DNA from: Desulfurivibrio alkaliphilus AHT 2
GTDB lineage: Bacteria; Desulfobacterota; Desulfobulbia; Desulfobulbales; Desulfurivibrionaceae
Length of the DNA stretch: 64,000 nt
Direction: 5' to 3'
Assembly (NCBI RefSeq): GCF_000092205.1
Contig: NC_014216.1
Coordinates: forward strand, 1,803,742 to 1,867,741
Below the pieces are notes generated by a model. That model searched no databases. It had not been told where the DNA came from and saw only the letters and a list, made by a program, of their open reading frames with translations. Made by a program: the position numbers and the translations under genes. Of the stretch, positions 1 through 64,000 are shown piece after piece. The first letter of the stretch is position 1. Every line of letters begins with the position of its first letter.

Positions 1-509
1 CGGGTCATCAGCAAGACCGCCGCCGCCGGCAGCAGGGCCTCGCCCAGGGGAATCCCCAGCGCCCCCAGGGCCACCGCCTTGCCCCGGTGGGCGGCAAAAT
101 AGCGGGCGGCGGCGGTCATGCCCAGATGGGCCACAAAACCCTGGCCGCCAAAGCGGATCAGGACAAAACCGGCAAAGAGCAGCCAGACGCCGGGGGCCAG
201 GCCGATCAGCAGACAGCCCAGGGCCAGCACCACCACCGCCAGGTTAACCGCCCGGTTTAACGGCCAGGTATCGGCCAGGGGGCCAAAACGCAGCAGCAGC
301 AAGGCACTTACCAGGGTGGCGCCACTGTAGAGGCCGCCGTACATGGTATGGGAAAGGTTGAAAGCGTCCCGCAGTTCCTCACCAAAGACCGAAACATAAA
401 AGGTCTGGCCAAAACTGGAGGTGGCCACCGCCGCCAGCGGGAAAAGCGCCAGGCGGGGATGAACGGCAAAAAGGGCGCCAAACCCCTGGAAGAAGTTTTT
501 AATCATCAT
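1..509 (-). CDS. MFS transporter, truncated by the window edge
   Basis: The N-terminal 169 residues of a major facilitator superfamily permease are visible; the C-terminal part lies beyond base 1. The start is the first of two adjacent ATG codons (507-509), preceded by GGCGGGG. The translation shows several hydrophobic helices and the short basic loop RGKAVALG between helices, typical of the first half of an MFS protein. It begins 16 bases after the bioF stop and is probably the last visible gene of the operon with bioB and bioF. The substrate cannot be read from the sequence; a biotin-related role would be guilt by association only. Confidence 0.8.
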   Translation of the reverse strand, partial: MMIKNFFQGFGALFAVHPRLALFPLAAVATSSFGQTFYVSVFGEELRDAFNLSHTMYGGLYSGATLVSALLLLRFGPLADTWPLNRAVNLAVVVLALGCLLIGLAPGVWLLFAGFVLIRFGGQGFVAHLGMTAAARYFAAHRGKAVALGALGIPLGEALLPAAAVLLMT

Positions 510-525
510 GGACCCCGCCGATTCG

Positions 526-1689
526 TCAGCGCTGCAGCAGTTCGGTGGCGATAATCGCGGCGGCGGCGCTCAGGTCTTCAATATCCAGGTGATTGGTCAC
601 CGAAAAGCGCAGGCGGGCCTGGCCGGCGGGCACCGTGGGGGGGCGCACCGCCGTTGCGTAAATCCCGCGCTCCTGCAGCCGCCGGGCAAGGGCCAGGGTG
701 GCCTGGTTTTCGCCCACAACCAGCGGCACAATCTGGGACGGCCCCAGGTCGGCCTCAACCCCGCCGTGGGTCAGGCCGCTTTTAAAGATCTCCACCCGGT
801 GCCACAAATCCTGTCGCAACTGCGGCTCTGCCGCCAGCAATTCGACGGCGGCCAGGGCGGCGGCGGCACTGGCCGGCGGCAGGGCGGTGGAAAAAATAAA
901 ACTGCGAGCCCGGTTGAGCAGAAAGGAAATCAACCGCTGCTCTCCGGCCACATAAGCCCCGTAGCTGCCCAGGGCCTTACCCAGGGTGCCCATCACCAGA
1001 TCCACCCGGTGGGCCAGCCCTTCCGCCGCCAGCAAGCCGGCCCCGTTGTCGCCGAACAGGCCGGTGGCATGGGCCTCGTCCACCAGCAACAGGCAGCCAT
1101 AGCGCTCCTTCAGGGTCACCACGTCAGCCAGGGGGCAGATATCGCCGTCCATGCTGTAGAGGGATTCCACCACAATCAGGGCTTCTTTGGCACCCCGGTG
1201 CCTTTTCAGCAGATCTTCAAGATGATTGCAGTCGTTATGGGCAAAGCGATGCAGCCGGGCCCCGGCCAGGCGGCAACCGTCCTGGATGCTGGCGTGATTG
1301 AGCTTGTCGCTGAAAATCACGTCGTGGCGCCCCACCAAGGCCGGAATCAGCCCGATATTGGCCAGGTACCCGCTGCCGAACAGCAGCGCCGCCTCCTGCT
1401 CCTTGAGCCGAGCCAGGGCAAGTTCCAGCTCCCGGTGCAGCTCGAAATCGCCGCTCATCAGGCGGGCGGCGCCGGCCCCGGTGCCGTAACGGCTCAGGGC
1501 CTCGGCGGCGGCCACCAGCAGCAGAGGGTGGCGGGTTAAGCCAAGATAGTCGTTGGAGGAAAAATCCAGCAGGTCATGAGCCACCGCCTCCAGGCGCACC
1601 CGGCCGCCGTCGGGATGGAGCAGACCGGGCAGTTGCCGCAACCGGCCCTCTTTTTGCTGGCGTTTGAGATAGGCGGCAATATCAACCAT
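526..1689 (-). CDS. bioF: 8-amino-7-oxononanoate synthase (BioF)
   Basis: This cytosolic PLP enzyme condenses pimeloyl-ACP (or pimeloyl-CoA) with alanine, the first dedicated ring-precursor step of biotin synthesis. The 387-residue length matches the alpha-oxoamine synthase family. The PLP lysine is K238 in GTLGKALGSYG, and DEAHATG (D204, H207) stacks on and anchors the cofactor; SSNDYLGL near residue 44 is the usual N-terminal motif. It lies 30 bases after bioB, and the two genes form a biotin pair. bioA, bioC and bioD are not in the window. ATG at 1689 has GAGG nine bases upstream. Confidence 0.96.
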   Translation of the reverse strand: MVDIAAYLKRQQKEGRLRQLPGLLHPDGGRVRLEAVAHDLLDFSSNDYLGLTRHPLLLVAAAEALSRYGTGAGAARLMSGDFELHRELELALARLKEQEAALLFGSGYLANIGLIPALVGRHDVIFSDKLNHASIQDGCRLAGARLHRFAHNDCNHLEDLLKRHRGAKEALIVVESLYSMDGDICPLADVVTLKERYGCLLLVDEAHATGLFGDNGAGLLAAEGLAHRVDLVMGTLGKALGSYGAYVAGEQRLISFLLNRARSFIFSTALPPASAAAALAAVELLAAEPQLRQDLWHRVEIFKSGLTHGGVEADLGPSQIVPLVVGENQATLALARRLQERGIYATAVRPPTVPAGQARLRFSVTNHLDIEDLSAAAAIIATELLQR

Positions 1690-1719
1690 TCAACAAACCT
1701 CACGGGCAATGATCTTCGG

Positions 1720-2643
1720 TTAAGCCCAGAACTGCTGCATTTCCCGGGCAAACTTGCGGTCAGCCTCGACACTGCGCCCCCGCTGGGTGAGATAGCCGCC
1801 GATCATCATGCCGTCGGCCCCGGCCTGAAAAGCGGTGGCCAGGAAATCTTCCAGGGCCGTCTCCCGGCCTCCAGCCAGGCGGATGCAGACCTTGGGCAGT
1901 AGCAGGCGGAAGATAGCAATACTGCGAACAATTTCTCTAATCGGCAAGGGCTCGATGCCGGCCAGGGGGGTGCCCGGCAGGGGAATCAGAAAATTCAGCG
2001 GCACCGAATCCACCGCCAGTTCGCGCAACCTCAAGGCCATCTCGATGCGGTCATCCTCGCTTTCACCCAGCCCGAAAATGCCGCCGGCGCAGACCTCCAG
2101 CCCAGCCTCCTGGGCTGCCTGGATGGTGGCGATCCGGTCGGCAAAGGTGTGGGTGGTGGTAACCTCGGGGAAAAAGCGCTCCGAGGTCTCCAGATTGTGA
2201 TGATAGCGGCACATTCCGGCCGCTTTCAGTCGCACCAGAGCGTCGCGATCCAGGATGCCGAAGGAACCGCAAAGCTTGATCTCCACCCGCCGGGCAATGG
2301 CGGCAAAGCGCTCGGCCACCGCCTCTACCTCGGCCGCCGTCAGCCCCCGGCCGCTGGTCACCATGGAAAAGCGCGAAGCCCCCGCCTCCTTGGCGGCCTC
2401 GGCGGCCGCGACGATCTCGGCGGTATCTTTTAAAGGGTAGATCGGGGCATCGGTCTGATAGTGGGCCGACTGCACGCAATAGCGGCAATCTTCACTGCAC
2501 TTGCCTGATTTGGCGTTGATAATACTGCAAAAAGAAAATGAATCAGACCGGTTGGCCACCTTGACCGCCGTGGCCCGGGCAAGCAGTTCGGCGGTGGAAA
2601 GCTGCCGCCATCGCTCAATCTCCTGCCGGTTCTCTTTGTCCAT
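1720..2643 (-). CDS. bioB: biotin synthase (BioB)
   Basis: A radical SAM enzyme that inserts sulfur into dethiobiotin, the last step of biotin synthesis. The radical SAM motif is C49, C53, C56 (KCSEDCRYC), followed by VQSAHY as in BioB, and the conserved ARLAGGRE-type segment is near the C-terminus (IRLAGGRE). At 307 residues it is slightly shorter than E. coli BioB but complete. The ATG has a strong GGAGGAG six bases upstream. It follows the pcnB-type gene by 20 bases, so it is probably cotranscribed with it and with bioF. Confidence 0.96.
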   Translation of the reverse strand: MDKENRQEIERWRQLSTAELLARATAVKVANRSDSFSFCSIINAKSGKCSEDCRYCVQSAHYQTDAPIYPLKDTAEIVAAAEAAKEAGASRFSMVTSGRGLTAAEVEAVAERFAAIARRVEIKLCGSFGILDRDALVRLKAAGMCRYHHNLETSERFFPEVTTTHTFADRIATIQAAQEAGLEVCAGGIFGLGESEDDRIEMALRLRELAVDSVPLNFLIPLPGTPLAGIEPLPIREIVRSIAIFRLLLPKVCIRLAGGRETALEDFLATAFQAGADGMMIGGYLTQRGRSVEADRKFAREMQQFWA

Positions 2644-2663
2644 GGTACTCCTCCGGTGATTTT

Positions 2664-4064
2664 TTATCCTTTAAGGCCGAAAATCCCGCCCTTGCTCCTG
2701 GCAAAGGCCGGCGCCCGCCCTTCCCGCCGGCCACCGCTGCGGGCTTTTCTTTTTTTGGCCATGGGAGACGGCGCCAGAGGGGTCAGGTCGGGCAACGGCT
2801 CACCGGCCACAGCGGCCCGGTAAAGCTCGTAAAAGGCCAGGCAACGGGGGAAATATCCTTTTTTGGTCAACCAGCGGGGCCACTCGGAGGGGCCGGAGCC
2901 ATCAACCGAGCGGGGATCATGGGTCAACAACAGGGGCAGGTTGGCCAGCAGGACGGCCAATGATTCCTTGGTGTGTCGCTTAATATTGAGGGGGGCCAGC
3001 ACCGCGTCCAGGTCACTGCGCAAGCGGCGGGAAAAACGGTAGGACGAGGCGCGATCCGGGCGGCTGGCCAGCAGTTGGAAGTTGGCCTCGGCCCAGGGCA
3101 GCAGCAGCATGGCAAACAGCACCTCCTCGCCGGGGGCATTGTCGTCGGCCACCGCCCGATCAACCACCGCCAGCAATTGCAGCAGCAGGTCGGTTAACGG
3201 GGTGGGCCGGGTAATCTCCTGGCGCTCCGGTCGCTCGGGGTCGGGGCCGGGCAGAATCTCGCGATAGAAAGGAAAAAGCTCGAAAAAGACCCCGCTGGCC
3301 AGGCCCAACTCCGCCCAGCGGCGGCTGGCGCCGGCCTGCAGATCCTTGCACAGCTCGTCCCGCAGACGGGAATCGGGGCAGAGCCGAAGCTTTTCCACAT
3401 GGCGCAGGATGGCCTGCCAGGTCTCCTCTTCAATGACAAAACCACTGCGGGCGGCATGGCGAATGGCCCGCAGCATCCTTACCGGGTCACGAATCAGCCG
3501 CCGGTCCGGGTCCCCCACCAGGCGTACCAGCCCCAGGCGCAGGTCCTCCACCCCGCCGGTGTAGTCGATCACCGAGAAGTTCTCGATTTCATAGAACAGG
3601 GCGTTGATGGTCAGGTCGCGGCGGAAGGCATCCTCGGCCGGATCACCGAAGGTGTTGTCGGAAGCTAAAGTTTCAATCTCGCCGCCGTTAAGGTCGAATT
3701 CGCTGCGGCAACGGAAGGTGGCCACCTCGATGATCTTGCCGCCGTGGAAAAAGACCTGCACCAGCCGGAAGCGGCGGCCGATGATCCGGCTGTTGCGGAA
3801 GATCTTGCGCAACTGGCCGGGCCGGGCATCGGTGCTGATATCGAAATCCTTGGGCTTTTTCCCCAGCAGCAGATCCCGTACGCCACCGCCCACCAGGTAG
3901 GCCCGAAAGCCTTCGTCACGCAGGCGGTGCATTACCTTGAGGGCCTCACGGTCGATATCGGCGCGAGAAATACAATGTTCGGAACGGGGAATCACCCGGG
4001 GTTCGGGCAATGAAGAATCTTCGCTCATGGGCAATGGATCACGCAAAGCAAGGGCAACGGGCAA
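2664..4064 (-). CDS. pcnB: poly(A) polymerase / tRNA nucleotidyltransferase family protein (PcnB type)
   Basis: A class II nucleotidyltransferase acting on RNA 3' ends. The head domain has GGGVRDLLLG (59-68) and the catalytic DFD aspartates D73 and D75; RRDLTINALF and DPVRMLRAIRHAARSGF follow in the middle. The long N-terminus before the head domain and the basic C-terminal tail (AKKRKARSGGRREG) resemble bacterial PcnB rather than a CCA enzyme, but function cannot be separated from CCA addition by sequence alone. The start chosen is TTG at 4062-4064 because GGAGGAG (4069-4075) lies just upstream. The internal ATG at 4028 has no ribosome binding site. It follows the flavoprotein gene by 19 bases. 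Confidence 0.85.
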   Translation of the reverse strand: MPVALALRDPLPMSEDSSLPEPRVIPRSEHCISRADIDREALKVMHRLRDEGFRAYLVGGGVRDLLLGKKPKDFDISTDARPGQLRKIFRNSRIIGRRFRLVQVFFHGGKIIEVATFRCRSEFDLNGGEIETLASDNTFGDPAEDAFRRDLTINALFYEIENFSVIDYTGGVEDLRLGLVRLVGDPDRRLIRDPVRMLRAIRHAARSGFVIEEETWQAILRHVEKLRLCPDSRLRDELCKDLQAGASRRWAELGLASGVFFELFPFYREILPGPDPERPERQEITRPTPLTDLLLQLLAVVDRAVADDNAPGEEVLFAMLLLPWAEANFQLLASRPDRASSYRFSRRLRSDLDAVLAPLNIKRHTKESLAVLLANLPLLLTHDPRSVDGSGPSEWPRWLTKKGYFPRCLAFYELYRAAVAGEPLPDLTPLAPSPMAKKRKARSGGRREGRAPAFARSKGGIFGLKG

Positions 4065-4083
4065 GAAGCTCCTCCCGCCCGGC

Positions 4084-5052
4084 TTATTTTTGCTCCTTGT
4101 AGACGGATTCCGCCTGGCTGACGAACTGGTCGAAAACCTCCTGAACCGTCAGGATTTCCTTCATCTTCCAGACATTCTCGCCGGAGAAGAAGAGCCCCTC
4201 TTCCAGATCCCCCTCGTAGGCCTTCTGCAGCCGCTCGCTGATGCAGTAAAAGTGATCACACTTTTTCAGGCATTTCCAGCGGCACTTTTTGGCTTTCATC
4301 TCTTCGGCCGCGGCCAGGCGCTGCACAAAGGGGGTCTTCAGGGCCCGACCCGGCAGGCCCACCGGCGAACGGATCAGGGTTACATCTTCCGGCTGGGCCT
4401 TCAACATGGCCTGCTTGAAGTTGTCATCGGCCGAGCACTCTTCGGTGAGCACAAAACGGGTGGCAATCTGCACCCCGTCGGCCCCGTACTTATCCATCAT
4501 CTCCGCCATTTCAAAACCGTTGGTAATACCACCGGCGGCGATCAGCGGCACCTTTTTAACCACTTTGCGAATTTCGGGGAAAAGATCGCGCAGGGCCTGG
4601 TCGGTGCCCAGGTGCCCGCCGGCCTCCTTGGCCTCGACAATGATCGCCGCCGCCCCCAGCTTTTCCGCCAGGCGGGCAAAGGCGGGAGAGGAGACGATGG
4701 AGACGATGGGGGTGTTGGTATCTTTGCCGATTTTAAAAATATCCCGGGAAAAACCGGCCCCGGTAATGATCATGTCCACCCCGGCCTCGATGGAGCCCAT
4801 CACCAGATTATAAAAGTTCTGCATGGCGAACATGATGTTCACCGCAATGACGCCATCGGTTTCACTTTTGGCCTTACGGATATCCGCCTGCAACTCTTCC
4901 ACCGGCAAACCGGAGCCGCCGATGGTGCCGATGCCGCCGCAACGGGCCACGGGCACCGCCAAGGCAGAGGTGGACACGCGAATGGACATACCCCCTTGAA
5001 TCAGGGGCACCGGGGCCGTATAGGGCCCAATTTTAAGAGGAGGAAGCTTCAT
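4084..5052 (-). CDS. nitronate monooxygenase / enoyl-ACP reductase (FabK)-like flavoprotein
   Basis: A 322-residue TIM-barrel FMN protein of the NPD family. Family marks are IQGGMSIRVS near the N-terminus, AKEAGGHLGTD with the conserved histidine, and PLIAAGGITNG before the phosphate-binding GADGVQIATRF. The C-terminal part carries a cysteine-rich stretch (KKCRWKCLKKCDHFYC) not typical of FabK, possibly a metal or Fe-S site; its role is unknown. It is the first gene of the minus-strand run towards bioB. It could act on nitronates or as an unassigned oxidoreductase; the exact substrate is not readable. Confidence 0.8.
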   Translation of the reverse strand: MKLPPLKIGPYTAPVPLIQGGMSIRVSTSALAVPVARCGGIGTIGGSGLPVEELQADIRKAKSETDGVIAVNIMFAMQNFYNLVMGSIEAGVDMIITGAGFSRDIFKIGKDTNTPIVSIVSSPAFARLAEKLGAAAIIVEAKEAGGHLGTDQALRDLFPEIRKVVKKVPLIAAGGITNGFEMAEMMDKYGADGVQIATRFVLTEECSADDNFKQAMLKAQPEDVTLIRSPVGLPGRALKTPFVQRLAAAEEMKAKKCRWKCLKKCDHFYCISERLQKAYEGDLEEGLFFSGENVWKMKEILTVQEVFDQFVSQAESVYKEQK

Positions 5053-5268
5053 CTTGAAAAAACACTCCGAGTGTGGCTGACCGACCGGGAGCCGTCAGCA
5101 ACCTTAGAAAAACCTAAAATAGCGAGGCGATTCTGTTTGCCAATCCAACCACAATTATGATTCAATGTCCCAGTAACAGCAGTAAACGTACAAAAGGTTT
5201 ACCTGACAGTATACCGACGGTGGCGCGAGCGCTGAGGAAAAAAGCCTGCTCAGTCTCTTATGACAAAA

Positions 5269-5296
5269 AGTGCAAAAAGGCAATGATTTTTGCACT
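5269..5296. promoter_or_regulatory. inverted repeat in the leader of the diguanylate cyclase gene
   Basis: AGTGCAAAAA (5269-5278) and TTTTTGCACT (5287-5296) form a perfect 10-bp inverted repeat with an 8-base centre, ending 33 bases before the start codon. It could be an operator for a dimeric regulator or an mRNA hairpin. The rest of the 5053-5329 gap shows no other clear signal. Confidence 0.4.
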
Positions 5297-5329
5297 GAAC
5301 CCCAAAAAAGCCAAGAGGAGTGCGGCGTT

Positions 5330-6280
5330 ATGATTCAGGCCCACCTCCCATTCACCCTGGAGCCGGATTCCCCAGTTAAGATCCTGGCCGTCGATGACGA
5401 CCCGCAGGTATTACAACTGCTGGTAACCGCCGTTGAATCTTTCGGCTTTGAGTGCGAAACCGCCGGCGACGGCGTGGCGGCCCTGAAAAAACTGCAAACC
5501 GGCAATTACTCGCTGGTGATCACCGATCTTACCATGCCCCGCATGGACGGCATGACCCTGCTCAGAAAGGCCAAAAACCTTTACCCCCGCCTGGATATCA
5601 TAGTGGTTACCGGTTACGCGGAAAAATTCAGCTACACCGACGTGATCAAGGCCGGCGCCTGCGATTTTATCGCCAAACCCTTCAACATCGATGAGCTGGA
5701 GGCCAAACTCCACCGGGCCCTGCGGGAGCAGAACATGGTGCGTAAGCTGGAACAGCTCTCCATGCGGGACGCCCTGACCGGGCTGTTCAACCGCCGGGGC
5801 TTCGAGGTCAAGCTCGAGGAAGAGGTGCCCCGGGCCCACCGGCAGAACTACCCGCTTTACGTGATCATCATCGACATGGATAAATTCAAAACATATAATG
5901 ATGAGTTCGGCCACCAGGCCGGTGACCGGGCCCTCCAGGCCATCGGCCGCCTGCTGCTGCGCAACACCCGCGACAATGTCGACTGGTGCTGCCGCCCGGG
6001 GGGCGACGAATTCGCCATCATCATACCCTACACCGATGATCATCAGGCCATGGCCGTGGCCCAGCGTATTCTGGAGCAATACCGCCAGCACCCTTTCGGC
6101 GAGACCACCCTGAGCATCGGTCTGGCCAGCTTCCATCGCCATCCGCAGTACACCATGGGAGAGGATATCGAGCACCTGCTGGTCCGCGCCGATCAGGCCA
6201 TGTACCGCAGCAAACAGGCCGGCGGCGACCGCATCAGTTGCGACCCCTCCTTTACCACCGCAAACTGCCCCCTGACCTGA
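5330..6280 (+). CDS. response regulator with diguanylate cyclase (REC-GGDEF)
   Basis: A two-domain cytosolic signalling protein of 316 residues that should make cyclic di-GMP when phosphorylated. The receiver domain has the acidic DDD pocket near residue 18 and phospho-acceptor D66 in ITDLTMP. The GGDEF domain has an intact GGDEF at 224-228, and DMDKFKTYND supplies the first metal and substrate residues. The canonical inhibitory site (RxxD five residues before GGDEF) is not in register: DNVD is found there. The ATG at 5330 is chosen because AGAGGAG precedes it; an ATG 20 codons upstream lacks such a site. No partner kinase is adjacent. Confidence 0.92.
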   Translation: MIQAHLPFTLEPDSPVKILAVDDDPQVLQLLVTAVESFGFECETAGDGVAALKKLQTGNYSLVITDLTMPRMDGMTLLRKAKNLYPRLDIIVVTGYAEKFSYTDVIKAGACDFIAKPFNIDELEAKLHRALREQNMVRKLEQLSMRDALTGLFNRRGFEVKLEEEVPRAHRQNYPLYVIIIDMDKFKTYNDEFGHQAGDRALQAIGRLLLRNTRDNVDWCCRPGGDEFAIIIPYTDDHQAMAVAQRILEQYRQHPFGETTLSIGLASFHRHPQYTMGEDIEHLLVRADQAMYRSKQAGGDRISCDPSFTTANCPLT

Positions 6281-6361
6281 CCACCCGCTGCTGCGCCAAC
6301 GCTTACCACCGGCGGTTTTGGCAAGAGCACCAAACGGCTTACGGTTTATCAATAAAATAAT

Positions 6362-6390
6362 TTGTATTTACACCTTCCCTCTGGTATATA
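6362..6390 (+). promoter_or_regulatory. candidate promoter for rpsA
   Basis: TTGTAT (6362-6367) and TATATA (6385-6390) are separated by 17 bases and lie 40 bases before the rpsA start. The -10 is good and the -35 weak. AAGGAGG (6414-6420), nine bases before the ATG, is a near-perfect ribosome binding site. Confidence 0.5.
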
Positions 6391-6429
6391 AGCACATCGT
6401 ATTTCCATAATTCAAGGAGGATTGTTTAC

Positions 6430-8136
6430 ATGTCAACCAACACAGACACAACAGCAACCGCAGGTGGTGAATCCTTCGCCGATCTGTTTGAACAGAGCAT
6501 CCGGGTGGCGGATGTGGGCGAAGTGGTCAACGGCGAGGTCATCGCCGTGGGCAAGGATTATGTCCTGGTGGATATCGGGGACAAGGCGGAAGGCGAAATC
6601 GACATCAGCGAATTCCGCAACGAAGAAGGCCAGATCGAGGTCAACGTCGGCGACACCTTCGAGGTGTTCGTGGAAAAACGTGAACCCGAAGGCGGCCTGA
6701 AGCTCTCCCGCGAACGGGCCATCGGCATCAAGGTCTGGGAAGAGATTGCCCGGATCCAGGAAGCCGACGGTACCATCACCGGCCGTATCGACAGCCGGGT
6801 CAAGGGCGGGCTTTCCGTGGACATCGGGGTTCCGGCCTTTCTCCCCTACTCTCAAATCGACCTGCGCCCGGTCCGCGATCTCGACGCGATGATCGGCGAA
6901 AGCTACGACTTTAAAATTCTCAAATACAACCGCCGCCGCAACAACGTGGTTATCTCGCGGCGGGCGATCATGGAAGAAGAGCGCCAGAAGCTGCGCGAGG
7001 AGATGCGCACCAGCCTGGAAGAGGGTCAGGTGCTCACCGGCTCGGTTACCAACATCACCGACTACGGGGTCTTCGTGGACCTGGGCGGCATGGACGGCCT
7101 GTGCCACATCACCGATCTTTCCTGGGGCCGGGTTTCCCATCCTTCCAAGATGTACAAGGTGGGCGATGAAATTCAGGTTAAAATCCTGAAGTACGATAAA
7201 GAAAACGACAAGGTTTCCCTGGGCGTCAAACAACTTAAAAGCGACCCCTGGGAGACCATTCAGCAACGCTACCCAGTGGGCGCCAAAGTGCCCGGCAAGG
7301 TGGTCAGCATTACCGATTACGGCGCCTTTGTTGAGTTGGAAGAAGGCGTCGAGGGCCTGGTTCACATCTCCGAGATGTCCTGGTCGAAAAAATCCCGCCA
7401 CCCGTCCAAAATCGTCAGTGTCGGCGACGAGGTGGAAGTGGCGGTACTCAACGTCGACCCCGAGGCCAAACGGATCTCGCTTGGCATGAAGCAGCTGCAG
7501 CCCAACCCCTGGGATATGGTGGCGGAAAACTACCCCGTGGGCTCCATTATCGAGGGCAAGATCAAGAATATCACCGATTTCGGCATCTTCATCGGTATCG
7601 AAGAAGGAATCGACGGCCTGATCCATGTTTCCGACCTGTCCTGGACCGAGCGCATCAAGCACCCCGGCGAAAAATACGCCAAAGGGGAAACCATCCAGGC
7701 GGTGGTCCTCAAGATCGACAAGGAAAACGAGCGTTTCTCCCTGGGTATCAAACAGCTGCAACCGGACCCCTGGGAGGCGGCGGTGGAGAAATATGCCATC
7801 GGCACCAAGATCAGCGGCAAGATCACCAATGTTACCGACTTCGGCGTCTTTGTCGAGCTGGAGGAAGGAATCGAAGGCCTGGTGCATGTTTCCGAGTTGA
7901 GCAAGGAGAAGGTGGAAACCCCGGTCGGTCTTTACAACGTCGGCGACAACCTGGAAGCCCGGGTGATCAACGTCTCGGCCAAGGACCGCAAGATCGGACT
8001 TTCCATCAAGGCCTTGAGCGATGAGGGCGAAGCGGCCCGCATTGAAGAGTACAAACAGCAGCAGGCCAAAAGCGGACCTTCCACCTTGGGTGATTTGCTC
8101 AAGGAAGAACTGGAAAGCCAGGAAAAGGCTGAATAG
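6430..8136 (+). CDS. rpsA: 30S ribosomal protein S1
   Basis: S1 binds mRNA on the small ribosomal subunit and helps initiation on structured leaders. The 568-residue protein carries six S1 (OB-fold) repeats. The last four are strongly alike, each with a TDYGVFVDL-like strand, a DGL(C/I)H core and a KISLGMKQL-like end, followed by the linker DPWE or NPWD. Length matches the Gram-negative family (about 557). The strong ribosome binding site and own promoter fit high expression. sppA follows 32 bases later. Confidence 0.97.
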   Translation: MSTNTDTTATAGGESFADLFEQSIRVADVGEVVNGEVIAVGKDYVLVDIGDKAEGEIDISEFRNEEGQIEVNVGDTFEVFVEKREPEGGLKLSRERAIGIKVWEEIARIQEADGTITGRIDSRVKGGLSVDIGVPAFLPYSQIDLRPVRDLDAMIGESYDFKILKYNRRRNNVVISRRAIMEEERQKLREEMRTSLEEGQVLTGSVTNITDYGVFVDLGGMDGLCHITDLSWGRVSHPSKMYKVGDEIQVKILKYDKENDKVSLGVKQLKSDPWETIQQRYPVGAKVPGKVVSITDYGAFVELEEGVEGLVHISEMSWSKKSRHPSKIVSVGDEVEVAVLNVDPEAKRISLGMKQLQPNPWDMVAENYPVGSIIEGKIKNITDFGIFIGIEEGIDGLIHVSDLSWTERIKHPGEKYAKGETIQAVVLKIDKENERFSLGIKQLQPDPWEAAVEKYAIGTKISGKITNVTDFGVFVELEEGIEGLVHVSELSKEKVETPVGLYNVGDNLEARVINVSAKDRKIGLSIKALSDEGEAARIEEYKQQQAKSGPSTLGDLLKEELESQEKAE

Positions 8137-8168
8137 TCCTGAGCAAAGCCGCTTGAGGCCTCGTAATC

Positions 8169-9095
8169 ATGGACGAAAAAAGCTCATTCCGGCGAAGACA
8201 CCCCATGCTGTCCGGCTGCCTGATGCTGCTGGTGGCCTTGCTGCTGTTCTGGGCCGGGGTGAGCTTTTTAATCGGTTCATTGTTGAGCGATTCCCCCTTG
8301 GCTCGAACCGCCAGGCACCCGGAAGGGGTTGGGGTCATCGAGGTCCGGGGGGTGATCAGTTCCGCCGACCAGCTCATCGAACAGCTGACCGATTTTCGCC
8401 GCAAGGATAAAATCAAGGCCATTGTGCTGCGGATCGACAGCCCCGGCGGGGCCGTCGGAGCCTCGCAGGAGCTGTTTGAGGAAGTCAAAAGAACCAACCG
8501 GGTCAAACCGGTGGTGGCCTCCATGGGTTCGGTGGCAGCCTCGGGCGGGCTTTACGCCGCCTTGGGGGCAGAGCGGATCATCGCCAACCCCGGCACCCTG
8601 ACCGGCAGCATCGGGGTGATCATAAAGTTTGCCAACCTGGAAGAGTTGCTGCAAAAAATCGGTTATCGCAGCGAAACCATCAAAAGCGGCGAGCTTAAGG
8701 ACACCGGCGCCATGGACCGGCCATTGACTCCCGGCGAAAGGGAGATGCTGGCCGAGATGGTGCATGCGGTGCACCGGCAGTTCGTCGACGATGTGGCCGC
8801 TAGCCGTGATTTACCGGTGGGCCAGGTAGAAGCGTTTGCCGACGGCCGAATTTTTTCCGGGGCCCGAGCCCTGGAGTTGCAACTGGTTGATGCCCTGGGC
8901 AACCTTAACGACGCCGCCATGCTGGCGGCCTCTCTTGGCGGGCTGGACGGTGAGCAGGTTCCTCACCTGATTTACCCGCCCCGCCGGGATTTATCGCTGC
9001 TTACGTTACTGCTGGGCGGCCGGCTGGCCACCCGGCTGGCACCGACTTTCGAGCCGACCCCGGTGCTGGCTTATGAATGGACCATAACACCATAA
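8169..9095 (+). CDS. sppA: signal peptide peptidase SppA (S49 family)
   Basis: A membrane-anchored serine protease that degrades cleaved signal peptides. One N-terminal transmembrane helix (about residues 14-38) is followed by a single S49 domain, so this is the short 36-kDa form. The probable nucleophile is S125 (AASGG) and the general base K172 (IKSGELKD). RIDSPGG at 88-94 is the usual preceding motif. The gene lies between rpsA and the HU/IHF gene. Confidence 0.93.
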   Translation: MDEKSSFRRRHPMLSGCLMLLVALLLFWAGVSFLIGSLLSDSPLARTARHPEGVGVIEVRGVISSADQLIEQLTDFRRKDKIKAIVLRIDSPGGAVGASQELFEEVKRTNRVKPVVASMGSVAASGGLYAALGAERIIANPGTLTGSIGVIIKFANLEELLQKIGYRSETIKSGELKDTGAMDRPLTPGEREMLAEMVHAVHRQFVDDVAASRDLPVGQVEAFADGRIFSGARALELQLVDALGNLNDAAMLAASLGGLDGEQVPHLIYPPRRDLSLLTLLLGGRLATRLAPTFEPTPVLAYEWTITP

Positions 9096-9117
9096 ATCAA
9101 CTGCAAGGATTACAAAC

Positions 9118-9396
9118 ATGCTGAAACGGGATCTCATCAACGCCGTCGCCGAAGAAATGCCCGGTTTCCTGAAAAAAGATCTGGACCAGGCCCTGGACAT
9201 CATGCTGGAAAATATCCTCCAGGCACTGGAGGATAACCGCCGGGTGGAAATCCGGGGTTTTGGCAGCTTCTCGGTACGCGAACGCAAGGCCCGCACCACC
9301 AAAAACCCCAGAACCGGCAAGGTGATGCACATCCCCCCCCGCAAAAACGTACACTTCACCATGAGCAAGTCTCTGAAAGACGGGCTCATCGACTGA
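9118..9396 (+). CDS. HU/IHF family DNA-binding protein
   Basis: A 92-residue nucleoid protein that bends DNA as a dimer. The helical N-terminus (LKRDLINAVAEE) and the arm region (RKARTTKNPRTGK with the intercalating proline) are typical. The order rpsA then this gene is like rpsA-ihfB in Gammaproteobacteria, and the sequence looks more IHF-beta-like than HU-like, but this is not decisive. AAGGA precedes the ATG. A hairpin terminator follows directly. Confidence 0.92.
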   Translation: MLKRDLINAVAEEMPGFLKKDLDQALDIMLENILQALEDNRRVEIRGFGSFSVRERKARTTKNPRTGKVMHIPPRKNVHFTMSKSLKDGLID

Positions 9397-9407
9397 TACA
9401 ACCCCAG

Positions 9408-9440
9408 GGCCGGCAGAGTAGCGCTCTGCCGGCCTTATCG
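9408..9440 (+). terminator. hairpin terminator after the HU/IHF gene
   Basis: An 11-bp perfect stem (GGCCGGCAGAG at 9408-9418 with CTCTGCCGGCC at 9424-9434) with a five-base loop starts 12 bases after the stop codon. The following T-run is short (TTAT), so termination may be weak or factor-aided. Confidence 0.6.
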
Positions 9441-9521
9441 TTGCCCCCGGCAACAGCCACAAATCCGCACAAAACCCGCCAGACTAACTGCCCCACACGG
9501 CAAAGGTCGGACGACCTTTAG

Positions 9522-9547
9522 GGTAATCGTTCAGCTGAACGATTACC
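9522..9547. repeat. family A palindrome, minimal 26-bp derivative
   Basis: A perfect 26-bp palindrome made of GGTAATCGTTCAG joined directly to its complement. These are exactly the outer arms of the 110-bp element at 45428-45537 without the middle, so it looks like a deletion derivative. It touches the stop codon of the yciO-type gene (9547-9549). Confidence 0.75.
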
Positions 9548-10164
9548 TACCCCAAACCCTCGAGGCTCCCCTTCCCGGGGCGCAGCACCTGCAGGTCGTC
9601 ATCTTCCAGGCTGACCACGGTGGAGGGCGACGAGTGGGCCAGCGGCCCGCTGTCGATGATCAGATCGACCTGCTTGCCATAGCGCTCTTCCACTTCATAG
9701 GCATGGATCAACTGCCGGGCGTCGGGATCATCCGGAGCCGCACTGGTGGTCAGGATCGGGTTGCCCAAGCCGGTGACCAGCTCCATGCAGATCCGGTGAT
9801 CCGGCATCCTGATCCCCACCGTCTTCTGCTTGGTCATCATGATTTTGGGGACCAGCTTGGTGGCGGGCAAAACGAAGGTATAAGGCCCGGGCAGACTTTT
9901 CCGCAGCACCCGGTAACCGGTGTTGGAGACATGGGCATAGGTGCTGACATCTTTCAGATCGGCACAGATAAAGCTGAACGGCCGGGCCAAAGGCCGCTGT
10001 TTGAGCTGATAGATCCGCTTGACCGCCTTCTGGTTGAAAATATCACAGCCGATTCCGTACACCGTATCGGTGGGGTAGCAGATGACCGCCCCTTGGCGCA
10101 GGGCCTCAACCACCTGCTTGATCAACCGTGGTTGGGGGTTGTCGGGGTTGATTTGCAACAACAA
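9547..10164 (-). CDS. yciO: YrdC/Sua5-fold protein, YciO type
   Basis: A 205-residue protein of the Sua5-YciO-YrdC family, whose other members make threonylcarbamoyl-AMP for the t6A base of tRNA. The function of YciO itself is less settled. The N-terminus LLLQINPDNPQPRLIKQ closely matches E. coli YciO, followed by CYPTDTVYGIGCD and the LPGPYTFVLPATK core. The start is placed at TTG 10162-10164 because AGGAGG (10173-10178) lies eight bases upstream; the longer reading from 10236 adds 24 unconserved residues. A downstream TTG (10161 or 10158) is also possible. Confidence 0.88.
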   Translation of the reverse strand: MLLQINPDNPQPRLIKQVVEALRQGAVICYPTDTVYGIGCDIFNQKAVKRIYQLKQRPLARPFSFICADLKDVSTYAHVSNTGYRVLRKSLPGPYTFVLPATKLVPKIMMTKQKTVGIRMPDHRICMELVTGLGNPILTTSAAPDDPDARQLIHAYEVEERYGKQVDLIIDSGPLAHSSPSTVVSLEDDDLQVLRPGKGSLEGLG

Positions 10165-10286
10165 ATTATCTTCCTCCTGCTGACTTTCGCCGGCGAACCT
10201 TAAGCAGCACGCAAACCCGCGTGACACTTGCGTCACCTTAAAGTATTGAATATTAGCCTATCACCGGAGCGGAAGCAAAAAGTAAA

Positions 10287-10315
10287 TTTACGCCATCATC
10301 CAAAACGGTTAGAAT
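10287..10315 (+). promoter_or_regulatory. candidate promoter for guaBA
   Basis: TTTACG (10287-10292), a 17-base spacer and TAGAAT (10310-10315) lie 50 bases before guaB. Four and five of six bases match the sigma-70 consensus. No purine riboswitch-like fold was recognised in the leader. Confidence 0.55.
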
Positions 10316-10364
10316 ATGCAATTTCCTCCACCATATTCTTTTCTCAGCCGCAAGGAGTTAGACC

Positions 10365-11825
10365 ATGCCGCTTGACAATCTGGAAACCGCCTACACCTTC
10401 GATGACCTGTTGCTGGTGCCTGGCGCCTCCGAGGTCCTCCCTTCCGAGGTCGACCTTTCCACCCGCCTGACCCCCACCATCGACCTCAACATCCCCCTGG
10501 TCAGTTCCGCCATGGATTCGGTAACCGAACACCGAACCGCCATCACCATGGCCCGGGAGGGGGGAATCGGTATTATCCATAAAAACATGAGCATCGACGA
10601 ACAAGCCCGGGAGGTGCGCAAGGTTAAAAAATCCGAGTCGGGCATGGTCATCGACCCGGTTACGGTGGAGGAAAACCGTACCGTGCGGGAAGTAAATGAG
10701 ATCATGCGCGGCTATCAGATCTCCGGGGTGCCGGTGCTGCGCGAAGGCAAGCTGGTGGGGATAGTCACCAACCGCGACCTGCGTTTTGTCACCGACGAAA
10801 ACCTCAAGGTCCGGGATGTGATGACCAGCAAAAACCTGGTCACCGCCCGCCCCGGAATTACTTTAGAGCAATCCAAGGCCATGCTGCACGAGCACCGCAT
10901 CGAAAAACTGCTGGTGGTGGACGATGACGGCAACCTGCAAGGCCTGATCACCATTAAAGACATTGAAAAAATCAGGCGTTACCCCAACGCCGCCAAAGAC
11001 GATCTGGGGCGGCTGCGGGTGGGTGCTGCCATCGGGGCCAACACGTCGCTCAGCGATGTGGAGCTACTGGTGCAGATGGGCGTTGACGTGGTGGTGCTGG
11101 ACTCCGCCCACGGCCACTCCCGCAACATCATCGAAGCCTTGCGCCGCATCAAGGACGCTTTCCCCGACCTGCCGGTTATCGCCGGCAACGTGGCCACCGC
11201 CGAGGGTACCGAAGCCCTGATCAAGGCCGGTGCCGACTGCGTGAAAATCGGGGTCGGCCCCGGCTCCATCTGCACCACCCGCATTGTCGCCGGGGTCGGG
11301 GTGCCGCAGCTAAGCGCCATCCACAACGCCGCCAAAATCGCCGACCGCTACGGCATTCCTTTGATCGCCGACGGGGGGATCAAGTTTTCCGGTGAGATCA
11401 CCAAGGCCATTGGCATCGGGGCCAGCGTGATCATGATCGGCAGCCTGTTTGCCGGCACCGATGAAGCCCCCGGCGAAACCTTCCTTTACCAGGGCCGCAC
11501 CTACAAGGGTTACCGGGGCATGGGCTCCCTGGGGGCCATGCAGAAAGGCAGCAGCGACCGTTATTTCCAGGATCAGGCCGAAAGCCAGGCCAAGTTGGTG
11601 CCGGAAGGCATCGAGGGCAAGGTGCCCTACCGCGGCCCGCTTTCCACCATGATCTACCAACTCATGGGCGGCCTGCGCTCCGGCATGGGCTACGTGGGAG
11701 CAGGTACCATTGCCGAGCTGCGCGGCAAGGCCAAATTCGTCAAAATCACCGCCGCCGGCCTCAAGGAAAGCCACGTCCATGACGTGATCATTACCAAGGA
11801 AGCCCCCAACTACCGTTTAGGATAA
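10365..11825 (+). CDS. guaB: IMP dehydrogenase
   Basis: Converts IMP to XMP with NAD, the first committed step to GMP. The 486-residue protein has the usual barrel with an inserted pair of CBS domains (about 92-205). The catalytic cysteine is C303 in [11 protein letters not shown], and the mobile flap and C-terminal [10 protein letters not shown] region are intact. AAGGAG precedes the ATG. guaA follows after three bases, so both GMP-branch enzymes are made together. Confidence 0.98.
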
Positions 11826-11828
11826 AAG

Positions 11829-13385
11829 ATGGATATTCACAGCGAAAAAATTCTGATTCTCGATTTCGGCTCCCAGTACACCCAGTTGATTGCCCGGCGG
11901 GTGCGGGAAGCCCATGTTTATTGCGAGTTACACCCCCACGATATGGACATTGCCGAGATCCGGGCCTTTGCCCCCAAGGGGATCATTCTCTCCGGCGGCC
12001 CCTGTTCGGTTTACGACCCGGGCGCTCCTTCCTTTGATGAACGTTTGCTCGAGCTGGGCGTGCCGGTACTGGGCATTTGCTACGGCATGCACGTCATGGC
12101 CCGCCACTTCGGCGGCGAGGTGAGCGCCGCCGGCAAACGTGAGTTCGGCCATGCCGAACTGGAACAAACCGACAGCACCGGATCGCTGTTCGACGGTTTT
12201 TTTGTGGAAGCCAAAAGCCCGGTCTGGATGAGTCACGGCGACCATGTCAGCAAGCTGCCGCCGGGCTTCACCGTGGCCGCGGCCACCGCCAACGCGCCGG
12301 TGGCCGCCATCCAGGACCCGGCCCGCCAGCTTTACGGGGTGCAGTTTCACCCCGAGGTCAACCATACCCCGCGCGGCGAAATCCTCATCGATACCTTTGT
12401 CCGCAAGATCTGCGGCTGCCACGGGCACTGGACCCCAGGCCAGATCATCGAAGACGCGGTGGCCCGCATCCGGGAGATGGTGGGCACCGATCAGGTGATT
12501 CTGGGGCTTTCCGGCGGCGTCGACTCCTCGGTGGCCGCCGCCCTTATTCACCGGGCCATCGGCGAGCAGCTTACCTGTGTGTTTGTGGACACCGGCCTGC
12601 TGCGCCTGGGCGAAGGTGATCAGGTGATGGCCACCTTTGCCGAAAATATGGGGGTCAAGGTCCTGCGGGTGGATGCCGAGGAGCGTTTTCTCTCCGCCTT
12701 GGTCGATGTTGAAGACCCGGAGCAAAAACGCAAAATAATCGGCAATCTCTTTATCACCATCTTTGAAGAGGCGGCCGGCAAACTGGAAGATGCCCGCTGG
12801 CTGGCCCAGGGCACCATCTACCCGGACGTTATTGAATCCGCCGGCGGCAAAACCGGCAAGGCCCAGAACATAAAAAGTCACCACAACGTCGGCGGCCTGC
12901 CGGAAAAGATGAAACTGGCCCTGCTGGAACCGCTGCGGGAACTCTTCAAGGATGAGGTCCGGGCCCTGGGCGACGAGCTGGGGCTGCCCCGGCAGATGGT
13001 CTGGCGCCACCCCTTTCCCGGCCCCGGCCTGGGGGTGCGGATTTTAGGCAAAATCAAAAAAGAATATGCCGATATCCTGCGCCAGGCCGACGCCATTTAT
13101 ATCGAAGAGCTTTTTCAAAGCGGCTGGTATGATAAGGTAAGCCAGGCCTTTGCGGTATTTTTGCCGGTTCGCAGTGTCGGGGTCATGGGTGACGGGCGGA
13201 CCTATGAAAATGTGGTGGCCCTGCGGGCGGTGGAGACCAAGGACTTCATGACCGCCTCCTGGGCGCCGTTGCCCTACGATTTGCTGGCCCGGATTTCAAC
13301 CAGAATCATCAACGAGGTCCGCGGGGTTAACCGGGTGGTTTACGATATCTCTTCCAAACCGCCCAGCACCATCGAATGGGAGTAG
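11829..13385 (+). CDS. guaA: GMP synthase (glutamine-hydrolysing)
   Basis: Aminates XMP to GMP using glutamine and ATP. The N-terminal class I amidotransferase has nucleophile C84 (GICYGMHVM) and the later H-E pair (QFHPEVNHT). The ATP pyrophosphatase domain has the PP-loop LSGGVDSSV, and the C-terminal dimerisation domain ends in the family signature [10 protein letters not shown]. At 518 residues it is full length. It starts three bases after guaB. Confidence 0.98.
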
Positions 13386-13536
13386 CTGCACACTAAACAC
13401 GCTTTCCCCAAGGGGACGCGGTTTATTAAGGAGTAGGCGGTTGATAATGTGCCCGGGACGGCGACGGTCGACCAGGCGCGCTGCGGCTCCCCGTCCGGCT
13501 GGTCTTGAATAACTTTAAGCCAAATAAGGGGCGTGC

Positions 13537-14847
13537 ATGGCTAAGCATTCTAGAAAAACAGGCAACGAAGAGCTGCAGCAGGCCAACCTGCTGCTGGAGA
13601 GCTTTGCCCATATTGCGGAAGTAATCAACGCCCCGCGGCTCAGCCTGAAACGGCGCAGCCAGGAGATCCTGCAAATTATTCTGGATTACCTGGGGGTGGA
13701 GCACGGCTCCATCATGATGCGCGAAGGGCGCAAATACCTGACGGTGCTGGCCGCCAGCCGCCCGGAACTGGTCGGTTGCCGGCAACCCCTGGACAGTAAT
13801 TCGGTGGCCGCCTGGGTGGCCCAACACCACGAACCGCTGTTCATTCCCGACATCGACAATGATCCCCGTTTTGCCAAGCGCCCGGCCGGCGGCGGCCAGT
13901 ACCGCAAGAACTCCCTGCTGTCGGCGCCGATTATCCACCAGCAAAAGGTAATCGGCATCATTAACGCCACCGACAAACGGGGCGACAAGGATCTGCTTAA
14001 ACAGGACATCAGCCGGCTGCTGGATTTCAGCAGTGTGATTCTCTCGTTGCTGGTGCAGCAGGATCTTCAGCAGCAGGTGCGCAAACAGCGCAATACCCTG
14101 CGGGAACGCAACCGGGAGCTGCAGCGTCAGCAACAATTACGGGCCGAGCTTTCCCGCCTGCTGGTGCATGACCTGAAAGGGCCGCTGTCGGAGGTGGTGG
14201 CCAACCTGGACATCCTTTCCTACAGCGTCGAGGGAGAAATGGGCGAGTTTCTCCATGCCGCCCAGGTAGCCTGCAACAAGGCGGTTCGGATGGTGAGCAA
14301 CCTCACCACCATCGATAAAATCGAAGACGGCGGCTTCAAGCTGATCCATGAAACGGTGACCGCCGATTCCCTGATCAAGGAAAGCCTCAGCGACATCAAG
14401 GGGATGGCCACCATCCGGGGGATCACCTTAAACCCGGTGCTGCCGCCCGAGCCGGCACCGGTGCTGAACCTGGATCGGGTGATGATCCTGCGGGTGCTGC
14501 AAAACCTGCTGGTTAACGCGCTGGGCTACAGCCCCGCCGAAACCCAAATCAGCTTCGGCTATCAGCTCGCTCCCGAGCAGCACATGGTGGAGTTTTTCGT
14601 GCAGGATCAAGGGCCGGGGATCGCCAACGACAAGCTCCCCACCATTTTTGAAAAATACCAGCGCCTGGCCGACAAACAGGATGCCCTGGTGGGCACCGGC
14701 CTGGGACTCTACTTTGCCAGGCTGGCGGTGGAGCTGCACGGCGGCACCATCGGGGTGGAAAGTACCCCGGGGCAGGGCAGCCGCTTCCATTTTTCGCTGC
14801 CGGTTACCAAATGGCGCTCGGATAACCCCACCGAAGAGTTTTTATAA
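13537..14847 (+). CDS. GAF-domain sensor histidine kinase
   Basis: A soluble kinase of 436 residues with no transmembrane helix. A GAF domain (about 35-175) should bind a small ligand or cofactor. A coiled-coil linker rich in Q and R leads to the HisKA H-box with H211 (LLVHDLKGPLSEV). The ATPase domain has the N-box NLLVNALGYSP, the G1 box VQDQGPGIA and the G2 box GTGLGLYFA. The N-box ends in a less usual LGYSP. The gene overlaps the next by one base (TAATG), so its product probably phosphorylates the adjacent receiver-TPR protein. The 150-base gap before it has short GC-rich inverted repeats but no clear promoter. Confidence 0.9.
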   Translation: MAKHSRKTGNEELQQANLLLESFAHIAEVINAPRLSLKRRSQEILQIILDYLGVEHGSIMMREGRKYLTVLAASRPELVGCRQPLDSNSVAAWVAQHHEPLFIPDIDNDPRFAKRPAGGGQYRKNSLLSAPIIHQQKVIGIINATDKRGDKDLLKQDISRLLDFSSVILSLLVQQDLQQQVRKQRNTLRERNRELQRQQQLRAELSRLLVHDLKGPLSEVVANLDILSYSVEGEMGEFLHAAQVACNKAVRMVSNLTTIDKIEDGGFKLIHETVTADSLIKESLSDIKGMATIRGITLNPVLPPEPAPVLNLDRVMILRVLQNLLVNALGYSPAETQISFGYQLAPEQHMVEFFVQDQGPGIANDKLPTIFEKYQRLADKQDALVGTGLGLYFARLAVELHGGTIGVESTPGQGSRFHFSLPVTKWRSDNPTEEFL

Positions 14848-16010
14848 TGGTAACCCATGATCCAAAAGAAATGACCTTCCTCATCGTCGACGATGTGGAC
14901 AATATGCGCCGGTCCATCCGGGCCATGCTGAAGCTGCTGAATTACGGCAAGTCCTTTTATGAAGCGGCCAACGGACGGGACGCCTGGAAATTGCTGCAGA
15001 GCGACAACCTGCAGGTCGACTTTATTATTTCCGACTATCACATGCCCCACGCTTCCGGCACCGAACTGCTCAATCTGCTGCGCTCCAGCCGGCGCACCCG
15101 CCACATCCCCTTTCTGATGATCACCGCCGAGGCCAATATGGATATCGTGGCGGAAGCGGCGGAGCACGACGTCGATGCCTACCTGACCAAACCTTTTGTT
15201 ACCGCCACCCTGGAGCAAAAGATCAATGAACTGCTGGAACGGCTGCGCAACCCCTCCCCTTTTACCCGGCACCTGACCAATGCCCGTGACCTGGAAGAAA
15301 AAGGCGACCTGGCGGGGGCCATCGCCGAGGCAAAAAAAGCGGCTTCCCTGAACGCCCACTCCTCGCGACCGTTCAGAGAGCTGGGCCGCCTGTTTGCCAA
15401 GAAGGGCGATATTCAAAAGGCCCAAGCCTGCTTTGAGCAGGCCATCCAACGCAACCGCCTGGACGTAACCTCATACCACGCCCTGGGCCAGATCGCCTTT
15501 CGGCGCAACAACAGCGAAAAGGCCATCGGCTACTTTTCCCGGGCCATGGAAATCAGCCCCCGCCATACCGACCGGGCCCTGCAGTTTGCCAAGCTGCTGT
15601 TCAAAAAAAATCAACTGCAGGAGGCGGAAAAGGTACTCAAACTGGTACTGCGCCACAAAACCAACGATACCGATTTCAAGGAAGAGGTGGCCGAGATCGC
15701 TCTGCAGGCCGGGCTTTCCAATCTGGCCCTCAAAGCCTTTCGCGAGGTGATTAAAGCCGATCCACAGCGCACCTATTTGCACAAGAGAATCGGCACGGCG
15801 ATGATTAACGCCGGGGAATATGCCGAAGGCACCAGAATGCTTGAAACGGCACTGGAAAAAACGCCCCAGGATATTCAAACCATGCTGCGCCTGGCCCGCG
15901 CCTATTTGGAAATGAAAATGCCCATGCGGGCCGACAACTGGGCCTCCCGGGCGCTGCGCATCGACCCCAAAAACCACGAAGCGCAGGATATTATAAAAAA
16001 ATGTTCTTAA
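14847..16010 (+). CDS. response regulator with receiver and tetratricopeptide repeats
   Basis: The N-terminal CheY-like receiver (1-130) has the acidic pair in VDDVDNM and phospho-acceptor D63 (IISDYHMP). The remaining 250 residues are helical TPR-type repeats in tandem, for example RPFRELGRLFAKKGDIQKA and SYHALGQIAFRRNNSEKA. There is no DNA-binding or enzymatic domain, so output is probably by protein binding. It is translationally coupled to the upstream kinase by a one-base overlap. The next gene also encodes a helical-repeat protein, a plausible partner. Confidence 0.9.
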   Translation: MVTHDPKEMTFLIVDDVDNMRRSIRAMLKLLNYGKSFYEAANGRDAWKLLQSDNLQVDFIISDYHMPHASGTELLNLLRSSRRTRHIPFLMITAEANMDIVAEAAEHDVDAYLTKPFVTATLEQKINELLERLRNPSPFTRHLTNARDLEEKGDLAGAIAEAKKAASLNAHSSRPFRELGRLFAKKGDIQKAQACFEQAIQRNRLDVTSYHALGQIAFRRNNSEKAIGYFSRAMEISPRHTDRALQFAKLLFKKNQLQEAEKVLKLVLRHKTNDTDFKEEVAEIALQAGLSNLALKAFREVIKADPQRTYLHKRIGTAMINAGEYAEGTRMLETALEKTPQDIQTMLRLARAYLEMKMPMRADNWASRALRIDPKNHEAQDIIKKCS

Positions 16011-16052
16011 CCGCCGCCGGGCCGGCAAAACCTGACCGCAACGGTGACCGCC

Positions 16053-18164
16053 ATGGTTGATCATTATCATGAGGTACTGCTGGCCGTACAGGCCGACCCA
16101 GCGCGCGGCGAGGAGATGCTGGCGGCAAAATGGCCGGAGTTTTTTTACGGCTTGCGGGCCCTGCTGCGCGACGACGGCCGGGAACAGGAGGAAGATCGGG
16201 AAAATCTACTGCTGTTTCGTTTCCCCAACCCTACCAAAGCGTTAACCTCGTTTTTTGCCCGGCTCAAGCAGGTAAAACAACGGGTGGGCTGGGACCAGAC
16301 CCGGGGAGAGGCGCCGCTGCGGCTGGTACTCTGTTTGCCCGACCTCGAACCCTTACCCGAGCTGCTGACCACCGCCGACCCTGAAGCCTGGCAGCAGTTG
16401 CCGCCGGAGGTGCCTCATTTAAGCCGCAAGCTCAAGGAACAGTGGCGGCAACTGAGCGATTCCAGCCGCATCGGTTTTCACACTTTAGGTGACGAGGAAG
16501 ATGGGCTCAGCCCACTGCTGTTCAGCGAGGAAAAGCCCCGGCAACAGCGCCCGCCGCTGTTCCCCCACCGGCACCTGCCGCGGCGCGGGAACTCCCCCCC
16601 CTGCTTTTACTGCAGCCAGACCAACCACGAGCCGGCCTCCTGCCCGGCCAAAATGCTGACCATGCAAACCCAGGGGTTGCCCACAGTGGGCTATTTGCCT
16701 TTAGAGGAACTGGCACAGCGGTTTGCGGAAGCCATGGGGCGGCAGCAGGACCTCGACAACCTGCTGCTTACCGGCATCAGCCCGGGACAATTACGCCAGG
16801 ACAACCTGCTGCGGGTCTACCTCAGTTATTACGATCTCAATAAGGTCTTCCAGCCTCGCTTTCTGGCCGGGATCGCCTTTAGCCCCCACAGTCACTGGGA
16901 TGAACTGGGCCGTCCGGAAGCCACCAGCGCTGACAACAGCAGTCTTTTTATGGGCCTGGATTGCCTGCGGGTGGGCCAGTATCGCCAGGCCGACGACCTG
17001 TTTATCAACGAAAGCCGCCGGCCGCGCGGCAAACAGCTTTACGCCGCCATCGGCCGGGCCCTGGTGGCCCTGGAACAGAACCGGCTGCAGGATATGGCTC
17101 ACTACCTGGCCAACGCCCTTAAGATGGCCATCGCCAACAAGGATCGTATTTACGTCTGCCTGTTGCTTTACCGCCACTATCTGCTGCAGGGCGATTTCTG
17201 GAAGGCCGCCCACAGCCTGGACAATATTCTGGCCATCGACAGGGAATGCGCCGAGGCCATTTACCGACAAATTCAACTGGCGGTGGCCGAAGACTCACTC
17301 CACGAGGCGCTGCATCGCCTCAGCTCCCTGGTGGCGGAGGAAAAGCTGTATTTCATCCATGTCCTGATGGACCCGGAGTTGCTGCCACTGCAAGACGACA
17401 TCGACAACATCCTCCACAACCGCCTGCAGAATCAGCGCCAGGAGGCGGAAGAGAATCTGGCCCAAACCAGAGCGGTGGCCGAAGAGATGGAGCACTGGCT
17501 GGAACCGGAGGAGCCGGCGCTGAAGGAGTTGCGCGACGATCTGGCGCTGCTGGAGCAGCAGTGGCAGCAGGGCAGTTATTACGACCTGGTTGATGTTGCG
17601 GTTAAATCCAAGCGCATCAACCAGCGCTGCTACCGCCTCCAGGAAGCCAGGATCGATGCCCTGCAGGAACGGATTATCGCCGCCGGCAAACGGCTGACCT
17701 CGTTTAAAAATTTCTGGCAAAGCTACCCCCACACCTCCTTTTTCCCCGAATTTGGCGAAACCCTGAAAAGCCTGCATGAGTTGACCACCAAGACCGACCG
17801 AGGAGGCCAGAAAAACCTGACCGGGGCAAGCTACCGCGCCCTGGTGGAAGCCCTGGACGAGAGCGAAGAGAAATTTAATCGGCTCAAAGAGTTGACCGTA
17901 AAGATGGTCTGGGTCCGCAACCTGTTCAAGGGCGGCAAACAGTTTATCCGCTCGCTGGTGGCGGCCGAGCTGGCCTTAATCAGCCTGACGCTGGTTCTGC
18001 TGGCTACCCTGCTCCTGCTCTCGGCAGACTCCCCCGCCGCCTCCGGGCTGGCCGAAGTCCTGCGGGATCAGGCGGTCCAAAAGCGCCTGCTGACCACGGT
18101 CACCCTGATTTTGGCCCCCTTTGCCGCCCTGATCCACACCTTATGGCGCAGCCTGGAGCAATAA
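16053..18164 (+). CDS. large TPR/coiled-coil membrane protein with a CCHC zinc knuckle
   Basis: No named family is recognised. Visible parts are an N-terminal region of about 150 residues; a zinc-knuckle pattern C184-x2-C187-x4-H192-x4-C197 (CFYCSQTNHEPASC); TPR-like helical repeats at roughly 290-430; a charged coiled coil (about 450-560); and two hydrophobic helices near the C-terminus (LVAAELALISLTLVLLATLL and LTTVTLILAPFAALIHTLW). It may therefore be anchored in the inner membrane with its bulk in the cytosol. It follows the kinase and receiver-TPR genes and may belong to the same pathway. ATG 16053 is used; a GTG three codons upstream is possible and neither has a clear ribosome binding site. 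Confidence 0.75.
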   Translation: MVDHYHEVLLAVQADPARGEEMLAAKWPEFFYGLRALLRDDGREQEEDRENLLLFRFPNPTKALTSFFARLKQVKQRVGWDQTRGEAPLRLVLCLPDLEPLPELLTTADPEAWQQLPPEVPHLSRKLKEQWRQLSDSSRIGFHTLGDEEDGLSPLLFSEEKPRQQRPPLFPHRHLPRRGNSPPCFYCSQTNHEPASCPAKMLTMQTQGLPTVGYLPLEELAQRFAEAMGRQQDLDNLLLTGISPGQLRQDNLLRVYLSYYDLNKVFQPRFLAGIAFSPHSHWDELGRPEATSADNSSLFMGLDCLRVGQYRQADDLFINESRRPRGKQLYAAIGRALVALEQNRLQDMAHYLANALKMAIANKDRIYVCLLLYRHYLLQGDFWKAAHSLDNILAIDRECAEAIYRQIQLAVAEDSLHEALHRLSSLVAEEKLYFIHVLMDPELLPLQDDIDNILHNRLQNQRQEAEENLAQTRAVAEEMEHWLEPEEPALKELRDDLALLEQQWQQGSYYDLVDVAVKSKRINQRCYRLQEARIDALQERIIAAGKRLTSFKNFWQSYPHTSFFPEFGETLKSLHELTTKTDRGGQKNLTGASYRALVEALDESEEKFNRLKELTVKMVWVRNLFKGGKQFIRSLVAAELALISLTLVLLATLLLLSADSPAASGLAEVLRDQAVQKRLLTTVTLILAPFAALIHTLWRSLEQ

Positions 18165-19486
18165 GCGGCCGCGGCCGGGTCACCAGGCGGCCCCGGCGCG
18201 AGATCCTGGGCTGGGCGATGTTTGATTTCGCCAACCAGGCCTACACCCTGCTGATCATCACCGTGGTGTTCGGCGACCTGTTCACCACGGTAATTGTCGG
18301 CGACCGCGGGGATGGCTATCGGCTGGGCAACCTGCTCTGGAGCCTGGCCCTGGCCGGCAGCTATTTTTTGGTGGTACTGGCCGGCCCGGTCTGCGGCGCG
18401 GTGATGGATTACACCGCCAGCAAAAAACGTTTTCTGTTTGCCAGCTACCTGGTTACGGTGATTGCCACCGCCCTGCTGGTGCTGGTCACCCCCGGCGACA
18501 TCGCCCTGGGGCTGACCCTGATCGTAATCTCCTGCTTTGCCTATTCCATCGGGGAAAATTTCATCGCCTCCTTCCTGCCCAGTCTCGGCCCGCCTGAGGA
18601 TCTGGGCAAAATCTCCGGTTTCGGCTGGGCCTTGGGTTACATCGGCGGCCTGCTGGCCGCCGCCTTTACCCTGGCCTTTCTGGGCAATGCCACGGCGGAA
18701 AACTTTGAGCGGATCCGCTGGGTCGGCCCATTTGCCGCCGGCTTTTTTCTCTTTGCCGCCCTGCCCACCTTTCTCTGGCTGCGGGAACCGGGCACGGCCC
18801 GGCCGCGACCGGTCGGGCAAAGCTACCTGAAGTTGGGCCTGCAACGCACCGCCGCCACCCTGCGGGACATCACCCGCTTTAAAGACCTGGCCATTTTCCT
18901 GCTGTCGGTGCTCTTTTCCATGGCCGCCATCTATATCATTATCAGCTTCACCTTCATCTACGGCGCCCAGGTCATCGGCTGGGACGAAAAAACCCGCAAC
19001 CTGATGTTCATCGTGGTGCAGCTCACCGCCGCCGCCGGGGCCCTGGGGTTCGGTTTCCTGCAGGACCGCCTGGGAATTAAGGCCATGTATCAGGTTACCC
19101 TGATGCTCTGGGTGGTGGCCATTGTCGCCATCTGGGCCACCCCCGGGCTGACCGTCTGGCTCAACCGGGTCAGCGGGCTGGCCTGGGAGGCGCAACATTT
19201 TTTCCTGGTGGTCGGCTGCCTGGCGGGAATCAGCCTGGGCGCCACCCAGTCCGCCAGCCGTGCCCTGGTTGGCCTCTTCTCACCGGCCGACAAAAGCGCC
19301 GAATTTTTCGGTTTTTGGGGACTGGCCAACAAGCTGGCCGGCATGCTGGGCATTGCCGCCCTGGGGGTGTTGCAAGCCGCAGTGGGCCTGCAGGAATCGA
19401 TTCTGCTCTGCGCCTTCCTCTTTATTGTGGCCTTTACTATTTGCCTGCCGGTAAATCAGGCCCGCGGCCAAGCCGCCGCCCGGTAA
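18143..19486 (+). CDS. MFS permease of the UMF1/Atg22-like family
   Basis: A 447-residue inner-membrane protein with about 12 transmembrane helices. The N-terminal WAMFDFANQAYTLLI and the loop GAVMDYTASKKRFLF are marks of the UMF1 (Atg22-like) MFS group. The substrate is unknown; relatives have been linked to amino acid efflux. It overlaps the preceding gene by 22 bases. Its stop codon TAA lies inside the terminal GGTAAGC of a family A repeat. Confidence 0.88.
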   Translation: MAQPGAISGRGRVTRRPRREILGWAMFDFANQAYTLLIITVVFGDLFTTVIVGDRGDGYRLGNLLWSLALAGSYFLVVLAGPVCGAVMDYTASKKRFLFASYLVTVIATALLVLVTPGDIALGLTLIVISCFAYSIGENFIASFLPSLGPPEDLGKISGFGWALGYIGGLLAAAFTLAFLGNATAENFERIRWVGPFAAGFFLFAALPTFLWLREPGTARPRPVGQSYLKLGLQRTAATLRDITRFKDLAIFLLSVLFSMAAIYIIISFTFIYGAQVIGWDEKTRNLMFIVVQLTAAAGALGFGFLQDRLGIKAMYQVTLMLWVVAIVAIWATPGLTVWLNRVSGLAWEAQHFFLVVGCLAGISLGATQSASRALVGLFSPADKSAEFFGFWGLANKLAGMLGIAALGVLQAAVGLQESILLCAFLFIVAFTICLPVNQARGQAAAR

Positions 19487-19592
19487 GCGGTCACGGGGCA
19501 CCCCACCTTGCGGCGATCAGCCCGGCTTGCGTACTGATGTAAGCGGCGCCGGTCTGCTTGCCGCAATCTGGGGCACCCCGCAACCGCTTACC
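19482..19592. repeat. family A palindromic element, full length (111 bp)
   Basis: The left arm begins GGTAAGCGG and the right arm ends CCGCTTACC, with complementary GGGGCACC/GGGGTGCC-type segments inside. The centre contains GTAC, as in other copies. The first bases supply the stop codon of the upstream MFS gene. Confidence 0.75.
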
Positions 19593-19679
19593 CCATGGCC
19601 CGGTGAACAGTCAGCACAAGAGGAGCAGCAAGGAAAAAAATTGATTATACAAAAAAAACAGGATATACGAGGGGACGGC

Positions 19680-19772
19680 ATGGGCACATCCGGCCGCTAC
19701 AAACAAAGCCCACAACGCACGCCGAGAACCTGCAGACCAAAGGCATGGCGTATTGGCCGTAACAAGCCGTAA
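19680..19772 (+). CDS. candidate small basic protein, 30 residues
   Basis: An ATG preceded by GAGGGGA opens a 30-codon frame rich in arginine and lysine (six R and three K) that ends in ...RIGRNKP. Its TAA stop comes from the left end of the family A element at 19768. It lies between two family A copies, after a short A-rich stretch. Coding is unproven and no family is recognised. It could be a chance frame. Confidence 0.3.
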   Translation: MGTSGRYKQSPQRTPRTCRPKAWRIGRNKP

Positions 19773-19874
19773 TCGTCAGCAGTGCCGCAGGTTGCGGCAA
19801 GCGAGACGGCGAAGCGTACATCAGTACGTGAGCCGGCTCGATCGCCGCAAGATGCGGTGCTGCTGACGATTACG
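19768..19874. repeat. family A palindromic element, full length (107 bp)
   Basis: The arms are CGTAATCGTCAGCAG on the left and CTGCTGACGATTACG on the right, perfectly complementary. The core reads almost the same as the copy inside cbiD. The right end provides the stop codon of cvpA on the minus strand, and the left end that of the small frame at 19680. Confidence 0.78.
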
Positions 19875-20406
19875 GGGGGTTGCCGGGGACGGGGAGTAGG
19901 GGTACTATGGCCGGCTCCCGGGGCAGAAAAACCGCCCGGATCTCCTCATCGCGGATCACCTGCTGCAGAAAGCGGGCGCCTGCATCCAGGTAGGGCTTGC
20001 TGTAGGAGTCGGCCAGCACCGGTGACACCGGGCCGGACATCCCGGAAAAGACAAAATAGAGCAAAACCACCAGCAGGTATGCCTTGGCCAGGCCGAAAAG
20101 GCCGCCACTTAACCGGTCGAACCAGGAGGTAAGGGTGAAGTTCACCACCCGCCGCAGGCCAAAGGTAAGCGCGCGGATCAGCAGGTAGGTCGCCCCGGCC
20201 AGCAAAAGGTAGGCCAGCAGGAAGGTCAGGCGTGATGGTTCCACCAGCGGGATCAGCTTCATCACCCCACCGGCAAAGTTTCCGGCCACCACAAAAGCCA
20301 GAATCAGGGCCACCACCGGGGCCAACTGGCGGACAAAACCGACCCAGCCCCCCCAGGCGACGAAAAAAACCACCACCGCGATGATACCGGCATCAAGGAC
20401 AGTCAT
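19870..20406 (-). CDS. cvpA: CvpA family membrane protein
   Basis: A 178-residue inner-membrane protein with four hydrophobic helices. The start MTVLDAGIIAVVVFFVAWGGWVGFVRQ and the segment SWFDRLSGGLFGLAKAYLLV are typical of CvpA (colicin V production protein family), linked in enterobacteria to envelope homeostasis. The stop codon TAA is part of the adjacent family A repeat. The gene is transcribed away from the Crp/Fnr-like gene, with 77 bases between the starts. Confidence 0.88.
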   Translation of the reverse strand: MTVLDAGIIAVVVFFVAWGGWVGFVRQLAPVVALILAFVVAGNFAGGVMKLIPLVEPSRLTFLLAYLLLAGATYLLIRALTFGLRRVVNFTLTSWFDRLSGGLFGLAKAYLLVVLLYFVFSGMSGPVSPVLADSYSKPYLDAGARFLQQVIRDEEIRAVFLPREPAIVPLLPVPGNPP

Positions 20407-20483
20407 AGGATTAACACAGTAATTTAAAGTTCATAAGCTTGGCAAGTTGTGCCCAACAAAAACGTGTTCACACAAAAATTGCA

Positions 20484-21167
20484 ATGAATATCGTCGATTT
20501 TCTCACCACCGTCCCCCTCTTTAGAGGCTTAAACCGGGAGCAGTACGATCATCTGGCCATGATCGCCACCGACCAGGAATACGCCAAAGGGCAGAGTATT
20601 TTTGCCGAAGGCGATCCCGGCGAGGGGTTCTTTATGGTCATGAGCGGCCAGGTAAAAATCTACAAGCTGTCCTTTGAAGGCAAGGAACAGATCCTGCACA
20701 TCTTCGGCCCCGGGGAACCTTTTGCCGAAGCGGCGGTTTTCATCGGCTCTCCCTATCCGGCCCACGCCATGGCCCTGGCCCCCAGCCGGGTGCTGTTTCT
20801 GCCCCGCCGGGCCTTTATAGAATTGATCAACCGCCAGCCCGAGCTGGCCCTCAACATGCTTGCCGCGCTTTCACTGCGGCTGAAAAAGTTTGCCCAGCTG
20901 ATTGAAGAGCTGTCCCTGAAAGAGGTTCCCGACCGTCTGGCCGCCCATCTGCTCTCGCTCAGCGACCAGCAGCAGGGACGGGACCAGGTGGTGCTGCCGG
21001 TGAGCAAGACTCAGCTGGCCGGGCTGCTGGGCACCATCCCGGAAACCCTTTCGCGAATTTTCAACAAAATGGCCAAGGCAGGCATGATCAGCACCGACGG
21101 CCCCCGGATCACCATCCAGGATCGCGAGGCCCTGGATCAACTGGCCAACGGAGAACGAAAACTGTAA
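20484..21167 (+). CDS. Crp/Fnr family transcriptional regulator
   Basis: The N-terminal cyclic-nucleotide-binding fold (LFRGLNREQYDHLA to about residue 115) is followed by a long dimer helix and a winged-helix domain (KTQLAGLLGTIPETLSRIFNKM). There are no cysteines for an FNR-type Fe-S cluster and no clear cAMP set, so it may be a Dnr/heme-type NO or redox sensor; this is inference. ATG 20484 (MNIVDFLTTVPLF) is preferred over a TTG 15 codons upstream because homology of the fold begins there. Targets are not evident. Confidence 0.88.
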   Translation: MNIVDFLTTVPLFRGLNREQYDHLAMIATDQEYAKGQSIFAEGDPGEGFFMVMSGQVKIYKLSFEGKEQILHIFGPGEPFAEAAVFIGSPYPAHAMALAPSRVLFLPRRAFIELINRQPELALNMLAALSLRLKKFAQLIEELSLKEVPDRLAAHLLSLSDQQQGRDQVVLPVSKTQLAGLLGTIPETLSRIFNKMAKAGMISTDGPRITIQDREALDQLANGERKL

Positions 21168-21236
21168 CTGGATCCGGTGGCTTCGCCCCAAACCATGGCT
21201 TTCCGGGCAGGCCATGACCGCTGGCCGCGTTTAGCA

Positions 21237-21266
21237 TTGACAGCCGGCCGTAACGCCAGGTAATAT
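21237..21266 (+). promoter_or_regulatory. candidate promoter for thiC
   Basis: A perfect TTGACA (21237-21242) is separated by 18 bases from TAATAT (21261-21266). The start codon follows 108 bases later. No TPP riboswitch core (CUGAGA and partner) was found in this leader. Confidence 0.6.
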
Positions 21267-21374
21267 GCTACCCTTTTTGACTATAACCACCAAACTTGGG
21301 ACATTTCCCCGACATATCGCTTTTTCAAGCTCAGCGACCGCGGCCCGCCCGTCGATCGCCGGCAAGGAGTTAAC

Positions 21375-22667
21375 ATGAGCATCCGCGAAGACGCCATCAA
21401 TGGCAAGGTAACCCCGGTATTTGAACAGTGCGCCGCCCACGAGGGGGTCAGCGTTGAAACCCTGATGGCCGGAGTGGCGGCGGGGGATATCTGTATCCCC
21501 AAAAATCACCACCACGACTTTCCCCGCGTTACCGGGATCGGCAAAGGGCTGAAAACCAAGGTCAACGCCAATATCGGTTCCTCCAAGGACCACCCGGAAC
21601 TGGAAAATGAGCTGCAAAAGCTCTGTGTCTGCCTCAAGGCGGGAGCCGACGCGGTGATGGACCTGAGCATGGGCGGAGAGATCAGCGCCATCCGCCGGGA
21701 AATTCTCAAAAACTGCCCGATCCCGTTGGGCACCGTGCCCATCTACCAGAGTATCGCCCAGTTCGTGGAGAAGGATAAAAAGAAGATCGGCGAAGTCAGC
21801 GTCGATCATATTTTTCAGACCATCGAAGAACAGGCCCGCGACGGGGTGGACTTCATGACCATCCACTGCGGTATTACCAGGGAAACCCTGCGGCGCATCG
21901 ACAACCACCCGCGCCTGCTGGGGGTGGTCAGCCGGGGCGGTTCGTTCACCATCGAGTGGATGAGCTATAACAACCGCGAAAACCCCATGTACGAACACTT
22001 CGACGACCTGCTGGCGATCCTTAAGGAACACGAGGTAACCCTGAGCCTGGGGGACGGCATCCGCCCGGGCTGCCTGGCCGACGCCACCGACCGGGGCCAG
22101 GTCCAGGAACTGATCCACCTGGGTGAGCTGACCCAGCGGGCCTGGGACGCCGGGGTACAGGTGATGATCGAAGGCCCGGGGCATATGCCCCTTGATCAAA
22201 TTGAAGCCAACGTCATGTTGCAGAAAAGGCTCTGCCACAACGCCCCTTTCTATGTTCTGGGACCGCTGGTCACCGATATCGCGCCGGGCTACGACCACAT
22301 CACCGGCGCCATCGGCGGGGCCATCGCCGCTTCCGCCGGGGCCGACTTTCTCTGTTACGTCACCCCCGCCGAGCACCTCAAGCTGCCCAGCTCCCAGGAT
22401 GTCCACGACGGGGTGATCGCCTCGCGGATCGCCGCCCACGCCGCCGATATCGTCAAAAAGGTACCCGGCGCCATGGCGCGGGACATTGAAATGGCCAAGC
22501 GCCGTTGCGCTTTGGACTGGAAAGGCCAGATCGAACTCTCGGTTGACCCGGAGAAGGCCAGGCGTTATCGTGAGGAGGGCAACACCTACACCGGTGATGC
22601 CTGCAGCATGTGCGGCTCGTTCTGCGCCATTAAGGTCTACAAGCAGGCCAGCCGCAGGAGAGAATAA
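21375..22667 (+). CDS. thiC: phosphomethylpyrimidine synthase (ThiC)
   Basis: Converts aminoimidazole ribotide to the HMP-phosphate moiety of thiamin. It is a radical SAM enzyme with the Fe-S ligands at the C-terminus (CSMCGSFC). IPKNHHHD, MEGPGH-like IEGPGHMPLD and the PLVTDIAPGYDHITGAIG run are diagnostic. At 430 residues it is the shorter anaerobe-type ThiC without the N-terminal extension. AAGGAG precedes the ATG. No other thiamin genes are in the window. Confidence 0.97.
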   Translation: MSIREDAINGKVTPVFEQCAAHEGVSVETLMAGVAAGDICIPKNHHHDFPRVTGIGKGLKTKVNANIGSSKDHPELENELQKLCVCLKAGADAVMDLSMGGEISAIRREILKNCPIPLGTVPIYQSIAQFVEKDKKKIGEVSVDHIFQTIEEQARDGVDFMTIHCGITRETLRRIDNHPRLLGVVSRGGSFTIEWMSYNNRENPMYEHFDDLLAILKEHEVTLSLGDGIRPGCLADATDRGQVQELIHLGELTQRAWDAGVQVMIEGPGHMPLDQIEANVMLQKRLCHNAPFYVLGPLVTDIAPGYDHITGAIGGAIAASAGADFLCYVTPAEHLKLPSSQDVHDGVIASRIAAHAADIVKKVPGAMARDIEMAKRRCALDWKGQIELSVDPEKARRYREEGNTYTGDACSMCGSFCAIKVYKQASRRRE

Positions 22668-22684
22668 GAGGGGGAAAACGACGT

Positions 22685-23014
22685 ATGGAATTTTTTGCCA
22701 GTATCATAGATCTGATAGACAGCACCGGGGTTCCCGACCAGATCAGCAACGTCGAGGTCGCGGCGCTGTTTACCAACCCCTGGTTCATGGTGCCATTTGT
22801 GCTGTTTGTGGTTTACAAGCTGTACCGGCAGGCACTCAACACCCTGGTGCTCACCGGCCTGGCCGTCGCCTTGTGGGTTTTTTCCGGCAGCCCGATGATG
22901 GACGGTCTGATCATCGACGGCGAGCTCCAGTTGAACAAAGTGCTGCCGGTGGCGGGAGTGGGCCTGCTGGCGGTGGTGATCGCCGTCTATTTTCTCTTTA
23001 TCCGCTCCGATTGA
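22685..23014 (+). CDS. small membrane protein of unknown function
   Basis: A 109-residue protein with three hydrophobic segments (about 34-50, 54-68 and 88-106) and a polar N-terminus. No family is recognised. AGGGGG lies before the ATG, and the gene begins 18 bases after thiC, so it is probably cotranscribed with it. A link to thiamin is not shown by the sequence. Confidence 0.7.
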   Translation: MEFFASIIDLIDSTGVPDQISNVEVAALFTNPWFMVPFVLFVVYKLYRQALNTLVLTGLAVALWVFSGSPMMDGLIIDGELQLNKVLPVAGVGLLAVVIAVYFLFIRSD

Positions 23015-23094
23015 CCGCCGGCACTGACTAACAGGTCGATCAGCGGCCAATAACGACGGCGCCCCCCGACCGCTCTTAACATTACCACCACTTA

Positions 23095-23871
23095 ATGCAC
23101 CCACTGGCCGCAATTTACCGACAACTGCAGGATTTTTTCGGCCCCCAGCACTGGTGGCCCGGCGACACCCCCCTGGAGATCATGGTGGGCGCGGTACTGA
23201 CCCAAAACACCTCCTGGGGCAATGTCGAGAAGGCCATCGACAACCTCAAGGCGGCAGGCCTGCTACCAACCACCCTGGCAACAACCAACCACCCCTCCGG
23301 CAAAACCGGCGACAGCCCCCCCCGGGAGCCCGGCGACGGCGACGGAGCAACCGGCCAACAGGGCAGGGCCGCCAACAACTTCGGCGAGCCGGACCAGAAC
23401 CAGTGCCTGCTCGCTTTGCGGCAACTGCCCCCCGAGGTGCTGGCCGAACTGATCCGCCCGGCCGGCTATTACAACCTCAAAGCCCGGCGGCTGCACAACC
23501 TGCTGGCCTGTATTGCCGACGGGTACGGCAGGGTGGAAAACTTCCTGGCCCTTGCCGCCAACGATCTGCGGCAACAACTGCTGGCGGTCAAGGGCATCGG
23601 CCCGGAAACCGCCGATTCCATCTGCCTCTATGCCGCCGGCAAGCCGATTTTCGTGGTGGATGCCTACACCCACCGGATCTTCAGCCGCCACCAACTGCTG
23701 CCGGAGGAAGCCGACTACCACGCCATCCAGGAGATCTTCACCGACGCCCTGCCCGCCGACCCGGTCCTCTACAACGAATACCACGCCCTGATCGTTAGGC
23801 TGGGCAAAGAGTTCTGCAAGAAGCGCAACCCCCGCTGTCCCGAGTGCCCCCTGCACCGCCCAACCGACTGA
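23095..23871 (+). CDS. endonuclease III-like DNA glycosylase
   Basis: A helix-hairpin-helix GPD protein of 258 residues. The hairpin is VKGIGPETADSICLYA and the catalytic aspartate is in IFVVDAYTHRIF. The lysine used by bifunctional Nth enzymes is replaced (PETAD), suggesting a monofunctional glycosylase. The C-terminal Fe-S motif has C-x6-C-x2-C (CKKRNPRCPEC), but the fourth cysteine is absent and the protein ends HRPTD. A hydrophilic stretch of about 45 residues rich in P, G and D (about 57-100) looks inserted between the first helices. Confidence 0.85.
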   Translation: MHPLAAIYRQLQDFFGPQHWWPGDTPLEIMVGAVLTQNTSWGNVEKAIDNLKAAGLLPTTLATTNHPSGKTGDSPPREPGDGDGATGQQGRAANNFGEPDQNQCLLALRQLPPEVLAELIRPAGYYNLKARRLHNLLACIADGYGRVENFLALAANDLRQQLLAVKGIGPETADSICLYAAGKPIFVVDAYTHRIFSRHQLLPEEADYHAIQEIFTDALPADPVLYNEYHALIVRLGKEFCKKRNPRCPECPLHRPTD

Positions 23872-23998
23872 ATTGCCGCCGCTATCGCCCTGGAGCCCGG
23901 CCGCCCAACAGCAGAAAAGGCTTGACTTGCGAGACGATTTCCGCAATTTATATGCCTGCAAATTGTCGACGTCGCCAGAGACGGCGCCGACTGAAATT

Positions 23999-24161
23999 AT
24001 CCAGGTGCTCGTTGGAGCTTAACAGGGAATCCCGTGTGAATCGGGAACGGACCCGCCGCTGTAATCGGGGACGAAAGCCGCAAAATGTCACTGTCTGCCA
24101 CCTTGGCGATGGGAAGACGCGGCCGGTAGGAAGATCCGAGAGTCAGAAGACCTGCCTGGGT
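23999..24161 (+). ncRNA. cobalamin riboswitch upstream of btuB
   Basis: The P1 stem is ATCCAGG (23999-24005) with CCTGGGT (24155-24161). Between them are the family landmarks: GGTGCTC, AGGGAATCCCGTG, AATCGGGAACGG, CCCGCCGCTGTAA, GGGGACGAAAGCCGCA, TGTCACTG, GGGAAGACGC and AGTCAGAAGACCTGCC. A hairpin with loop GTGGAAC follows (24175-24192), as in the cbiK riboswitch. It should bind adenosyl- or methylcobalamin and turn off the uptake operon. A weak promoter (TTGACT at 23922) lies upstream. Confidence 0.95.
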
Positions 24162-24224
24162 AGTGTGGATACCGCCCCCGTGGAACCGGGGCAGGTCGCC
24201 GATCCCATGGATAAAACAGGGAAT

Positions 24225-24261
24225 CCCGGATCGATATCAACATATCGGTTCGGGTTTTTTT
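24225..24261 (+). terminator. riboswitch-controlled terminator before btuB
   Basis: CCCGGATCGATAT (24225-24237) pairs with ATATCGGTTCGGG (24242-24254), with two G-U pairs and a four-base loop, followed by seven T. It lies 45 bases before btuB and is the probable off-switch of the cobalamin riboswitch. Confidence 0.88.
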
Positions 24262-24305
24262 ATTGCCACCCCGCAACCGCAAGTCAAAGTTAAGGGGAAA
24301 GCGCA

Positions 24306-26153
24306 ATGAAAAAGCAGCTCAATGTTATTGGTTTATGCACTCTGCTGGCCCTGCCCATGGCCGCCGGCAACGCCGGCGCCGCGCCACAGTCTGATCCCAT
24401 GCTGGAAGCAGTGGTGGTTACCGCCAGCCGCACCGCCCAAAGCGTGGACGACACCCTGGCCGCGGTCACCGTCATCAGCCGCCAGGACTTGGAGCGGGGG
24501 CAGTTCAGCAGCCTGCCGGAAGCCCTGGCCACCGTGCCCGGGCTGCAGATCAGCCGCAGCGGCGGCCGGGGCAAGGAAACCAACATCCATTTGCGCGGCA
24601 CCTCCACCAGCCAGACCCTGGTCATGGTGGATGGCGTTCGGCTGGGCTCCGCCACCCTGGGCCGCCCTTCCCTGCAGCACATTCCCCTGAGCCAGATTGA
24701 GCGGATCGAAGTGGTCCGGGGGCCGCGCTCCACCCTTTACGGCTCCGATGCCATGGGCGGGGTTATCCACATCATCACCCGCCGGGGCCAGGAAGAGACC
24801 CGGGGAAACATCAGTGCCGGCGCCGGCAGCCATCGCAGCTACGAAACCCAGGCCGCAATTGCCGGCGCCCACGGCGACAGCCATTACAGCCTGAGCGGCG
24901 GCCATTTTTACACCCGGGGCTTTGACGCGCGCCGCAATGATGTACCCGATCCCAGCGGCTGGGGCAACACCCCCGATGAACCGGACCGGGACGGCTACCG
25001 GGAAAGCTCCGCCAGCATCCGCCTGGGGCACCGTTTCGCCCCCGGTCATGAGGTCGAGCTGCACGGCCTGCACTCCTCCGGCACCACCGAGTTTGACGGC
25101 TGGGAAAACGAAACCGATTTCCGCCAGCAGGTGCTGGGGCTCAACTGGCGGCTGATGCCCGCCGATTTCTGGGACATCACCCTGCAGGCCGCCCAGAGTT
25201 GGGATGACAGCAAAAACTACAGCGACGGCACCTACTCCAGCCGGTTTGACACCAAACGGGATCAACTGGGCTGGCAGAATGATTTTTTTCTCAATGCCGA
25301 CAACACACTAACCCTGGGGGTTGATTATCATAAGGATCGGGTCAGTGGCAGCACCGACTACGATGAAGATTCCCGCTACACCACCGGGTATTACGCCCAG
25401 CACCAGCTTAATCATGGCCGCCACGGTTTTATGCTGGGGATGCGCTACGAGGACAATGAACAGTTCGGCAGCCATACCACTTACAACCTCGGCTACGGCC
25501 TGCAACTGCCGCGCAATACCCGGCTGACCCTGAACTACGGCACCGCCTTTCGGGCCCCTACCTTCAATGACCTGTACTGGCCCGCCGACCCGGTCTGGGG
25601 CGGCGGCGGCAACCCGGACCTGAAGCCGGAAGAGTCCAAAAGCTACGAAGCGGCCCTGCAACAGAGCTACCAGGGCGGACACTGGCGCCTGGGAGTATTT
25701 CGCACCGACATCGATGAGATGATCAGCGGCTGGCCACCGGAGAATGTCAACCGGGCCCGGATTGACGGCCTGGAGCTGGAAAGCGGCCATTACCTGGGAG
25801 AGCACTGGCAGCTTGGGGCGGTGGTTACCATCTTGAGCCCTAAAGACCGGGACAGCGACCTGCTGCTGCCGCGCCGGGCCCGCCGCACGGCCGCCATCAA
25901 CCTGGATGGCGATTTCGGCCGCTGGCGCAGCGGGGTGAGCATGCAGGCCGTCGGCAAGCGCTACGACGATGCCGCCAACCAGACCCGGCTGGCGGGTTAC
26001 GCCCTGCTGTTCTGGCGGGCCGAATATGAATTGTCCGACAACTGGCTGCTGCAGGGAAAAATTGACAACCTGCTGGACAAGGATTACGAGGAAGTGGCCA
26101 CCTACAATACCCCGGGGCGCACCTTTTTCGCGACCCTGCACTACCGCTTCTAA
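24306..26153 (+). CDS. btuB: TonB-dependent cobalamin/corrinoid outer-membrane receptor (BtuB)
   Basis: A 615-residue outer-membrane barrel with a signal peptide (about 1-26), the TonB-box region LEAVVVTASR, a plug domain (VTVISRQDLE to VRGPRSTLYGSDAMGGVIHIIT) and a barrel ending in aromatic F (LHYRF). The plug and the GSDAMGG segment follow E. coli BtuB closely. It is the first gene behind the riboswitch and is followed by exbB, exbD, tonB and btuFCD, which completes transport to the cytosol. Confidence 0.95.
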   Translation: MKKQLNVIGLCTLLALPMAAGNAGAAPQSDPMLEAVVVTASRTAQSVDDTLAAVTVISRQDLERGQFSSLPEALATVPGLQISRSGGRGKETNIHLRGTSTSQTLVMVDGVRLGSATLGRPSLQHIPLSQIERIEVVRGPRSTLYGSDAMGGVIHIITRRGQEETRGNISAGAGSHRSYETQAAIAGAHGDSHYSLSGGHFYTRGFDARRNDVPDPSGWGNTPDEPDRDGYRESSASIRLGHRFAPGHEVELHGLHSSGTTEFDGWENETDFRQQVLGLNWRLMPADFWDITLQAAQSWDDSKNYSDGTYSSRFDTKRDQLGWQNDFFLNADNTLTLGVDYHKDRVSGSTDYDEDSRYTTGYYAQHQLNHGRHGFMLGMRYEDNEQFGSHTTYNLGYGLQLPRNTRLTLNYGTAFRAPTFNDLYWPADPVWGGGGNPDLKPEESKSYEAALQQSYQGGHWRLGVFRTDIDEMISGWPPENVNRARIDGLELESGHYLGEHWQLGAVVTILSPKDRDSDLLLPRRARRTAAINLDGDFGRWRSGVSMQAVGKRYDDAANQTRLAGYALLFWRAEYELSDNWLLQGKIDNLLDKDYEEVATYNTPGRTFFATLHYRF

Positions 26154-26165
26154 CCGAGGTATAAG

Positions 26166-26798
26166 ATGCTGCAACTATTCCACAGCGGCGGGCCGTTAAT
26201 GTATCCCCTGCTGGCCTGCTCGGTCATCGCTTTAGCGGTGGTGATCGAGCGGGGCCTGTTCTGGGCGCTGGTTGAATATCACCGGCGGCGGGAGCTGGTG
26301 GACGAGGTGCTGGAGCTGAGCCGGGCCGGCCGTTTGGAGAAGGTACGGGAAAAGGTCAGCGGTTGCCGCGATTACGTGGTCCGGATTTTAATCAGCGGCA
26401 TTCTTCATCGCGACTTTTCCCCGGCCAAGGCCATGGAAGCGGCGGCAGCCGACGAGTTGCAGCGGATGCGGCGCTTCATGGGGGTGCTGGACACCATGAT
26501 CACGGTGGCCCCGCTGCTGGGGATTCTGGGCACCGTGGTGGGGATCATCAACTCCTTCGAGATGCTGGAGGCAGCGGGTATTGAAGAGCCGGGCAAGGTG
26601 ACCGCCGGTATCGCCCAGGCCCTGATCACCACCGCCACCGGCCTGAGCATTGCCATCTTTGCCGTTTTTCCCTACAACTACTTCAACGCCCGGGCCGAAA
26701 ACGCGGTCCTGAACATTGAAAAATACGCCACCAGCCTGGAAATAATTTTTCAGAAGACGGCAGAACAGGTGCCTGCAAAAAGCGCCGAAGAACCATGA
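26166..26798 (+). CDS. exbB: ExbB/TolQ/MotA-type proton channel protein
   Basis: A 210-residue inner-membrane protein with three transmembrane helices, forming with ExbD the proton channel that powers TonB. The conserved segment TMITVAPLLGILGTVVGIINSF and the following helix LITTATGLSIAIFAVFPYNYF define the family. It starts 12 bases after btuB and overlaps exbD by four bases (ATGA), so the channel is dedicated to this uptake operon. Confidence 0.94.
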   Translation: MLQLFHSGGPLMYPLLACSVIALAVVIERGLFWALVEYHRRRELVDEVLELSRAGRLEKVREKVSGCRDYVVRILISGILHRDFSPAKAMEAAAADELQRMRRFMGVLDTMITVAPLLGILGTVVGIINSFEMLEAAGIEEPGKVTAGIAQALITTATGLSIAIFAVFPYNYFNARAENAVLNIEKYATSLEIIFQKTAEQVPAKSAEEP

Positions 26799-27202
26799 AG
26801 ATCAGGCAGACAACCGGCAAAAAGGCCCGCATTGAAATGCTGCCGCTGATCGACATCGTTTTTCTGGTCCTGGTGGTCTTCATTTACGCCATGCTCTCCA
26901 TGGCCGTACACCGCGGCCTGCCGGTCACCCTGCCGCAATCGGCCAGTACGGCGCCGGAACAGGCCACGGAGCTTACCGTTAACATTCAGGCCGACGGCGC
27001 CGTCTTTGTCAATCGCCAAGCGGTGGCCGGGGCGCAACTTACCGATCACCTGCGCCTGTTGGCCGCCGAGCAACCCGACGCGGCGGTGATTCTGTTTGCC
27101 GACCGGGATTTAAGCTATCAGCAACTTTTCACGGTACTTGACAAAATCAGCGCTGCCGGGCTTGAACGGGTTTCCCTGCAGGCCGAAGCCGCCACCCCCT
27201 GA
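26795..27202 (+). CDS. exbD: ExbD/TolR-type biopolymer transport protein
   Basis: A 135-residue protein with one N-terminal transmembrane helix bearing the essential aspartate D20 (MLPLIDIVFLVLVVF) and a periplasmic domain ending in the DRDLSYQQLFTVLDKISAAG motif. It works with ExbB and TonB. The four-base ATGA overlap with exbB indicates coupled translation. Confidence 0.94.
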   Translation: MKIRQTTGKKARIEMLPLIDIVFLVLVVFIYAMLSMAVHRGLPVTLPQSASTAPEQATELTVNIQADGAVFVNRQAVAGAQLTDHLRLLAAEQPDAAVILFADRDLSYQQLFTVLDKISAAGLERVSLQAEAATP

Positions 27203-27235
27203 TTACCTGCTGAACGGTTACGCTTAGCGCTTACG

Positions 27236-27997
27236 ATGGGAATCATGCAAAGAACGCTGATGGCACTCTTTTTGGCCCTGCTCGGCCATGCGCTGCTGTT
27301 CTGGTGGGGCAGCGACTGGTCCTGGCGCGCCTCGCCACCACCGGAGGGCAAGCAACTGGCCCTGCAGCTGGCATTGAGCACCGGCCCCCCCGCCGCTTTG
27401 CCCCCGGAAACCCCGGCGGCGCCGGAGCCGGCCACCCCCAGCCGGCCAGAGCCGCCGCCGGAACCGGAGGCCATCCCGGTGCCGCAACCACCCCCTGCAC
27501 CGACACCGGAGCCGGAACCGGTTCCGGAGCCGAAACCTGCCCCGGAACCGGAAGCAAAAACGGCACCCGAAGATAGCAAAAAGCCGCCGGAACCGCCACT
27601 GGACAAGGCAAAGCCGGTCGCCAAGGAAACGGCGGCGGCAAGCCCTGCTCCGGCGCCGCTCACCTCCGCCGCCGAGGCGGCCGGCGCCACGGCCAAACAG
27701 CAATCAACCGCCGCCGGCCCAATAACCGAGGCCCGCCCCCTTTACCGGGAAAACCCGCCACCGCCTTACCCCCGCGCGGCCCAGCGGCGGCACCACCAGG
27801 GCACCGTCATCCTGGAAGTGTTGGTCAACCGCCAGGGCCGGGTGGAGGAATTGCAGGTGGCCGAATCCAGCGGTTATCCCCTGCTGGACCAGGCGGCACT
27901 GGCGGCCGTGGCCGACTGGCGCTTTGAGCCGGGCCGACGCAACGGCCAGACGATCACCTCCACTGTGCTGGTGCCGGTAAGTTTTGTTTTACAGTAA
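27236..27997 (+). CDS. tonB: energy transducer TonB
   Basis: A 253-residue protein spanning the periplasm. An N-terminal transmembrane helix carries the conserved histidine (H18 in LALLGHALLFWW). A long Pro-Glu/Pro-Lys rigid region (about 55-130) follows, and the TonB C-terminal domain (YPRAAQRRHHQGTVILEVLVN to WRFEPGRRNGQ) contacts the receptor. Its place between exbD and btuF marks it as the dedicated transducer for BtuB. An ATG three codons later is an alternative start. Confidence 0.93.
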   Translation: MGIMQRTLMALFLALLGHALLFWWGSDWSWRASPPPEGKQLALQLALSTGPPAALPPETPAAPEPATPSRPEPPPEPEAIPVPQPPPAPTPEPEPVPEPKPAPEPEAKTAPEDSKKPPEPPLDKAKPVAKETAAASPAPAPLTSAAEAAGATAKQQSTAAGPITEARPLYRENPPPPYPRAAQRRHHQGTVILEVLVNRQGRVEELQVAESSGYPLLDQAALAAVADWRFEPGRRNGQTITSTVLVPVSFVLQ

Positions 27998-28032
27998 ACC
28001 ACCGCCAGCCAATAACAACCGGAAACAAAAAC

Positions 28033-28974
28033 ATGAACAGGCCCTTTACCACCCTTTTCCTGCCTGCAGCCCAGCTGCTCTTGGTTTTACTGCTGCTTTT
28101 GCCGGCCCATACCGCAGCCGGCGCCGGCCAGGCAGCGGGAACAGAGCTACGTCAGCTCGCCGACCCCACCGGCCGTGAGGTGAGCATACCGGCAACCCCC
28201 AGGCGGGTGGTCTCCCTGGCCCCCAGCATCACCGAAATGATTTTCGCCTTGGAGCAGCAGGAACTGCTGCTGGGCACCACCCAGTTCAGCAACTACCCGC
28301 CGGCGGCCAGGGAAATTCCCCGAATCGGCTCCTATGTGCTCCCCGACCTGGAGCGGATCGTGGCCCTGAGCCCGGACCTGGTGCTGGCCACCCGGGACGG
28401 CAACCCCCGGCGGCTGATCAACCGCCTGGAGGCCTTGGGGATTCCGGTTTTTGCCATCGACCCGCGCAACCTGGCGGAGATCAAAACCAGCCTGCTGGTC
28501 CTGGGAGAGGTGCTCAACGCCACCGACCAGGCCAACGCCCTGGCAACCGACATAGAGCAGCGGCTAGCTCAGTTGCAGGCCCAAATGCGCCACATCGAGC
28601 ACCGCCCCCTGGTCTTTTTCCAGGTGGACGCCGCCCCCATGGTCAGCATCGGGGAAGAAACCTTCCTCCACGAACTGATCGAGCTGGCCGGGGGCCGTAA
28701 CGCAGCCGCCGGCGGCCCGGCCTACCCTCGCTACGGCTGGGAGGAAATTCTCAACCTGCAGCCGGAGGTGGTAATCATCACCTCCATGGCCGGCGGTCAG
28801 AGCCCGGAGGAACTGCTTCGGATGTGGCAGCGCTGGCCGCAGCTGCAAGCGGTGCAAAACAACCGCCTCCACGTGGTAGACGCCGATCTTTTCGACCGCC
28901 CCACCCACCGGCTGCTGGACGGCCTGGAGATCCTGGCCAAACTGATCCACCCCGGGCAGGATACCACGGATTAA
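28033..28974 (+). CDS. btuF: periplasmic cobalamin-binding protein (BtuF-like)
   Basis: A 313-residue class III solute-binding protein with a signal peptide (about 1-30). PRRVVSLAPSITEMIFAL and IGSYVLPDLERIVALSPDLVLA match BtuF and relatives, with the long rigid helix between lobes. It passes corrinoid to the BtuCD importer encoded next. Cofactor choice rests mainly on the btuB and riboswitch context. Confidence 0.9.
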   Translation: MNRPFTTLFLPAAQLLLVLLLLLPAHTAAGAGQAAGTELRQLADPTGREVSIPATPRRVVSLAPSITEMIFALEQQELLLGTTQFSNYPPAAREIPRIGSYVLPDLERIVALSPDLVLATRDGNPRRLINRLEALGIPVFAIDPRNLAEIKTSLLVLGEVLNATDQANALATDIEQRLAQLQAQMRHIEHRPLVFFQVDAAPMVSIGEETFLHELIELAGGRNAAAGGPAYPRYGWEEILNLQPEVVIITSMAGGQSPEELLRMWQRWPQLQAVQNNRLHVVDADLFDRPTHRLLDGLEILAKLIHPGQDTTD

Positions 28975-29023
28975 ATTACAGGCTTGCCCCGTCCCCGGCA
29001 AACAAGTTAAGATCGCCCCCACC

Positions 29024-30031
29024 ATGACTACCCCAACCTTTCCCTCTTTGCTTATCACCCTGCCCCTGGTGCTGCTGGGCGGCGCCCTGGCCCTGGCCGG
29101 GGCCGTTTTTCTGGGGCTCAGCGGCGGTTCCACCGGTTTGAACCCCCAGGCCCTCTGGCTCTTGCTGACCGATCCTGCCGCCTCCGACCCGATCACCGCC
29201 ACCATCATTTGGGAGATCCGTCTGCCCCGGGTTATTCTGGCCGCCGCCGCCGGCGCCGCCCTGGCCCTGGGCGGGCTGGTTTTCCAAGCCCTGCTGCGCA
29301 ACCCCCTGGCCGAACCCTATATCCTGGGGCTGAGCGGCGGCGCGGCGGTGGGGGCGATTTTGGGGATGATGGCCGGGCTGGCCAACTTTCCCGGCGTAAC
29401 CCTGCTGGCCTTTGCCGGCGGCATGGTGACCCTGGCCCTGGTGCTGGCCATCGCCGGCGGCCGGCGGGGCACCGGCAAGGACACCCTGCTGCTGGGCGGG
29501 GTGATGATGAACGCCTTCTGCGGCTCGCTGATCATGCTGCTGTTGGCCATCAGCCAAGATGACCAGTTGCGCTCCATCCTCTTCTGGCTGATGGGTGACC
29601 TCTCCCGGGCCGAACCGGGGCAATTGCATATTCTGCTGCTGCTGGCCCCTTTGATGCTGCTGATCATGCTGCTGGCCCGACCGCTCAACCTGCTGCTGAT
29701 GGGCCGCGATGCCGCCGCCACCCTGGGTGTCAACGTGGGCGCCGTTTCCCTGACCCTGCTGATCGCCACTTCCTTCATGGTGGGGGTGATCGTCAGCCAG
29801 GCCGGGCTGATCGGTTTTGTCGGCCTGGTGGTGCCCCATATCTTCCGCCTGCTGGCCGGGCCCGACCACCGGGTGCTGATCCCCGCCTGCCTGCTGGGCG
29901 GCGCCGCCTACCTGGTGGTCTGCGACCTGCTGGCCCGCTCACTGCCCACCGGCGGCGAATTGCCGGTGGGGATCGTCACCGCCTTAATCGGCGCCCCGAT
30001 CTTTATTTTTCTGCTCTGGAAGACGAAATGA
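29024..30031 (+). CDS. btuC: cobalamin ABC transporter permease (BtuC-like)
   Basis: A 335-residue FecCD/BtuC family permease with about ten transmembrane helices. WEIRLPRVILAAAAGAALALGG, NPLAEPYILGLSGGAAVGA and GLIGFVGLVVPHIFR are the family motifs; the last includes the coupling-helix region. It overlaps btuD by four bases (ATGA). Confidence 0.93.
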   Translation: MTTPTFPSLLITLPLVLLGGALALAGAVFLGLSGGSTGLNPQALWLLLTDPAASDPITATIIWEIRLPRVILAAAAGAALALGGLVFQALLRNPLAEPYILGLSGGAAVGAILGMMAGLANFPGVTLLAFAGGMVTLALVLAIAGGRRGTGKDTLLLGGVMMNAFCGSLIMLLLAISQDDQLRSILFWLMGDLSRAEPGQLHILLLLAPLMLLIMLLARPLNLLLMGRDAAATLGVNVGAVSLTLLIATSFMVGVIVSQAGLIGFVGLVVPHIFRLLAGPDHRVLIPACLLGGAAYLVVCDLLARSLPTGGELPVGIVTALIGAPIFIFLLWKTK

Positions 30032-30837
30032 CGGCAAAGACCGGCCAGGCGGCCATTACCGCCCACAACGTCAGCCTTTCCTATCAGCAGACGGCCATTT
30101 TGCACCGGCTCTACTTCACCGTCGAAAAAGGGGAGTTTTTCCTGATCATCGGCCCCAACGGCAGCGGTAAGACCTCGCTGCTCAAGCTGCTGGCCGGCTT
30201 GCTGCCCCCCACCAGCGGTGCCATCGAGGTGCTGGGGCAAAAACCCACCGGCCGGCGGCGGCGGCAGTTTGCCCAGCAGGTGGCGGTGCTGCCCCAGCAG
30301 CTCCCGGCGGAATTTCCCTTCAAGGTGGCCGCCACGGTGCTGATGGGCCGCGCCCCCCACCTGCGCCCCTGGGAGCTGGAAGGCAAAGCCGACCGCCAAC
30401 TGGCCCGCCAGGCCATGGCCTTCACCGATATCGAACACCTGGCCTCCCGCCGCCTGGATCAACTGAGCGGCGGTGAGCGGCAGCGGGTCTTTATCGCCCA
30501 GGCGCTCTGCCGCCAGCCGCGCCTGCTGCTGCTGGACGAACCCACCGCCGCCCTGGACCCGGCCCACCAGATCATGATCCTCGACCTGTTGGCCCGCCTC
30601 TGCCGGGAGCAGGGAATCACCGTGGTGATGGTCTCCCACGACCTCAACCTGGCGGCCATGTACGGCGATCGGCTGCTGCTGCTGGACCGGGGCCGGCTGG
30701 CCGGCCTGGGCGAACCGGCCACGGTGCTGGAACGCCACCGGCTGGAGGAAACCTACCACTGCCCCCTGATGGTCGATGAAAACCCGCTGGGCCAAGTGCC
30801 GCGGGTCTGCCCCATCCCGGAAAAGTTCCGCCTCTAA
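30028..30837 (+). CDS. btuD: cobalamin ABC transporter ATPase (BtuD-like)
   Basis: A 269-residue ATPase with Walker A GPNGSGKTS, signature QLSGGERQR, Walker B LLLLDEPTAALD and the switch histidine in VSHDLNLA. It is the last gene of the btuB operon. A family A repeat starts four bases after its stop codon. Confidence 0.94.
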   Translation: MTAKTGQAAITAHNVSLSYQQTAILHRLYFTVEKGEFFLIIGPNGSGKTSLLKLLAGLLPPTSGAIEVLGQKPTGRRRRQFAQQVAVLPQQLPAEFPFKVAATVLMGRAPHLRPWELEGKADRQLARQAMAFTDIEHLASRRLDQLSGGERQRVFIAQALCRQPRLLLLDEPTAALDPAHQIMILDLLARLCREQGITVVMVSHDLNLAAMYGDRLLLLDRGRLAGLGEPATVLERHRLEETYHCPLMVDENPLGQVPRVCPIPEKFRL

Positions 30838-30841
30838 CCAA

Positions 30842-30951
30842 CGTAAACGTTCAGCAGCACTGCATCTTCGGGCGATCAGCCAGGCTTACGTACAGGGAGT
30901 ACGCTGCGCCTGGCTGCTTACCCGAACCTGCAGCACTGCTGAACGTTTACG
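30842..30951. repeat. family A palindromic element, full length (110 bp)
   Basis: Arms CGTAAACGTTCAGCAG and CTGCTGAACGTTTACG are perfectly complementary. The core is in the opposite orientation to the copy at 19768 and close to that at 45428. It separates btuD from the nrdD leader. Confidence 0.78.
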
Positions 30952-31014
30952 ACCCGTTACATCAGCAGCTATTGGTCAAGGTAAACACCTGCCCACCAAA
31001 TACTACATTTTGTG

Positions 31015-31043
31015 TTGACCCCTAAGCCATAACGCGATATACA
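31015..31043 (+). promoter_or_regulatory. candidate promoter for the nrdDG transcript
   Basis: TTGACC (31015-31020), a 17-base spacer and TATACA (31038-31043) stand directly before the cobalamin riboswitch. Matches to the consensus are five and four of six. Confidence 0.6.
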
Positions 31044-31079
31044 GTGGTGCAAGCGGCTTCCAAACTTGCTGATCCGGCG

Positions 31080-31262
31080 ATCAGGGGTTAGGATGAAAAG
31101 GGAATCCGGTGTAAATCCGGAACTGTCGCGCAGCGGTGATCGGCAACGAACGTTATCGTAACCACTGGCTGATTTTAAAAAGCCGGGAAGGGATAACCAG
31201 TAGGTAAGCGTCGGAAGTAGCCTTACAGGCGCTTAGACCCGAAAGTCCGAAGACCTGCCGTG
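31080..31262 (+). ncRNA. cobalamin riboswitch upstream of nrdD
   Basis: The landmarks are in order: AAAAGGGAATCCGGTGTAAA, TCCGGAACTGTCGCGCAGCG, GTGATCGGCAACGAACG, ACCACTGGCT, AGCCGGGAAGGGATAA, and AGTCCGAAGACCTGCC. It is clearly diverged from the other two copies. Exact P1 limits are uncertain. No strong terminator follows, so control may be at the ribosome binding site (AAAGGAGC before nrdD). Confidence 0.9.
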
Positions 31263-31333
31263 AAACCCGGGCTACCACCTTTGGCGGCACCACATCTTTT
31301 TATTATTGCTACCTCGCGTAAAGGAGCAGCATC

Positions 31334-33559
31334 ATGGTTCATGTTCCAACCCAGCCCCAGCCACAAGCAACCACCGACCACCAGCCCGCGGCCAGCCACA
31401 CCACCCCCCGCTCGCAACTCTTCAGTGTGATCCGCAAGCGGGACCAGCGGCTGGTGCCGTTTGCGGCGGAAAAAATTACCAACGCCATCCATAAAGCCGG
31501 CGAGGTCACCGGCGAACTCGGCCCCCCCGAGGCCCGCCGCCTGACCATGCAGGTACTGGCCATTGCCCAGAATTTTTTTGGCGAGCAGTTAAACCGCTCC
31601 GCCCCGGCCGCCGGGGATCAGGCTGCCGCCGTTCCATCGGTGGAAGAAATCCAGGACTTGGTGGAGGAGGTGCTGCTCTCCTCACCCTATAAAAAAACCG
31701 CCAAGGCCTATATTCTCTACCGCGACCAGCACGCCCGCATCCGGGAGATGGTCACCAAGACCGACCTGGACCTGATCGACGGCTACCTGCAAAAGCTGGA
31801 CTGGCAGGTGCAGGAAAATTCCAATATGTCTTACTCGCTGCAGGGGTTGAACAACTACGTCTCCAGCGAGATCAGCAAGAACTACTGGCTCAACAAGATT
31901 TACCCCGCCGAGGTGCGCCGGGCCCACCTGGATGGCGATTTGCACCTGCACGACCTGGGCCAGCTCTCGGTTTACTGCGTGGGCTGGGACCTGCGCGACC
32001 TGCTTAAGCAGGGCTTTACCGGGGCGCCGGGCAAGGCGGAAAGCGGCCCGGCCAAGCATTTCCGCAGCGCTTTAGGCCAGATCGTCAACTTCTTCTACAC
32101 CCTGCAGGGCGAAGCCGCCGGGGCCCAGGCCTTTGCCAGCTTCGACACCCTGCTGGCCCCCTTCATCCGGGCCGACAACCTCAACTACCGGGAGGTCAAA
32201 CAGGCCCTGCAGGAGTTTGTCTTCAACCTCAACGTCCCCACCCGGGTGGGTTTCCAGACCCCGTTTACCAACCTCACCATGGACCTGCAGCCGCCAAGTG
32301 CCTTGCGCCAGTCCCCGGTGATCATCGGCGGCGTCGAGCAGGATGGCGTTTACGGCGACTACCAGCAGGAGATGAACCTGCTCAACCAGGCCTTTTTGGA
32401 AGTAATGGCCGAGGGCGACAGCAAGGGGCGGGCCTTCACCTTCCCCATCCCCACCTACAACATCACCGCCGACTTCAACTGGGACGACCCCAGCCTGGAC
32501 CGCCTCTGGCAAACCACCGCCCGTTACGGCCTGCCCTATTTCGCCAACTTCGTCAACTCCGACATGAGCCCCGACGACGCCCGCTCCATGTGCTGCCGCC
32601 TGCGGCTGGACACCCGGGAGCTGGAGAAACGGGGCGGCGGCCTGTTCGGGGCTAACCCGCTCACCGGCTCCATCGGGGTAGTGACCATCAACATGGCGGC
32701 CCTGGGTTACCAGACCAAGGATGAGGCCGATTTTTTCCAGCGCCTGGAAAAACTGATGCAGATCGCCCGCACCAGCCTGGAGACCAAGCGCAAGGTGCTG
32801 GAAAACTTCACCGCCAAGGGGCTTTACCCATACACCCGCTACTACCTGCGCCAGGTGGAAGAGCGCTTCGGCCGCTTCTGGGACAACCACTTCTCCACCA
32901 TCGGCCTGATCGGCACCAACGAGGCCTGCCTCAACCTGCTGGGCGAGGATATAGGCAGTCCGGCGGGCAAAGCCTTTGCCCTGCGGGTGCTTGATTTCAT
33001 GCGCCAACGGTTAAGCAAGTTCCAGGAAGAGACCGGCAACCAGTACAACCTCGAGGCCACCCCGGCCGAGGGCACCGGTCACCGGCTGGCCAAGCTGGAC
33101 GCCCGCCGTTTTCCCGAGCTGGCCGCCACCCTGACCTGTTGCGAGGAGGGCCGTCTGCCCATCTACACCAACTCCACCCAGTTGCCGGTGAACTACACCG
33201 AGGATATTTTTCAACTGCTGGATCACCAGGATGAGCTGCAGGCCAAATACACCGGCGGCACCGTAGTCCACTGCTTTCTGGGCGAAACCGAGATCGAAGC
33301 GGAAACGGTGAAGTCCTTCGTTAAAACGGTCTGCTCCCAGTACCAAATTCCCTACTTCACCCTGACCCCGGTGTTTGCCATCTGCCCGCAACACGGTTAC
33401 CTGGCCGGCGAGCAGCACCGCTGCCCCCATTGCCAGGCCACCACCGAGGTCTACTCCCGGGTGGTGGGCTACCTGCGGCCCATCCAGCAGTGGCACGAGG
33501 GCAAACAGGCGGAATTTACCTTCCGCAACCACTACCGGCTGAGCACTACCCAGCCATGA
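31334..33559 (+). CDS. nrdD: anaerobic (class III) ribonucleoside-triphosphate reductase
   Basis: Reduces ribonucleotides to deoxyribonucleotides under anoxia with a glycyl radical. An ATP-cone domain (about 29-145: SVIRKRDQRLVPFAAEKI to ILYRDQHARIREM) gives allosteric control and has an extra A/P-rich loop. The C-terminus has a zinc site (C684, H687, C697, C700) and the radical glycine G712 in SRVVGYLRP. The 741-residue length is normal. AAAGGAG precedes the ATG. A cobalamin riboswitch lies upstream, and nrdG overlaps by four bases. Confidence 0.97.
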   Translation: MVHVPTQPQPQATTDHQPAASHTTPRSQLFSVIRKRDQRLVPFAAEKITNAIHKAGEVTGELGPPEARRLTMQVLAIAQNFFGEQLNRSAPAAGDQAAAVPSVEEIQDLVEEVLLSSPYKKTAKAYILYRDQHARIREMVTKTDLDLIDGYLQKLDWQVQENSNMSYSLQGLNNYVSSEISKNYWLNKIYPAEVRRAHLDGDLHLHDLGQLSVYCVGWDLRDLLKQGFTGAPGKAESGPAKHFRSALGQIVNFFYTLQGEAAGAQAFASFDTLLAPFIRADNLNYREVKQALQEFVFNLNVPTRVGFQTPFTNLTMDLQPPSALRQSPVIIGGVEQDGVYGDYQQEMNLLNQAFLEVMAEGDSKGRAFTFPIPTYNITADFNWDDPSLDRLWQTTARYGLPYFANFVNSDMSPDDARSMCCRLRLDTRELEKRGGGLFGANPLTGSIGVVTINMAALGYQTKDEADFFQRLEKLMQIARTSLETKRKVLENFTAKGLYPYTRYYLRQVEERFGRFWDNHFSTIGLIGTNEACLNLLGEDIGSPAGKAFALRVLDFMRQRLSKFQEETGNQYNLEATPAEGTGHRLAKLDARRFPELAATLTCCEEGRLPIYTNSTQLPVNYTEDIFQLLDHQDELQAKYTGGTVVHCFLGETEIEAETVKSFVKTVCSQYQIPYFTLTPVFAICPQHGYLAGEQHRCPHCQATTEVYSRVVGYLRPIQQWHEGKQAEFTFRNHYRLSTTQP

Positions 33560-34167
33560 ACATTGGCGGTTTCCATCCGGCTAGCTTCAACGATTTTCCC
33601 GGCCGGGTGGCGGCGGTGATCTTTACCCAAGGCTGCAACTTCCGCTGCCCCTGGTGCCATAACGCCGAGCTGATCCCCGCCGCCGCCCCGGCCGGGGCCG
33701 ACCTTTACGCACCAGAAGAAATTCTGGCCCGGCTGGCGGCCCGCCGAAACAAACTGGGCGGCGCGGTGATCAGCGGCGGCGAACCCACCCTGCAGCCGGA
33801 CCTGCTGGACTTCTGTCGGGAAATCAAAAAACTGGGGCTGGCGGTGAAGGTGGACAGCAACGGCAGCCGCCCGGAAATTCTCGCAAAGCTGCTGGCGGCT
33901 AAAGTGGTGGACTTCCTGGCCATGGACATCAAGGCGCCGCCGGCCAAGTACGAGCAACTGGTGAGCACCAAGGTTGACCTCGAGGCCATCCGGCGTTCCA
34001 TCGCTCTGATCGCCGCCAGCGGCCTGGCCCACCAGTTCCGCACCACCATGGTGGATCACCTGCTGACCGCCGCCGACCTGGATGAAATCCGCCGCCTGCT
34101 ACCCGCCGCCTCGCCCCACAAAACCCAACCCTACCGGCCATCCCAGCCGGCAGAACAGGAGGGCTGA
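33556..34167 (+). CDS. nrdG: anaerobic ribonucleotide reductase activating protein
   Basis: A radical SAM activase of 203 residues that installs the glycyl radical on NrdD. The cluster motif is C27, C31, C34 (CNFRCPWC), and AVISGGEPTLQPDL is the SAM-binding GGEP region. The start is the ATG overlapping the nrdD stop (ATGA); longer upstream reading is not conserved. Confidence 0.95.
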   Translation: MNIGGFHPASFNDFPGRVAAVIFTQGCNFRCPWCHNAELIPAAAPAGADLYAPEEILARLAARRNKLGGAVISGGEPTLQPDLLDFCREIKKLGLAVKVDSNGSRPEILAKLLAAKVVDFLAMDIKAPPAKYEQLVSTKVDLEAIRRSIALIAASGLAHQFRTTMVDHLLTAADLDEIRRLLPAASPHKTQPYRPSQPAEQEG

Positions 34168-34689
34168 ATGGATTCGCTCACCAACCGTATCATCCGCGCC
34201 GGCAAGCTGGACCATGAGCTGTACCGCGAGGTCAAGGAAGATCCCGAGGCCCTGGGGCCCGCCCTCAACGTGGTGCTGCTCTCCAGCCTGGCCGCCGGCA
34301 TCGGGTCCTTGCAGCTGGGGATCATCGGTTTTGTCACCGGCACCGCCGCCGCCTTTGCCGGTTGGTTGGTCTGGACCCTGATCATTTACCTGGTCGGGAG
34401 CAAGATCCTGCCCGAAGCCCGTACCAGAACCAGCCTCCCCCAGTTGCTCCGGGTAGCCGGTTTTGCCAGTGCGCCGGGCATACTCCGGCTGCTGGCCGGC
34501 ATTCCCTATCTGGGCGGGTTGGTAATATTTGCCGCCTCACTCTGGATGCTCACCGCCATGATCATCGCCACCCGCCAGGCCCTGGACTATGAAAGCGCCT
34601 GGCGCGCCGCCGGGGTCTGCCTGCTGGGCTGGATCCTGCAGGGCATGGCCATTGCCCCTTTTCTGCTGATGATGAGCGCAAAGATGTAA
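34168..34689 (+). CDS. Yip1 domain-like membrane protein
   Basis: A 173-residue protein with four to five transmembrane helices. The N-terminal RIIRAGKLDHELYREVKEDP precedes the membrane part, and TRTSLPQLLRVAGFASAPGILRLL is typical of bacterial Yip1-like proteins. The start codon follows the nrdG stop without a gap. Its role is unknown. The convergent pstB ends 51 bases downstream with no obvious terminator between. Confidence 0.8.
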   Translation: MDSLTNRIIRAGKLDHELYREVKEDPEALGPALNVVLLSSLAAGIGSLQLGIIGFVTGTAAAFAGWLVWTLIIYLVGSKILPEARTRTSLPQLLRVAGFASAPGILRLLAGIPYLGGLVIFAASLWMLTAMIIATRQALDYESAWRAAGVCLLGWILQGMAIAPFLLMMSAKM

Positions 34690-34740
34690 ATCCGCCGCCC
34701 AGGGGGGCAAGATTTCGACAAAGGGGCGGGCAGAAAGACA

Positions 34741-35535
34741 TCAACCGAAGCGGCCGGTGATATATTCTTCGGTGCGCTTCTGGTCCGGGGCGGTGAACAT
34801 CTTGTCGGTGGGGTTGAACTCGATCAGATCACCCACGTAGAAGAAGGCGGTGTAGTCGGAGATCCGCGAGGCCTGCTGCATGTTGTGGGTGACGATGACG
34901 ATGGTCACCTGGTGTTTCAGTTCGCTCATCAACTCCTCGATACGCATGGTCGATTGCGGGTCCAGAGAGCTGGTGGGCTCGTCCATCAGCAGCACCTCGG
35001 GCTCCACCGCCAGCGCCCGGGCGATGGACAACCGCTGCTGCTGGCCGCCGGAGAGCGAGCCGCCGGGCAAGTTGAGCCGATCCTTGACCTCTTCCCACAG
35101 GGCGGCCTGGCGCAGAGCCCGCTCAGCCACCTCTTCAAGCAGGCTTTTTTGGCGAATCCCCACCAGCTTGAGGCCGGCCACCACGTTATCAAAGATCGAC
35201 ATGGTGGGAAAAGGGGTAGGTTTCTGAAAAACCATGCCGATCCGACGGCGGATGGTCACCGGATCAACCCCGGGGGCGTAAATATCCTGCCCGTCCAGCA
35301 GCGCCTGGCCGCTGACCCTGGCCCCCCTGGTAAGATCGTGCATGCGGTTGAGCGAGCGCAGAAAGGTGGTCTTGCCGCAACCGGAAGGGCCGATCAGAGC
35401 GGTGATCCGGTGGTTGTAAATGGACAGGCTGACATTGCGCACCCCGCTGCTCTCACCATAATGGACGGTGAGTTCCCGGGTCTCCATCCGCAGTTCATCC
35501 GCCGACAAATGCGGGGCTTGTGTTTCATTCACCAT
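34741..35535 (-). CDS. pstB: phosphate ABC transporter ATPase
   Basis: The 264-residue ATPase energises high-affinity phosphate uptake. Walker A is [13 protein letters not shown], the signature [11 protein letters not shown], and Walker [33 protein letters not shown] near the C-terminus is specific to PstB. It is last in the order pstS, pstC, pstA, pstB; a degenerate family A repeat lies between pstA and pstB. Confidence 0.97.
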
Positions 35536-35582
35536 CGTAATACCTCAAAATATTAAACATTATCCCCCAAGCGCTGCTAAGA

Positions 35583-35638
35583 GGTAACTGATCACGCAAT
35601 CCTGGCTGATCGCCCGCAGGTGCGGCCGTTCGGTTACC
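35583..35638. repeat. family A element, degenerate 56-bp form
   Basis: GGTAACTGATCACG on one side and CGTTCGGTTACC-like bases on the other keep only the outer arm ends; the middle retains GGCTGATCGCCCG and GGTGCGG seen in full copies. The end overlaps the pstA stop codon. Membership is less certain than for the other copies. Confidence 0.5.
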
Positions 35639-36527
35639 GCTTACCGCGCACCGCCAGGCGGGCCACGATAAAGGCAAAGATCACCAGCCCCAGCAGGACA
35701 ATCCCGGCCGCCCAGCCCATCTCATGCCACTGCTTATAGGGGCTGATCGCCAGGCTGTAAAGCCGCTGCGGCAGCGTATCCACCGGCCCCAGCAACCAGC
35801 CGGTCCAGCGGCCGGGCAGATAATTGTTGCCAAAAGAGGTGAACAGCAGCGGCGCTGCTTCCCCCACCGCCCGGGCAAAGGCGATCAGAACCCCGGTGAC
35901 CAGCCCCACCTTGGCGGCGGGAATGATGGCCGAGAGCACCACTCGCCAACGGGGCAAACCCAGCGCCAGGCCGGCCTCCCTGATTGACCAGGGAATGATG
36001 GAAAGCGCGCTTTCAGTGGCCCGGGCGATGATCGGCAGCATTACAAACCCCAGCGCCACCGCCCCGGCAATGCCGGAGAAGGTGCCCATGGGCTTGACGA
36101 TCAGGGCAAAGGCCAGCAACCCCTTAAGAATGGCCGGCATCCCGTTCAAGGTATCGTTCAGCAGCCGCAACAGCGGGTTTAAGCGGTGGTCCGGGTATTC
36201 GGCCAGCATGATCCCGGCCCCGATCCCCAATGGTACGGCCAGCAGCAGGGCCAGGGAGTCCACCACCAGGGTACCGATGATGGTATGGACCAAACCGGTG
36301 GGTTGTCCCAGTTGGGCGCGGGCGGGTGAGCCCAGCTCCTGGGTGAAAAAATCCCAGTTCAAGGCCCCGACCCCCTGGATCACCACATAACTGATCACAA
36401 TCCCCAACGGCACCAGCACCAGGCAGGTGGCGGCGGCCAGCAGCACCCGCACCAGGTGATCACGAAAATAGCGCCGTCGCAGACTGATGGGCTGCGCCGC
36501 CGGATTATCCAGTAAAGTTTCATGCAT
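35634..36527 (-). CDS. pstA: phosphate ABC transporter permease PstA
   Basis: An inner-membrane permease with six transmembrane helices. GGIGAGIMLAEY-like PLGIGAGIMLAEYPD and the ESALSIIPWSIREAGLALGLPRWRV EAA loop identify the family. The ATG at 36527 is chosen for the AGGAG ten bases upstream; GTG just before it is an alternative, and the longer frame to 36575 has no support. The TAA stop lies in a degenerate family A element. Confidence 0.95.
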   Translation of the reverse strand: MHETLLDNPAAQPISLRRRYFRDHLVRVLLAAATCLVLVPLGIVISYVVIQGVGALNWDFFTQELGSPARAQLGQPTGLVHTIIGTLVVDSLALLLAVPLGIGAGIMLAEYPDHRLNPLLRLLNDTLNGMPAILKGLLAFALIVKPMGTFSGIAGAVALGFVMLPIIARATESALSIIPWSIREAGLALGLPRWRVVLSAIIPAAKVGLVTGVLIAFARAVGEAAPLLFTSFGNNYLPGRWTGWLLGPVDTLPQRLYSLAISPYKQWHEMGWAAGIVLLGLVIFAFIVARLAVRGKR

Positions 36528-36676
36528 CACGAAATAGCTCCTGCTAACATCGGCGAGCAACCGACAGCCGGCCACAACGCCCTGCTTGCCCCGGACCAGC
36601 CGGTCGGCAACTCACCATGGGTTAAAGGGCCGTCAACCATCCGCTGCCCCCTGATCGCTTTCACCTTGATCGCCGG

Positions 36677-37663
36677 TTAGATGCCACGGCCGCCCACCAA
36701 CATCTTGCGCTGGATCCAGGCCGCCACCAGGTTGACCACCAGGGAAATAAGGAACAGGTAGAAGCCGATGGCCATCAGGCTGGAAAGGTGCAGATTTTCC
36801 ACCGCTTCCCGAAACTCGTTGATAATCACCGAGGGCATGGTCGCCGCCGGGCCGAAAATATTGAAAGGCAGGGTATTCTTGTTGCCGATCAGCATCGCCA
36901 CGGCCATGGTTTCACCAATGGCCCGCCCAAAGGAGAGAATGGCGCCGGCAACAATGCCGCCACGGGCGTACGGCAGCACCGCCATCCTGATCACCTCCCA
37001 GCGGGTGGCCCCCAGGGCCCAGGCAGCCTCACGCTGGGAGGCCGGCACCAGGCGGATGGCGTCACGGCTGAGCGCCGCGGTAAAGGGCACGATCATCAGA
37101 GCCAGGACGATCACCGCCGTGGTCATCCCGTAGCCGATGGGGCTGCCCAGCACCGGCAACAACTCGGGCCGGCTTTCGGCCGCCCACATGTAAATCGGCA
37201 TATAGCATTTTTCGCGCAGCCAGGGGGCCAGCACGAAAATACCCCAGATCCCCACCACCACGCTGGGCACGGCGGCAATCAGGTCAACCAGGGCGTCGAT
37301 GATATGGGCCAGCCAGCGGGGGGCGTATTCGGCTGAAAATATCGCCACCGCCAGCGCCGGGAAAAAGGCCAGCGCCAACGCGGCCACACTGGTTACCAGG
37401 GTGCCGATCAGAAACGGCAGCGCGCCGAATTCCAGGCGCAAGGCCGGGTCCCAGGTGGTGCCGGTGAGAAACCCGATAAAACCAAAACGGTGAATGGCGG
37501 CGGCCCCTTCCTGGTAGAGCACCACCGCCATGGACACGGCCAGGGCCATTACCGTAAGCCCGAAAAGAGTGACCAGAACCAGAAAGATCCGGTCGCCCAA
37601 CCAGCGGTAAAGAAGCGGCGGGGAACGGCGGACCAGCGATGAAGCGGAGTTATCGGCGGACAA
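36677..37663 (-). CDS. pstC: phosphate ABC transporter permease PstC
   Basis: The partner permease of PstA, with six transmembrane helices and the EAA loop RLVPASQREAAWALGATRWEV. The start is TTG at 37661-37663, supported by AGGAGG nine bases upstream; the frame continues further but the ribosome binding site would then lie inside the gene. A PhoB-box-like array and -10 precede it. The 149-base gap to pstA is GC-rich with no clear signal. Confidence 0.95.
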   Translation of the reverse strand: MSADNSASSLVRRSPPLLYRWLGDRIFLVLVTLFGLTVMALAVSMAVVLYQEGAAAIHRFGFIGFLTGTTWDPALRLEFGALPFLIGTLVTSVAALALAFFPALAVAIFSAEYAPRWLAHIIDALVDLIAAVPSVVVGIWGIFVLAPWLREKCYMPIYMWAAESRPELLPVLGSPIGYGMTTAVIVLALMIVPFTAALSRDAIRLVPASQREAAWALGATRWEVIRMAVLPYARGGIVAGAILSFGRAIGETMAVAMLIGNKNTLPFNIFGPAATMPSVIINEFREAVENLHLSSLMAIGFYLFLISLVVNLVAAWIQRKMLVGGRGI

Positions 37664-37738
37664 GTTAAAATTCCTCCTGCTGTTCACTAAATAGGGGAGC
37701 AAGCCTGTGATCAGTTACGTTGCTCTGCTTACACCGAG

Positions 37739-37782
37739 AAAATACGCCGCCAATGTTCAGGTTCTGTTAGGGGTTTTTTAGG
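37739..37782 (-). promoter_or_regulatory. PhoB-box array and -10 before pstC
   Basis: On the minus strand, CCTAAAA, CCTAACA and CTGAACA recur every 11 bases (37782 down to 37754). Nine bases on is TATTTT (37744-37739). The same layout is found before pstS and phoU. Confidence 0.65.
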
Positions 37783-37784
37783 AT

Positions 37785-37824
37785 TAAATAAAACCGGCAG
37801 TGCCATCTACCATGGCACTGCCGG
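37785..37824 (-). terminator. intrinsic terminator after pstS
   Basis: A perfect 12-bp stem (CCGGCAGTGCCA with TGGCACTGCCGG) and a seven-base loop are followed on the minus strand by TTTTATTTA. It separates pstS from pstC, so pstS can be made in excess and pstCAB from its own promoter. Confidence 0.88.
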
Positions 37825-37860
37825 CAACAAACGGGCTATTATGCTGATATTAGGGATCGA

Positions 37861-38988
37861 TCAACGATTATCGAGCATCTTGGCGCCCAGTTTCTCCCCC
37901 TGCCATTTGATCTGGCGGATCATATCAAAGTTGCGGTCGATGGCCGCCTGGGGCAGGCGGGCAAAACCCAGCGACTCGGAAAGCTCCTGGCCGTCGGTGA
38001 TGGCCCAGATCAGAAATTGCAGCAGGGCTTCAGCCTGGGCGCGATTGCTGATCGCCCGGTTCTTTTCCAGATTCTCATAAACCAGCATCCAGGCAAAACC
38101 AGCCGCCGGATAGCCGTCCGGCGCCGGGGTGTTGGTGAAAAGCACCCGGGTGTCGGTGGGCAATTCGATATCGGCGGCGGCGGTGGTGGCTGCATAGCTG
38201 GGCTCGATCAGGTTGCCGGAAGCATTGACCACATAGGCAAAGGCAATATCATTGAGCAGGGCGTAGCTCAGCGAGTTGTAACCCAGGGCACCGGGGGTGT
38301 TCATCACCACCCCGGCCACCCCTTCGTTGCCGTTGCCGCCAATACCGGTGGGCCAGTTGACGCTGGTGGCAAAACCCACCCGGTTGGCCCATTCCGGGGA
38401 AACCCGGCTCAGGTAACTGGTCCAGATATTGGTGGTACCGGAGCCATCGGAGCGATGCACGATGGTTACCGGCAGGACCGGCAACCGCACGCCGGGGTTG
38501 AGGGCGGCAATTTTGGGATCGTTCCAGCGGGTAATCTTGCCCAGGAACAACTCCACCAGCACCTCACCGTTGAGCACCAATCCTTTTTGGATGCCGGGCA
38601 GGTTGTAGGTGGGAACCACATCGGCCAGGGTGATCGGCAGGTTGAAGGCGTTACCGCCAGTCCGTTGCTTAATGTTCGCCATCACCTCGTCGGAGAGAAA
38701 GGCTTCGGTCATGCCGAACATCACAGTCTGCTCGATAAACTGGCGGATACCGCCACCGGAACCGATGGACTGGTAGTTGAGGGTGACCCGGCCATTGGTT
38801 TTGCTGCGGTATTCGTCGGCCATGGCGGTAACCAGCGGGGCCGGGAAAGTAGCCCCGGCACCGAGTAGATCGACGCGCTGGGCGGCGGCCGAGCCCGCCC
38901 CCACAGTTACGGTGAGCAGGGCGGCGGCAGCCAAAGCTGAAAGCCGACGCCAAAGTTTGCCAGTGGAACTTTTGTGAAACGTTAACAT
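37861..38988 (-). CDS. pstS: periplasmic phosphate-binding protein PstS
   Basis: A 375-residue secreted protein with a signal peptide (about 1-38, ending GSAAAQ). LLGAGATFPAPLV and IGSGGGIRQF are the phosphate-binding loops, and RSDGSGTTNIWTSYLS follows. The ATG at 38988 has AAGGAGG upstream; the longer frame to 39069 does not. It is the first gene of the pst set behind a PhoB-box array and ends at its own terminator. Confidence 0.97.
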   Translation of the reverse strand: MLTFHKSSTGKLWRRLSALAAAALLTVTVGAGSAAAQRVDLLGAGATFPAPLVTAMADEYRSKTNGRVTLNYQSIGSGGGIRQFIEQTVMFGMTEAFLSDEVMANIKQRTGGNAFNLPITLADVVPTYNLPGIQKGLVLNGEVLVELFLGKITRWNDPKIAALNPGVRLPVLPVTIVHRSDGSGTTNIWTSYLSRVSPEWANRVGFATSVNWPTGIGGNGNEGVAGVVMNTPGALGYNSLSYALLNDIAFAYVVNASGNLIEPSYAATTAAADIELPTDTRVLFTNTPAPDGYPAAGFAWMLVYENLEKNRAISNRAQAEALLQFLIWAITDGQELSESLGFARLPQAAIDRNFDMIRQIKWQGEKLGAKMLDNR

Positions 38989-39100
38989 TATGATCCTCCT
39001 TAATAATTTTTTCTTAGCCGGCGCCCCAAACCCGGGACCATGACGGCCATCGCCAACCAGCCTGCACATCTTGCTGCACCTTGCCGCATTGTGTTGTCCA

Positions 39101-39145
39101 CATAATGCGGCACCTGTGTTCAGGTTTGATTAGGCTTTCTTTCGG
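39101..39145 (-). promoter_or_regulatory. PhoB-box array and -10 before pstS
   Basis: On the minus strand, CCGAAAG, CCTAATC and CTGAACA repeat with an 11-base period (39145 down to 39117). Nine bases later is CATTAT (39107-39102). CTGAACA and the spacing equal those before pstC. Confidence 0.65.
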
Positions 39146-39244
39146 AATTGTTAAGCGTTGAAAAAGTCCACCGCTCATTCTGGCCCAACCTGTTATGATG
39201 GTGATCATTCCTATGGCTGCGGGGCTTTTTGAGCAGCTTCAGGC

Positions 39245-39264
39245 TTAAGAGACAAAGCTCTTAA
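39245..39264 (+). promoter_or_regulatory. hairpin just before the phoR start
   Basis: TTAAGAG (39245-39251) and CTCTTAA (39258-39264) form a 7-bp stem directly before the first ATG of phoR. It would hinder initiation there and may favour the internal ATG at 39301. Otherwise the gap to pstS holds only the pstS promoter. Confidence 0.3.
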
Positions 39265-39267
39265 ACG

Positions 39268-41247
39268 ATGAACCAACTTATTGATCGTGGGATTTTATTT
39301 ATGCGCTGGTCACCACACCGCTTGATCTGGCAGCTTTACCCCAGCCAGTTACTGGTTGCCCTGGTTGCCCTGCTGGCTGTTTCCTGGCTGGCCGGCAGCG
39401 CGATGAAGGGGTTTTACAAACAGCAGGTGGCGGCGGATCTGGAGGCCCGGGCCGCCCTGCTTCACACCAAGGTGGTCGAGCTGGTGGCGGCTGGCGAGTT
39501 GAGCCAACTGCAGGACTACTGCCGGGAAGCCGGTGCCGCCGCGGCCACCCGCCTGACGGTGATCGCCCCCGACGGCAGAGTCCTGGCCGATTCCGTCGAG
39601 CAACCGGCCCAAATGGAAAACCATGCCGGGCGCCCCGAAGTGGCCGCCGCCCTGGCTGGAGAGACGGCCAGCGCCGTGCGCTTAAGCCGTTCCACCGGCG
39701 ACGAAACCCTCTACCGGGCTATTCCCTTGCGGCGGGATGAAACGGTCATCGGTGTGCTGCGCACCGCTCTGCCGCTGACTGCCGTCCAGCAGGCACTCCA
39801 CGAGATTAACCGCCAGATCGTGATTGGCGGCCTGCTGATCGCCCTGATCGTGGTGCTGGTCGCCTGGCTGGTGGCCCGGCGCCTGAGCCGGCCGCTGGAA
39901 GAGATGCGGGCCGGCGCCGACCGTTTTGCCGCCGGCCATTTTGAGCGCAGCATCCGGGAAGAGGGCGCCGAAGAGCTGGCCGGGCTGGCCCGGGCGATGA
40001 ACCGGATGGCCGCGCAACTGGCGACCCGCCTGTATACCATTGAGTACCAGCGGAGCCAGTTGCAGGCGGTGGTGGGCAGCATGGTGGAGGGGGTGATCAC
40101 CGTTGACGGCTCGGCCCGCCTGCTGGAACTCAACCGGGCGGCCTCCCAGCTGCTGGATATTGAACCCAGGCAAGTCAGGGGGAAAAGCATCGAGGTGGCC
40201 ATCCGTAACAGCGGTTTGAAAAAGTTGATCCGCCGCACTCTGACCGCCGACGCCCCGGTGGAAGGCGAGTTCGCCCTGCTCGACCTGCAGGGACGGGAAC
40301 GTTTTTGCACCGCCCGCGGCAATCGCCTGCAAAGGGGCGCCGAACACTCCCCGGAAGCCCGGGCGGCCGGCAGAGGGGCGACAAGAGGCGCGAGCCGCCC
40401 CTTTTACACCGACAGCCTGAACGGCCAGTCGGAGATGATGCCGACTGGCGAGGCAAGCGACCAAGGCACACCGGGCGCGGTACTGGTTATCAGCGACCTT
40501 ACCCGGATACGGCGGCTTGAAAACCTGCGCCGAGATTTTGTCGCCAACGTCTCCCACGAGCTGAAAACCCCCATTACCTCCATCGAGGGCTTTGCCGAAA
40601 CCCTGCTCGATGGGGCCTTGGACGAGCCGGAACAGGCCCGTCGCTTCACCACCATTATCCTGCAGCAATCACGGCGGCTCCATGCCATCATCGAGGACTT
40701 GCTGGCCCTTTCCCGGATTGAGCAGGAAGGCAAGCGCCGGGCGACAGAGCTGGCCGAGTTGCCGGTACTGGAAACCCTGCAAGTGGCGGCGCGAACCTGT
40801 GCCGACCGGGCCGCCGCCCGGGAAATTACCCTGGAGGTGGATGCTTCTCCAACTTTACGAGCTTGGATCAACCCGGCCCTGCTGGAACAGGCCCTGGTCA
40901 ATTTGATCGATAACGCCATCAAATACGGCCACGCCGGCAGGCCGATCAAAATCAGCGGGCAACCGGCCGGCGATGAAATCCTGCTCAGCGTCAGCGACCA
41001 GGGACCCGGAATCCCCAGTGAAGCCCTGCCCCGGCTCTTTGAGCGTTTCTACCGGGTGGACAAGGCCCGCAGCACCAGCCTGGGCGGCACCGGCCTGGGA
41101 CTGTCCATCGTCAAGCATATCGCCCAGGCCCACGGCGGCCGGGTCGGCGTCCACAGCGTGCTTAACCGGGGCAGCACCTTCACCCTGTATCTTCCTGGAA
41201 ACTCCCCGGATTCACGTCCTCATAACCAAACCCTAACGAAAAGCTAA
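39268..41247 (+). CDS. phoR: phosphate regulon sensor histidine kinase PhoR
   Basis: A membrane kinase of up to 659 residues. Two transmembrane helices (about 26-46 and 188-208) flank a periplasmic loop; HAMP, PAS and HisKA follow, with the H-box histidine H430 (NVSHELKTPITS), then the ATPase domain (NLIDNAIKYG, DQGPGI, GTGLGLSI). Between PAS and HisKA lies an unusual hydrophilic insert (about 354-401) with inverted-repeat DNA. The start may instead be ATG 39301. phoU and a PhoB-like gene follow. Confidence 0.9.
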   Translation: MNQLIDRGILFMRWSPHRLIWQLYPSQLLVALVALLAVSWLAGSAMKGFYKQQVAADLEARAALLHTKVVELVAAGELSQLQDYCREAGAAAATRLTVIAPDGRVLADSVEQPAQMENHAGRPEVAAALAGETASAVRLSRSTGDETLYRAIPLRRDETVIGVLRTALPLTAVQQALHEINRQIVIGGLLIALIVVLVAWLVARRLSRPLEEMRAGADRFAAGHFERSIREEGAEELAGLARAMNRMAAQLATRLYTIEYQRSQLQAVVGSMVEGVITVDGSARLLELNRAASQLLDIEPRQVRGKSIEVAIRNSGLKKLIRRTLTADAPVEGEFALLDLQGRERFCTARGNRLQRGAEHSPEARAAGRGATRGASRPFYTDSLNGQSEMMPTGEASDQGTPGAVLVISDLTRIRRLENLRRDFVANVSHELKTPITSIEGFAETLLDGALDEPEQARRFTTIILQQSRRLHAIIEDLLALSRIEQEGKRRATELAELPVLETLQVAARTCADRAAAREITLEVDASPTLRAWINPALLEQALVNLIDNAIKYGHAGRPIKISGQPAGDEILLSVSDQGPGIPSEALPRLFERFYRVDKARSTSLGGTGLGLSIVKHIAQAHGGRVGVHSVLNRGSTFTLYLPGNSPDSRPHNQTLTKS

Positions 41248-41264
41248 TAAACAGCGGCTAACTT
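41221..41264 (+). promoter_or_regulatory. PhoB-box array and -10 before phoU
   Basis: CATAACC, CCTAACG and GCTAATA repeat with an 11-base period (41221-41249) and are followed after nine bases by TAACTT (41259-41264). The array overlaps the last codons of phoR. Confidence 0.55.
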
Positions 41265-41329
41265 GTTTCCTGTTGACTGGGCATCTGTTTAGCTGAAAAC
41301 CACTGCTCACCTAAAAACAGGAAAATGTG

Positions 41330-42013
41330 ATGACGCGCCTTATTCAGCCGGAAATTGAAAACATCAAGAGCCATATCGGGGAGATCGGCACCCTGATCGA
41401 AGAGAACCTGCAGCGGGCGGTCAAAGCGCTGCTGACCAGAGACAGCGATCTGGCACGGGAGGTCATTCGCCTGGACAAGGAAGAAATTGACCGGCAGGAA
41501 ATTGAGCTGGAAGAAGCATGCCTGCGTATCATGGCCCGCCATCAGCCGGTGGCCGGAGATTTGCGTTTTCTGGTCACGGTGCTCAAGGTCAACGGCGACC
41601 TGGAGCGAATCGGCGATCTGTCGGCGAAAATAGCCGACAAGGTCCTGCAGATTGAGACGCTGGGGCCGGGCAGCCTGGAATCCAACGGGCTGATGCTGCC
41701 GGAGATGCTGCAGGCCATGTACAACAAAACCTTGAAAATGCTCCGCCAGACCATGGCGGCGTTTTTAAACGGTGATATCGACCTGGCCTACAAAGTCTGC
41801 CTCACCGATGACGAGGTGGATACCGACAAACGCGCCATCCGCGAAGAACTGGAAGTGATCATCGCCCGTAACCCGGCCCAGCACGTCTACCTGGCCAAGC
41901 TGCTGGGGGTTGCCCGATCGCTGGAACGCATCGCCGACCATTGCACCAACATCTGCGAAGATGTAATTTATATGGCCCAAGGGGAAATCGTGCGCCATCA
42001 GCCCCTGCACTAA
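41330..42013 (+). CDS. phoU: phosphate transport regulator PhoU
   Basis: A 227-residue all-helical cytosolic protein that links Pst activity to PhoR. It has two three-helix repeats with metal-binding signatures: ERIGDLSAKIAD and ERIADHCTNICEDVIY. ATG 41330 has AGGA seven bases upstream; GTG 41327 is possible. Confidence 0.95.
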   Translation: MTRLIQPEIENIKSHIGEIGTLIEENLQRAVKALLTRDSDLAREVIRLDKEEIDRQEIELEEACLRIMARHQPVAGDLRFLVTVLKVNGDLERIGDLSAKIADKVLQIETLGPGSLESNGLMLPEMLQAMYNKTLKMLRQTMAAFLNGDIDLAYKVCLTDDEVDTDKRAIREELEVIIARNPAQHVYLAKLLGVARSLERIADHCTNICEDVIYMAQGEIVRHQPLH

Positions 42014-42046
42014 CCACCTAACCCAACCACCGCCTGGGGAGCAGCA

Positions 42047-42760
42047 ATGACCACAGAGAGCAAGCCCGGGAAGCCCACTATCCTGATTGTCGAGGATGAC
42101 GAAAACATCCAGCAGCTGGTGGGGTATAACCTGGTTAAGGCGGGTTTCCAGGTAATCTACGCCGACAACGGCGAGCAGGCCCTGGCCCTGGTCCAGCGGG
42201 AAGCTCCCGATCTGGTGGTGCTGGATGTGATGCTGCCAGGCATGGACGGTTACCAGATCTGCAAGACCCTGCGCCGGGACCCTCGTCATCGCTGGCTCCC
42301 CATCATCATGCTCACCGCCCGCAGTGACGACGATGACGTCACCGCCGGACTGGACCAGGGCGCCGACGATTACATCACCAAGCCATTCAGCCCCAAAATC
42401 CTGGTATCTCGCGTTAAATCAGCCTTGCGCCGGAGCCGCGAGCTGGACCAGGACGAAGATGGCGGCGTGCTGCGCCTAACCGAAGCGGGGATAGTCATCG
42501 ATCCCCGCCGGCATCAGGTTTTGGTGCAAGACAAGCCGGTTTCGCTGACCATTTCCGAATTCAGCATTCTCGAACTGCTGGCCCGTAGGCCCGGCTGGGT
42601 CTTCAGTCGACAGCAGATCATTGACACGGTGCGCGGTTACGATTACGCCATCACCCCCCGGGCCGTCGATGTCCAGGTCTTCGGCCTGCGCAAAAAACTG
42701 GGCCAAGCCGGCGCCTGTATCGAAACGGTGCGCGGCGTTGGCTATCGCCTCAAGGCCTGA
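42047..42760 (+). CDS. phoB: PhoB-like response regulator (OmpR family)
   Basis: A 237-residue DNA-binding regulator. The receiver has VEDDENI and phospho-acceptor D60 (VVLDVMLPGMDG). The winged helix (LTISEFSILELLARRPGWVFSRQQIID to VRGVGYRLKA) is of OmpR/PhoB type. Gene context with phoR, phoU and pst supports PhoB, which should bind the box arrays described here. Its end overlaps the convergent ABC gene by 11 bases. Confidence 0.92.
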   Translation: MTTESKPGKPTILIVEDDENIQQLVGYNLVKAGFQVIYADNGEQALALVQREAPDLVVLDVMLPGMDGYQICKTLRRDPRHRWLPIIMLTARSDDDDVTAGLDQGADDYITKPFSPKILVSRVKSALRRSRELDQDEDGGVLRLTEAGIVIDPRRHQVLVQDKPVSLTISEFSILELLARRPGWVFSRQQIIDTVRGYDYAITPRAVDVQVFGLRKKLGQAGACIETVRGVGYRLKA

Positions 42761-44546
42761 GTCCCAGCCGCCGCAAGATCGCTGGCGCCGGCCCCTGCTC
42801 CATCAGCTCGCCGGCGGCCAACACCCCGATCCGATCGGCGATCTTACGGGCCAGGCCGAGATCGTGGGTGATAAAAAGCAGGGTCAGGCCGCGTTCGGTT
42901 TGCAGGTGCAACAATAATTTCAGCACCTTGGCTTGCACACTGGGGTCCAGGGCGCTGGTGGGTTCGTCGGCCACCAGCAGGACGGGGTCGCCAATCAGGG
43001 CCCGGGCAATGCAGACCCGTTGCAGAGCCCCCAAGTTCAACTCGTGGGGGTAACGGGCCAGAAAGTTTTCCTCGGCCGGCAGGCTGACCTCGCGCAGGGC
43101 GGCGGCCACCCGCCGGCGCCGTTGCCCGGCGCTTAACTCCGGCTGCTGGATGCGCAGCGGCTCGGCCACGATCTCCTCCACCGTAAGACGATGACTGACC
43201 GCCCGGGCCGGATGCTGCTGCACCAGGCCGATCCTGCGCGCCAACCCCAAACGGTCGCGGCGCTGCCACTGCCGTAACTCACGGCCCTGAAAAAGCACCT
43301 GCCCCTCATCGGGCGACAACAGGCCGGCGGCCAACTGGGCCAGGGTGCTTTTGCCGGAGCCGGAGGGGCCCAGCAGGCAGAAGGTTTCCCCGGCCCGCAA
43401 GGTTAACTCGACAGGCGCCAGGGCGGTAACGCTGCCGTAGCGCTTGGCGGCCCCGCAAAACTCCAGTTGCGTGGCGATCCCGCCCCGCAGACAGCGAATC
43501 CAGTGCTCCCCCACCCGACTCAACTCCATTTCCCGGGCGGCGCAGGCCGCCACCGCCTGGGTGCAGCGGGGTTGAAAGAGGCATCCCCGAGCCGGCAAAT
43601 GATGGCCGCTATGATGGCTGGCACTGCCCACCAGGTGGACATGGTCATGGTCATGGTCATGGTCATTTTCACCGCCATTACCCGGTAAGTGGTCGCGGGG
43701 TTGCTCCACGGCAACCGGGTGGCGGTGTGCCATCCGGTAAAGGGCGTCGCCCTTGATCCCACCCAGATCACGGTGACTCTCCCAGCCGGGGAAGGCCCGC
43801 CCCAAGGCCAGGGTATAAGGGTGGTGAGGCTCGCGCAGCAGGGCCTTGCCGGGCATGAGTTCCAGCAGTTGCCCCAGGTAGAGCACCGCTACCTGATCGG
43901 CCAGTTGCCGGGCCAGTTCCAGGTCGTGGGTGATCAGCAACAGGGTCGTTCCCTGCTCGGCGGCCTGCCGCAACTGGGCACCGACCAGGGCCTTGGCCTC
44001 GGGGTCCAGGGCGGCCGTGGGCTCATCCAGCACCAGATAGGGCGGCGCCATAATGGTGGCCATGGCCAGCAACACCCGCTGTAACTCTCCACCGCTGACC
44101 TGGTGGGGAAAGCGCTCGCCAAGGGCCGCCGGCAGCCCGACCCGCTCCAGCGCCGCCACGGCCGCCGCCCGCGCTTCCCGCCGCCCCAGCCCCCGGTGTA
44201 CCTGTAACGGCTCCGCCACTTGGGCCAGCAACCGCTGCACCGGGTTGAGGGAGGCGCCACCGTTTTGCGGCACCAGGGCAATTTGCTGCCAGCGAACCCG
44301 ATTCCAGCCCGCCTCATCAAGGCCGGCCAACTGTTGCCCGGCCAGAGCCATGCTGCCGCTTACTTCGGCAGCCGCCGGCAGCAGGCCCAGCAGGGCCAGG
44401 GCCAGAGTACTTTTGCCGGCCCCGGATTCTCCCACCAGGGCGGTGATGGTGCCCGGCGCCAGCTCCAGGTTCAGCCGCTCCAGGGCCGTCAACCGGTGGT
44501 CGGCATCGCGGTAGGTAACGCTCAGTTTACGGATTGTTAAACTCAC
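42750..44546 (-). CDS. fused twin ATPase of a nickel/peptide-type ABC importer
   Basis: Two ATPase domains (DppD/NikD- and DppF/NikE-like) are joined in 598 residues. The first has Walker A ESGAGKST, signature VSGGELQR and Walker B YLVLDEPTAALD. The second has Walker A PSGSGKST and LLVADEPTSALD, but its signature reads LNLGALQRV where LSGGQ is expected. The linker holds a histidine-rich run (NDHDHDHDHVH, then HHSGHH), suggesting metal sensing or a nickel/cobalt role. The start is GTG 44546, overlapping the stop of the upstream permease gene (GTGA). Confidence 0.87.
   Translation of the reverse strand: MSLTIRKLSVTYRDADHRLTALERLNLELAPGTITALVGESGAGKSTLALALLGLLPAAAEVSGSMALAGQQLAGLDEAGWNRVRWQQIALVPQNGGASLNPVQRLLAQVAEPLQVHRGLGRREARAAAVAALERVGLPAALGERFPHQVSGGELQRVLLAMATIMAPPYLVLDEPTAALDPEAKALVGAQLRQAAEQGTTLLLITHDLELARQLADQVAVLYLGQLLELMPGKALLREPHHPYTLALGRAFPGWESHRDLGGIKGDALYRMAHRHPVAVEQPRDHLPGNGGENDHDHDHDHVHLVGSASHHSGHHLPARGCLFQPRCTQAVAACAAREMELSRVGEHWIRCLRGGIATQLEFCGAAKRYGSVTALAPVELTLRAGETFCLLGPSGSGKSTLAQLAAGLLSPDEGQVLFQGRELRQWQRRDRLGLARRIGLVQQHPARAVSHRLTVEEIVAEPLRIQQPELSAGQRRRRVAAALREVSLPAEENFLARYPHELNLGALQRVCIARALIGDPVLLVADEPTSALDPSVQAKVLKLLLHLQTERGLTLLFITHDLGLARKIADRIGVLAAGELMEQGPAPAILRRLGLRP
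43640..43663. repeat. hexanucleotide tandem repeat coding His-Asp
   Basis: CATGGT occurs four times in tandem. On the coding minus strand this gives alternating Asp-His residues in the linker of the fused ATPase. Copy changes would keep the frame, so length may vary between strains. Confidence 0.7.
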
Positions 44547-45382
44547 CAGTGTTCCTTAAGCCTCGGGTCAAAAATTTTTTCCAGGCTCACCGCCAACAGC
44601 GTGATGCTCAGCAGCAGCATGGTCAGCAGCAGCACCGGCGGCAACAGCCAGTACCAGCCGATCTCCAGATAATAGTAGGGCAAGGCCCGGCCGACCATCA
44701 TCCCCAGCGATTTGCGACCGGGATCAAACAGACCCAGAAAGCTCAGCGACGCCTCCATGAAGACCGCCATCCGCACCAGGGCGGCGAAACCGATCAGGTA
44801 GAGCGGGAAGAGTTCCGGCAACAGATGGCGGCCCAGCAGATAGAAGCTTGATCCCCCCATCTGGCGGGCGGCCAGCAGGTGGGAACGCTCTTGCAGGGTC
44901 AGGGCCTGGGCGCGGATCACCCTGGCGCTGGTGGGCCAGGCCATCAAGGCCAGCACCAGCGCCAGTAACCAGGCCGAGGGGCGCAGGTAGGCGGCCAGCA
45001 GGATCAGCACCAGTACTGCCGGAATCGCCAGCAGCAGGTCGGCCAGCCGCATCAGGCAGAGATCGTAAAGCCCCCGAAACCAGGCGCAACTGAGCCCCAC
45101 CGCAACCCCCAACCCCAGGCCGAGCAGGCCGGTGAACAGACCGAAGATCAGGGTGTTGCCAAAGCCGGTCAGCAGCTCCGCCCAGATATCCATGCCACCG
45201 TCATTGACCCCCAGCCAGTGCTGGGCCGAAGGGGCGCTCAAAGGGACAAAATCCATGGCATAAGGGTCGTGCCGGATCAGCCAGGGCGAAGCCAGCAACA
45301 GCAAGCCCAGCGCCAAGGCCAAACCCGCCCCCAGCACAAACCAGGGATCACCGCGCAACCGGCGGTACAGATTCAAATGCAT
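44543..45382 (-). CDS. nickel/peptide-type ABC permease (DppC/NikC-like)
   Basis: A 279-residue inner-membrane permease with about six helices. HWLGVNDGGMDIWAELLTGFGNTL and the EAA loop VIRAQALTLQERSHLLAARQMG are typical of the DppC/OppC/NikC family. It overlaps the ATPase gene by four bases. The 150-base gap to the upstream permease is almost filled by a family A repeat. Confidence 0.9.
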   Translation of the reverse strand: MHLNLYRRLRGDPWFVLGAGLALALGLLLLASPWLIRHDPYAMDFVPLSAPSAQHWLGVNDGGMDIWAELLTGFGNTLIFGLFTGLLGLGLGVAVGLSCAWFRGLYDLCLMRLADLLLAIPAVLVLILLAAYLRPSAWLLALVLALMAWPTSARVIRAQALTLQERSHLLAARQMGGSSFYLLGRHLLPELFPLYLIGFAALVRMAVFMEASLSFLGLFDPGRKSLGMMVGRALPYYYLEIGWYWLLPPVLLLTMLLLSITLLAVSLEKIFDPRLKEHW

Positions 45383-45427
45383 ATCAGCAAACCATCATTT
45401 TTTATCGGCAAAATTTTCCACACGTGC

Positions 45428-45537
45428 GGTAATCGTTCAGCAGTGCCGCAGGTTCGGGCAAGCAGACCGGTGCAGCGTACCCCCTGTACGTAAGCCGGGC
45501 TGATCGCCCGAAGATGCGGTGCTGCTGAACGATTACC
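45428..45537. repeat. family A palindromic element, full length (110 bp)
   Basis: Arms GGTAATCGTTCAGCAG and CTGCTGAACGATTACC are perfectly complementary; TTCGGGC and GCCCGAA extend the stem inward around a GTAC centre. It lies between the two permease genes and supplies the TAA stop of the upstream one. Its end arms equal the 26-bp palindrome at 9522. Confidence 0.82.
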
Positions 45538-46486
45538 AAGTGCGGGGGTCAAGGCGGCCGTACAACAGTTCCAGGCCCAGGTTGACCGCCAGCAGAGCCA
45601 GGATGGCGGCCAGCACGATCCCCTGAACCAGCGGCAGATCCCGCAGGGAGATGGCCTGGTAAAGCAGCGTGCCCAGGCCCGGATAGGCAAAGAGGGTTTC
45701 CACCACCAGGGCGCCGGTGACCATAAAGGCCAGCCGCAGGCCAAAACGGGTAACCAGCGGCAACAGCACATTGCGGGCGGCATGGCGGTAGCGCACCCGC
45801 CACGGCGGCAGCCCTTTGGCCCGGGCGGTGACCAGAAACGGCTGCCGCAACACCAGCACCATGGAGGCCCGGGCCAGCAGGAAGTTGCCGGGAAACCAGG
45901 CCAGCACCAGGGTGGCCAGCGGCAGGAGCAGATGGCGCAGCAGATCGAGCAGCAGCCCGCCCGTCCCGGCCTCGGCATAGGCGCTGAGACCGCCACCAGC
46001 CGGCAGCCAGCCCAACTGATAGGAAAAAACCAGCAGCAGAACCACGCCCAGCGCCAGTTCCGGCACCCCTTGCAGGAGGGTCATGCTCCCCACCCCGGCC
46101 TTTTCCAGTCGCCCGCCCCGACGCCAGGCCGCCTCCACCCCGGCGATCATCCCCAGCGCGGTGGCCAGCAGATGCGCCCCGCCCATCAGCAGCAGGGTCC
46201 AGGGCAGGGCCGCCATGATCAAAGTAAACACCGGGGTTTTATGGGCCCAGGACTCGCCCCAGTCGAGCAACAGCAGGTTCTGCAGGTAGGAAAAAAAATT
46301 GTCGGCGGCGGCATAACGGGCCCGCAACAACTGCTCCTGGTCGGCGGTCAACACCACTTCCGCCCCGCCGTAAACGGTGGTGACATAATCCCCCGGCAGC
46401 AACCCCGGCAGGCGGTAGCCCACATAGACAATCGCCAGGGCCGCCAGCAGATAAACCACCCCCCGCCGCCACAATACACTCATCAT
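45533..46486 (-). CDS. nickel/peptide-type ABC permease (DppB/NikB-like)
   Basis: A 317-residue permease with about six helices, a long periplasmic loop after helix 1 and the EAA loop VTARAKGLPPWRVRYRHAARN. The end YGRLDPRTW is typical of the DppB family, directly before a TAA that belongs to the repeat. It follows the binding-protein gene by 25 bases. Confidence 0.9.
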   Translation of the reverse strand: MMSVLWRRGVVYLLAALAIVYVGYRLPGLLPGDYVTTVYGGAEVVLTADQEQLLRARYAAADNFFSYLQNLLLLDWGESWAHKTPVFTLIMAALPWTLLLMGGAHLLATALGMIAGVEAAWRRGGRLEKAGVGSMTLLQGVPELALGVVLLLVFSYQLGWLPAGGGLSAYAEAGTGGLLLDLLRHLLLPLATLVLAWFPGNFLLARASMVLVLRQPFLVTARAKGLPPWRVRYRHAARNVLLPLVTRFGLRLAFMVTGALVVETLFAYPGLGTLLYQAISLRDLPLVQGIVLAAILALLAVNLGLELLYGRLDPRTW

Positions 46487-46511
46487 TATCCCTGCCGGTC
46501 AACGTCCCTTT

Positions 46512-48122
46512 TTATTCACCAATTACCGACAGCTTGTTCTGGGGAATCGGGATGCCCTTACCGACTCCGCCGGGGGTGTAAAACCAGTCGATTCCCAGGC
46601 GGGGATTGTAAGCGACACAGGCGTCGGGATAGTAGAGGGGCATGGCCGGCAACTCCAACGCGTGCAACTCCTGGATGCGGTGCACCAGCCGGCGACGCTC
46701 GTCCGGCTCCATGGCCCGCAACTGGGTCGCCAGCAACTCCTCCAGCTCCGGGTTGGCGTCAAACCTGGCACTGTTGACCGAACCGCCACTGTAGTTGGGG
46801 CTGATCATCTCGTTGAGGATTCTGGCATCGCCGGCCACCCCGCCATGCCCGGAGAGCGCCAGGTCAAATTGCCAGTCTCTGATCCGCTGGTCGGTGACGG
46901 CCTGTTCCATGTTGACCAGTTCCACCCTGATCCCGGCCCGGGCCAACTGCCGCCGGATCTTCTCGCCGTCCCGGTTGGGCACGCTCTGGCCGCCGGCAGT
47001 GATATTGGAAACCAGCAACTCGACGATTAAGGGCCGGCCTTCCAGCTGATAAAAGCCTTCAGCGTCGGCTGTGTAGCCCATTTCCTCCAGCAGGGCCCGG
47101 GCTTTGGCCGGGTCGGGGGCATAGTCGGGAAGATCGGGGTTGTAAAGCGAGTGGTCTTTTGACAGCAGCCCGTAGGAGGCCGGGCGGGCGTGACCGCGCT
47201 GGGCCTGAGCAATCAGCGCTTCCCGATCGATGGCATGGGCCAGGGCCTGCCGGAAACGACGGTCGCTGAAGGGCGGGCGGCGGTGGTTGATCATCAATTT
47301 GCGGTTCCAGCCCCGCTCATCACAGAGCACGGTAAAATTTTGCTTTTTCAGTGCGTCAGCCATTTCCGGCTGAATCGCCGCCAGGTCCACCTCGCCCCGG
47401 CTCAGGGCCACCAGGGGCTGACTGCTGCGCAGATAAATCAGCCGCGCCGCCTTGGGTCTGCCTTGGTAATAATCGGCGAAAGCTTCATAAAGATAAGTAC
47501 CCTGCACCTTATTGAAGTCGATAAACCGAAATGGCCCACTGCCGATGAAGGCGCCAGGCTCGGTAAAGCTGGTTGGCTCTTCCACTTCCCGCCAGATATG
47601 AGCCGGCATAATGGGCATGGTGCCTCCGATATCGGCCAGAAAGGGCGCATAAGGGTGCCGGAGAAAGATCGTGACCTGCCGCGACCCGGTCACCTCGGCG
47701 TGGCTGATCTCCTTCAGGTTCACCCAGGGTGTGGGATGGCGCTGGAAAAGGTCGATGGTGAAGGCGACATCGGCGGCGGTAACCGGGGTGCCGTCGTGCC
47801 ATTGGGCCTGCGGGTTCATTTGAAAGGTAAAGGCCTGCCGTTGAGGCTCATAGGCCCAGGAGTTCGCCAGGGCCGGCACCAACTCGCCCCGGTGATCCTT
47901 CCAGACCAACGTGTCAAACACCCAGCTCATGTGGATATAACCCGGCCCACGGGGATAGTGATGAAAAGGATTGGGCAACCCCCAATCCCCCCGGCCATCG
48001 GCAATGCGCACCGTCGGTTCGCCGGCCCGGGCCGGGCCCAGCAGCGGCAGGAGGGTTAGGCAGATTGCCGCCAGCAGGATTGCCGGCCACAGACAACGAT
48101 TAGAACTAGCTCCAGAATTCAT
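46512..48122 (-). CDS. periplasmic solute-binding protein, family 5 (nickel/peptide type)
   Basis: A 536-residue secreted binding protein. The signal peptide spans about residues 1-34. LVPALANSWAYEPQRQAFTFQM and WHDGTPVTAADVAFTIDLF are SBP_bac_5 motifs. Substrate is uncertain: family members bind peptides, nickel chelates or other small molecules. ATG 48122 is preferred over 48137 because AAAGGG precedes it by five bases. It feeds the two permeases and the fused ATPase downstream. Confidence 0.9.
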   Translation of the reverse strand: MNSGASSNRCLWPAILLAAICLTLLPLLGPARAGEPTVRIADGRGDWGLPNPFHHYPRGPGYIHMSWVFDTLVWKDHRGELVPALANSWAYEPQRQAFTFQMNPQAQWHDGTPVTAADVAFTIDLFQRHPTPWVNLKEISHAEVTGSRQVTIFLRHPYAPFLADIGGTMPIMPAHIWREVEEPTSFTEPGAFIGSGPFRFIDFNKVQGTYLYEAFADYYQGRPKAARLIYLRSSQPLVALSRGEVDLAAIQPEMADALKKQNFTVLCDERGWNRKLMINHRRPPFSDRRFRQALAHAIDREALIAQAQRGHARPASYGLLSKDHSLYNPDLPDYAPDPAKARALLEEMGYTADAEGFYQLEGRPLIVELLVSNITAGGQSVPNRDGEKIRRQLARAGIRVELVNMEQAVTDQRIRDWQFDLALSGHGGVAGDARILNEMISPNYSGGSVNSARFDANPELEELLATQLRAMEPDERRRLVHRIQELHALELPAMPLYYPDACVAYNPRLGIDWFYTPGGVGKGIPIPQNKLSVIGE

Positions 48123-48159
48123 TTCAGCCCTTTCCATAAAAAGTGTAACTGATCACGGG

Positions 48160-48208
48160 GTAAGCGTTCACAGGGTGCCGCAAGATGCGGTGCCCTGTGA
48201 TCGCTTAC
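48160..48208. repeat. family A element, short 49-bp form
   Basis: GTAAGCGTTCACAGGG and CCCTGTGATCGCTTAC form a 23-bp stem with three mismatches and an AGA loop. The internal part of the full element is missing. It lies one base after the stop codon of the FmdE-like gene and 37 bases before the binding-protein start. Confidence 0.7.
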
Positions 48209-48209
48209 A

Positions 48210-48824
48210 TTAAAGTTTCTGGTCCACCCGACTAAAACAGGGAATACAGTAATGCTTGCCGGCCAAGCGGCGAGTTCGCGACTCCATGGTGCTCTCACCG
48301 CAGGAGCTGCAAATCAGGCTTTCCAGAATCCGGGCCGGGCTGGGCATGGTCGCCGGTGACTCACTCACCGTGAAAAGTTCATCCAGGTCGGCGGCCATGA
48401 GCCGCTGCCGGTTTTGGCGTTTAAGTTCGGCGGCTCGTTGCCGCTGGGTGTCATCCGCCTCACCGGCAAAGATTTTTTTCATCAACTCCCGCAACTCCCG
48501 GCCCGCCTCACCCAGGAAATCCCCGCAAAATACCGCCCGCAGCCCCCGCCCGGTGCTGCGGCGCTGAAAGCTGAAGGCCGTTTTGCCGTAATCCCGGTGA
48601 ATCAAGTTACCCTTGCCCAGGGTGCAGCCGGTCAACACCTGGATGGCATCCACCCCGCACATATCGGTTTCCACCACCGCCACCAATGGATCGTCATCCC
48701 GGTGGACCCCCAACTCGCGGCAGCACAACTCGGCGGCCCGCATCCCGACCCACAACCCGGGGCATTCGTGGCCGTGAAAGGCCACCACCCGTTCAATCTG
48801 TCCTTGGCTCAAACCTTTATCCAT
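48210..48824 (-). CDS. FmdE-like protein with C-terminal zinc finger
   Basis: A 204-residue cytosolic protein. The N-terminal FmdE domain has VVAFHGHECPGLWVGMRAAE and VETDMCGVDAIQVLTGCTLGKGN; these histidine and cysteine residues could bind metal. The C-terminus is a TraR/DksA-like zinc finger (CSSCGE...CIPCF). FmdE was named from formylmethanofuran dehydrogenase operons, but most bacterial members have no proven role. ATG 48824 has GGGGGAG upstream; the longer frame to 48920 lacks support. It heads the ABC importer operon. Confidence 0.86.
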   Translation of the reverse strand: MDKGLSQGQIERVVAFHGHECPGLWVGMRAAELCCRELGVHRDDDPLVAVVETDMCGVDAIQVLTGCTLGKGNLIHRDYGKTAFSFQRRSTGRGLRAVFCGDFLGEAGRELRELMKKIFAGEADDTQRQRAAELKRQNRQRLMAADLDELFTVSESPATMPSPARILESLICSSCGESTMESRTRRLAGKHYCIPCFSRVDQKL

Positions 48825-49016
48825 AGTCTTTCTCCCCCATGACTGTGACGGATTTTTTTCAAAACCTGATATTACAAAGGAAAACTTTTTAATACTTACC
48901 CACTGAAGCAAGAGAGTCAAGGTAAATATGATCTTGCTCGACTTTGTGTTACTGATGACAAAACGAAAAAATCACCGGTTGCTCAATAACCTGGGCTGCA
49001 CCGGCCATTATTATGC

Positions 49017-49045
49017 TTGACTGACCGCAACTGTTTCGGTAAAAG
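49017..49045 (+). promoter_or_regulatory. candidate promoter for the cbiK-cbi operon
   Basis: TTGACT (49017-49022), a 17-base spacer and TAAAAG (49040-49045) place a start point a few bases before the riboswitch. The rest of 48825-49016 shows no clear feature apart from AT-rich DNA. Confidence 0.55.
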
Positions 49046-49062
49046 TCCCGACTTGAAAATAA

Positions 49063-49237
49063 TTATCCAGGTGCTCGTTTGAGCTTGATAGGGAATCCCG
49101 TGAAAATCGGGAACGGGCCCGCCGCTGTGACCGGGGACGAAAACCGCATGGTGTCACTGTCCTGATTTTGCTTTACCCAGGGACGGGAAGACGCGGTGAG
49201 TAGAAAGAGCCGGAAGTCAGAAGACCTGCCTGGATAA
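49063..49237 (+). ncRNA. cobalamin riboswitch upstream of cbiK
   Basis: P1 is TTATCCAGG (49063-49071) with CCTGGATAA (49229-49237). The core landmarks (GGGAATCCCGTGAAAATCGG, GCCGCTGTGACCGGGGACGA, TGTCACTG, GACGGGAAGACGCGG, AGTCAGAAGACCTGCC) follow in order. A hairpin ACACCCC/GGGGTGT with loop containing GTGGAAC (49245-49267) follows. It should repress corrin synthesis when cobalamin is plentiful. Confidence 0.95.
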
Positions 49238-49297
49238 TCAGGTTACACCCCCGTGGAACAGGGGTGTTGCGTCTGATCTCGTGGAAAATCAGGGACT

Positions 49298-49332
49298 CCC
49301 CGGATCGATAATTTATCGGTTCGGGGTTTTTT
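49298..49332 (+). terminator. riboswitch-controlled terminator before cbiK
   Basis: CCCCGGATCGATAA pairs with TTATCGGTTCGGGG (two G-U pairs) and is followed by six T. It is nearly the same as the terminator before btuB. Confidence 0.9.
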
Positions 49333-49369
49333 ATTCCCCGCAACCGGCAAAATTCGCGGAGGAATAAAC

Positions 49370-50437
49370 ATGACCTGCCATCCGACCAGCCCTACCGACA
49401 CCACCCCTTTCATCGCTGCCAGGCACCGCCGGCCAGGGCTTAACAGCCGCCGGCTGCTTCCGGCCCTGGCCCTGCTGTTTTTGCTGGCGGCGCCCCTATT
49501 GCTCAACCCCGCCCCGGCCGCCGCCAAGGTCAACGTGCCGTCGGAAGAGGCGGCCATTGTGCTGGCGGTCTTCGGCACCAGCTTTCCCGAGGCCCTGCCC
49601 GGCATTCTCACCATCTACGACGAGGTCCAGGCCGCTTACCCCGAAACCACGGTGCGACTGGCCTTCACCTCCAACATTATCCGCCGCATCTGGCACTCCC
49701 GCCGGGACGATGCGGCATACCGGGCGGCGCACCCGGAAATTCCGGCAGAGATATTCACGGTCAAGGCGCCGCTGGCCACCATCGCCGACCTGGTGGACGA
49801 GGATTACGGCCATATCATCGTCCAGCCCACCCATATCGCCGCCGGCGAGGAATTCAGCGATCTGGCCGACCTGGTCCACGCCCTCAACACCGTCACCACC
49901 GTCAAAAAACGCAACCGGCCCTTCCAGCAGATCATCCTAGGCCGGCCGGCCCTGGGCCAACCGGGGATCAAGCACCCTTATCGCCAGGACCTGGAGCGGG
50001 TCGCCGCCCTCATGGCCGTGGATGTCGAGCAGGCCCGGCAAAACGGCAGCGCCCTGGTCTACATGGCCCACGGCAACCGCACCTTCTCCACCGGGGTCTT
50101 TTTTGAACTGGAACACCTGATGCGCCGGCATTACCCCGAGGTCGACACCTACTTCACCATGGCCACCGGCTTTCCCGAGATGGAATACACCGTCCAGCGC
50201 CTGCTCGACGATGGAGCGACCAGCGCCCTGCTGGTCCCCTTCATGACCGTGGCCGGAGATCACACCCATAACGACATGGCCGGCGATGACGACGACTCGC
50301 TGCGGTCGCTGCTGCAGGCCAAGGGTATCGACAGCACCGCCAAACTGGAAGGGCTGGGCGAGCGGCAGGATTTTGCCCGCATTTACGTGGAAAACATCCG
50401 CGACGCGGCCACCGCGGCCGGCCTGAAACTGAAGTAA
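49370..50437 (+). CDS. cbiK: sirohydrochlorin cobaltochelatase CbiK, exported type
   Basis: Inserts cobalt into sirohydrochlorin at the start of the anaerobic pathway. The probable catalytic histidines are H234 (MAHGNRTFS) and H298/H300 (GDHTHNDM). An N-terminal signal of about 52 residues (SRRLLPALALLFLLAAPLL to AAAK) predicts export, as for the periplasmic CbiK of Desulfovibrio vulgaris; the SRR pair might indicate the Tat route. GGAGGAA precedes the ATG. It heads the cbi operon behind a riboswitch. The related role of iron insertion cannot be excluded. Confidence 0.93.
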   Translation: MTCHPTSPTDTTPFIAARHRRPGLNSRRLLPALALLFLLAAPLLLNPAPAAAKVNVPSEEAAIVLAVFGTSFPEALPGILTIYDEVQAAYPETTVRLAFTSNIIRRIWHSRRDDAAYRAAHPEIPAEIFTVKAPLATIADLVDEDYGHIIVQPTHIAAGEEFSDLADLVHALNTVTTVKKRNRPFQQIILGRPALGQPGIKHPYRQDLERVAALMAVDVEQARQNGSALVYMAHGNRTFSTGVFFELEHLMRRHYPEVDTYFTMATGFPEMEYTVQRLLDDGATSALLVPFMTVAGDHTHNDMAGDDDDSLRSLLQAKGIDSTAKLEGLGERQDFARIYVENIRDAATAAGLKLK

Positions 50438-50465
50438 AAAAAACCAGGTCGCTTGGAGCCGGGAC

Positions 50466-50596
50466 GGGGGCCGCGGCAACCGGTAGCGGCGGGTTCGGCG
50501 GCGGCCGGGCGCATGGACGCGCAGGAGGCCGCCGCCGCCTCGGAGGCGGGCAGGATGCCCGCCGAGAATGAGCCGCTACCGGTTGTCGCGGCCCCC
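50466..50596. repeat. family B inverted-repeat element, copy 1 (131 bp)
   Basis: Arms of 25 bp (50466-50490 and 50572-50596) match at 24 positions and contain CGGCAACCGGTAGCGGC. The middle includes a GGCGGGCAGGATGCCCGCC hairpin. It fills the gap between cbiK and the permease gene, in the orientation opposite to copy 2. Confidence 0.82.
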
Positions 50597-50688
50597 ACCC
50601 CCTACCCACAACCAAATACATGGGCGCTTCACAGCCGAGCAGCCTGTTGAATGTTTACCGACAACCTTAAAGAAAAACGGAAAATTTC

Positions 50689-51765
50689 TTGCCTACTTGC
50701 CAACCATCTAGCCCGGCAGCCGTTACGGCCGACCGCGCCGGCGTCAGGGCGCCGCTCACCGTGCTGGTGCTGAGCGGCGCCCTGCTGGCCCTGACCCTGC
50801 TGGCCGCCGGGGCCGGCTACATGGAGATCGGGGCCGGGGAGATCATCCGGGTGCTGCTGGCCCAACTGGGCGGCCGGCCGGAGCTGCTGGCGGAGATCGA
50901 CCAGGCGGTGCCCTTTGTTTTGCTTGAGGTCCGCCTGCCCCGGATTCTTACCGCCGCCCTGGTGGGGGCGGCCCTGGCGGCCTGCGGGGTGATTTTCCAG
51001 GGAATTCTGCTCAACCCCCTGGCCGATCCCTACACCCTGGGGGTCTCCTCCGGGGCCGCCTTCGGCGCCTCCCTGGCCCTGGTGGCCAACCTGGCCTTGA
51101 ACGAATACTTTTCCGTTCCGCTGTTCGCCTTTGTCAGCGCCGTCATCACCCTGTTCATCGTGCTGCGGCTCTCCACCTTCAACGGGCAGATGTCCACCAC
51201 CACCCTGATCCTTTCGGGGGTCATCGTGGGGGCCATTTTATCGGCGGGGATCAGTTTCTTGAAATACCTGGCCGACGAGCAGGTGGCGGTGATCGTCTTC
51301 TGGCTGATGGGCAGCTTCGCCTCCCGGGACTGGTTCGACGTGCTCCGGATTGCCGCCGTGCTGCTGGTCTCGGTGCTGATCTTCGCCTACTACGCCCGGG
51401 ATCTGAACATCATGGCCCTGGGCGGCCGCACCTCCGACGCCCTGGGGGTGGAAACCGCCCGGGTGCGGACCATTTTGCTGGTCACCGCCTCGCTGCTGGC
51501 GGCGGTCTGCGTGTCGGTGTCGGGAATCATCGGCTTTGTCGGCCTGATCATCCCCCACCTGATGCGTTTTGTGGTCGGGCCGGACAACCGGCGACTGCTG
51601 CCGGTCTCTCTGCTGGCCGGGGCCTTGCTGATGCTGGGGGCCGACACCGTTACCCGGGCGGTGCTGCCGGTGGAAGTGCCCATCGGGGTGCTCACCGCCC
51701 TGCTGGGCGGCCCTTTTTTCTGCTTCATCTTCCGGCAGAAGCAGCGGAGGTACCGTTTTGGCTGA
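50689..51765 (+). CDS. BtuC/FecCD-family permease, second set
   Basis: A 358-residue permease with about ten helices. EVRLPRILTAALVGAALAACG, NPLADPYTLGVSSGAAFGA and GIIGFVGLIIPHLMR are the family motifs. The frame begins at TTG 50689 with GGAA upstream; no better start is seen. It overlaps the ATPase gene by eight bases. Substrate may be a corrinoid, a cobalt or iron complex, or heme; the position between cbiK and cbiA favours a corrin or cobalt role but does not prove it. Confidence 0.88.
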   Translation: MPTCQPSSPAAVTADRAGVRAPLTVLVLSGALLALTLLAAGAGYMEIGAGEIIRVLLAQLGGRPELLAEIDQAVPFVLLEVRLPRILTAALVGAALAACGVIFQGILLNPLADPYTLGVSSGAAFGASLALVANLALNEYFSVPLFAFVSAVITLFIVLRLSTFNGQMSTTTLILSGVIVGAILSAGISFLKYLADEQVAVIVFWLMGSFASRDWFDVLRIAAVLLVSVLIFAYYARDLNIMALGGRTSDALGVETARVRTILLVTASLLAAVCVSVSGIIGFVGLIIPHLMRFVVGPDNRRLLPVSLLAGALLMLGADTVTRAVLPVEVPIGVLTALLGGPFFCFIFRQKQRRYRFG

Positions 51766-52585
51766 CATGAACGGCTTTCAACTCCATAACGTCTTTTTCG
51801 CCTACGACGACACCACGGTGCTGGAAGAGATCAACCTGGAGCTGCCGCCGGGCCGTTTTTACGGCATTGTCGGCCCCAACGGCTGCGGCAAGACCACGCT
51901 GCTGGACCTGCTCACCGGCACCCGCCGGGTGCGGCGGGGCAGCGTGCTCTTCCAGGGCCGGGCGATCGGCGCTTACCGCCGCCGCACCCTGGCCCGCCAA
52001 CTGGCCCTGGTCCCCCAGGAATACGCCATTGATTTTGCCTTCACCGTGGAGGAGGTGATCCTCATGGGCCGGCACCCCCACCTGCCCCGCTTCGGCCGGC
52101 CGACGGCAGCGGACTGGGAAATCATCGACCGGGTGATGGCGGAAATCGGGATCGATTACCTGGCCGGCCGGCCGGTCAACGAACTGTCCGGCGGCGAAAA
52201 ACAGCGGGTGGCGGTGGCCCGGGCCCTGGCCCAGCAGACCCCCACCCTGCTGCTGGACGAGGCCACCGCCAGCCTGGATATCCGTTACACCCTCAATATC
52301 CTGGGGGCCTTGCGGCAACGGGTCAGCCGGGGCGAGCAGACGGTGATCGCGGTGCTGCACGACCTCAACCTGGCGGCGGCTTTTTGCGACCATCTGGTGT
52401 TTCTCAACCGGGGCCGCATCCAGGCCGCCGGCCCCACCGACCAGGTGCTGACCCCGGCCAACATCGCCCGGGTCTTCGGGGTGGAATGCGCCGTCAGCCA
52501 TGACCGATTCAGCAACGCCCCCCGGGTGTCGTTCAATCTAGTAAGCCACAAACAGCCGCCGGCGGCGGCTGAGGCGTGGCAATGA
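51758..52585 (+). CDS. BtuD/FepC-family ABC ATPase, second set
   Basis: A 275-residue ATPase with Walker A GPNGCGKTTLL, signature ELSGGEKQR, Walker B LLLDEATASLD and the switch histidine in VLHDLNLA. DEATASLD replaces the more common DEPTA. It overlaps the permease gene before it and the binding-protein gene after it, so the three are translationally coupled. Confidence 0.92.
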   Translation: MADMNGFQLHNVFFAYDDTTVLEEINLELPPGRFYGIVGPNGCGKTTLLDLLTGTRRVRRGSVLFQGRAIGAYRRRTLARQLALVPQEYAIDFAFTVEEVILMGRHPHLPRFGRPTAADWEIIDRVMAEIGIDYLAGRPVNELSGGEKQRVAVARALAQQTPTLLLDEATASLDIRYTLNILGALRQRVSRGEQTVIAVLHDLNLAAAFCDHLVFLNRGRIQAAGPTDQVLTPANIARVFGVECAVSHDRFSNAPRVSFNLVSHKQPPAAAEAWQ

Positions 52586-53628
52586 GGAATTTGATGTTTT
52601 TTCCCGGCAATATATATCGCAAATTACTGTGGCCTTTGCCCGCCGCCCTGCTTTTGTGCCTGGCCTCCCTGTTGCCGAGCATCGGCGAGGCGGGGGCCGG
52701 CGACCGGCCGGCAGCAACCGCCGCAAAAGCGTCAAGCCCCGTGGTGCCCGTGGTAATTGACAACTCCGGCCGCGAAATCGTGATCGACCAGCCCTTTCGG
52801 CGCATCATCTCCCTTTACCCGGCCCACACCGAAAACCTGGCCTCGCTGGGGCTGGATCAGGAAGTGATCGGCATTGGACTCAGCGATGATCATCCGCCCC
52901 ACCTGCTGGACCGGCCCCGCTTCAGCTACCGGGAAGATCCGGAGCGCTATATCGGCCACCGCCCGGACCTGGTGCTGACCCGGCCGATGATCGAGCGGGC
53001 CTACCCCCAACTGATCGCCAAGCTGGAGCAGGCCGGGATTACCGTGGTTTCCCTGCAACCTACTTCGCTGGCGGGAATTTTCGACTATTGGCGGCAACTG
53101 GGCCTGCTCACCGGCCGGCAAGAGGCGGCGGAAGAGATGATTGAGGAATTTCAGCGGGAACTGGCCGTCATCCGTGGGCAAGTGGCCGCGATCCCCCCGG
53201 AACAGCGGCGGCGGGTCTTTTTTTCCTCCATCCATCGCCAGATGAAGACCTTCGCCCCGCAAAGCATTGCCATCTTTGTGCTGGAAACAGCCGGGGGCAT
53301 CAACGTGGCCACCGACGCGCCCCGGGTGCGCCAGACCAATATCGCTGACTACGGCAAGGAGCGCATCCTGGCCCAGGGCGATGAAATTGATCTCTTCCTG
53401 GCCCAGCAGGGCCGGATGAACCCGGTGGATCGGGATACCATCCGGCAGGAACCGGGTTTCGGCGCCATCCGGGCGGTACGGGAAGATGAGATTTATCTGG
53501 TTGACGGACAGATTGTCTCCCGCCCCACCCTGCGGATCATCGAGGGCATCCGCCAGGTGGCGACCCTGCTCTACCCGGATTTTTTTCGTGATGCCACTGC
53601 TTACAACCGGGAGAAAAAGCACCGATGA
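52582..53628 (+). CDS. BtuF-like periplasmic binding protein, second set
   Basis: A 348-residue secreted class III binding protein with a signal peptide (about 1-35) and the sequence VIDNSGREIVIDQPFRRIISLYPAHTENLASLG. YIGHRPDLVLTRP follows. ATG 52582 overlaps the ATPase stop (ATGA) and is preferred to a GTG two codons earlier. Its own stop overlaps the cbiA ATG. Confidence 0.9.
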   Translation: MRNLMFFPGNIYRKLLWPLPAALLLCLASLLPSIGEAGAGDRPAATAAKASSPVVPVVIDNSGREIVIDQPFRRIISLYPAHTENLASLGLDQEVIGIGLSDDHPPHLLDRPRFSYREDPERYIGHRPDLVLTRPMIERAYPQLIAKLEQAGITVVSLQPTSLAGIFDYWRQLGLLTGRQEAAEEMIEEFQRELAVIRGQVAAIPPEQRRRVFFSSIHRQMKTFAPQSIAIFVLETAGGINVATDAPRVRQTNIADYGKERILAQGDEIDLFLAQQGRMNPVDRDTIRQEPGFGAIRAVREDEIYLVDGQIVSRPTLRIIEGIRQVATLLYPDFFRDATAYNREKKHR

Positions 53629-55202
53629 CCGCCAAAACTGTAGAGCCTTTGGTTGTTGGAAGGGGGTGGGGGGCGCGGCAACCGGTAGCGGCTCATTCTC
53701 GGCGGGCATCCATGCCCGCCTCCGAGGCGGCGACGGCCTCCTGCACATCCATGTGCCCGGCCGCCGCCGAACCCGCCGCTACCGGTTGCCGCGCCCCCCG
53801 TCCAGAATTCACGCAGCTTGCACATTGCCCTGAAACGCCCCCCAAAGGAATCCTGGTGGCCGGCACCCACAGCGGCTGCGGCAAGACCACCGTAACCCTG
53901 GGCCTGCTGGCCGCCCTTACCCGGCGCGGCAACCCGGTACAGCCTTTCAAGTGCGGCCCGGACTTCATCGACCCCACCTTGCACCAACTGGTCACCGGTC
54001 GCCATTCCTGCAACTTGGACCCCTGGATAACCGGGCCCGAGTACGTCCGGCAACTCTTTCAACGCCACTGCCGCCCCGGCGAGCTGGGCCTCATCGAAGG
54101 GGTGATGGGGATGTTCGACGGCGGCAACTCTTCCGCCGCCGCCCTGGCCCGGCTGCTGGCCGTCCCGGTGGTGCTGGTTCTGGATGCCAAGGCGGCGGCG
54201 GAAAGCGCGGCGGCGGTACTCAAGGGTTTCGAGGTTTTTTCCCCGGATATCGCCCCGGCGGCGGTGATCCTCAACCGGGTGGGCAGCGAGCGCCACCGGC
54301 GGCGACTCTGCCGGGCCATCGAGCAGCACTGCCGAAGCGAGATCATCGGCACGCTGCCCCGCGACCTGGAGTTCAGCATCCCCGAGCGCCACCTGGGGTT
54401 GCGGATGGGTTCGGAATCACCGCTGTCAGCGGCGGCCCTGGACAAGCTGGCGGCGGCCATTGAACAGCATGTCGGGCTGGACCGACTGCTGGCGTTGGCT
54501 GGCAACATGGAGTCGGACCTGAAAGATGGGGATGCAAGTAAGCCCGTCGGGGGCGGTGCGTCGATCCCGGTACGGCTGGGAGTGGCCAAGGATGCGGCCT
54601 TTTGCTTCTACTACCAGGATAACTTTGCGTTGCTGGAAGCGGCCGGGGCCGAACTGGTTTTCTTCAGCCCGCTGGCCGACCATGCCCTGCCGCCCGGTTT
54701 GGACGGTCTTTATCTGGGCGGCGGTTACCCGGAACTGCACGCCCGGCAACTGGCCGCCAACCGGGAAATGTGCTCGAGTATCCGGGCGTTTGCCGAGGGC
54801 GGCGGGGTGATCTACGGCGAGTGCGGCGGCTTCATGTACCTCTGCCGGGGTATCGAGGATTTCGACGGGGTTTTGCATCCCCTGGCCGGCATTTTCCCGG
54901 TGCGGGCCGCCATGGGCCGCCGCCTGGCCGCGCTGGGGTACCGGGAGGCGGTCACCACCCGGGATGGGCTGTTCGGCCCCGCCGGCACCCGGCTGCGGGG
55001 GCACGAGTTTCATTATTCCCGCACCGAAGCCATGCCGGAACATCTGGAGCAACTGTACCACAGCACCAACCTCGACGGCGGCGCGGGAGCGTCGGGCTGG
55101 CGCCGGCACAACACGGTGGCCGGCTACCTGCACCTGCATTTTGCCTCCAACCCGGAGGCCGCCGCCGCCTTCGTCAAAAATTGCCGAGACCATAAACCAT
55201 GA
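53625..55202 (+). CDS. cbiA: cobyrinate a,c-diamide synthase CbiA with repeat-derived N-terminus
   Basis: Amidates carboxylates a and c of cobyrinate using glutamine and ATP. The ATP-binding P-loop is at 80-89 (GTHSGCGKTT), normally near residue 10 in the family, and the amidotransferase nucleophile is C400 (YGECGGFMY). The ATG overlaps the previous stop (ATGA). Residues about 15-59 are encoded by a family B element, so the first 75 residues are not homologous to CbiA. A later start inside the element (two in-frame ATGs) is possible. The rest is full length. Confidence 0.93.
   Translation: MTAKTVEPLVVGRGWGARQPVAAHSRRASMPASEAATASCTSMCPAAAEPAATGCRAPRPEFTQLAHCPETPPKGILVAGTHSGCGKTTVTLGLLAALTRRGNPVQPFKCGPDFIDPTLHQLVTGRHSCNLDPWITGPEYVRQLFQRHCRPGELGLIEGVMGMFDGGNSSAAALARLLAVPVVLVLDAKAAAESAAAVLKGFEVFSPDIAPAAVILNRVGSERHRRRLCRAIEQHCRSEIIGTLPRDLEFSIPERHLGLRMGSESPLSAAALDKLAAAIEQHVGLDRLLALAGNMESDLKDGDASKPVGGGASIPVRLGVAKDAAFCFYYQDNFALLEAAGAELVFFSPLADHALPPGLDGLYLGGGYPELHARQLAANREMCSSIRAFAEGGGVIYGECGGFMYLCRGIEDFDGVLHPLAGIFPVRAAMGRRLAALGYREAVTTRDGLFGPAGTRLRGHEFHYSRTEAMPEHLEQLYHSTNLDGGAGASGWRRHNTVAGYLHLHFASNPEAAAAFVKNCRDHKP
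53668..53799. repeat. family B inverted-repeat element, copy 2 (132 bp)
   Basis: The 25-bp arms (53668-53692 and 53775-53799) are perfectly complementary. Read on the minus strand it is closely similar to copy 1 along the whole length. It lies inside the 5' end of cbiA without breaking the frame. Confidence 0.88.
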
Positions 55203-55843
55203 GCACCATCATTCAGCAGATCAAACCGGCGGACATCGAGGCCGAAAGCTTTCGCATCATCGACCGTGAGCACGGCGCCCACCCTTTCGACGCCGCGACC
55301 TGGAGCGTGGTGCGGCGGGTGATCCACGCCACCGGTGATTTTTCCTTTGCCGACACCCTGCGTTTCGCCCCCGGCGCCCTGGCCGCCGGCCTGGCCGCCA
55401 TCCGGGCCGGCAAGAACATCCTCACCGATGTCAACATGACCGCCTCCGGGATCAGTAAACACCTGCTTGCCCGTTACGGCGGCAAGGTGCTTTGCGGGGT
55501 GGCCGACCCGGAGGTGGCTGAACAGGCCCGCCGCCGGGGACTGACCCGCTCCGAGGTGGCCATCGACCTTCTGCTGCCGGAAAATATCGGTATTGTCGCC
55601 ATCGGCAACGCCCCCACCGCCCTGCTGCGGGTCATGGAACGGCGGCAAACCCTGGCGCCGGAACAGCGGCCGGAGTTGATCATCGGGGTGCCGGTGGGCT
55701 TTGTCAACGCCGCCGAGTCCAAGGAGCTGTTGAGCCAACGGGAATACCCACATATCACCGCCCTGGGCCGCAAGGGCGGCAGCCCCACGGCGGCGGCCAT
55801 CGTCAACGCCCTGCTGCGCTTGGCCGTAGCGGAGTCCGGCTGA
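55199..55843 (+). CDS. cbiC: cobalt-precorrin-8 methylmutase
   Basis: Moves the C-11 methyl group to C-12 to give cobyrinate. The 214-residue protein has the catalytic histidine H43 in VRRVIHATGDF, then DVNMTASGISK and GVPVGFVNAAESKELL. It overlaps cbiA by four bases and abuts cbiD. Confidence 0.96.
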   Translation: MSTIIQQIKPADIEAESFRIIDREHGAHPFDAATWSVVRRVIHATGDFSFADTLRFAPGALAAGLAAIRAGKNILTDVNMTASGISKHLLARYGGKVLCGVADPEVAEQARRRGLTRSEVAIDLLLPENIGIVAIGNAPTALLRVMERRQTLAPEQRPELIIGVPVGFVNAAESKELLSQREYPHITALGRKGGSPTAAAIVNALLRLAVAESG

Positions 55844-57223
55844 ATGGCGCGGCGCCTGAGAAGTGGCTATACCACCGGGGCCTGCGCTGCGGCGGCGGCC
55901 AAGGCGGCGGTGATGTTTGCCGGGTCCGGCACGGCGCCGGAACAGGTGGAGATTCCTTTTCCCGACGGCAGCCGCCACGCCTTCTCCGTGCACCGCAGTT
56001 GGCAACAGCCGAGCCAGGAGGAAGGAAAGTCTCAGCCAGCCGGGAAATTCGGGGAATTGGGGTCAGACACCAATTTGGGGCAACAACCGGCCGCTACCGG
56101 CTTTGCCGCCTCCGTCATCAAAGACGCCGGGGATGACCCCGATGTCACCAACGGGGCGGAGATCGTCGCTCTGGTAGAACCGGCGGCCAAGTTTGAGTCC
56201 CTGACCGGTTGCGGCCAAGATTGCGTAGAACTGGAGGACCGCGATTCCGACCCACCGCCAAAGGCGGGATCAAGGGAACAACCCCAAGTAAGCGGTCACG
56301 GGGTGCCGCAGATTGTGGCAAGCGGGACGGCGAAGCGTACCTCAGTACGTGAGCCGGCCCGATCGCCGCAAGATGCGGTGCCCCGTGATCGCTTACAAAT
56401 ATTGCTTTGCCGGGGGGACGGGGTGGGCTGGGTGAGCAAGCCCGGCCTGGCCATTGCGCCGGGGGAGCCGGCCATCAACCCGGTGCCCCGGCAAATGATA
56501 GGGGCGGCGGTGCGGGAGGCCCTGGCGGAAACCGGCGCGCACACTGCCCGCAATTTTTGCCCGGCGGCCCTGCGCATCACCATCGCCATCCCGGGAGGGG
56601 AAGAGCTGGCGACCAAGACCTTGAACCACCGCCTTGGAATCATCGGCGGGCTATCCATCTTGGGGACCACCGGCATCGTCCGCCCGGTTTCCGCCGAGGC
56701 CTGGACCGCCACCATCGCCGCCTCGCTGGACGTGGCCAGGGCGGCGGGGCTTGGGGAAGTGGTGCTGGCCACCGGCCGGACTTCGGAAAAGGGCGTGCAG
56801 CGGCGGCTCAAGTTACCCGACGAGGCCCTGGTGATGATGGGCGATTATTTGCATTTTGCCCTTACCGAGGCGGGCAAGCGCGGTTTCAGGCAACTGCACC
56901 TGGCCGGGATGTGGGCCAAGATCGTCAAGGCGGCCCTCAAAATTCCCCAGACCCATGTTCGCCACGGGGCCCTGGAGGTGCGGCAGGCCGTCGAACTGCT
57001 GGCGGAGCTGGGGGCTTCCCCGGAGCTGACGGCACAACTGACCGGCGCCAACACCGCCCGGGAAATCCTTAGCCGCCTGCAAGCAGCCGGGGCCGATGAG
57101 CTGGTCGACGGTGTCTGCCGCCGCGCCGCTGCCTACGCAACAGCAACGGCCGGCATCCCGGTAACCGTCTACCTGGTGGACAGCCATATGAAAATAGTGA
57201 CCCGGGTGGAGAGCGGACAATGA
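55844..57223 (+). CDS. cbiD: cobalt-precorrin-5B C1-methyltransferase CbiD with in-frame insertions
   Basis: The SAM-dependent C-1 methylation step of the anaerobic corrin pathway. Family motifs are LRSGYTTGACAAAAAKAA, SVIKDAGDDPDVTNGAEIV, GVGWVSKPGLAIAPGEPAINPVPRQMI and FCPAALRITI-like sequence. The protein is 459 residues, about 80-100 longer than usual. The extra parts are about residues 47-82, with a short palindrome in the DNA, and about 115-187, of which 149-185 come from a family A repeat. All conserved blocks stay in one frame, so it may be functional. Translation starts directly after the cbiC stop. Confidence 0.93.
   Translation: MARRLRSGYTTGACAAAAAKAAVMFAGSGTAPEQVEIPFPDGSRHAFSVHRSWQQPSQEEGKSQPAGKFGELGSDTNLGQQPAATGFAASVIKDAGDDPDVTNGAEIVALVEPAAKFESLTGCGQDCVELEDRDSDPPPKAGSREQPQVSGHGVPQIVASGTAKRTSVREPARSPQDAVPRDRLQILLCRGDGVGWVSKPGLAIAPGEPAINPVPRQMIGAAVREALAETGAHTARNFCPAALRITIAIPGGEELATKTLNHRLGIIGGLSILGTTGIVRPVSAEAWTATIAASLDVARAAGLGEVVLATGRTSEKGVQRRLKLPDEALVMMGDYLHFALTEAGKRGFRQLHLAGMWAKIVKAALKIPQTHVRHGALEVRQAVELLAELGASPELTAQLTGANTAREILSRLQAAGADELVDGVCRRAAAYATATAGIPVTVYLVDSHMKIVTRVESGQ
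56055..56075. repeat. short palindrome inside cbiD
   Basis: AATTGG and CCAATT flank GGTCAGACA, close to the GGGGTCAGAC-type motif often seen near small palindromic repeats in bacterial genomes (from memory, not searched). It lies within the first non-homologous stretch of CbiD. Confidence 0.45.
56288..56396. repeat. family A palindromic element inside cbiD (109 bp)
   Basis: Left arm GTAAGCGGTCACGGGG and right arm CCCCGTGATCGCTTAC pair; the core GCGAAGCGTAC and CAGTACGTGAGCCGG is the same as in the copy at 19768. The reading frame passes through without a stop, encoding about 37 residues. Confidence 0.88.
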
Positions 57224-58509
57224 CCACAACAAGCATCATCGTTATCGGCGTTGGCGACCAGGGCCTGAGCGACCGGCAACTCCGGGCCCTGGCCGGCTGC
57301 CGCTGCCTGGTTGCCGGTGAGCGCCACCGCCCCTTGGTCGCCGGGTTGCAAATTCCGGTGGTGCCGGTCACGCCGCTAAAGGGTGCCCTGACCGCCATTA
57401 AAGAACATCTGCCCCAGGGCAAAGTGGGAGTGCTGGCCAGTGGCGATCCCCTCTTTTTCGGGATCGGCCGCACCCTGCTGCACCATTTCGCCCCGGAGCA
57501 ACTGGAGTTCATGCCGGCTCTCTCCACCGTGCAGCAGGCCTGCGCCCGTTTCCGGCTGCCTTGGGACGATGCCCGGGTCATCAGCCTGCACGGCCGAGAA
57601 GCCGGCGAGACCGACCTGCTGTTGAACACCGGCGCCCTGCTAGCGGCGCCCAAGACCATCATCTTCACCGACGGCCGCCGCTCGCCGGATTTGATCGCCA
57701 CCCGGCTGCGGGACTACCTGGCGTTGGTGGGCGCCGACCGGCTGCTGGCCGCCACCCGGGTGCTGGTGGCGGAAAACCTGGGCGGTGCGGGAGAACGGCT
57801 GATCACCGGCAGCCTGGGAGAGATCGCCGGGCAACGGTTTGCACCGCTGAATATAATGGTGCTGCAACGGGCCGCAGAATCCGCCGGCGGCGGTCGGATC
57901 AGCGCCGATCTGCCCGCCGCCTTGGGCCTGCAAACCGAGGAAATCCGCCACAGCCGTGGGCTGATCACCAAGGATGAGGTGCGGGCCGTAACTCTGCACA
58001 AGCTGCGCCTGCCCGCCACCGGCGTCTGCTGGGATATCGGCGCCGGCAGCGGCTCGGTAAGCCTGGAGGCATCCCGGCTGGCTCCCGGCCTGGCCATATA
58101 CGCCGTGGAGCGACGAGCGGAAGAGTTGGCCAACATCAAGGCCAATATCGTCAAGCTGGCCGCCTACACCATCCGGCCGGTGGCCGGCGAGGCCCCGGCG
58201 GCCCTGGCCGCCCTGCCGGACCCGGACCGGATTTTCATCGGCGGCAGCGGCGGCCGCCTGGCGGAGATTCTCGCCGCCGCCCTGCCCCGCCTGCGTCCCG
58301 GCGGCCGGGTGGTGATCAACGGGGTCACCGCCGCCACCAAAGAAGAGGCCCCGCGCCTGCTCCGGCGGCACGGCTGCCCGGTGGAAGTAACGGAAGTCAG
58401 CATCAGCCGCCGGTGGGAGACGGACGCCATAACGGCGGACGATACGGCCGGGGCCGGCACCGCAACCAGGCTCAACCCCATCAACATTATTTGCGGCCAT
58501 AAACAGTGA
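57220..58509 (+). CDS. cbiET: cobalt-precorrin-7 methyltransferase / decarboxylating C15-methyltransferase (CbiE-CbiT fusion)
   Basis: A 429-residue fusion equal in layout to CobL. The N-terminal CbiE part (about 1-205) has the tetrapyrrole methylase GVLASGDPLFFGIG motif. The C-terminal CbiT part has SAM-binding DIGAGSGSVSLEASRL near residue 271 and IFIGGSGGRLAEIL. Together they methylate C-5 and C-15 and remove the ring C acetate carboxyl. The four-base overlap with cbiD suggests coupling. Confidence 0.95.
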   Translation: MTTTSIIVIGVGDQGLSDRQLRALAGCRCLVAGERHRPLVAGLQIPVVPVTPLKGALTAIKEHLPQGKVGVLASGDPLFFGIGRTLLHHFAPEQLEFMPALSTVQQACARFRLPWDDARVISLHGREAGETDLLLNTGALLAAPKTIIFTDGRRSPDLIATRLRDYLALVGADRLLAATRVLVAENLGGAGERLITGSLGEIAGQRFAPLNIMVLQRAAESAGGGRISADLPAALGLQTEEIRHSRGLITKDEVRAVTLHKLRLPATGVCWDIGAGSGSVSLEASRLAPGLAIYAVERRAEELANIKANIVKLAAYTIRPVAGEAPAALAALPDPDRIFIGGSGGRLAEILAAALPRLRPGGRVVINGVTAATKEEAPRLLRRHGCPVEVTEVSISRRWETDAITADDTAGAGTATRLNPINIICGHKQ

Positions 58510-58530
58510 CCATAAAACCGCTTCAACAAA

Positions 58531-59394
58531 ATGAGAAAAGAGCTGAGCAAAATGGATCTTAAAAGCGAACCGCCAACAACCGGTTGCACCGCACCGTCCT
58601 CTTCGGAAACTTCGAACGCGCCGAATGGACGACCACAACCGGCCAAGGGACCAAGCCCTGCCAAACCCGCCATGGTCGGCACCCTCCATGTGGTCGGGGT
58701 AGGTCCTGGCGACCCGGAACTGCTGACCATGAAGGCCGTCCGACTGCTTAAAGAAGCAGCGGTCTGGCTGGTGCCTAAAGCAAACCGGGAGGGCGACAGC
58801 ACCGCCCTCAATATTCTGGCCCAAGTGGTGGACCCCGCCGGTAAAGAGGTGCTGGCCCACCACTTCCCCATGCTCAAGATCCGCATGAACCAGCCCCCGG
58901 CCCCGGAAGTGGCCGCGGCCTGGCGGGCGGCGGCGGAGCTGGTGCGGGAACGGCTGGCGGCCGGGCAGGATGTGGTCTTTCCCACCCTGGGCGATCCCGC
59001 CATCTACAGCACCGGCTTTTATCTTTGCGAAACCCTGCTGGAACTGGCCCCCCAGGCCAGGGTGGAGATCATCCCCGGGGTTTCGGCCATGGGCTCGGCG
59101 GCGGCCTCCATCCGGCAACCTCTCTGCCTGGGCGACGACCGCCTGGCGGTGCTCCCGGCCACCTTTGAAAACGGCCGCCTGCGGGAAACCCTGGAAAACT
59201 TTGAAACCGTGGTGCTGATGAAGGTCCACCGGGTGATGGACCGGCTGGTCCCCCTGCTGGCGGAAATGCGGCTATTGGACAAGGCGGTGCTGGTGGAAAA
59301 ATCCGGCCAGGAGGGCGAGCTGATCAGCCGCGACCTGAAGGCCGCCGGCCGGCGGGAGATGCACTATTTTTCCACTATCATCATCAGAAAATAA
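58531..59394 (+). CDS. cbiL: cobalt-precorrin-2 C20-methyltransferase
   Basis: A tetrapyrrole methylase adding the C-20 methyl group. VGVGPGDPELLTMKAVRLL begins the conserved part near residue 52, TLGDPAIYSTGFY and PGVSAMGSAAASI follow. The first 48 residues are Ser/Pro-rich and not conserved; starts at 58552 or 58672 are possible, and none has a strong ribosome binding site. The substrate could be precorrin-2 or its cobalt form; the anaerobic context favours the latter. Confidence 0.92.
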   Translation: MRKELSKMDLKSEPPTTGCTAPSSSETSNAPNGRPQPAKGPSPAKPAMVGTLHVVGVGPGDPELLTMKAVRLLKEAAVWLVPKANREGDSTALNILAQVVDPAGKEVLAHHFPMLKIRMNQPPAPEVAAAWRAAAELVRERLAAGQDVVFPTLGDPAIYSTGFYLCETLLELAPQARVEIIPGVSAMGSAAASIRQPLCLGDDRLAVLPATFENGRLRETLENFETVVLMKVHRVMDRLVPLLAEMRLLDKAVLVEKSGQEGELISRDLKAAGRREMHYFSTIIIRK

Positions 59395-59429
59395 AGATCT
59401 GACTCCACCCGAAACCATAAGAGGAGCAA

Positions 59430-60191
59430 GTGAATAACTCCACCAACATCATCCATTTTGTCGGCGCCGGGCCCGGTGATCCCGAGCTGATCACCGTCAA
59501 GGGCCGGCGGCTGCTGGCCGAAGCCGAACTGATCGTCTATACCGGCAGCCTGGTGCCGGAAACCCTGCTGGTCGGCCTGACGGCGGAGATCCACAACTCC
59601 GCCGGGTTGACCCTGGATGAGGTGATAACGCTGCTGGCCGAAGGCTGGCGGCGGGGTCGGCGGGTGGTGCGGCTGCATACCGGGGATCCGGCCATTTACG
59701 GGGCCATCGGTGAGCAGATGGCCCGGCTGGGCGAGCTTGACATTCCCTGGCGGGTGGTGCCGGGGGTCAGTTCGGTCACCGCTGCCGCCGCCGCGCTCAG
59801 CGCCGAGTTGACCCTGCCGGAGGTGAGCCAGAGCGTGATCATCACCCGCCGGGGCGGCCGCACCCCGGTGCCGGAGCGGGAACAACTCCCCGCCCTGGCC
59901 GCCTGCCAGGCCACCATGACCATTTTGCTGAGTGCCGGCATGATGAACGAGGTTACCACCGATCTGCTGGCCGGCGGCTATCCCCCCGAAACCCCGGCGG
60001 CGGTGGTGGCCAACGCCAGCCAGCCGGAGGAGCGCATCGTCCGAGGCACCCTGGCCGACATTGCCGACAAGGCACAGGCGGCGGGGATTACCAAAACGGC
60101 GATCATCGTGGTGGGCAAGGTGCTGACGGCGGGCGCGCCGCCGGTGATGTCCAAATTATATGACCCTGATTTCTCCCACGGTTACCGGTAG
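59430..60191 (+). CDS. cbiF: cobalt-precorrin-4 C11-methyltransferase
   Basis: A 253-residue tetrapyrrole methylase. FVGAGPGDPELITVKGRRLL, RLHTGDPAIYGAIGEQ and PGVSSVTAAAAAL are the CbiF/CobM blocks. The start is GTG 59430, five bases after AAGAGGAG. The stop is followed at once by cbiG. Confidence 0.95.
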   Translation: MNNSTNIIHFVGAGPGDPELITVKGRRLLAEAELIVYTGSLVPETLLVGLTAEIHNSAGLTLDEVITLLAEGWRRGRRVVRLHTGDPAIYGAIGEQMARLGELDIPWRVVPGVSSVTAAAAALSAELTLPEVSQSVIITRRGGRTPVPEREQLPALAACQATMTILLSAGMMNEVTTDLLAGGYPPETPAAVVANASQPEERIVRGTLADIADKAQAAGITKTAIIVVGKVLTAGAPPVMSKLYDPDFSHGYR

Positions 60192-61196
60192 ATGAAAATC
60201 GGTGTCTTGGCCATGACCGCCGGGGGGCGGAAGCTGGCGGCGCGGCTGGCGGCGGAGTTGGAGGGGGCCGAGCTGGTGCCGGTGGACGGCGGGATCAAGG
60301 CTACCCTGGCCGGGGCCTGGTCCCGTTACCAGGGCCTGGTCTGCATCATGGCCGCCGGTATCGTGGTGCGGGCCGTCGCCCCGCTTTTGCGGGACAAATA
60401 CCATGACCCCGGCCTGGTGGTGGTGGATGAATGTGGGCAACATGCCATCAGCCTGCTCTCCGGCCATCGGGGTGGGGGCAACGAACTGGCCCGGCGGGTG
60501 GCCCTGCTCTGCCGGGGGCAGGCGGTGATCACCACCGCCTCCGAGGTGCTGGGCCTGCCCGCCCTGGACCTCTGGGCCGAGGACCGGCAACTGGTTCCCG
60601 CCACTCCGGAAGTGATGACCCGGGCCGCCGCCCGGCTGGTCAACCGGGGCACTCTGCGGGTTTACAGCGAGGAGACGGCGGACGAGCTGCCCGCCGGGCT
60701 GGAGCCGGTCGCCGAACCGGGGGCGGCGGAGCTGATCATCTCCATCCATGACCATTGGCCGCCGGGCACCCTGCTGCTGCATCCCCGCTGCCTGGTGCTG
60801 GGCATCGGCTGCAACCGGGGCACCCCCGCTACGGAACTGGCAACGGCCATCGACGAACTGCTGGCCGCCCACCGGCTGGCCCCGGCGGCCATCCATAACC
60901 TGGCCAGCATTGATCTGAAACAGGACGAACCGGGCCTGCTGGAACTGGCCGCAAGCCGCCGCTGGCCCCTGGTTTTTTACAGTAAAGACGAACTTAACCA
61001 AGTGGCCGGACTCAAGCCGGCGCCGGCGGTGCTCAAGGCCACCGGGGCCGGTGGGGTGTCTGAACCCGCCGCGCTGCTGAGCAGCGGCAACCAACAACTG
61101 ATGATAAGGAAACAAAAATGGCGCAACGTGACTCTGGCCCTGGCCCGGGCAAACTTTACCTTGTCGGCACCGGCCCCGGCGGCCCGGAACACCTGA
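60192..61196 (+). CDS. cbiG: cobalt-precorrin-5A hydrolase
   Basis: Opens the delta-lactone and releases acetaldehyde in the anaerobic route. The 334-residue protein has the N-terminal CbiG domain (GLVCIMAAGIVVRAVAPLL and LLSGHRGGGNELA) and the C-terminal CobE-like domain (LGIGCNRGTPATEL to KATGAGGVSEPAALL). The last conserved block (RKQKWRNVTLALAR) lies in the region overlapping cbiH by 79 bases, so the overlap is real. Confidence 0.94.
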   Translation: MKIGVLAMTAGGRKLAARLAAELEGAELVPVDGGIKATLAGAWSRYQGLVCIMAAGIVVRAVAPLLRDKYHDPGLVVVDECGQHAISLLSGHRGGGNELARRVALLCRGQAVITTASEVLGLPALDLWAEDRQLVPATPEVMTRAAARLVNRGTLRVYSEETADELPAGLEPVAEPGAAELIISIHDHWPPGTLLLHPRCLVLGIGCNRGTPATELATAIDELLAAHRLAPAAIHNLASIDLKQDEPGLLELAASRRWPLVFYSKDELNQVAGLKPAPAVLKATGAGGVSEPAALLSSGNQQLMIRKQKWRNVTLALARANFTLSAPAPAARNT

Positions 61197-61981
61197 CCGG
61201 GGCGGCCATCGCCGCCATTGGCGAGGCCGACTGCATCATCGGCTACCACACCTACCTGGAACTGATTCCGGAACTGCTGGCGGGCAAGGAGGTGATCTCC
61301 TCCGAGATGATGAAGGAGGTGCAACGCTGCCGCCGGGCCCTGGAGCTGGCCGAGCAGGGGCGCAAGGTGGCCCTGGTCTCCGGCGGCGACCCCGGCATCT
61401 ACGCCATGGCCGGGCTGGTCTTCGAGCTGGTCCGCGAGGGACAGGCAAAACGGCCGGCGGACAGTGAACTCCATCCGGCCGGCGACACGCCCGGCGACAC
61501 GGCAGTCGCCCCGCCGGCGGCTTGCCTGCCGGTGGCCATCGAGGTAATCCCCGGCATCGCCGCCCTTAACGCCTGCGCCGCCAGGCTGGGGGCGCCCCTG
61601 ATGCACGACTTTGCCGCCGTCAGCCTGTCGGACCTGCTCACCCCCTGGGAGACCATCGCCAAACGATTGCAGGCCGTGGCCGCGGCCGATTTCGTCACCG
61701 CGATCTACAACCCCCGCTCCAAACGGCGCACCGAGCAGATCGTCCAGGCCCGGGAGATTTTTCTTGCCCATCGCGACCCGCAAACCCCGGTGGGCATTGT
61801 CACCGCCGCCACCCGGCCGGAGGAAAAGATCATCCTGACCACCCTGGCCGAGATGCCGCTGGAGGCCATCGGCATGCAGTCCACGGTGATCATCGGCAAC
61901 TCGCAGAGCTACACCTGGAACGAGCTGCTGATTACCCCCCGGGGCTACGGCCGTAAATATAATTTGCAACCGACGGCATGA
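61118..61981 (+). CDS. cbiH: cobalt-precorrin-3B C17-methyltransferase
   Basis: A 287-residue tetrapyrrole methylase that forms the contracted ring precursor. LYLVGTGPGGPEHLTGAAI, LVSGGDPGIYAMAG and EVIPGIAALNACAARLGAPL are the CbiH/CobJ motifs. Between the last two lies a hydrophilic insert (about residues 107-138) encoded by DNA with an inverted repeat. The start overlaps the end of cbiG out of frame; AAGGA lies before it. Confidence 0.94.
   Translation: MAQRDSGPGPGKLYLVGTGPGGPEHLTGAAIAAIGEADCIIGYHTYLELIPELLAGKEVISSEMMKEVQRCRRALELAEQGRKVALVSGGDPGIYAMAGLVFELVREGQAKRPADSELHPAGDTPGDTAVAPPAACLPVAIEVIPGIAALNACAARLGAPLMHDFAAVSLSDLLTPWETIAKRLQAVAAADFVTAIYNPRSKRRTEQIVQAREIFLAHRDPQTPVGIVTAATRPEEKIILTTLAEMPLEAIGMQSTVIIGNSQSYTWNELLITPRGYGRKYNLQPTA
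61442..61528. repeat. imperfect inverted repeat within cbiH insert
   Basis: CAGGCAA and GGCCGGCGG (61442-61460) are answered by CCGCCGGCGGC and TTGCCTG (61511-61528). It bounds the non-conserved insert of CbiH. It does not share sequence with families A or B. Confidence 0.45.
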
Positions 61982-63513
61982 CCACCATGTTCCCTGTCAA
62001 CCACGACCATAAAAAGGGCAACTCCCGCCGGGCCGCCGCCATCATGCTCCAGGGCACCGGCTCCGATGCCGGCAAGTCGGTGATGGCCGCCGCCCTGTGC
62101 CGCATCCTGCTCCAGGACGGCCTGCGGGTGGCGCCGTTCAAGGCCCAGAACATGTCGCTCAACTCCTTTGTCACCCATGACGGCCTGGAAATGGGCCGGG
62201 CCCAGGTGGTCCAGGCCCAGGCGGCCAGGCTCGACCCCGACGTGCGGATGAACCCGGTGCTGCTCAAACCCTCCAGCGAGGTGGGCAGCCAGGTGATCGT
62301 TAACGGCCAACCGGTGGGCAACATGAAGGTGGCCGAATACGTGGCCTACAAGCCCCAAGCGGCGGCCGCCGCCTGCCGGGCTTACGACGAACTGGCCTCG
62401 GAGTACGACGTCATCGTGCTGGAAGGGGCCGGCAGCCCCGGCGAGATCAACCTCAAAAGCCATGATATCGTCAACATGGAGATGGCCCGCTACGCCCAAG
62501 CGCCGGTGCTGCTGGTGGGCGACATCGAGCGGGGCGGGGTGTTTGCCTCGCTGGTCGGCCATTTTGAATTGATGGAGCCCTGGGAGCGGGAGTTGCTGGC
62601 CGGTTACCTGGTCAACCGTTTTCGCGGCGATGCCACCCTGCTGGACCCGGCCCTGGAGTTTATGCTCAGCCGCACCGGCCGGCCGGTGTTGGGGGTGGTG
62701 CCCTATCTCGATGATCTCGGCCTGCCCCAGGAGGATTCGGTGAGCTTCAAGCAGGGGCTTTACAGCCGTAAAAAAACCGGGCCTACCGATCTGCGCCTGG
62801 CGGTGATCGACCTGCCCCATATCTCCAACTTCACCGACCTGGAACCCTTCCTGGCCGAGCCGGACGTGGCCATCAGCCTGGTGAGGCGGCCCGAGGAACT
62901 GGGTGAGGCGGACGCCCTCATCCTGCCGGGCAGCAAGAACGTCATCGCCGACCTGGACTTCATCAAGCGCACCGGCCTGGACGGCGCCATCAAGGCAGGG
63001 GCGGCGGCGGGCAACTGCGAGATCATCGGTATCTGCGGCGGCTTACAAATGCTGGGCCGGACCATCGCCGATCCCCTGGGCCTGGAAAACGCCACCGGCC
63101 ATGTCAGCGGCCTGGCCCTGCTGCCTCTCGAAACCACCTTGGCCCCGAACAAAACCCTGGTCCAGCGGCGCTTTACCCACCTGGCCTCGGGCCTTGAGGT
63201 TCACGGCTACGAGATCCACCACGGCCAGAGCCGGGTGGAGGGAGCCCCGGCCCTGCGGGACGGCGCCACCCCGGAAGGCGCTTGCTCGCCCAACGGCCGA
63301 ATCTGGGGCAGCTACCTGCACGGCATCTTCGACGCCGACCACTTCCGCCGCTGGTTCATAGACCGTCTCCGGCGGCGGCGGGGCCTGCCCCCGCTGGTGG
63401 CAATCCAGGCCCCCTACGACCTGGAACCGGCCTTCGACCGCCTGGCCGCCACCGTCCGCCAGTCCATCGACATGAAGCAAATTTACCGCCTGCTGGATGG
63501 GAGGAACGGATGA
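61978..63513 (+). CDS. cobQ: cobyric acid synthase (CobQ/CbiP)
   Basis: Amidates the b, d, e and g side chains of adenosylcobyrinate diamide. The N-terminal ATP domain has QGTGSDAGKSVMAAALC and APFKAQNMSLNSFVT; the amidotransferase nucleophile is C353 (GICGGLQMLGR), and the GYEIHHG histidine follows. At 511 residues it is full length. It overlaps cbiH by four bases (ATGA). Confidence 0.97.
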   Translation: MTTMFPVNHDHKKGNSRRAAAIMLQGTGSDAGKSVMAAALCRILLQDGLRVAPFKAQNMSLNSFVTHDGLEMGRAQVVQAQAARLDPDVRMNPVLLKPSSEVGSQVIVNGQPVGNMKVAEYVAYKPQAAAAACRAYDELASEYDVIVLEGAGSPGEINLKSHDIVNMEMARYAQAPVLLVGDIERGGVFASLVGHFELMEPWERELLAGYLVNRFRGDATLLDPALEFMLSRTGRPVLGVVPYLDDLGLPQEDSVSFKQGLYSRKKTGPTDLRLAVIDLPHISNFTDLEPFLAEPDVAISLVRRPEELGEADALILPGSKNVIADLDFIKRTGLDGAIKAGAAAGNCEIIGICGGLQMLGRTIADPLGLENATGHVSGLALLPLETTLAPNKTLVQRRFTHLASGLEVHGYEIHHGQSRVEGAPALRDGATPEGACSPNGRIWGSYLHGIFDADHFRRWFIDRLRRRRGLPPLVAIQAPYDLEPAFDRLAATVRQSIDMKQIYRLLDGRNG

Positions 63514-63572
63514 CGCCGGATTATGGTAAACTTGAGCCAAGGCCGGCAGCTTTGGGGTGGCGGCAATGTTGA
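63510..63572 (+). CDS. candidate 20-residue frame between cobQ and cbiB
   Basis: An ATG overlapping the cobQ stop (ATGA) opens a frame that ends seven bases into cbiB (MTPDYGKLEPRPAALGWRQC). It may simply carry ribosomes from cobQ to the cbiB start. A function as a peptide is not supported. Confidence 0.25.
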   Translation: MTPDYGKLEPRPAALGWRQC

Positions 63573-64000
63573 CCTTTCCCCCTCTGCTCATCACCTTGGC
63601 CTTTTGCATCGACGCTCTGGTCGGTGACCCGCCGCGGCTGCCCCACCCGGTGCGGCTGATTGGCGCCGTTATTGCGCGACTGGAAGCGTTGCTGCGGCGG
63701 CTGGGCAATTTGCGGCTGGCCGGGGTGTTGCTGGCGGTGATGGTGCCCCTGGGGGCCGGGGCGGCGGGGCTGGCCCTCACTTATCTGGCGGCCGGCCGCG
63801 GCGGCTGGGCGGGGCTGCTGGCGGCTTTGCTGGTGCTTTATTTAACCGCCGCCACCATCTCGGCCCGGGAGTTGCTGCTGCGGGTGCGGGAGGTGCTGGC
63901 CTGCGAGGATCTGCCGCGAGCCCGGGAATTGCTCAGCCATATCGTGGGGCGGGACACTGCCGCCCTGGATGCCGACGGGGTGCGGCGGGCGGCCCTGGAA
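63566..64000 (+). CDS. cbiB: cobalamin biosynthesis protein CbiB/CobD, cut by the window end
   Basis: The first 145 residues of the membrane protein that attaches the aminopropanol arm to adenosylcobyrate. DALVGDPPRLPHPVRLIGAVI at the start and ARELLSHIVGRDTAALDADG at the end are diagnostic. Several hydrophobic helices are present. GGGGTGG lies five bases before the ATG. The remainder lies beyond base 64000. Confidence 0.93.
   Translation, partial: MLTFPPLLITLAFCIDALVGDPPRLPHPVRLIGAVIARLEALLRRLGNLRLAGVLLAVMVPLGAGAAGLALTYLAAGRGGWAGLLAALLVLYLTAATISARELLLRVREVLACEDLPRARELLSHIVGRDTAALDADGVRRAALE

Follow-up and report, generated by a model that had tools for sequence, protein, structure and literature searches.

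An in-frame palindromic element in cbiD of Desulfurivibrio alkaliphilus is probably a translated MITE moved by an IS66-family transposase

In the 64,000-nt stretch of the Desulfurivibrio alkaliphilus AHT 2 genome analysed here (the window, genome positions 1803742-1867741), the host gene cbiD, which encodes cobalt-precorrin-5B C1-methyltransferase, carries a real, in-frame, mobile palindrome, a translated miniature inverted-repeat element (MITE) that acts like the palindromic elements of Rickettsia and is probably moved by IS66. With a probability of roughly 85%, we read the insert as a MITE with GTAA...TTAC ends and an 8-bp target duplication, most likely IS66-moved and translated when it lies in phase. 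A sequence-only reading had already pointed to the palindrome; the IS66-type ends with 8-bp duplications and the in-frame insertion in further genes go beyond that reading. The element has no transposase of its own, and its insertion duplicates 8 bp of target around the GTAA...TTAC ends. We propose that it is moved by an IS66-family transposase supplied in trans; that a copy in the right phase would add 39 to 54 translated residues and leave the gene unbroken; and that copies in exposed loops, linkers or gene ends would be tolerated and persist.

The host gene is a 459-aa open reading frame (ORF) at 55844-57223 on the forward strand, recognised by the ORF itself, profile matches and alignment, and the 109-nt element (GTAAGCGGTCACGGGG ... 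CCCCGTGATCGCTTAC) lies on the same strand in frame +0, exactly at 56288-56396 as first described. It encodes 36 full residues (149-184) and extends one base into codon 185, in agreement with the initial estimate of about 37 residues, and its peptide in CbiD is VSGHGVPQIVASGTAKRTSVREPARSPQDAVPRDRL. The hairpin is near-perfect, with pairing over almost all 109 nt; the folding energy of the bare 109 nt is -84.7 kcal/mol, and that of the element with five flanking bases on each side is -86.2 kcal/mol, against a mean of -42.2 for 200 shuffles (z -12.6, none as good). Both flanks match PF01888 (1.6e-80, two stretches), which bears out the description of an insertion between conserved CbiD blocks of an otherwise intact gene, and CbiD scores 327 bits against TIGR00312 (cut-off 200) and 342 against NF000849, just under the cut-off of 348. 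A probable 5' tag of the mobile unit occupies 56264-56287 on the forward strand, as judged from the tags of other copies; only a decayed trace of it is recognisable, with the GATCA.GGG core retained, and no 8-bp target duplication can be recognised at the cbiD copy. The element is a repeat, with 51 matches listed in its own genome, some of which represent one copy matched on both strands.

A pseudogene or an assembly artefact is scarcely credible as the source of these features. Nothing speaks for it beyond the oddity itself, and the genome is a single contig of 3,097,763 bp, equal to the published size (PMC5016858). The same cbiD insertion is present in the separate genome of a congener (G002), the flanking codons are constrained, and murF has no second copy. 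In the window genome (G000), the sole strong CbiD match among those listed is the window gene, and the weaker ones listed (9e-14 and weaker) are element peptides, so that the concern that cbiD might be a pseudogene replaced elsewhere falls away. The sequence-only reading placed cbiD at an essential step of corrin synthesis, a role that is putative here: a congener of the window organism grows without added vitamins (PMC12142623), in a paper that is not known to test cbiD. A term search of the Nature 2025 and D. dismutans papers found CbiD, cobalamin and precorrin absent from their main text.

Uninserted relatives were sought, and all 59 CbiD ORFs that a length and motif filter retained from 80 loci of other named genomes lack the element; their matching segment spans 34-61 residues versus 101 in the window. 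When 16 CbiD proteins of the family and order were aligned, the element appeared in those of the window and the congener alone; the residues are thus not a general property of related CbiD proteins, as could have been feared. The insertion in cbiD may have been a single shared event that would predate the split of these two genomes. In the CbiD of L011, L015, L017 and L022 (sister genus), the same loop is filled by an unrelated GC-rich repeat; L026 has a short piece there, and 9 of the 16 aligned proteins have neither the element nor the GC-rich repeat. The CbiD loop therefore seems to accept inserts repeatedly, given the unrelated repeat in the sister genus and the mere short piece in L026. 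The unrelated repeat was observed in frame in this loop at L014, L018 and L020 of the sister genus as well as at the four loci named above (L011, L015, L017 and L022).

An AlphaFold2 model of CbiD, the one host protein modelled, supports the loop position suggested at the outset. Mean pLDDT is 84, with 296 of 459 residues at 90 or above. The strands 127-129 and 185-190 enclose a stretch, residues 142-171, where pLDDT drops below 50; the blocks adjoining the insert reach only 59-83. The sole structure that Foldseek returned for this model at E 0.001 or better was the solved CbiD 1sr8. In the model the insert lies in a low-confidence, probably disordered loop, and its tolerance may be a matter of position. 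A second, unrelated insertion in cbiD was observed at 56040-56100 (about residues 57-88), with low model confidence and a counterpart in the congener only among 15 aligned relatives; the window has a single occurrence of the motif GGGGTCAGACACCAATT, at 56059-56075, where 0.02 would be expected by chance, and the congener has the motif at two sites upstream of its cbiD.

The cbiD copy belongs to a dispersed family. In the window, nhmmer found another copy at 19483-19591 (reverse strand) and three of a divergent subfamily at 19770-19871 (forward), 30843-30950 (reverse) and 45429-45536 (forward), together with a 64-nt internal-deletion derivative at 48145-48208 (forward), which retains both ends and was recognised by nhmmer (48177-48208) and by its end motifs. 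In the stretches examined with nhmmer, the element borders are sharp, GTAA...TTAC, and the mobile unit usually carries an added 5' tag of 24 or 43-46 nt. Searches with the element peptide gave 92 matches in the window genome, 69 in the congener and at least 150 in each of the copy-rich drafts G001 and G013, these totals being matches and not counted copies; G003 and G004, which belong to the same genus, gave none. Among 27 family genomes, 12 had a forward-peptide match and 11 a reverse-peptide match; in a phylum-wide draw of genomes, to which G000, G002 and G007 belong, matches occurred in 4 of 395. Exact end motifs numbered 39 in G000, 171 in G001, 32 in G002, 106 in G013, 4 in G007 and 1 in G014, with none in G003 or G004 and zero in a reversed-pattern control. 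The element is short and multi-copy, contains no transposase gene and is bounded by terminal inverted repeats; it is a MITE.

A known structured RNA family was rejected as an identity for the sequence, as the three matches, two of them to microRNA precursors, were all far under the gathering scores. Phage and plasmid collections gave no match to the 133-nt stretch 56264-56396. Weak, stop-containing peptide matches (E 7e-5 and weaker) were seen in one distant genome of the phylum (L221, G379) and may be old relics or chance. Another long palindrome family is present at 53648-53814, with an inverted copy at 50451-50616. In the cbiA/cobB ORF, whose start codon is putative, a copy of the other-family palindrome takes up part of the first ~63 codons, ahead of the profile match starting at residue 74; the congener's orthologue has instead an N-terminal stretch resembling the cbiD element family.

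Insertion has left clear marks in the flanking DNA. Among 137 unique full copies, a set that mixes copies picked by peptide in long frames with copies picked by DNA score, 49 have an exact 8-bp target duplication (0.05% in a swapped-flank control) and 78 match at seven or more of the eight positions (1.6% in the control). The length of the duplication is eight because the ninth flanking base matches in only 14 and 16 of the 49, near chance, and 37 of these 49 copies start with GTAA and end with TTAC. Two empty sites support insertion. In murF of the window genome, an essential gene, a 24-nt tag and the 109-nt hairpin lie inside the gene between two copies of TTGCCGAT; murF is uninterrupted in all eight relatives shown (G002, G001, G004, G006, G009, G013, G014 and G018), as seen in the DNA of G002 and in the proteins of the other seven, and no second murF was found in the window genome. 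At the other site, cbiE of the congener, a 109-nt element stands in frame and is flanked on both sides by AGGCCGAC; the corresponding gene of the window, cbiET (57220-58509, forward strand), is element-free, with the empty site near 57613.

These features point to IS66. The hallmarks of IS66 are a terminal repeat starting GTAAGCG and 8-bp repeats, and the definition of an IS66-derived MITE given in the same source (PMC11946415) describes what was found here, GTAA ends with an 8-bp duplication; the end of ISDge4, GTAACTGCTCAGCA, is likewise reported with an 8-bp repeat (PMC12898284). Profile PF03050 detected one IS66 gene each in the window genome and the congener, where the tips of the resident IS66 are GTAAGCGCTCA and its paired ends GTAAGCGCTCARYRAACCCC have GTAAGCGNTCA in common with the element; no target duplication was found at the resident IS66 of either genome. 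In the copy-rich drafts G001 and G013 this profile detected no IS66 transposase, and in G004, a genome without element copies, it picked up IS66 fragments. The element shares with IS66-family insertion sequences the GTAA-type terminal repeats and the 8-bp target duplication, and with the resident IS66 the tip GTAAGCGNTCA, but differs in having no transposase and a 109-nt hairpin in place of genes, the likeness being one of tips. An IS66-family transposase most likely moves it in trans. Movement as a REP/BIME-like element by a RAYT (Y1) transposase is very improbable: the genome does contain two Y1 transposase genes, but no family copy lies within 1.5 kb of either (L039 and L040 among the stretches searched), and the 8-bp duplications and GTAA...TTAC at both ends differ from REPs, which are described with a GTAG tag at one end (PMC3733652). 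REP/RAYT mobilisation was rejected on these grounds, the ends and the distance from both Y1 genes.

The resemblance to Rickettsia elements raised by the sequence-only reading is borne out at the level of behaviour, as copies lie in frame in unrelated conserved genes. With an NCBIfam profile above the cut-off, the hosts are murF in the window genome, folC, queA, pepN, lnt and mutL in G001, and cbiE and rlmN in the congener. In murB of G001 (L096:1415-2413, forward strand), the NCBIfam match is under the cut-off and the ORF ends at the contig end; two element copies share this gene, the second of them cut by the contig end. A partial copy is present in pdxA of G001, and the forward-frame hosts of G013 are a PBP4-type carboxypeptidase, an RlmD-like methyltransferase and an exopolyphosphatase, with matches under the curated cut-offs for the last two. 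N-terminal placements were seen in dxr, tmk, mutS, hemC, nifB and cobQ, where the start codons are putative. Of the 26 ORFs run against NCBIfam, 24 matched a family at the set E-value and two (L072 and L094) matched none; for several host genes, the best stretch shown has a score on one side only, and the other was judged by eye. The copy in rlmN of the congener is read in the reverse frame, adds 141 bases and is flanked by an 8/8 duplication; it disproves a strict one-frame rule.

The majority of the copies examined are intergenic or sit at gene ends, and a minority lie inside coding sequence. This statement is drawn from the count for the window genome and from a sample chosen by DNA score. 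In the former, by our own reading, 2 of 48 copies examined are gene-internal (cbiD and murF), and the remaining long ORFs seem to run antisense to the gene or to lie upstream of it. In the latter, which comprises 40 copies of G013 (full rows by score) and 11 of the congener (among the higher-scoring rows, cbiD omitted), three copies (L084, L088 and L256) lie inside a gene according to the profiles, and others are at gene ends. The first G001 and G013 loci were picked for the forward peptide in long frames, and both the in-gene share and the forward share are therefore overstated in them. A reverse-strand peptide search yielded at least nine frames of 300 aa or more, and the eight inspected (L118-L125) were all judged to be antisense or 5' of a gene; the matches listed did not include the rlmN case.

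The lengths and frames of the copies are compatible with translation. The recurrent totals, duplication included, are 141 nt (133+8) and 162 nt (154+8), and the cbiE copy amounts to 117 nt (109+8), all divisible by three; a 158-nt form (43+107+8) is not. Of the exact-duplication copies, 31 of 49 have a total divisible by three and 18 do not. A forward open frame is found in 92 of the 103 copies of exactly 109 nt and a reverse one in 96, against 33% per frame after shuffling, a descriptive count over related copies that were partly selected for open frames and that mix both kinds of sample. Because the recurrent totals divide by three and each strand usually offers one stop-free frame, an in-phase copy would be translated and would not break the gene. 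We tentatively consider a further possibility, that this is a gene-tolerant transposon: the commonest totals (141 and 162) are multiples of three and both hairpin strands are open, so insertion might be survivable in either orientation, with selection acting on the element for harmlessness and not on the host protein.

The ribosome might alternatively skip the hairpin by translational bypassing, giving an enzyme without the peptide and making the open frame incidental. The hairpin is indeed very stable, and untranslated palindromic elements are described in genes of a yeast mitochondrion (PMC6649704). However, bypassing needs neither an open frame nor a length divisible by three, and the gene-internal copies listed are open and in frame. 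This argument is partly circular because the listing reports only open frames; independent evidence against bypassing comes from the downstream halves of cbiD and murF, which are intact, and we regard bypassing as quite improbable. If the element is translated as we propose, its peptide would be present in the enzyme.

Outside the element, cbiD evolves under constraint (dN 0.13, dS 0.39 between the window genome and the congener). Within the element, dN is 0.092 and dS 0.105 over 37 codons, small numbers that include three synonymous changes over 30.5 sites, and all eight nucleotide differences preserve pairing, one pair having changed on both sides. Synonymous divergence in the element amounts to roughly one quarter of the value for the remainder of cbiD. 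Because synonymous changes are few and all eight differences respect the hairpin, these data suggest conversion among copies, as one candidate explanation, or constraint at the DNA level, and not selection on the peptide. Retention of the insertion in both genomes could also mean that the peptide has been domesticated, the loop serving CbiD and being kept by selection on the protein. This is unlikely, as dN and dS are similar in the element while the rest of the gene is constrained, as the preserved pairing indicates DNA-level conservation or conversion and not peptide selection, and as the model contains no confident fold at the element.

With such a hairpin element in a vitamin B12-synthesis gene, this soda-lake bacterium adds a new example of mobile DNA being translated rather than gene-breaking. 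Protein-coding palindromes are best known from intracellular Rickettsia; the present case is free-living, cultivated and closed-genome, and it comes with empty sites, target duplications, a named candidate for the transposase, and MurF among the enzymes that hold in-frame insertions. Two old questions thereby become testable, namely how such elements insert and how proteins take dozens of foreign residues at once, and some of the odd long loops and N-terminal extensions annotated in these genomes are transposon-derived. Our literature search found no paper linking Desulfurivibrio to miniature inverted-repeat elements and no paper bringing together most of the IS66, MITE and in-frame insertion themes.

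Several known systems share part of this behaviour. ERIC, Correia/NEMIS and the Coxiella QMITEs are likewise non-autonomous, with open frames fused in frame to genes (PMC2229807, PMC5896051). However, the termini of ERIC and Correia are given as TA in the table of PMC2229807, in contrast to GTAA...TTAC here, and the QMITEs are described with a fusion at a gene end and with insertions in hypothetical proteins, whereas several copies of the present element lie mid-gene in core enzymes. Coding palindromes of nematomorph mitochondria are also stable inverted repeats in intact coding sequence (PMC6649704), but they are described as perfect repeats without the signature of a transposing family, unlike the dispersed family with target duplications found here. 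The closest known counterparts are the Rickettsia palindromic elements, with which the Wolbachia palindromic elements are grouped on the basis of a paper's title. As described in reviews and later papers, the Rickettsia elements are palindromes of about 100-150 bp that lie in frame inside unrelated conserved genes, with a peptide conserved among copies (PMC10969869, PMC2229807). Their target duplication is left open, marked '?', in the table of the review (PMC2229807), whereas the cbiD element family has clear 8-bp duplications and IS66-like ends. The likeness is one of behaviour: the element works like the Rickettsia palindromic elements but is not filed among them, because its host, D. alkaliphilus, is a free-living member of the Desulfobacterota and not Rickettsia.
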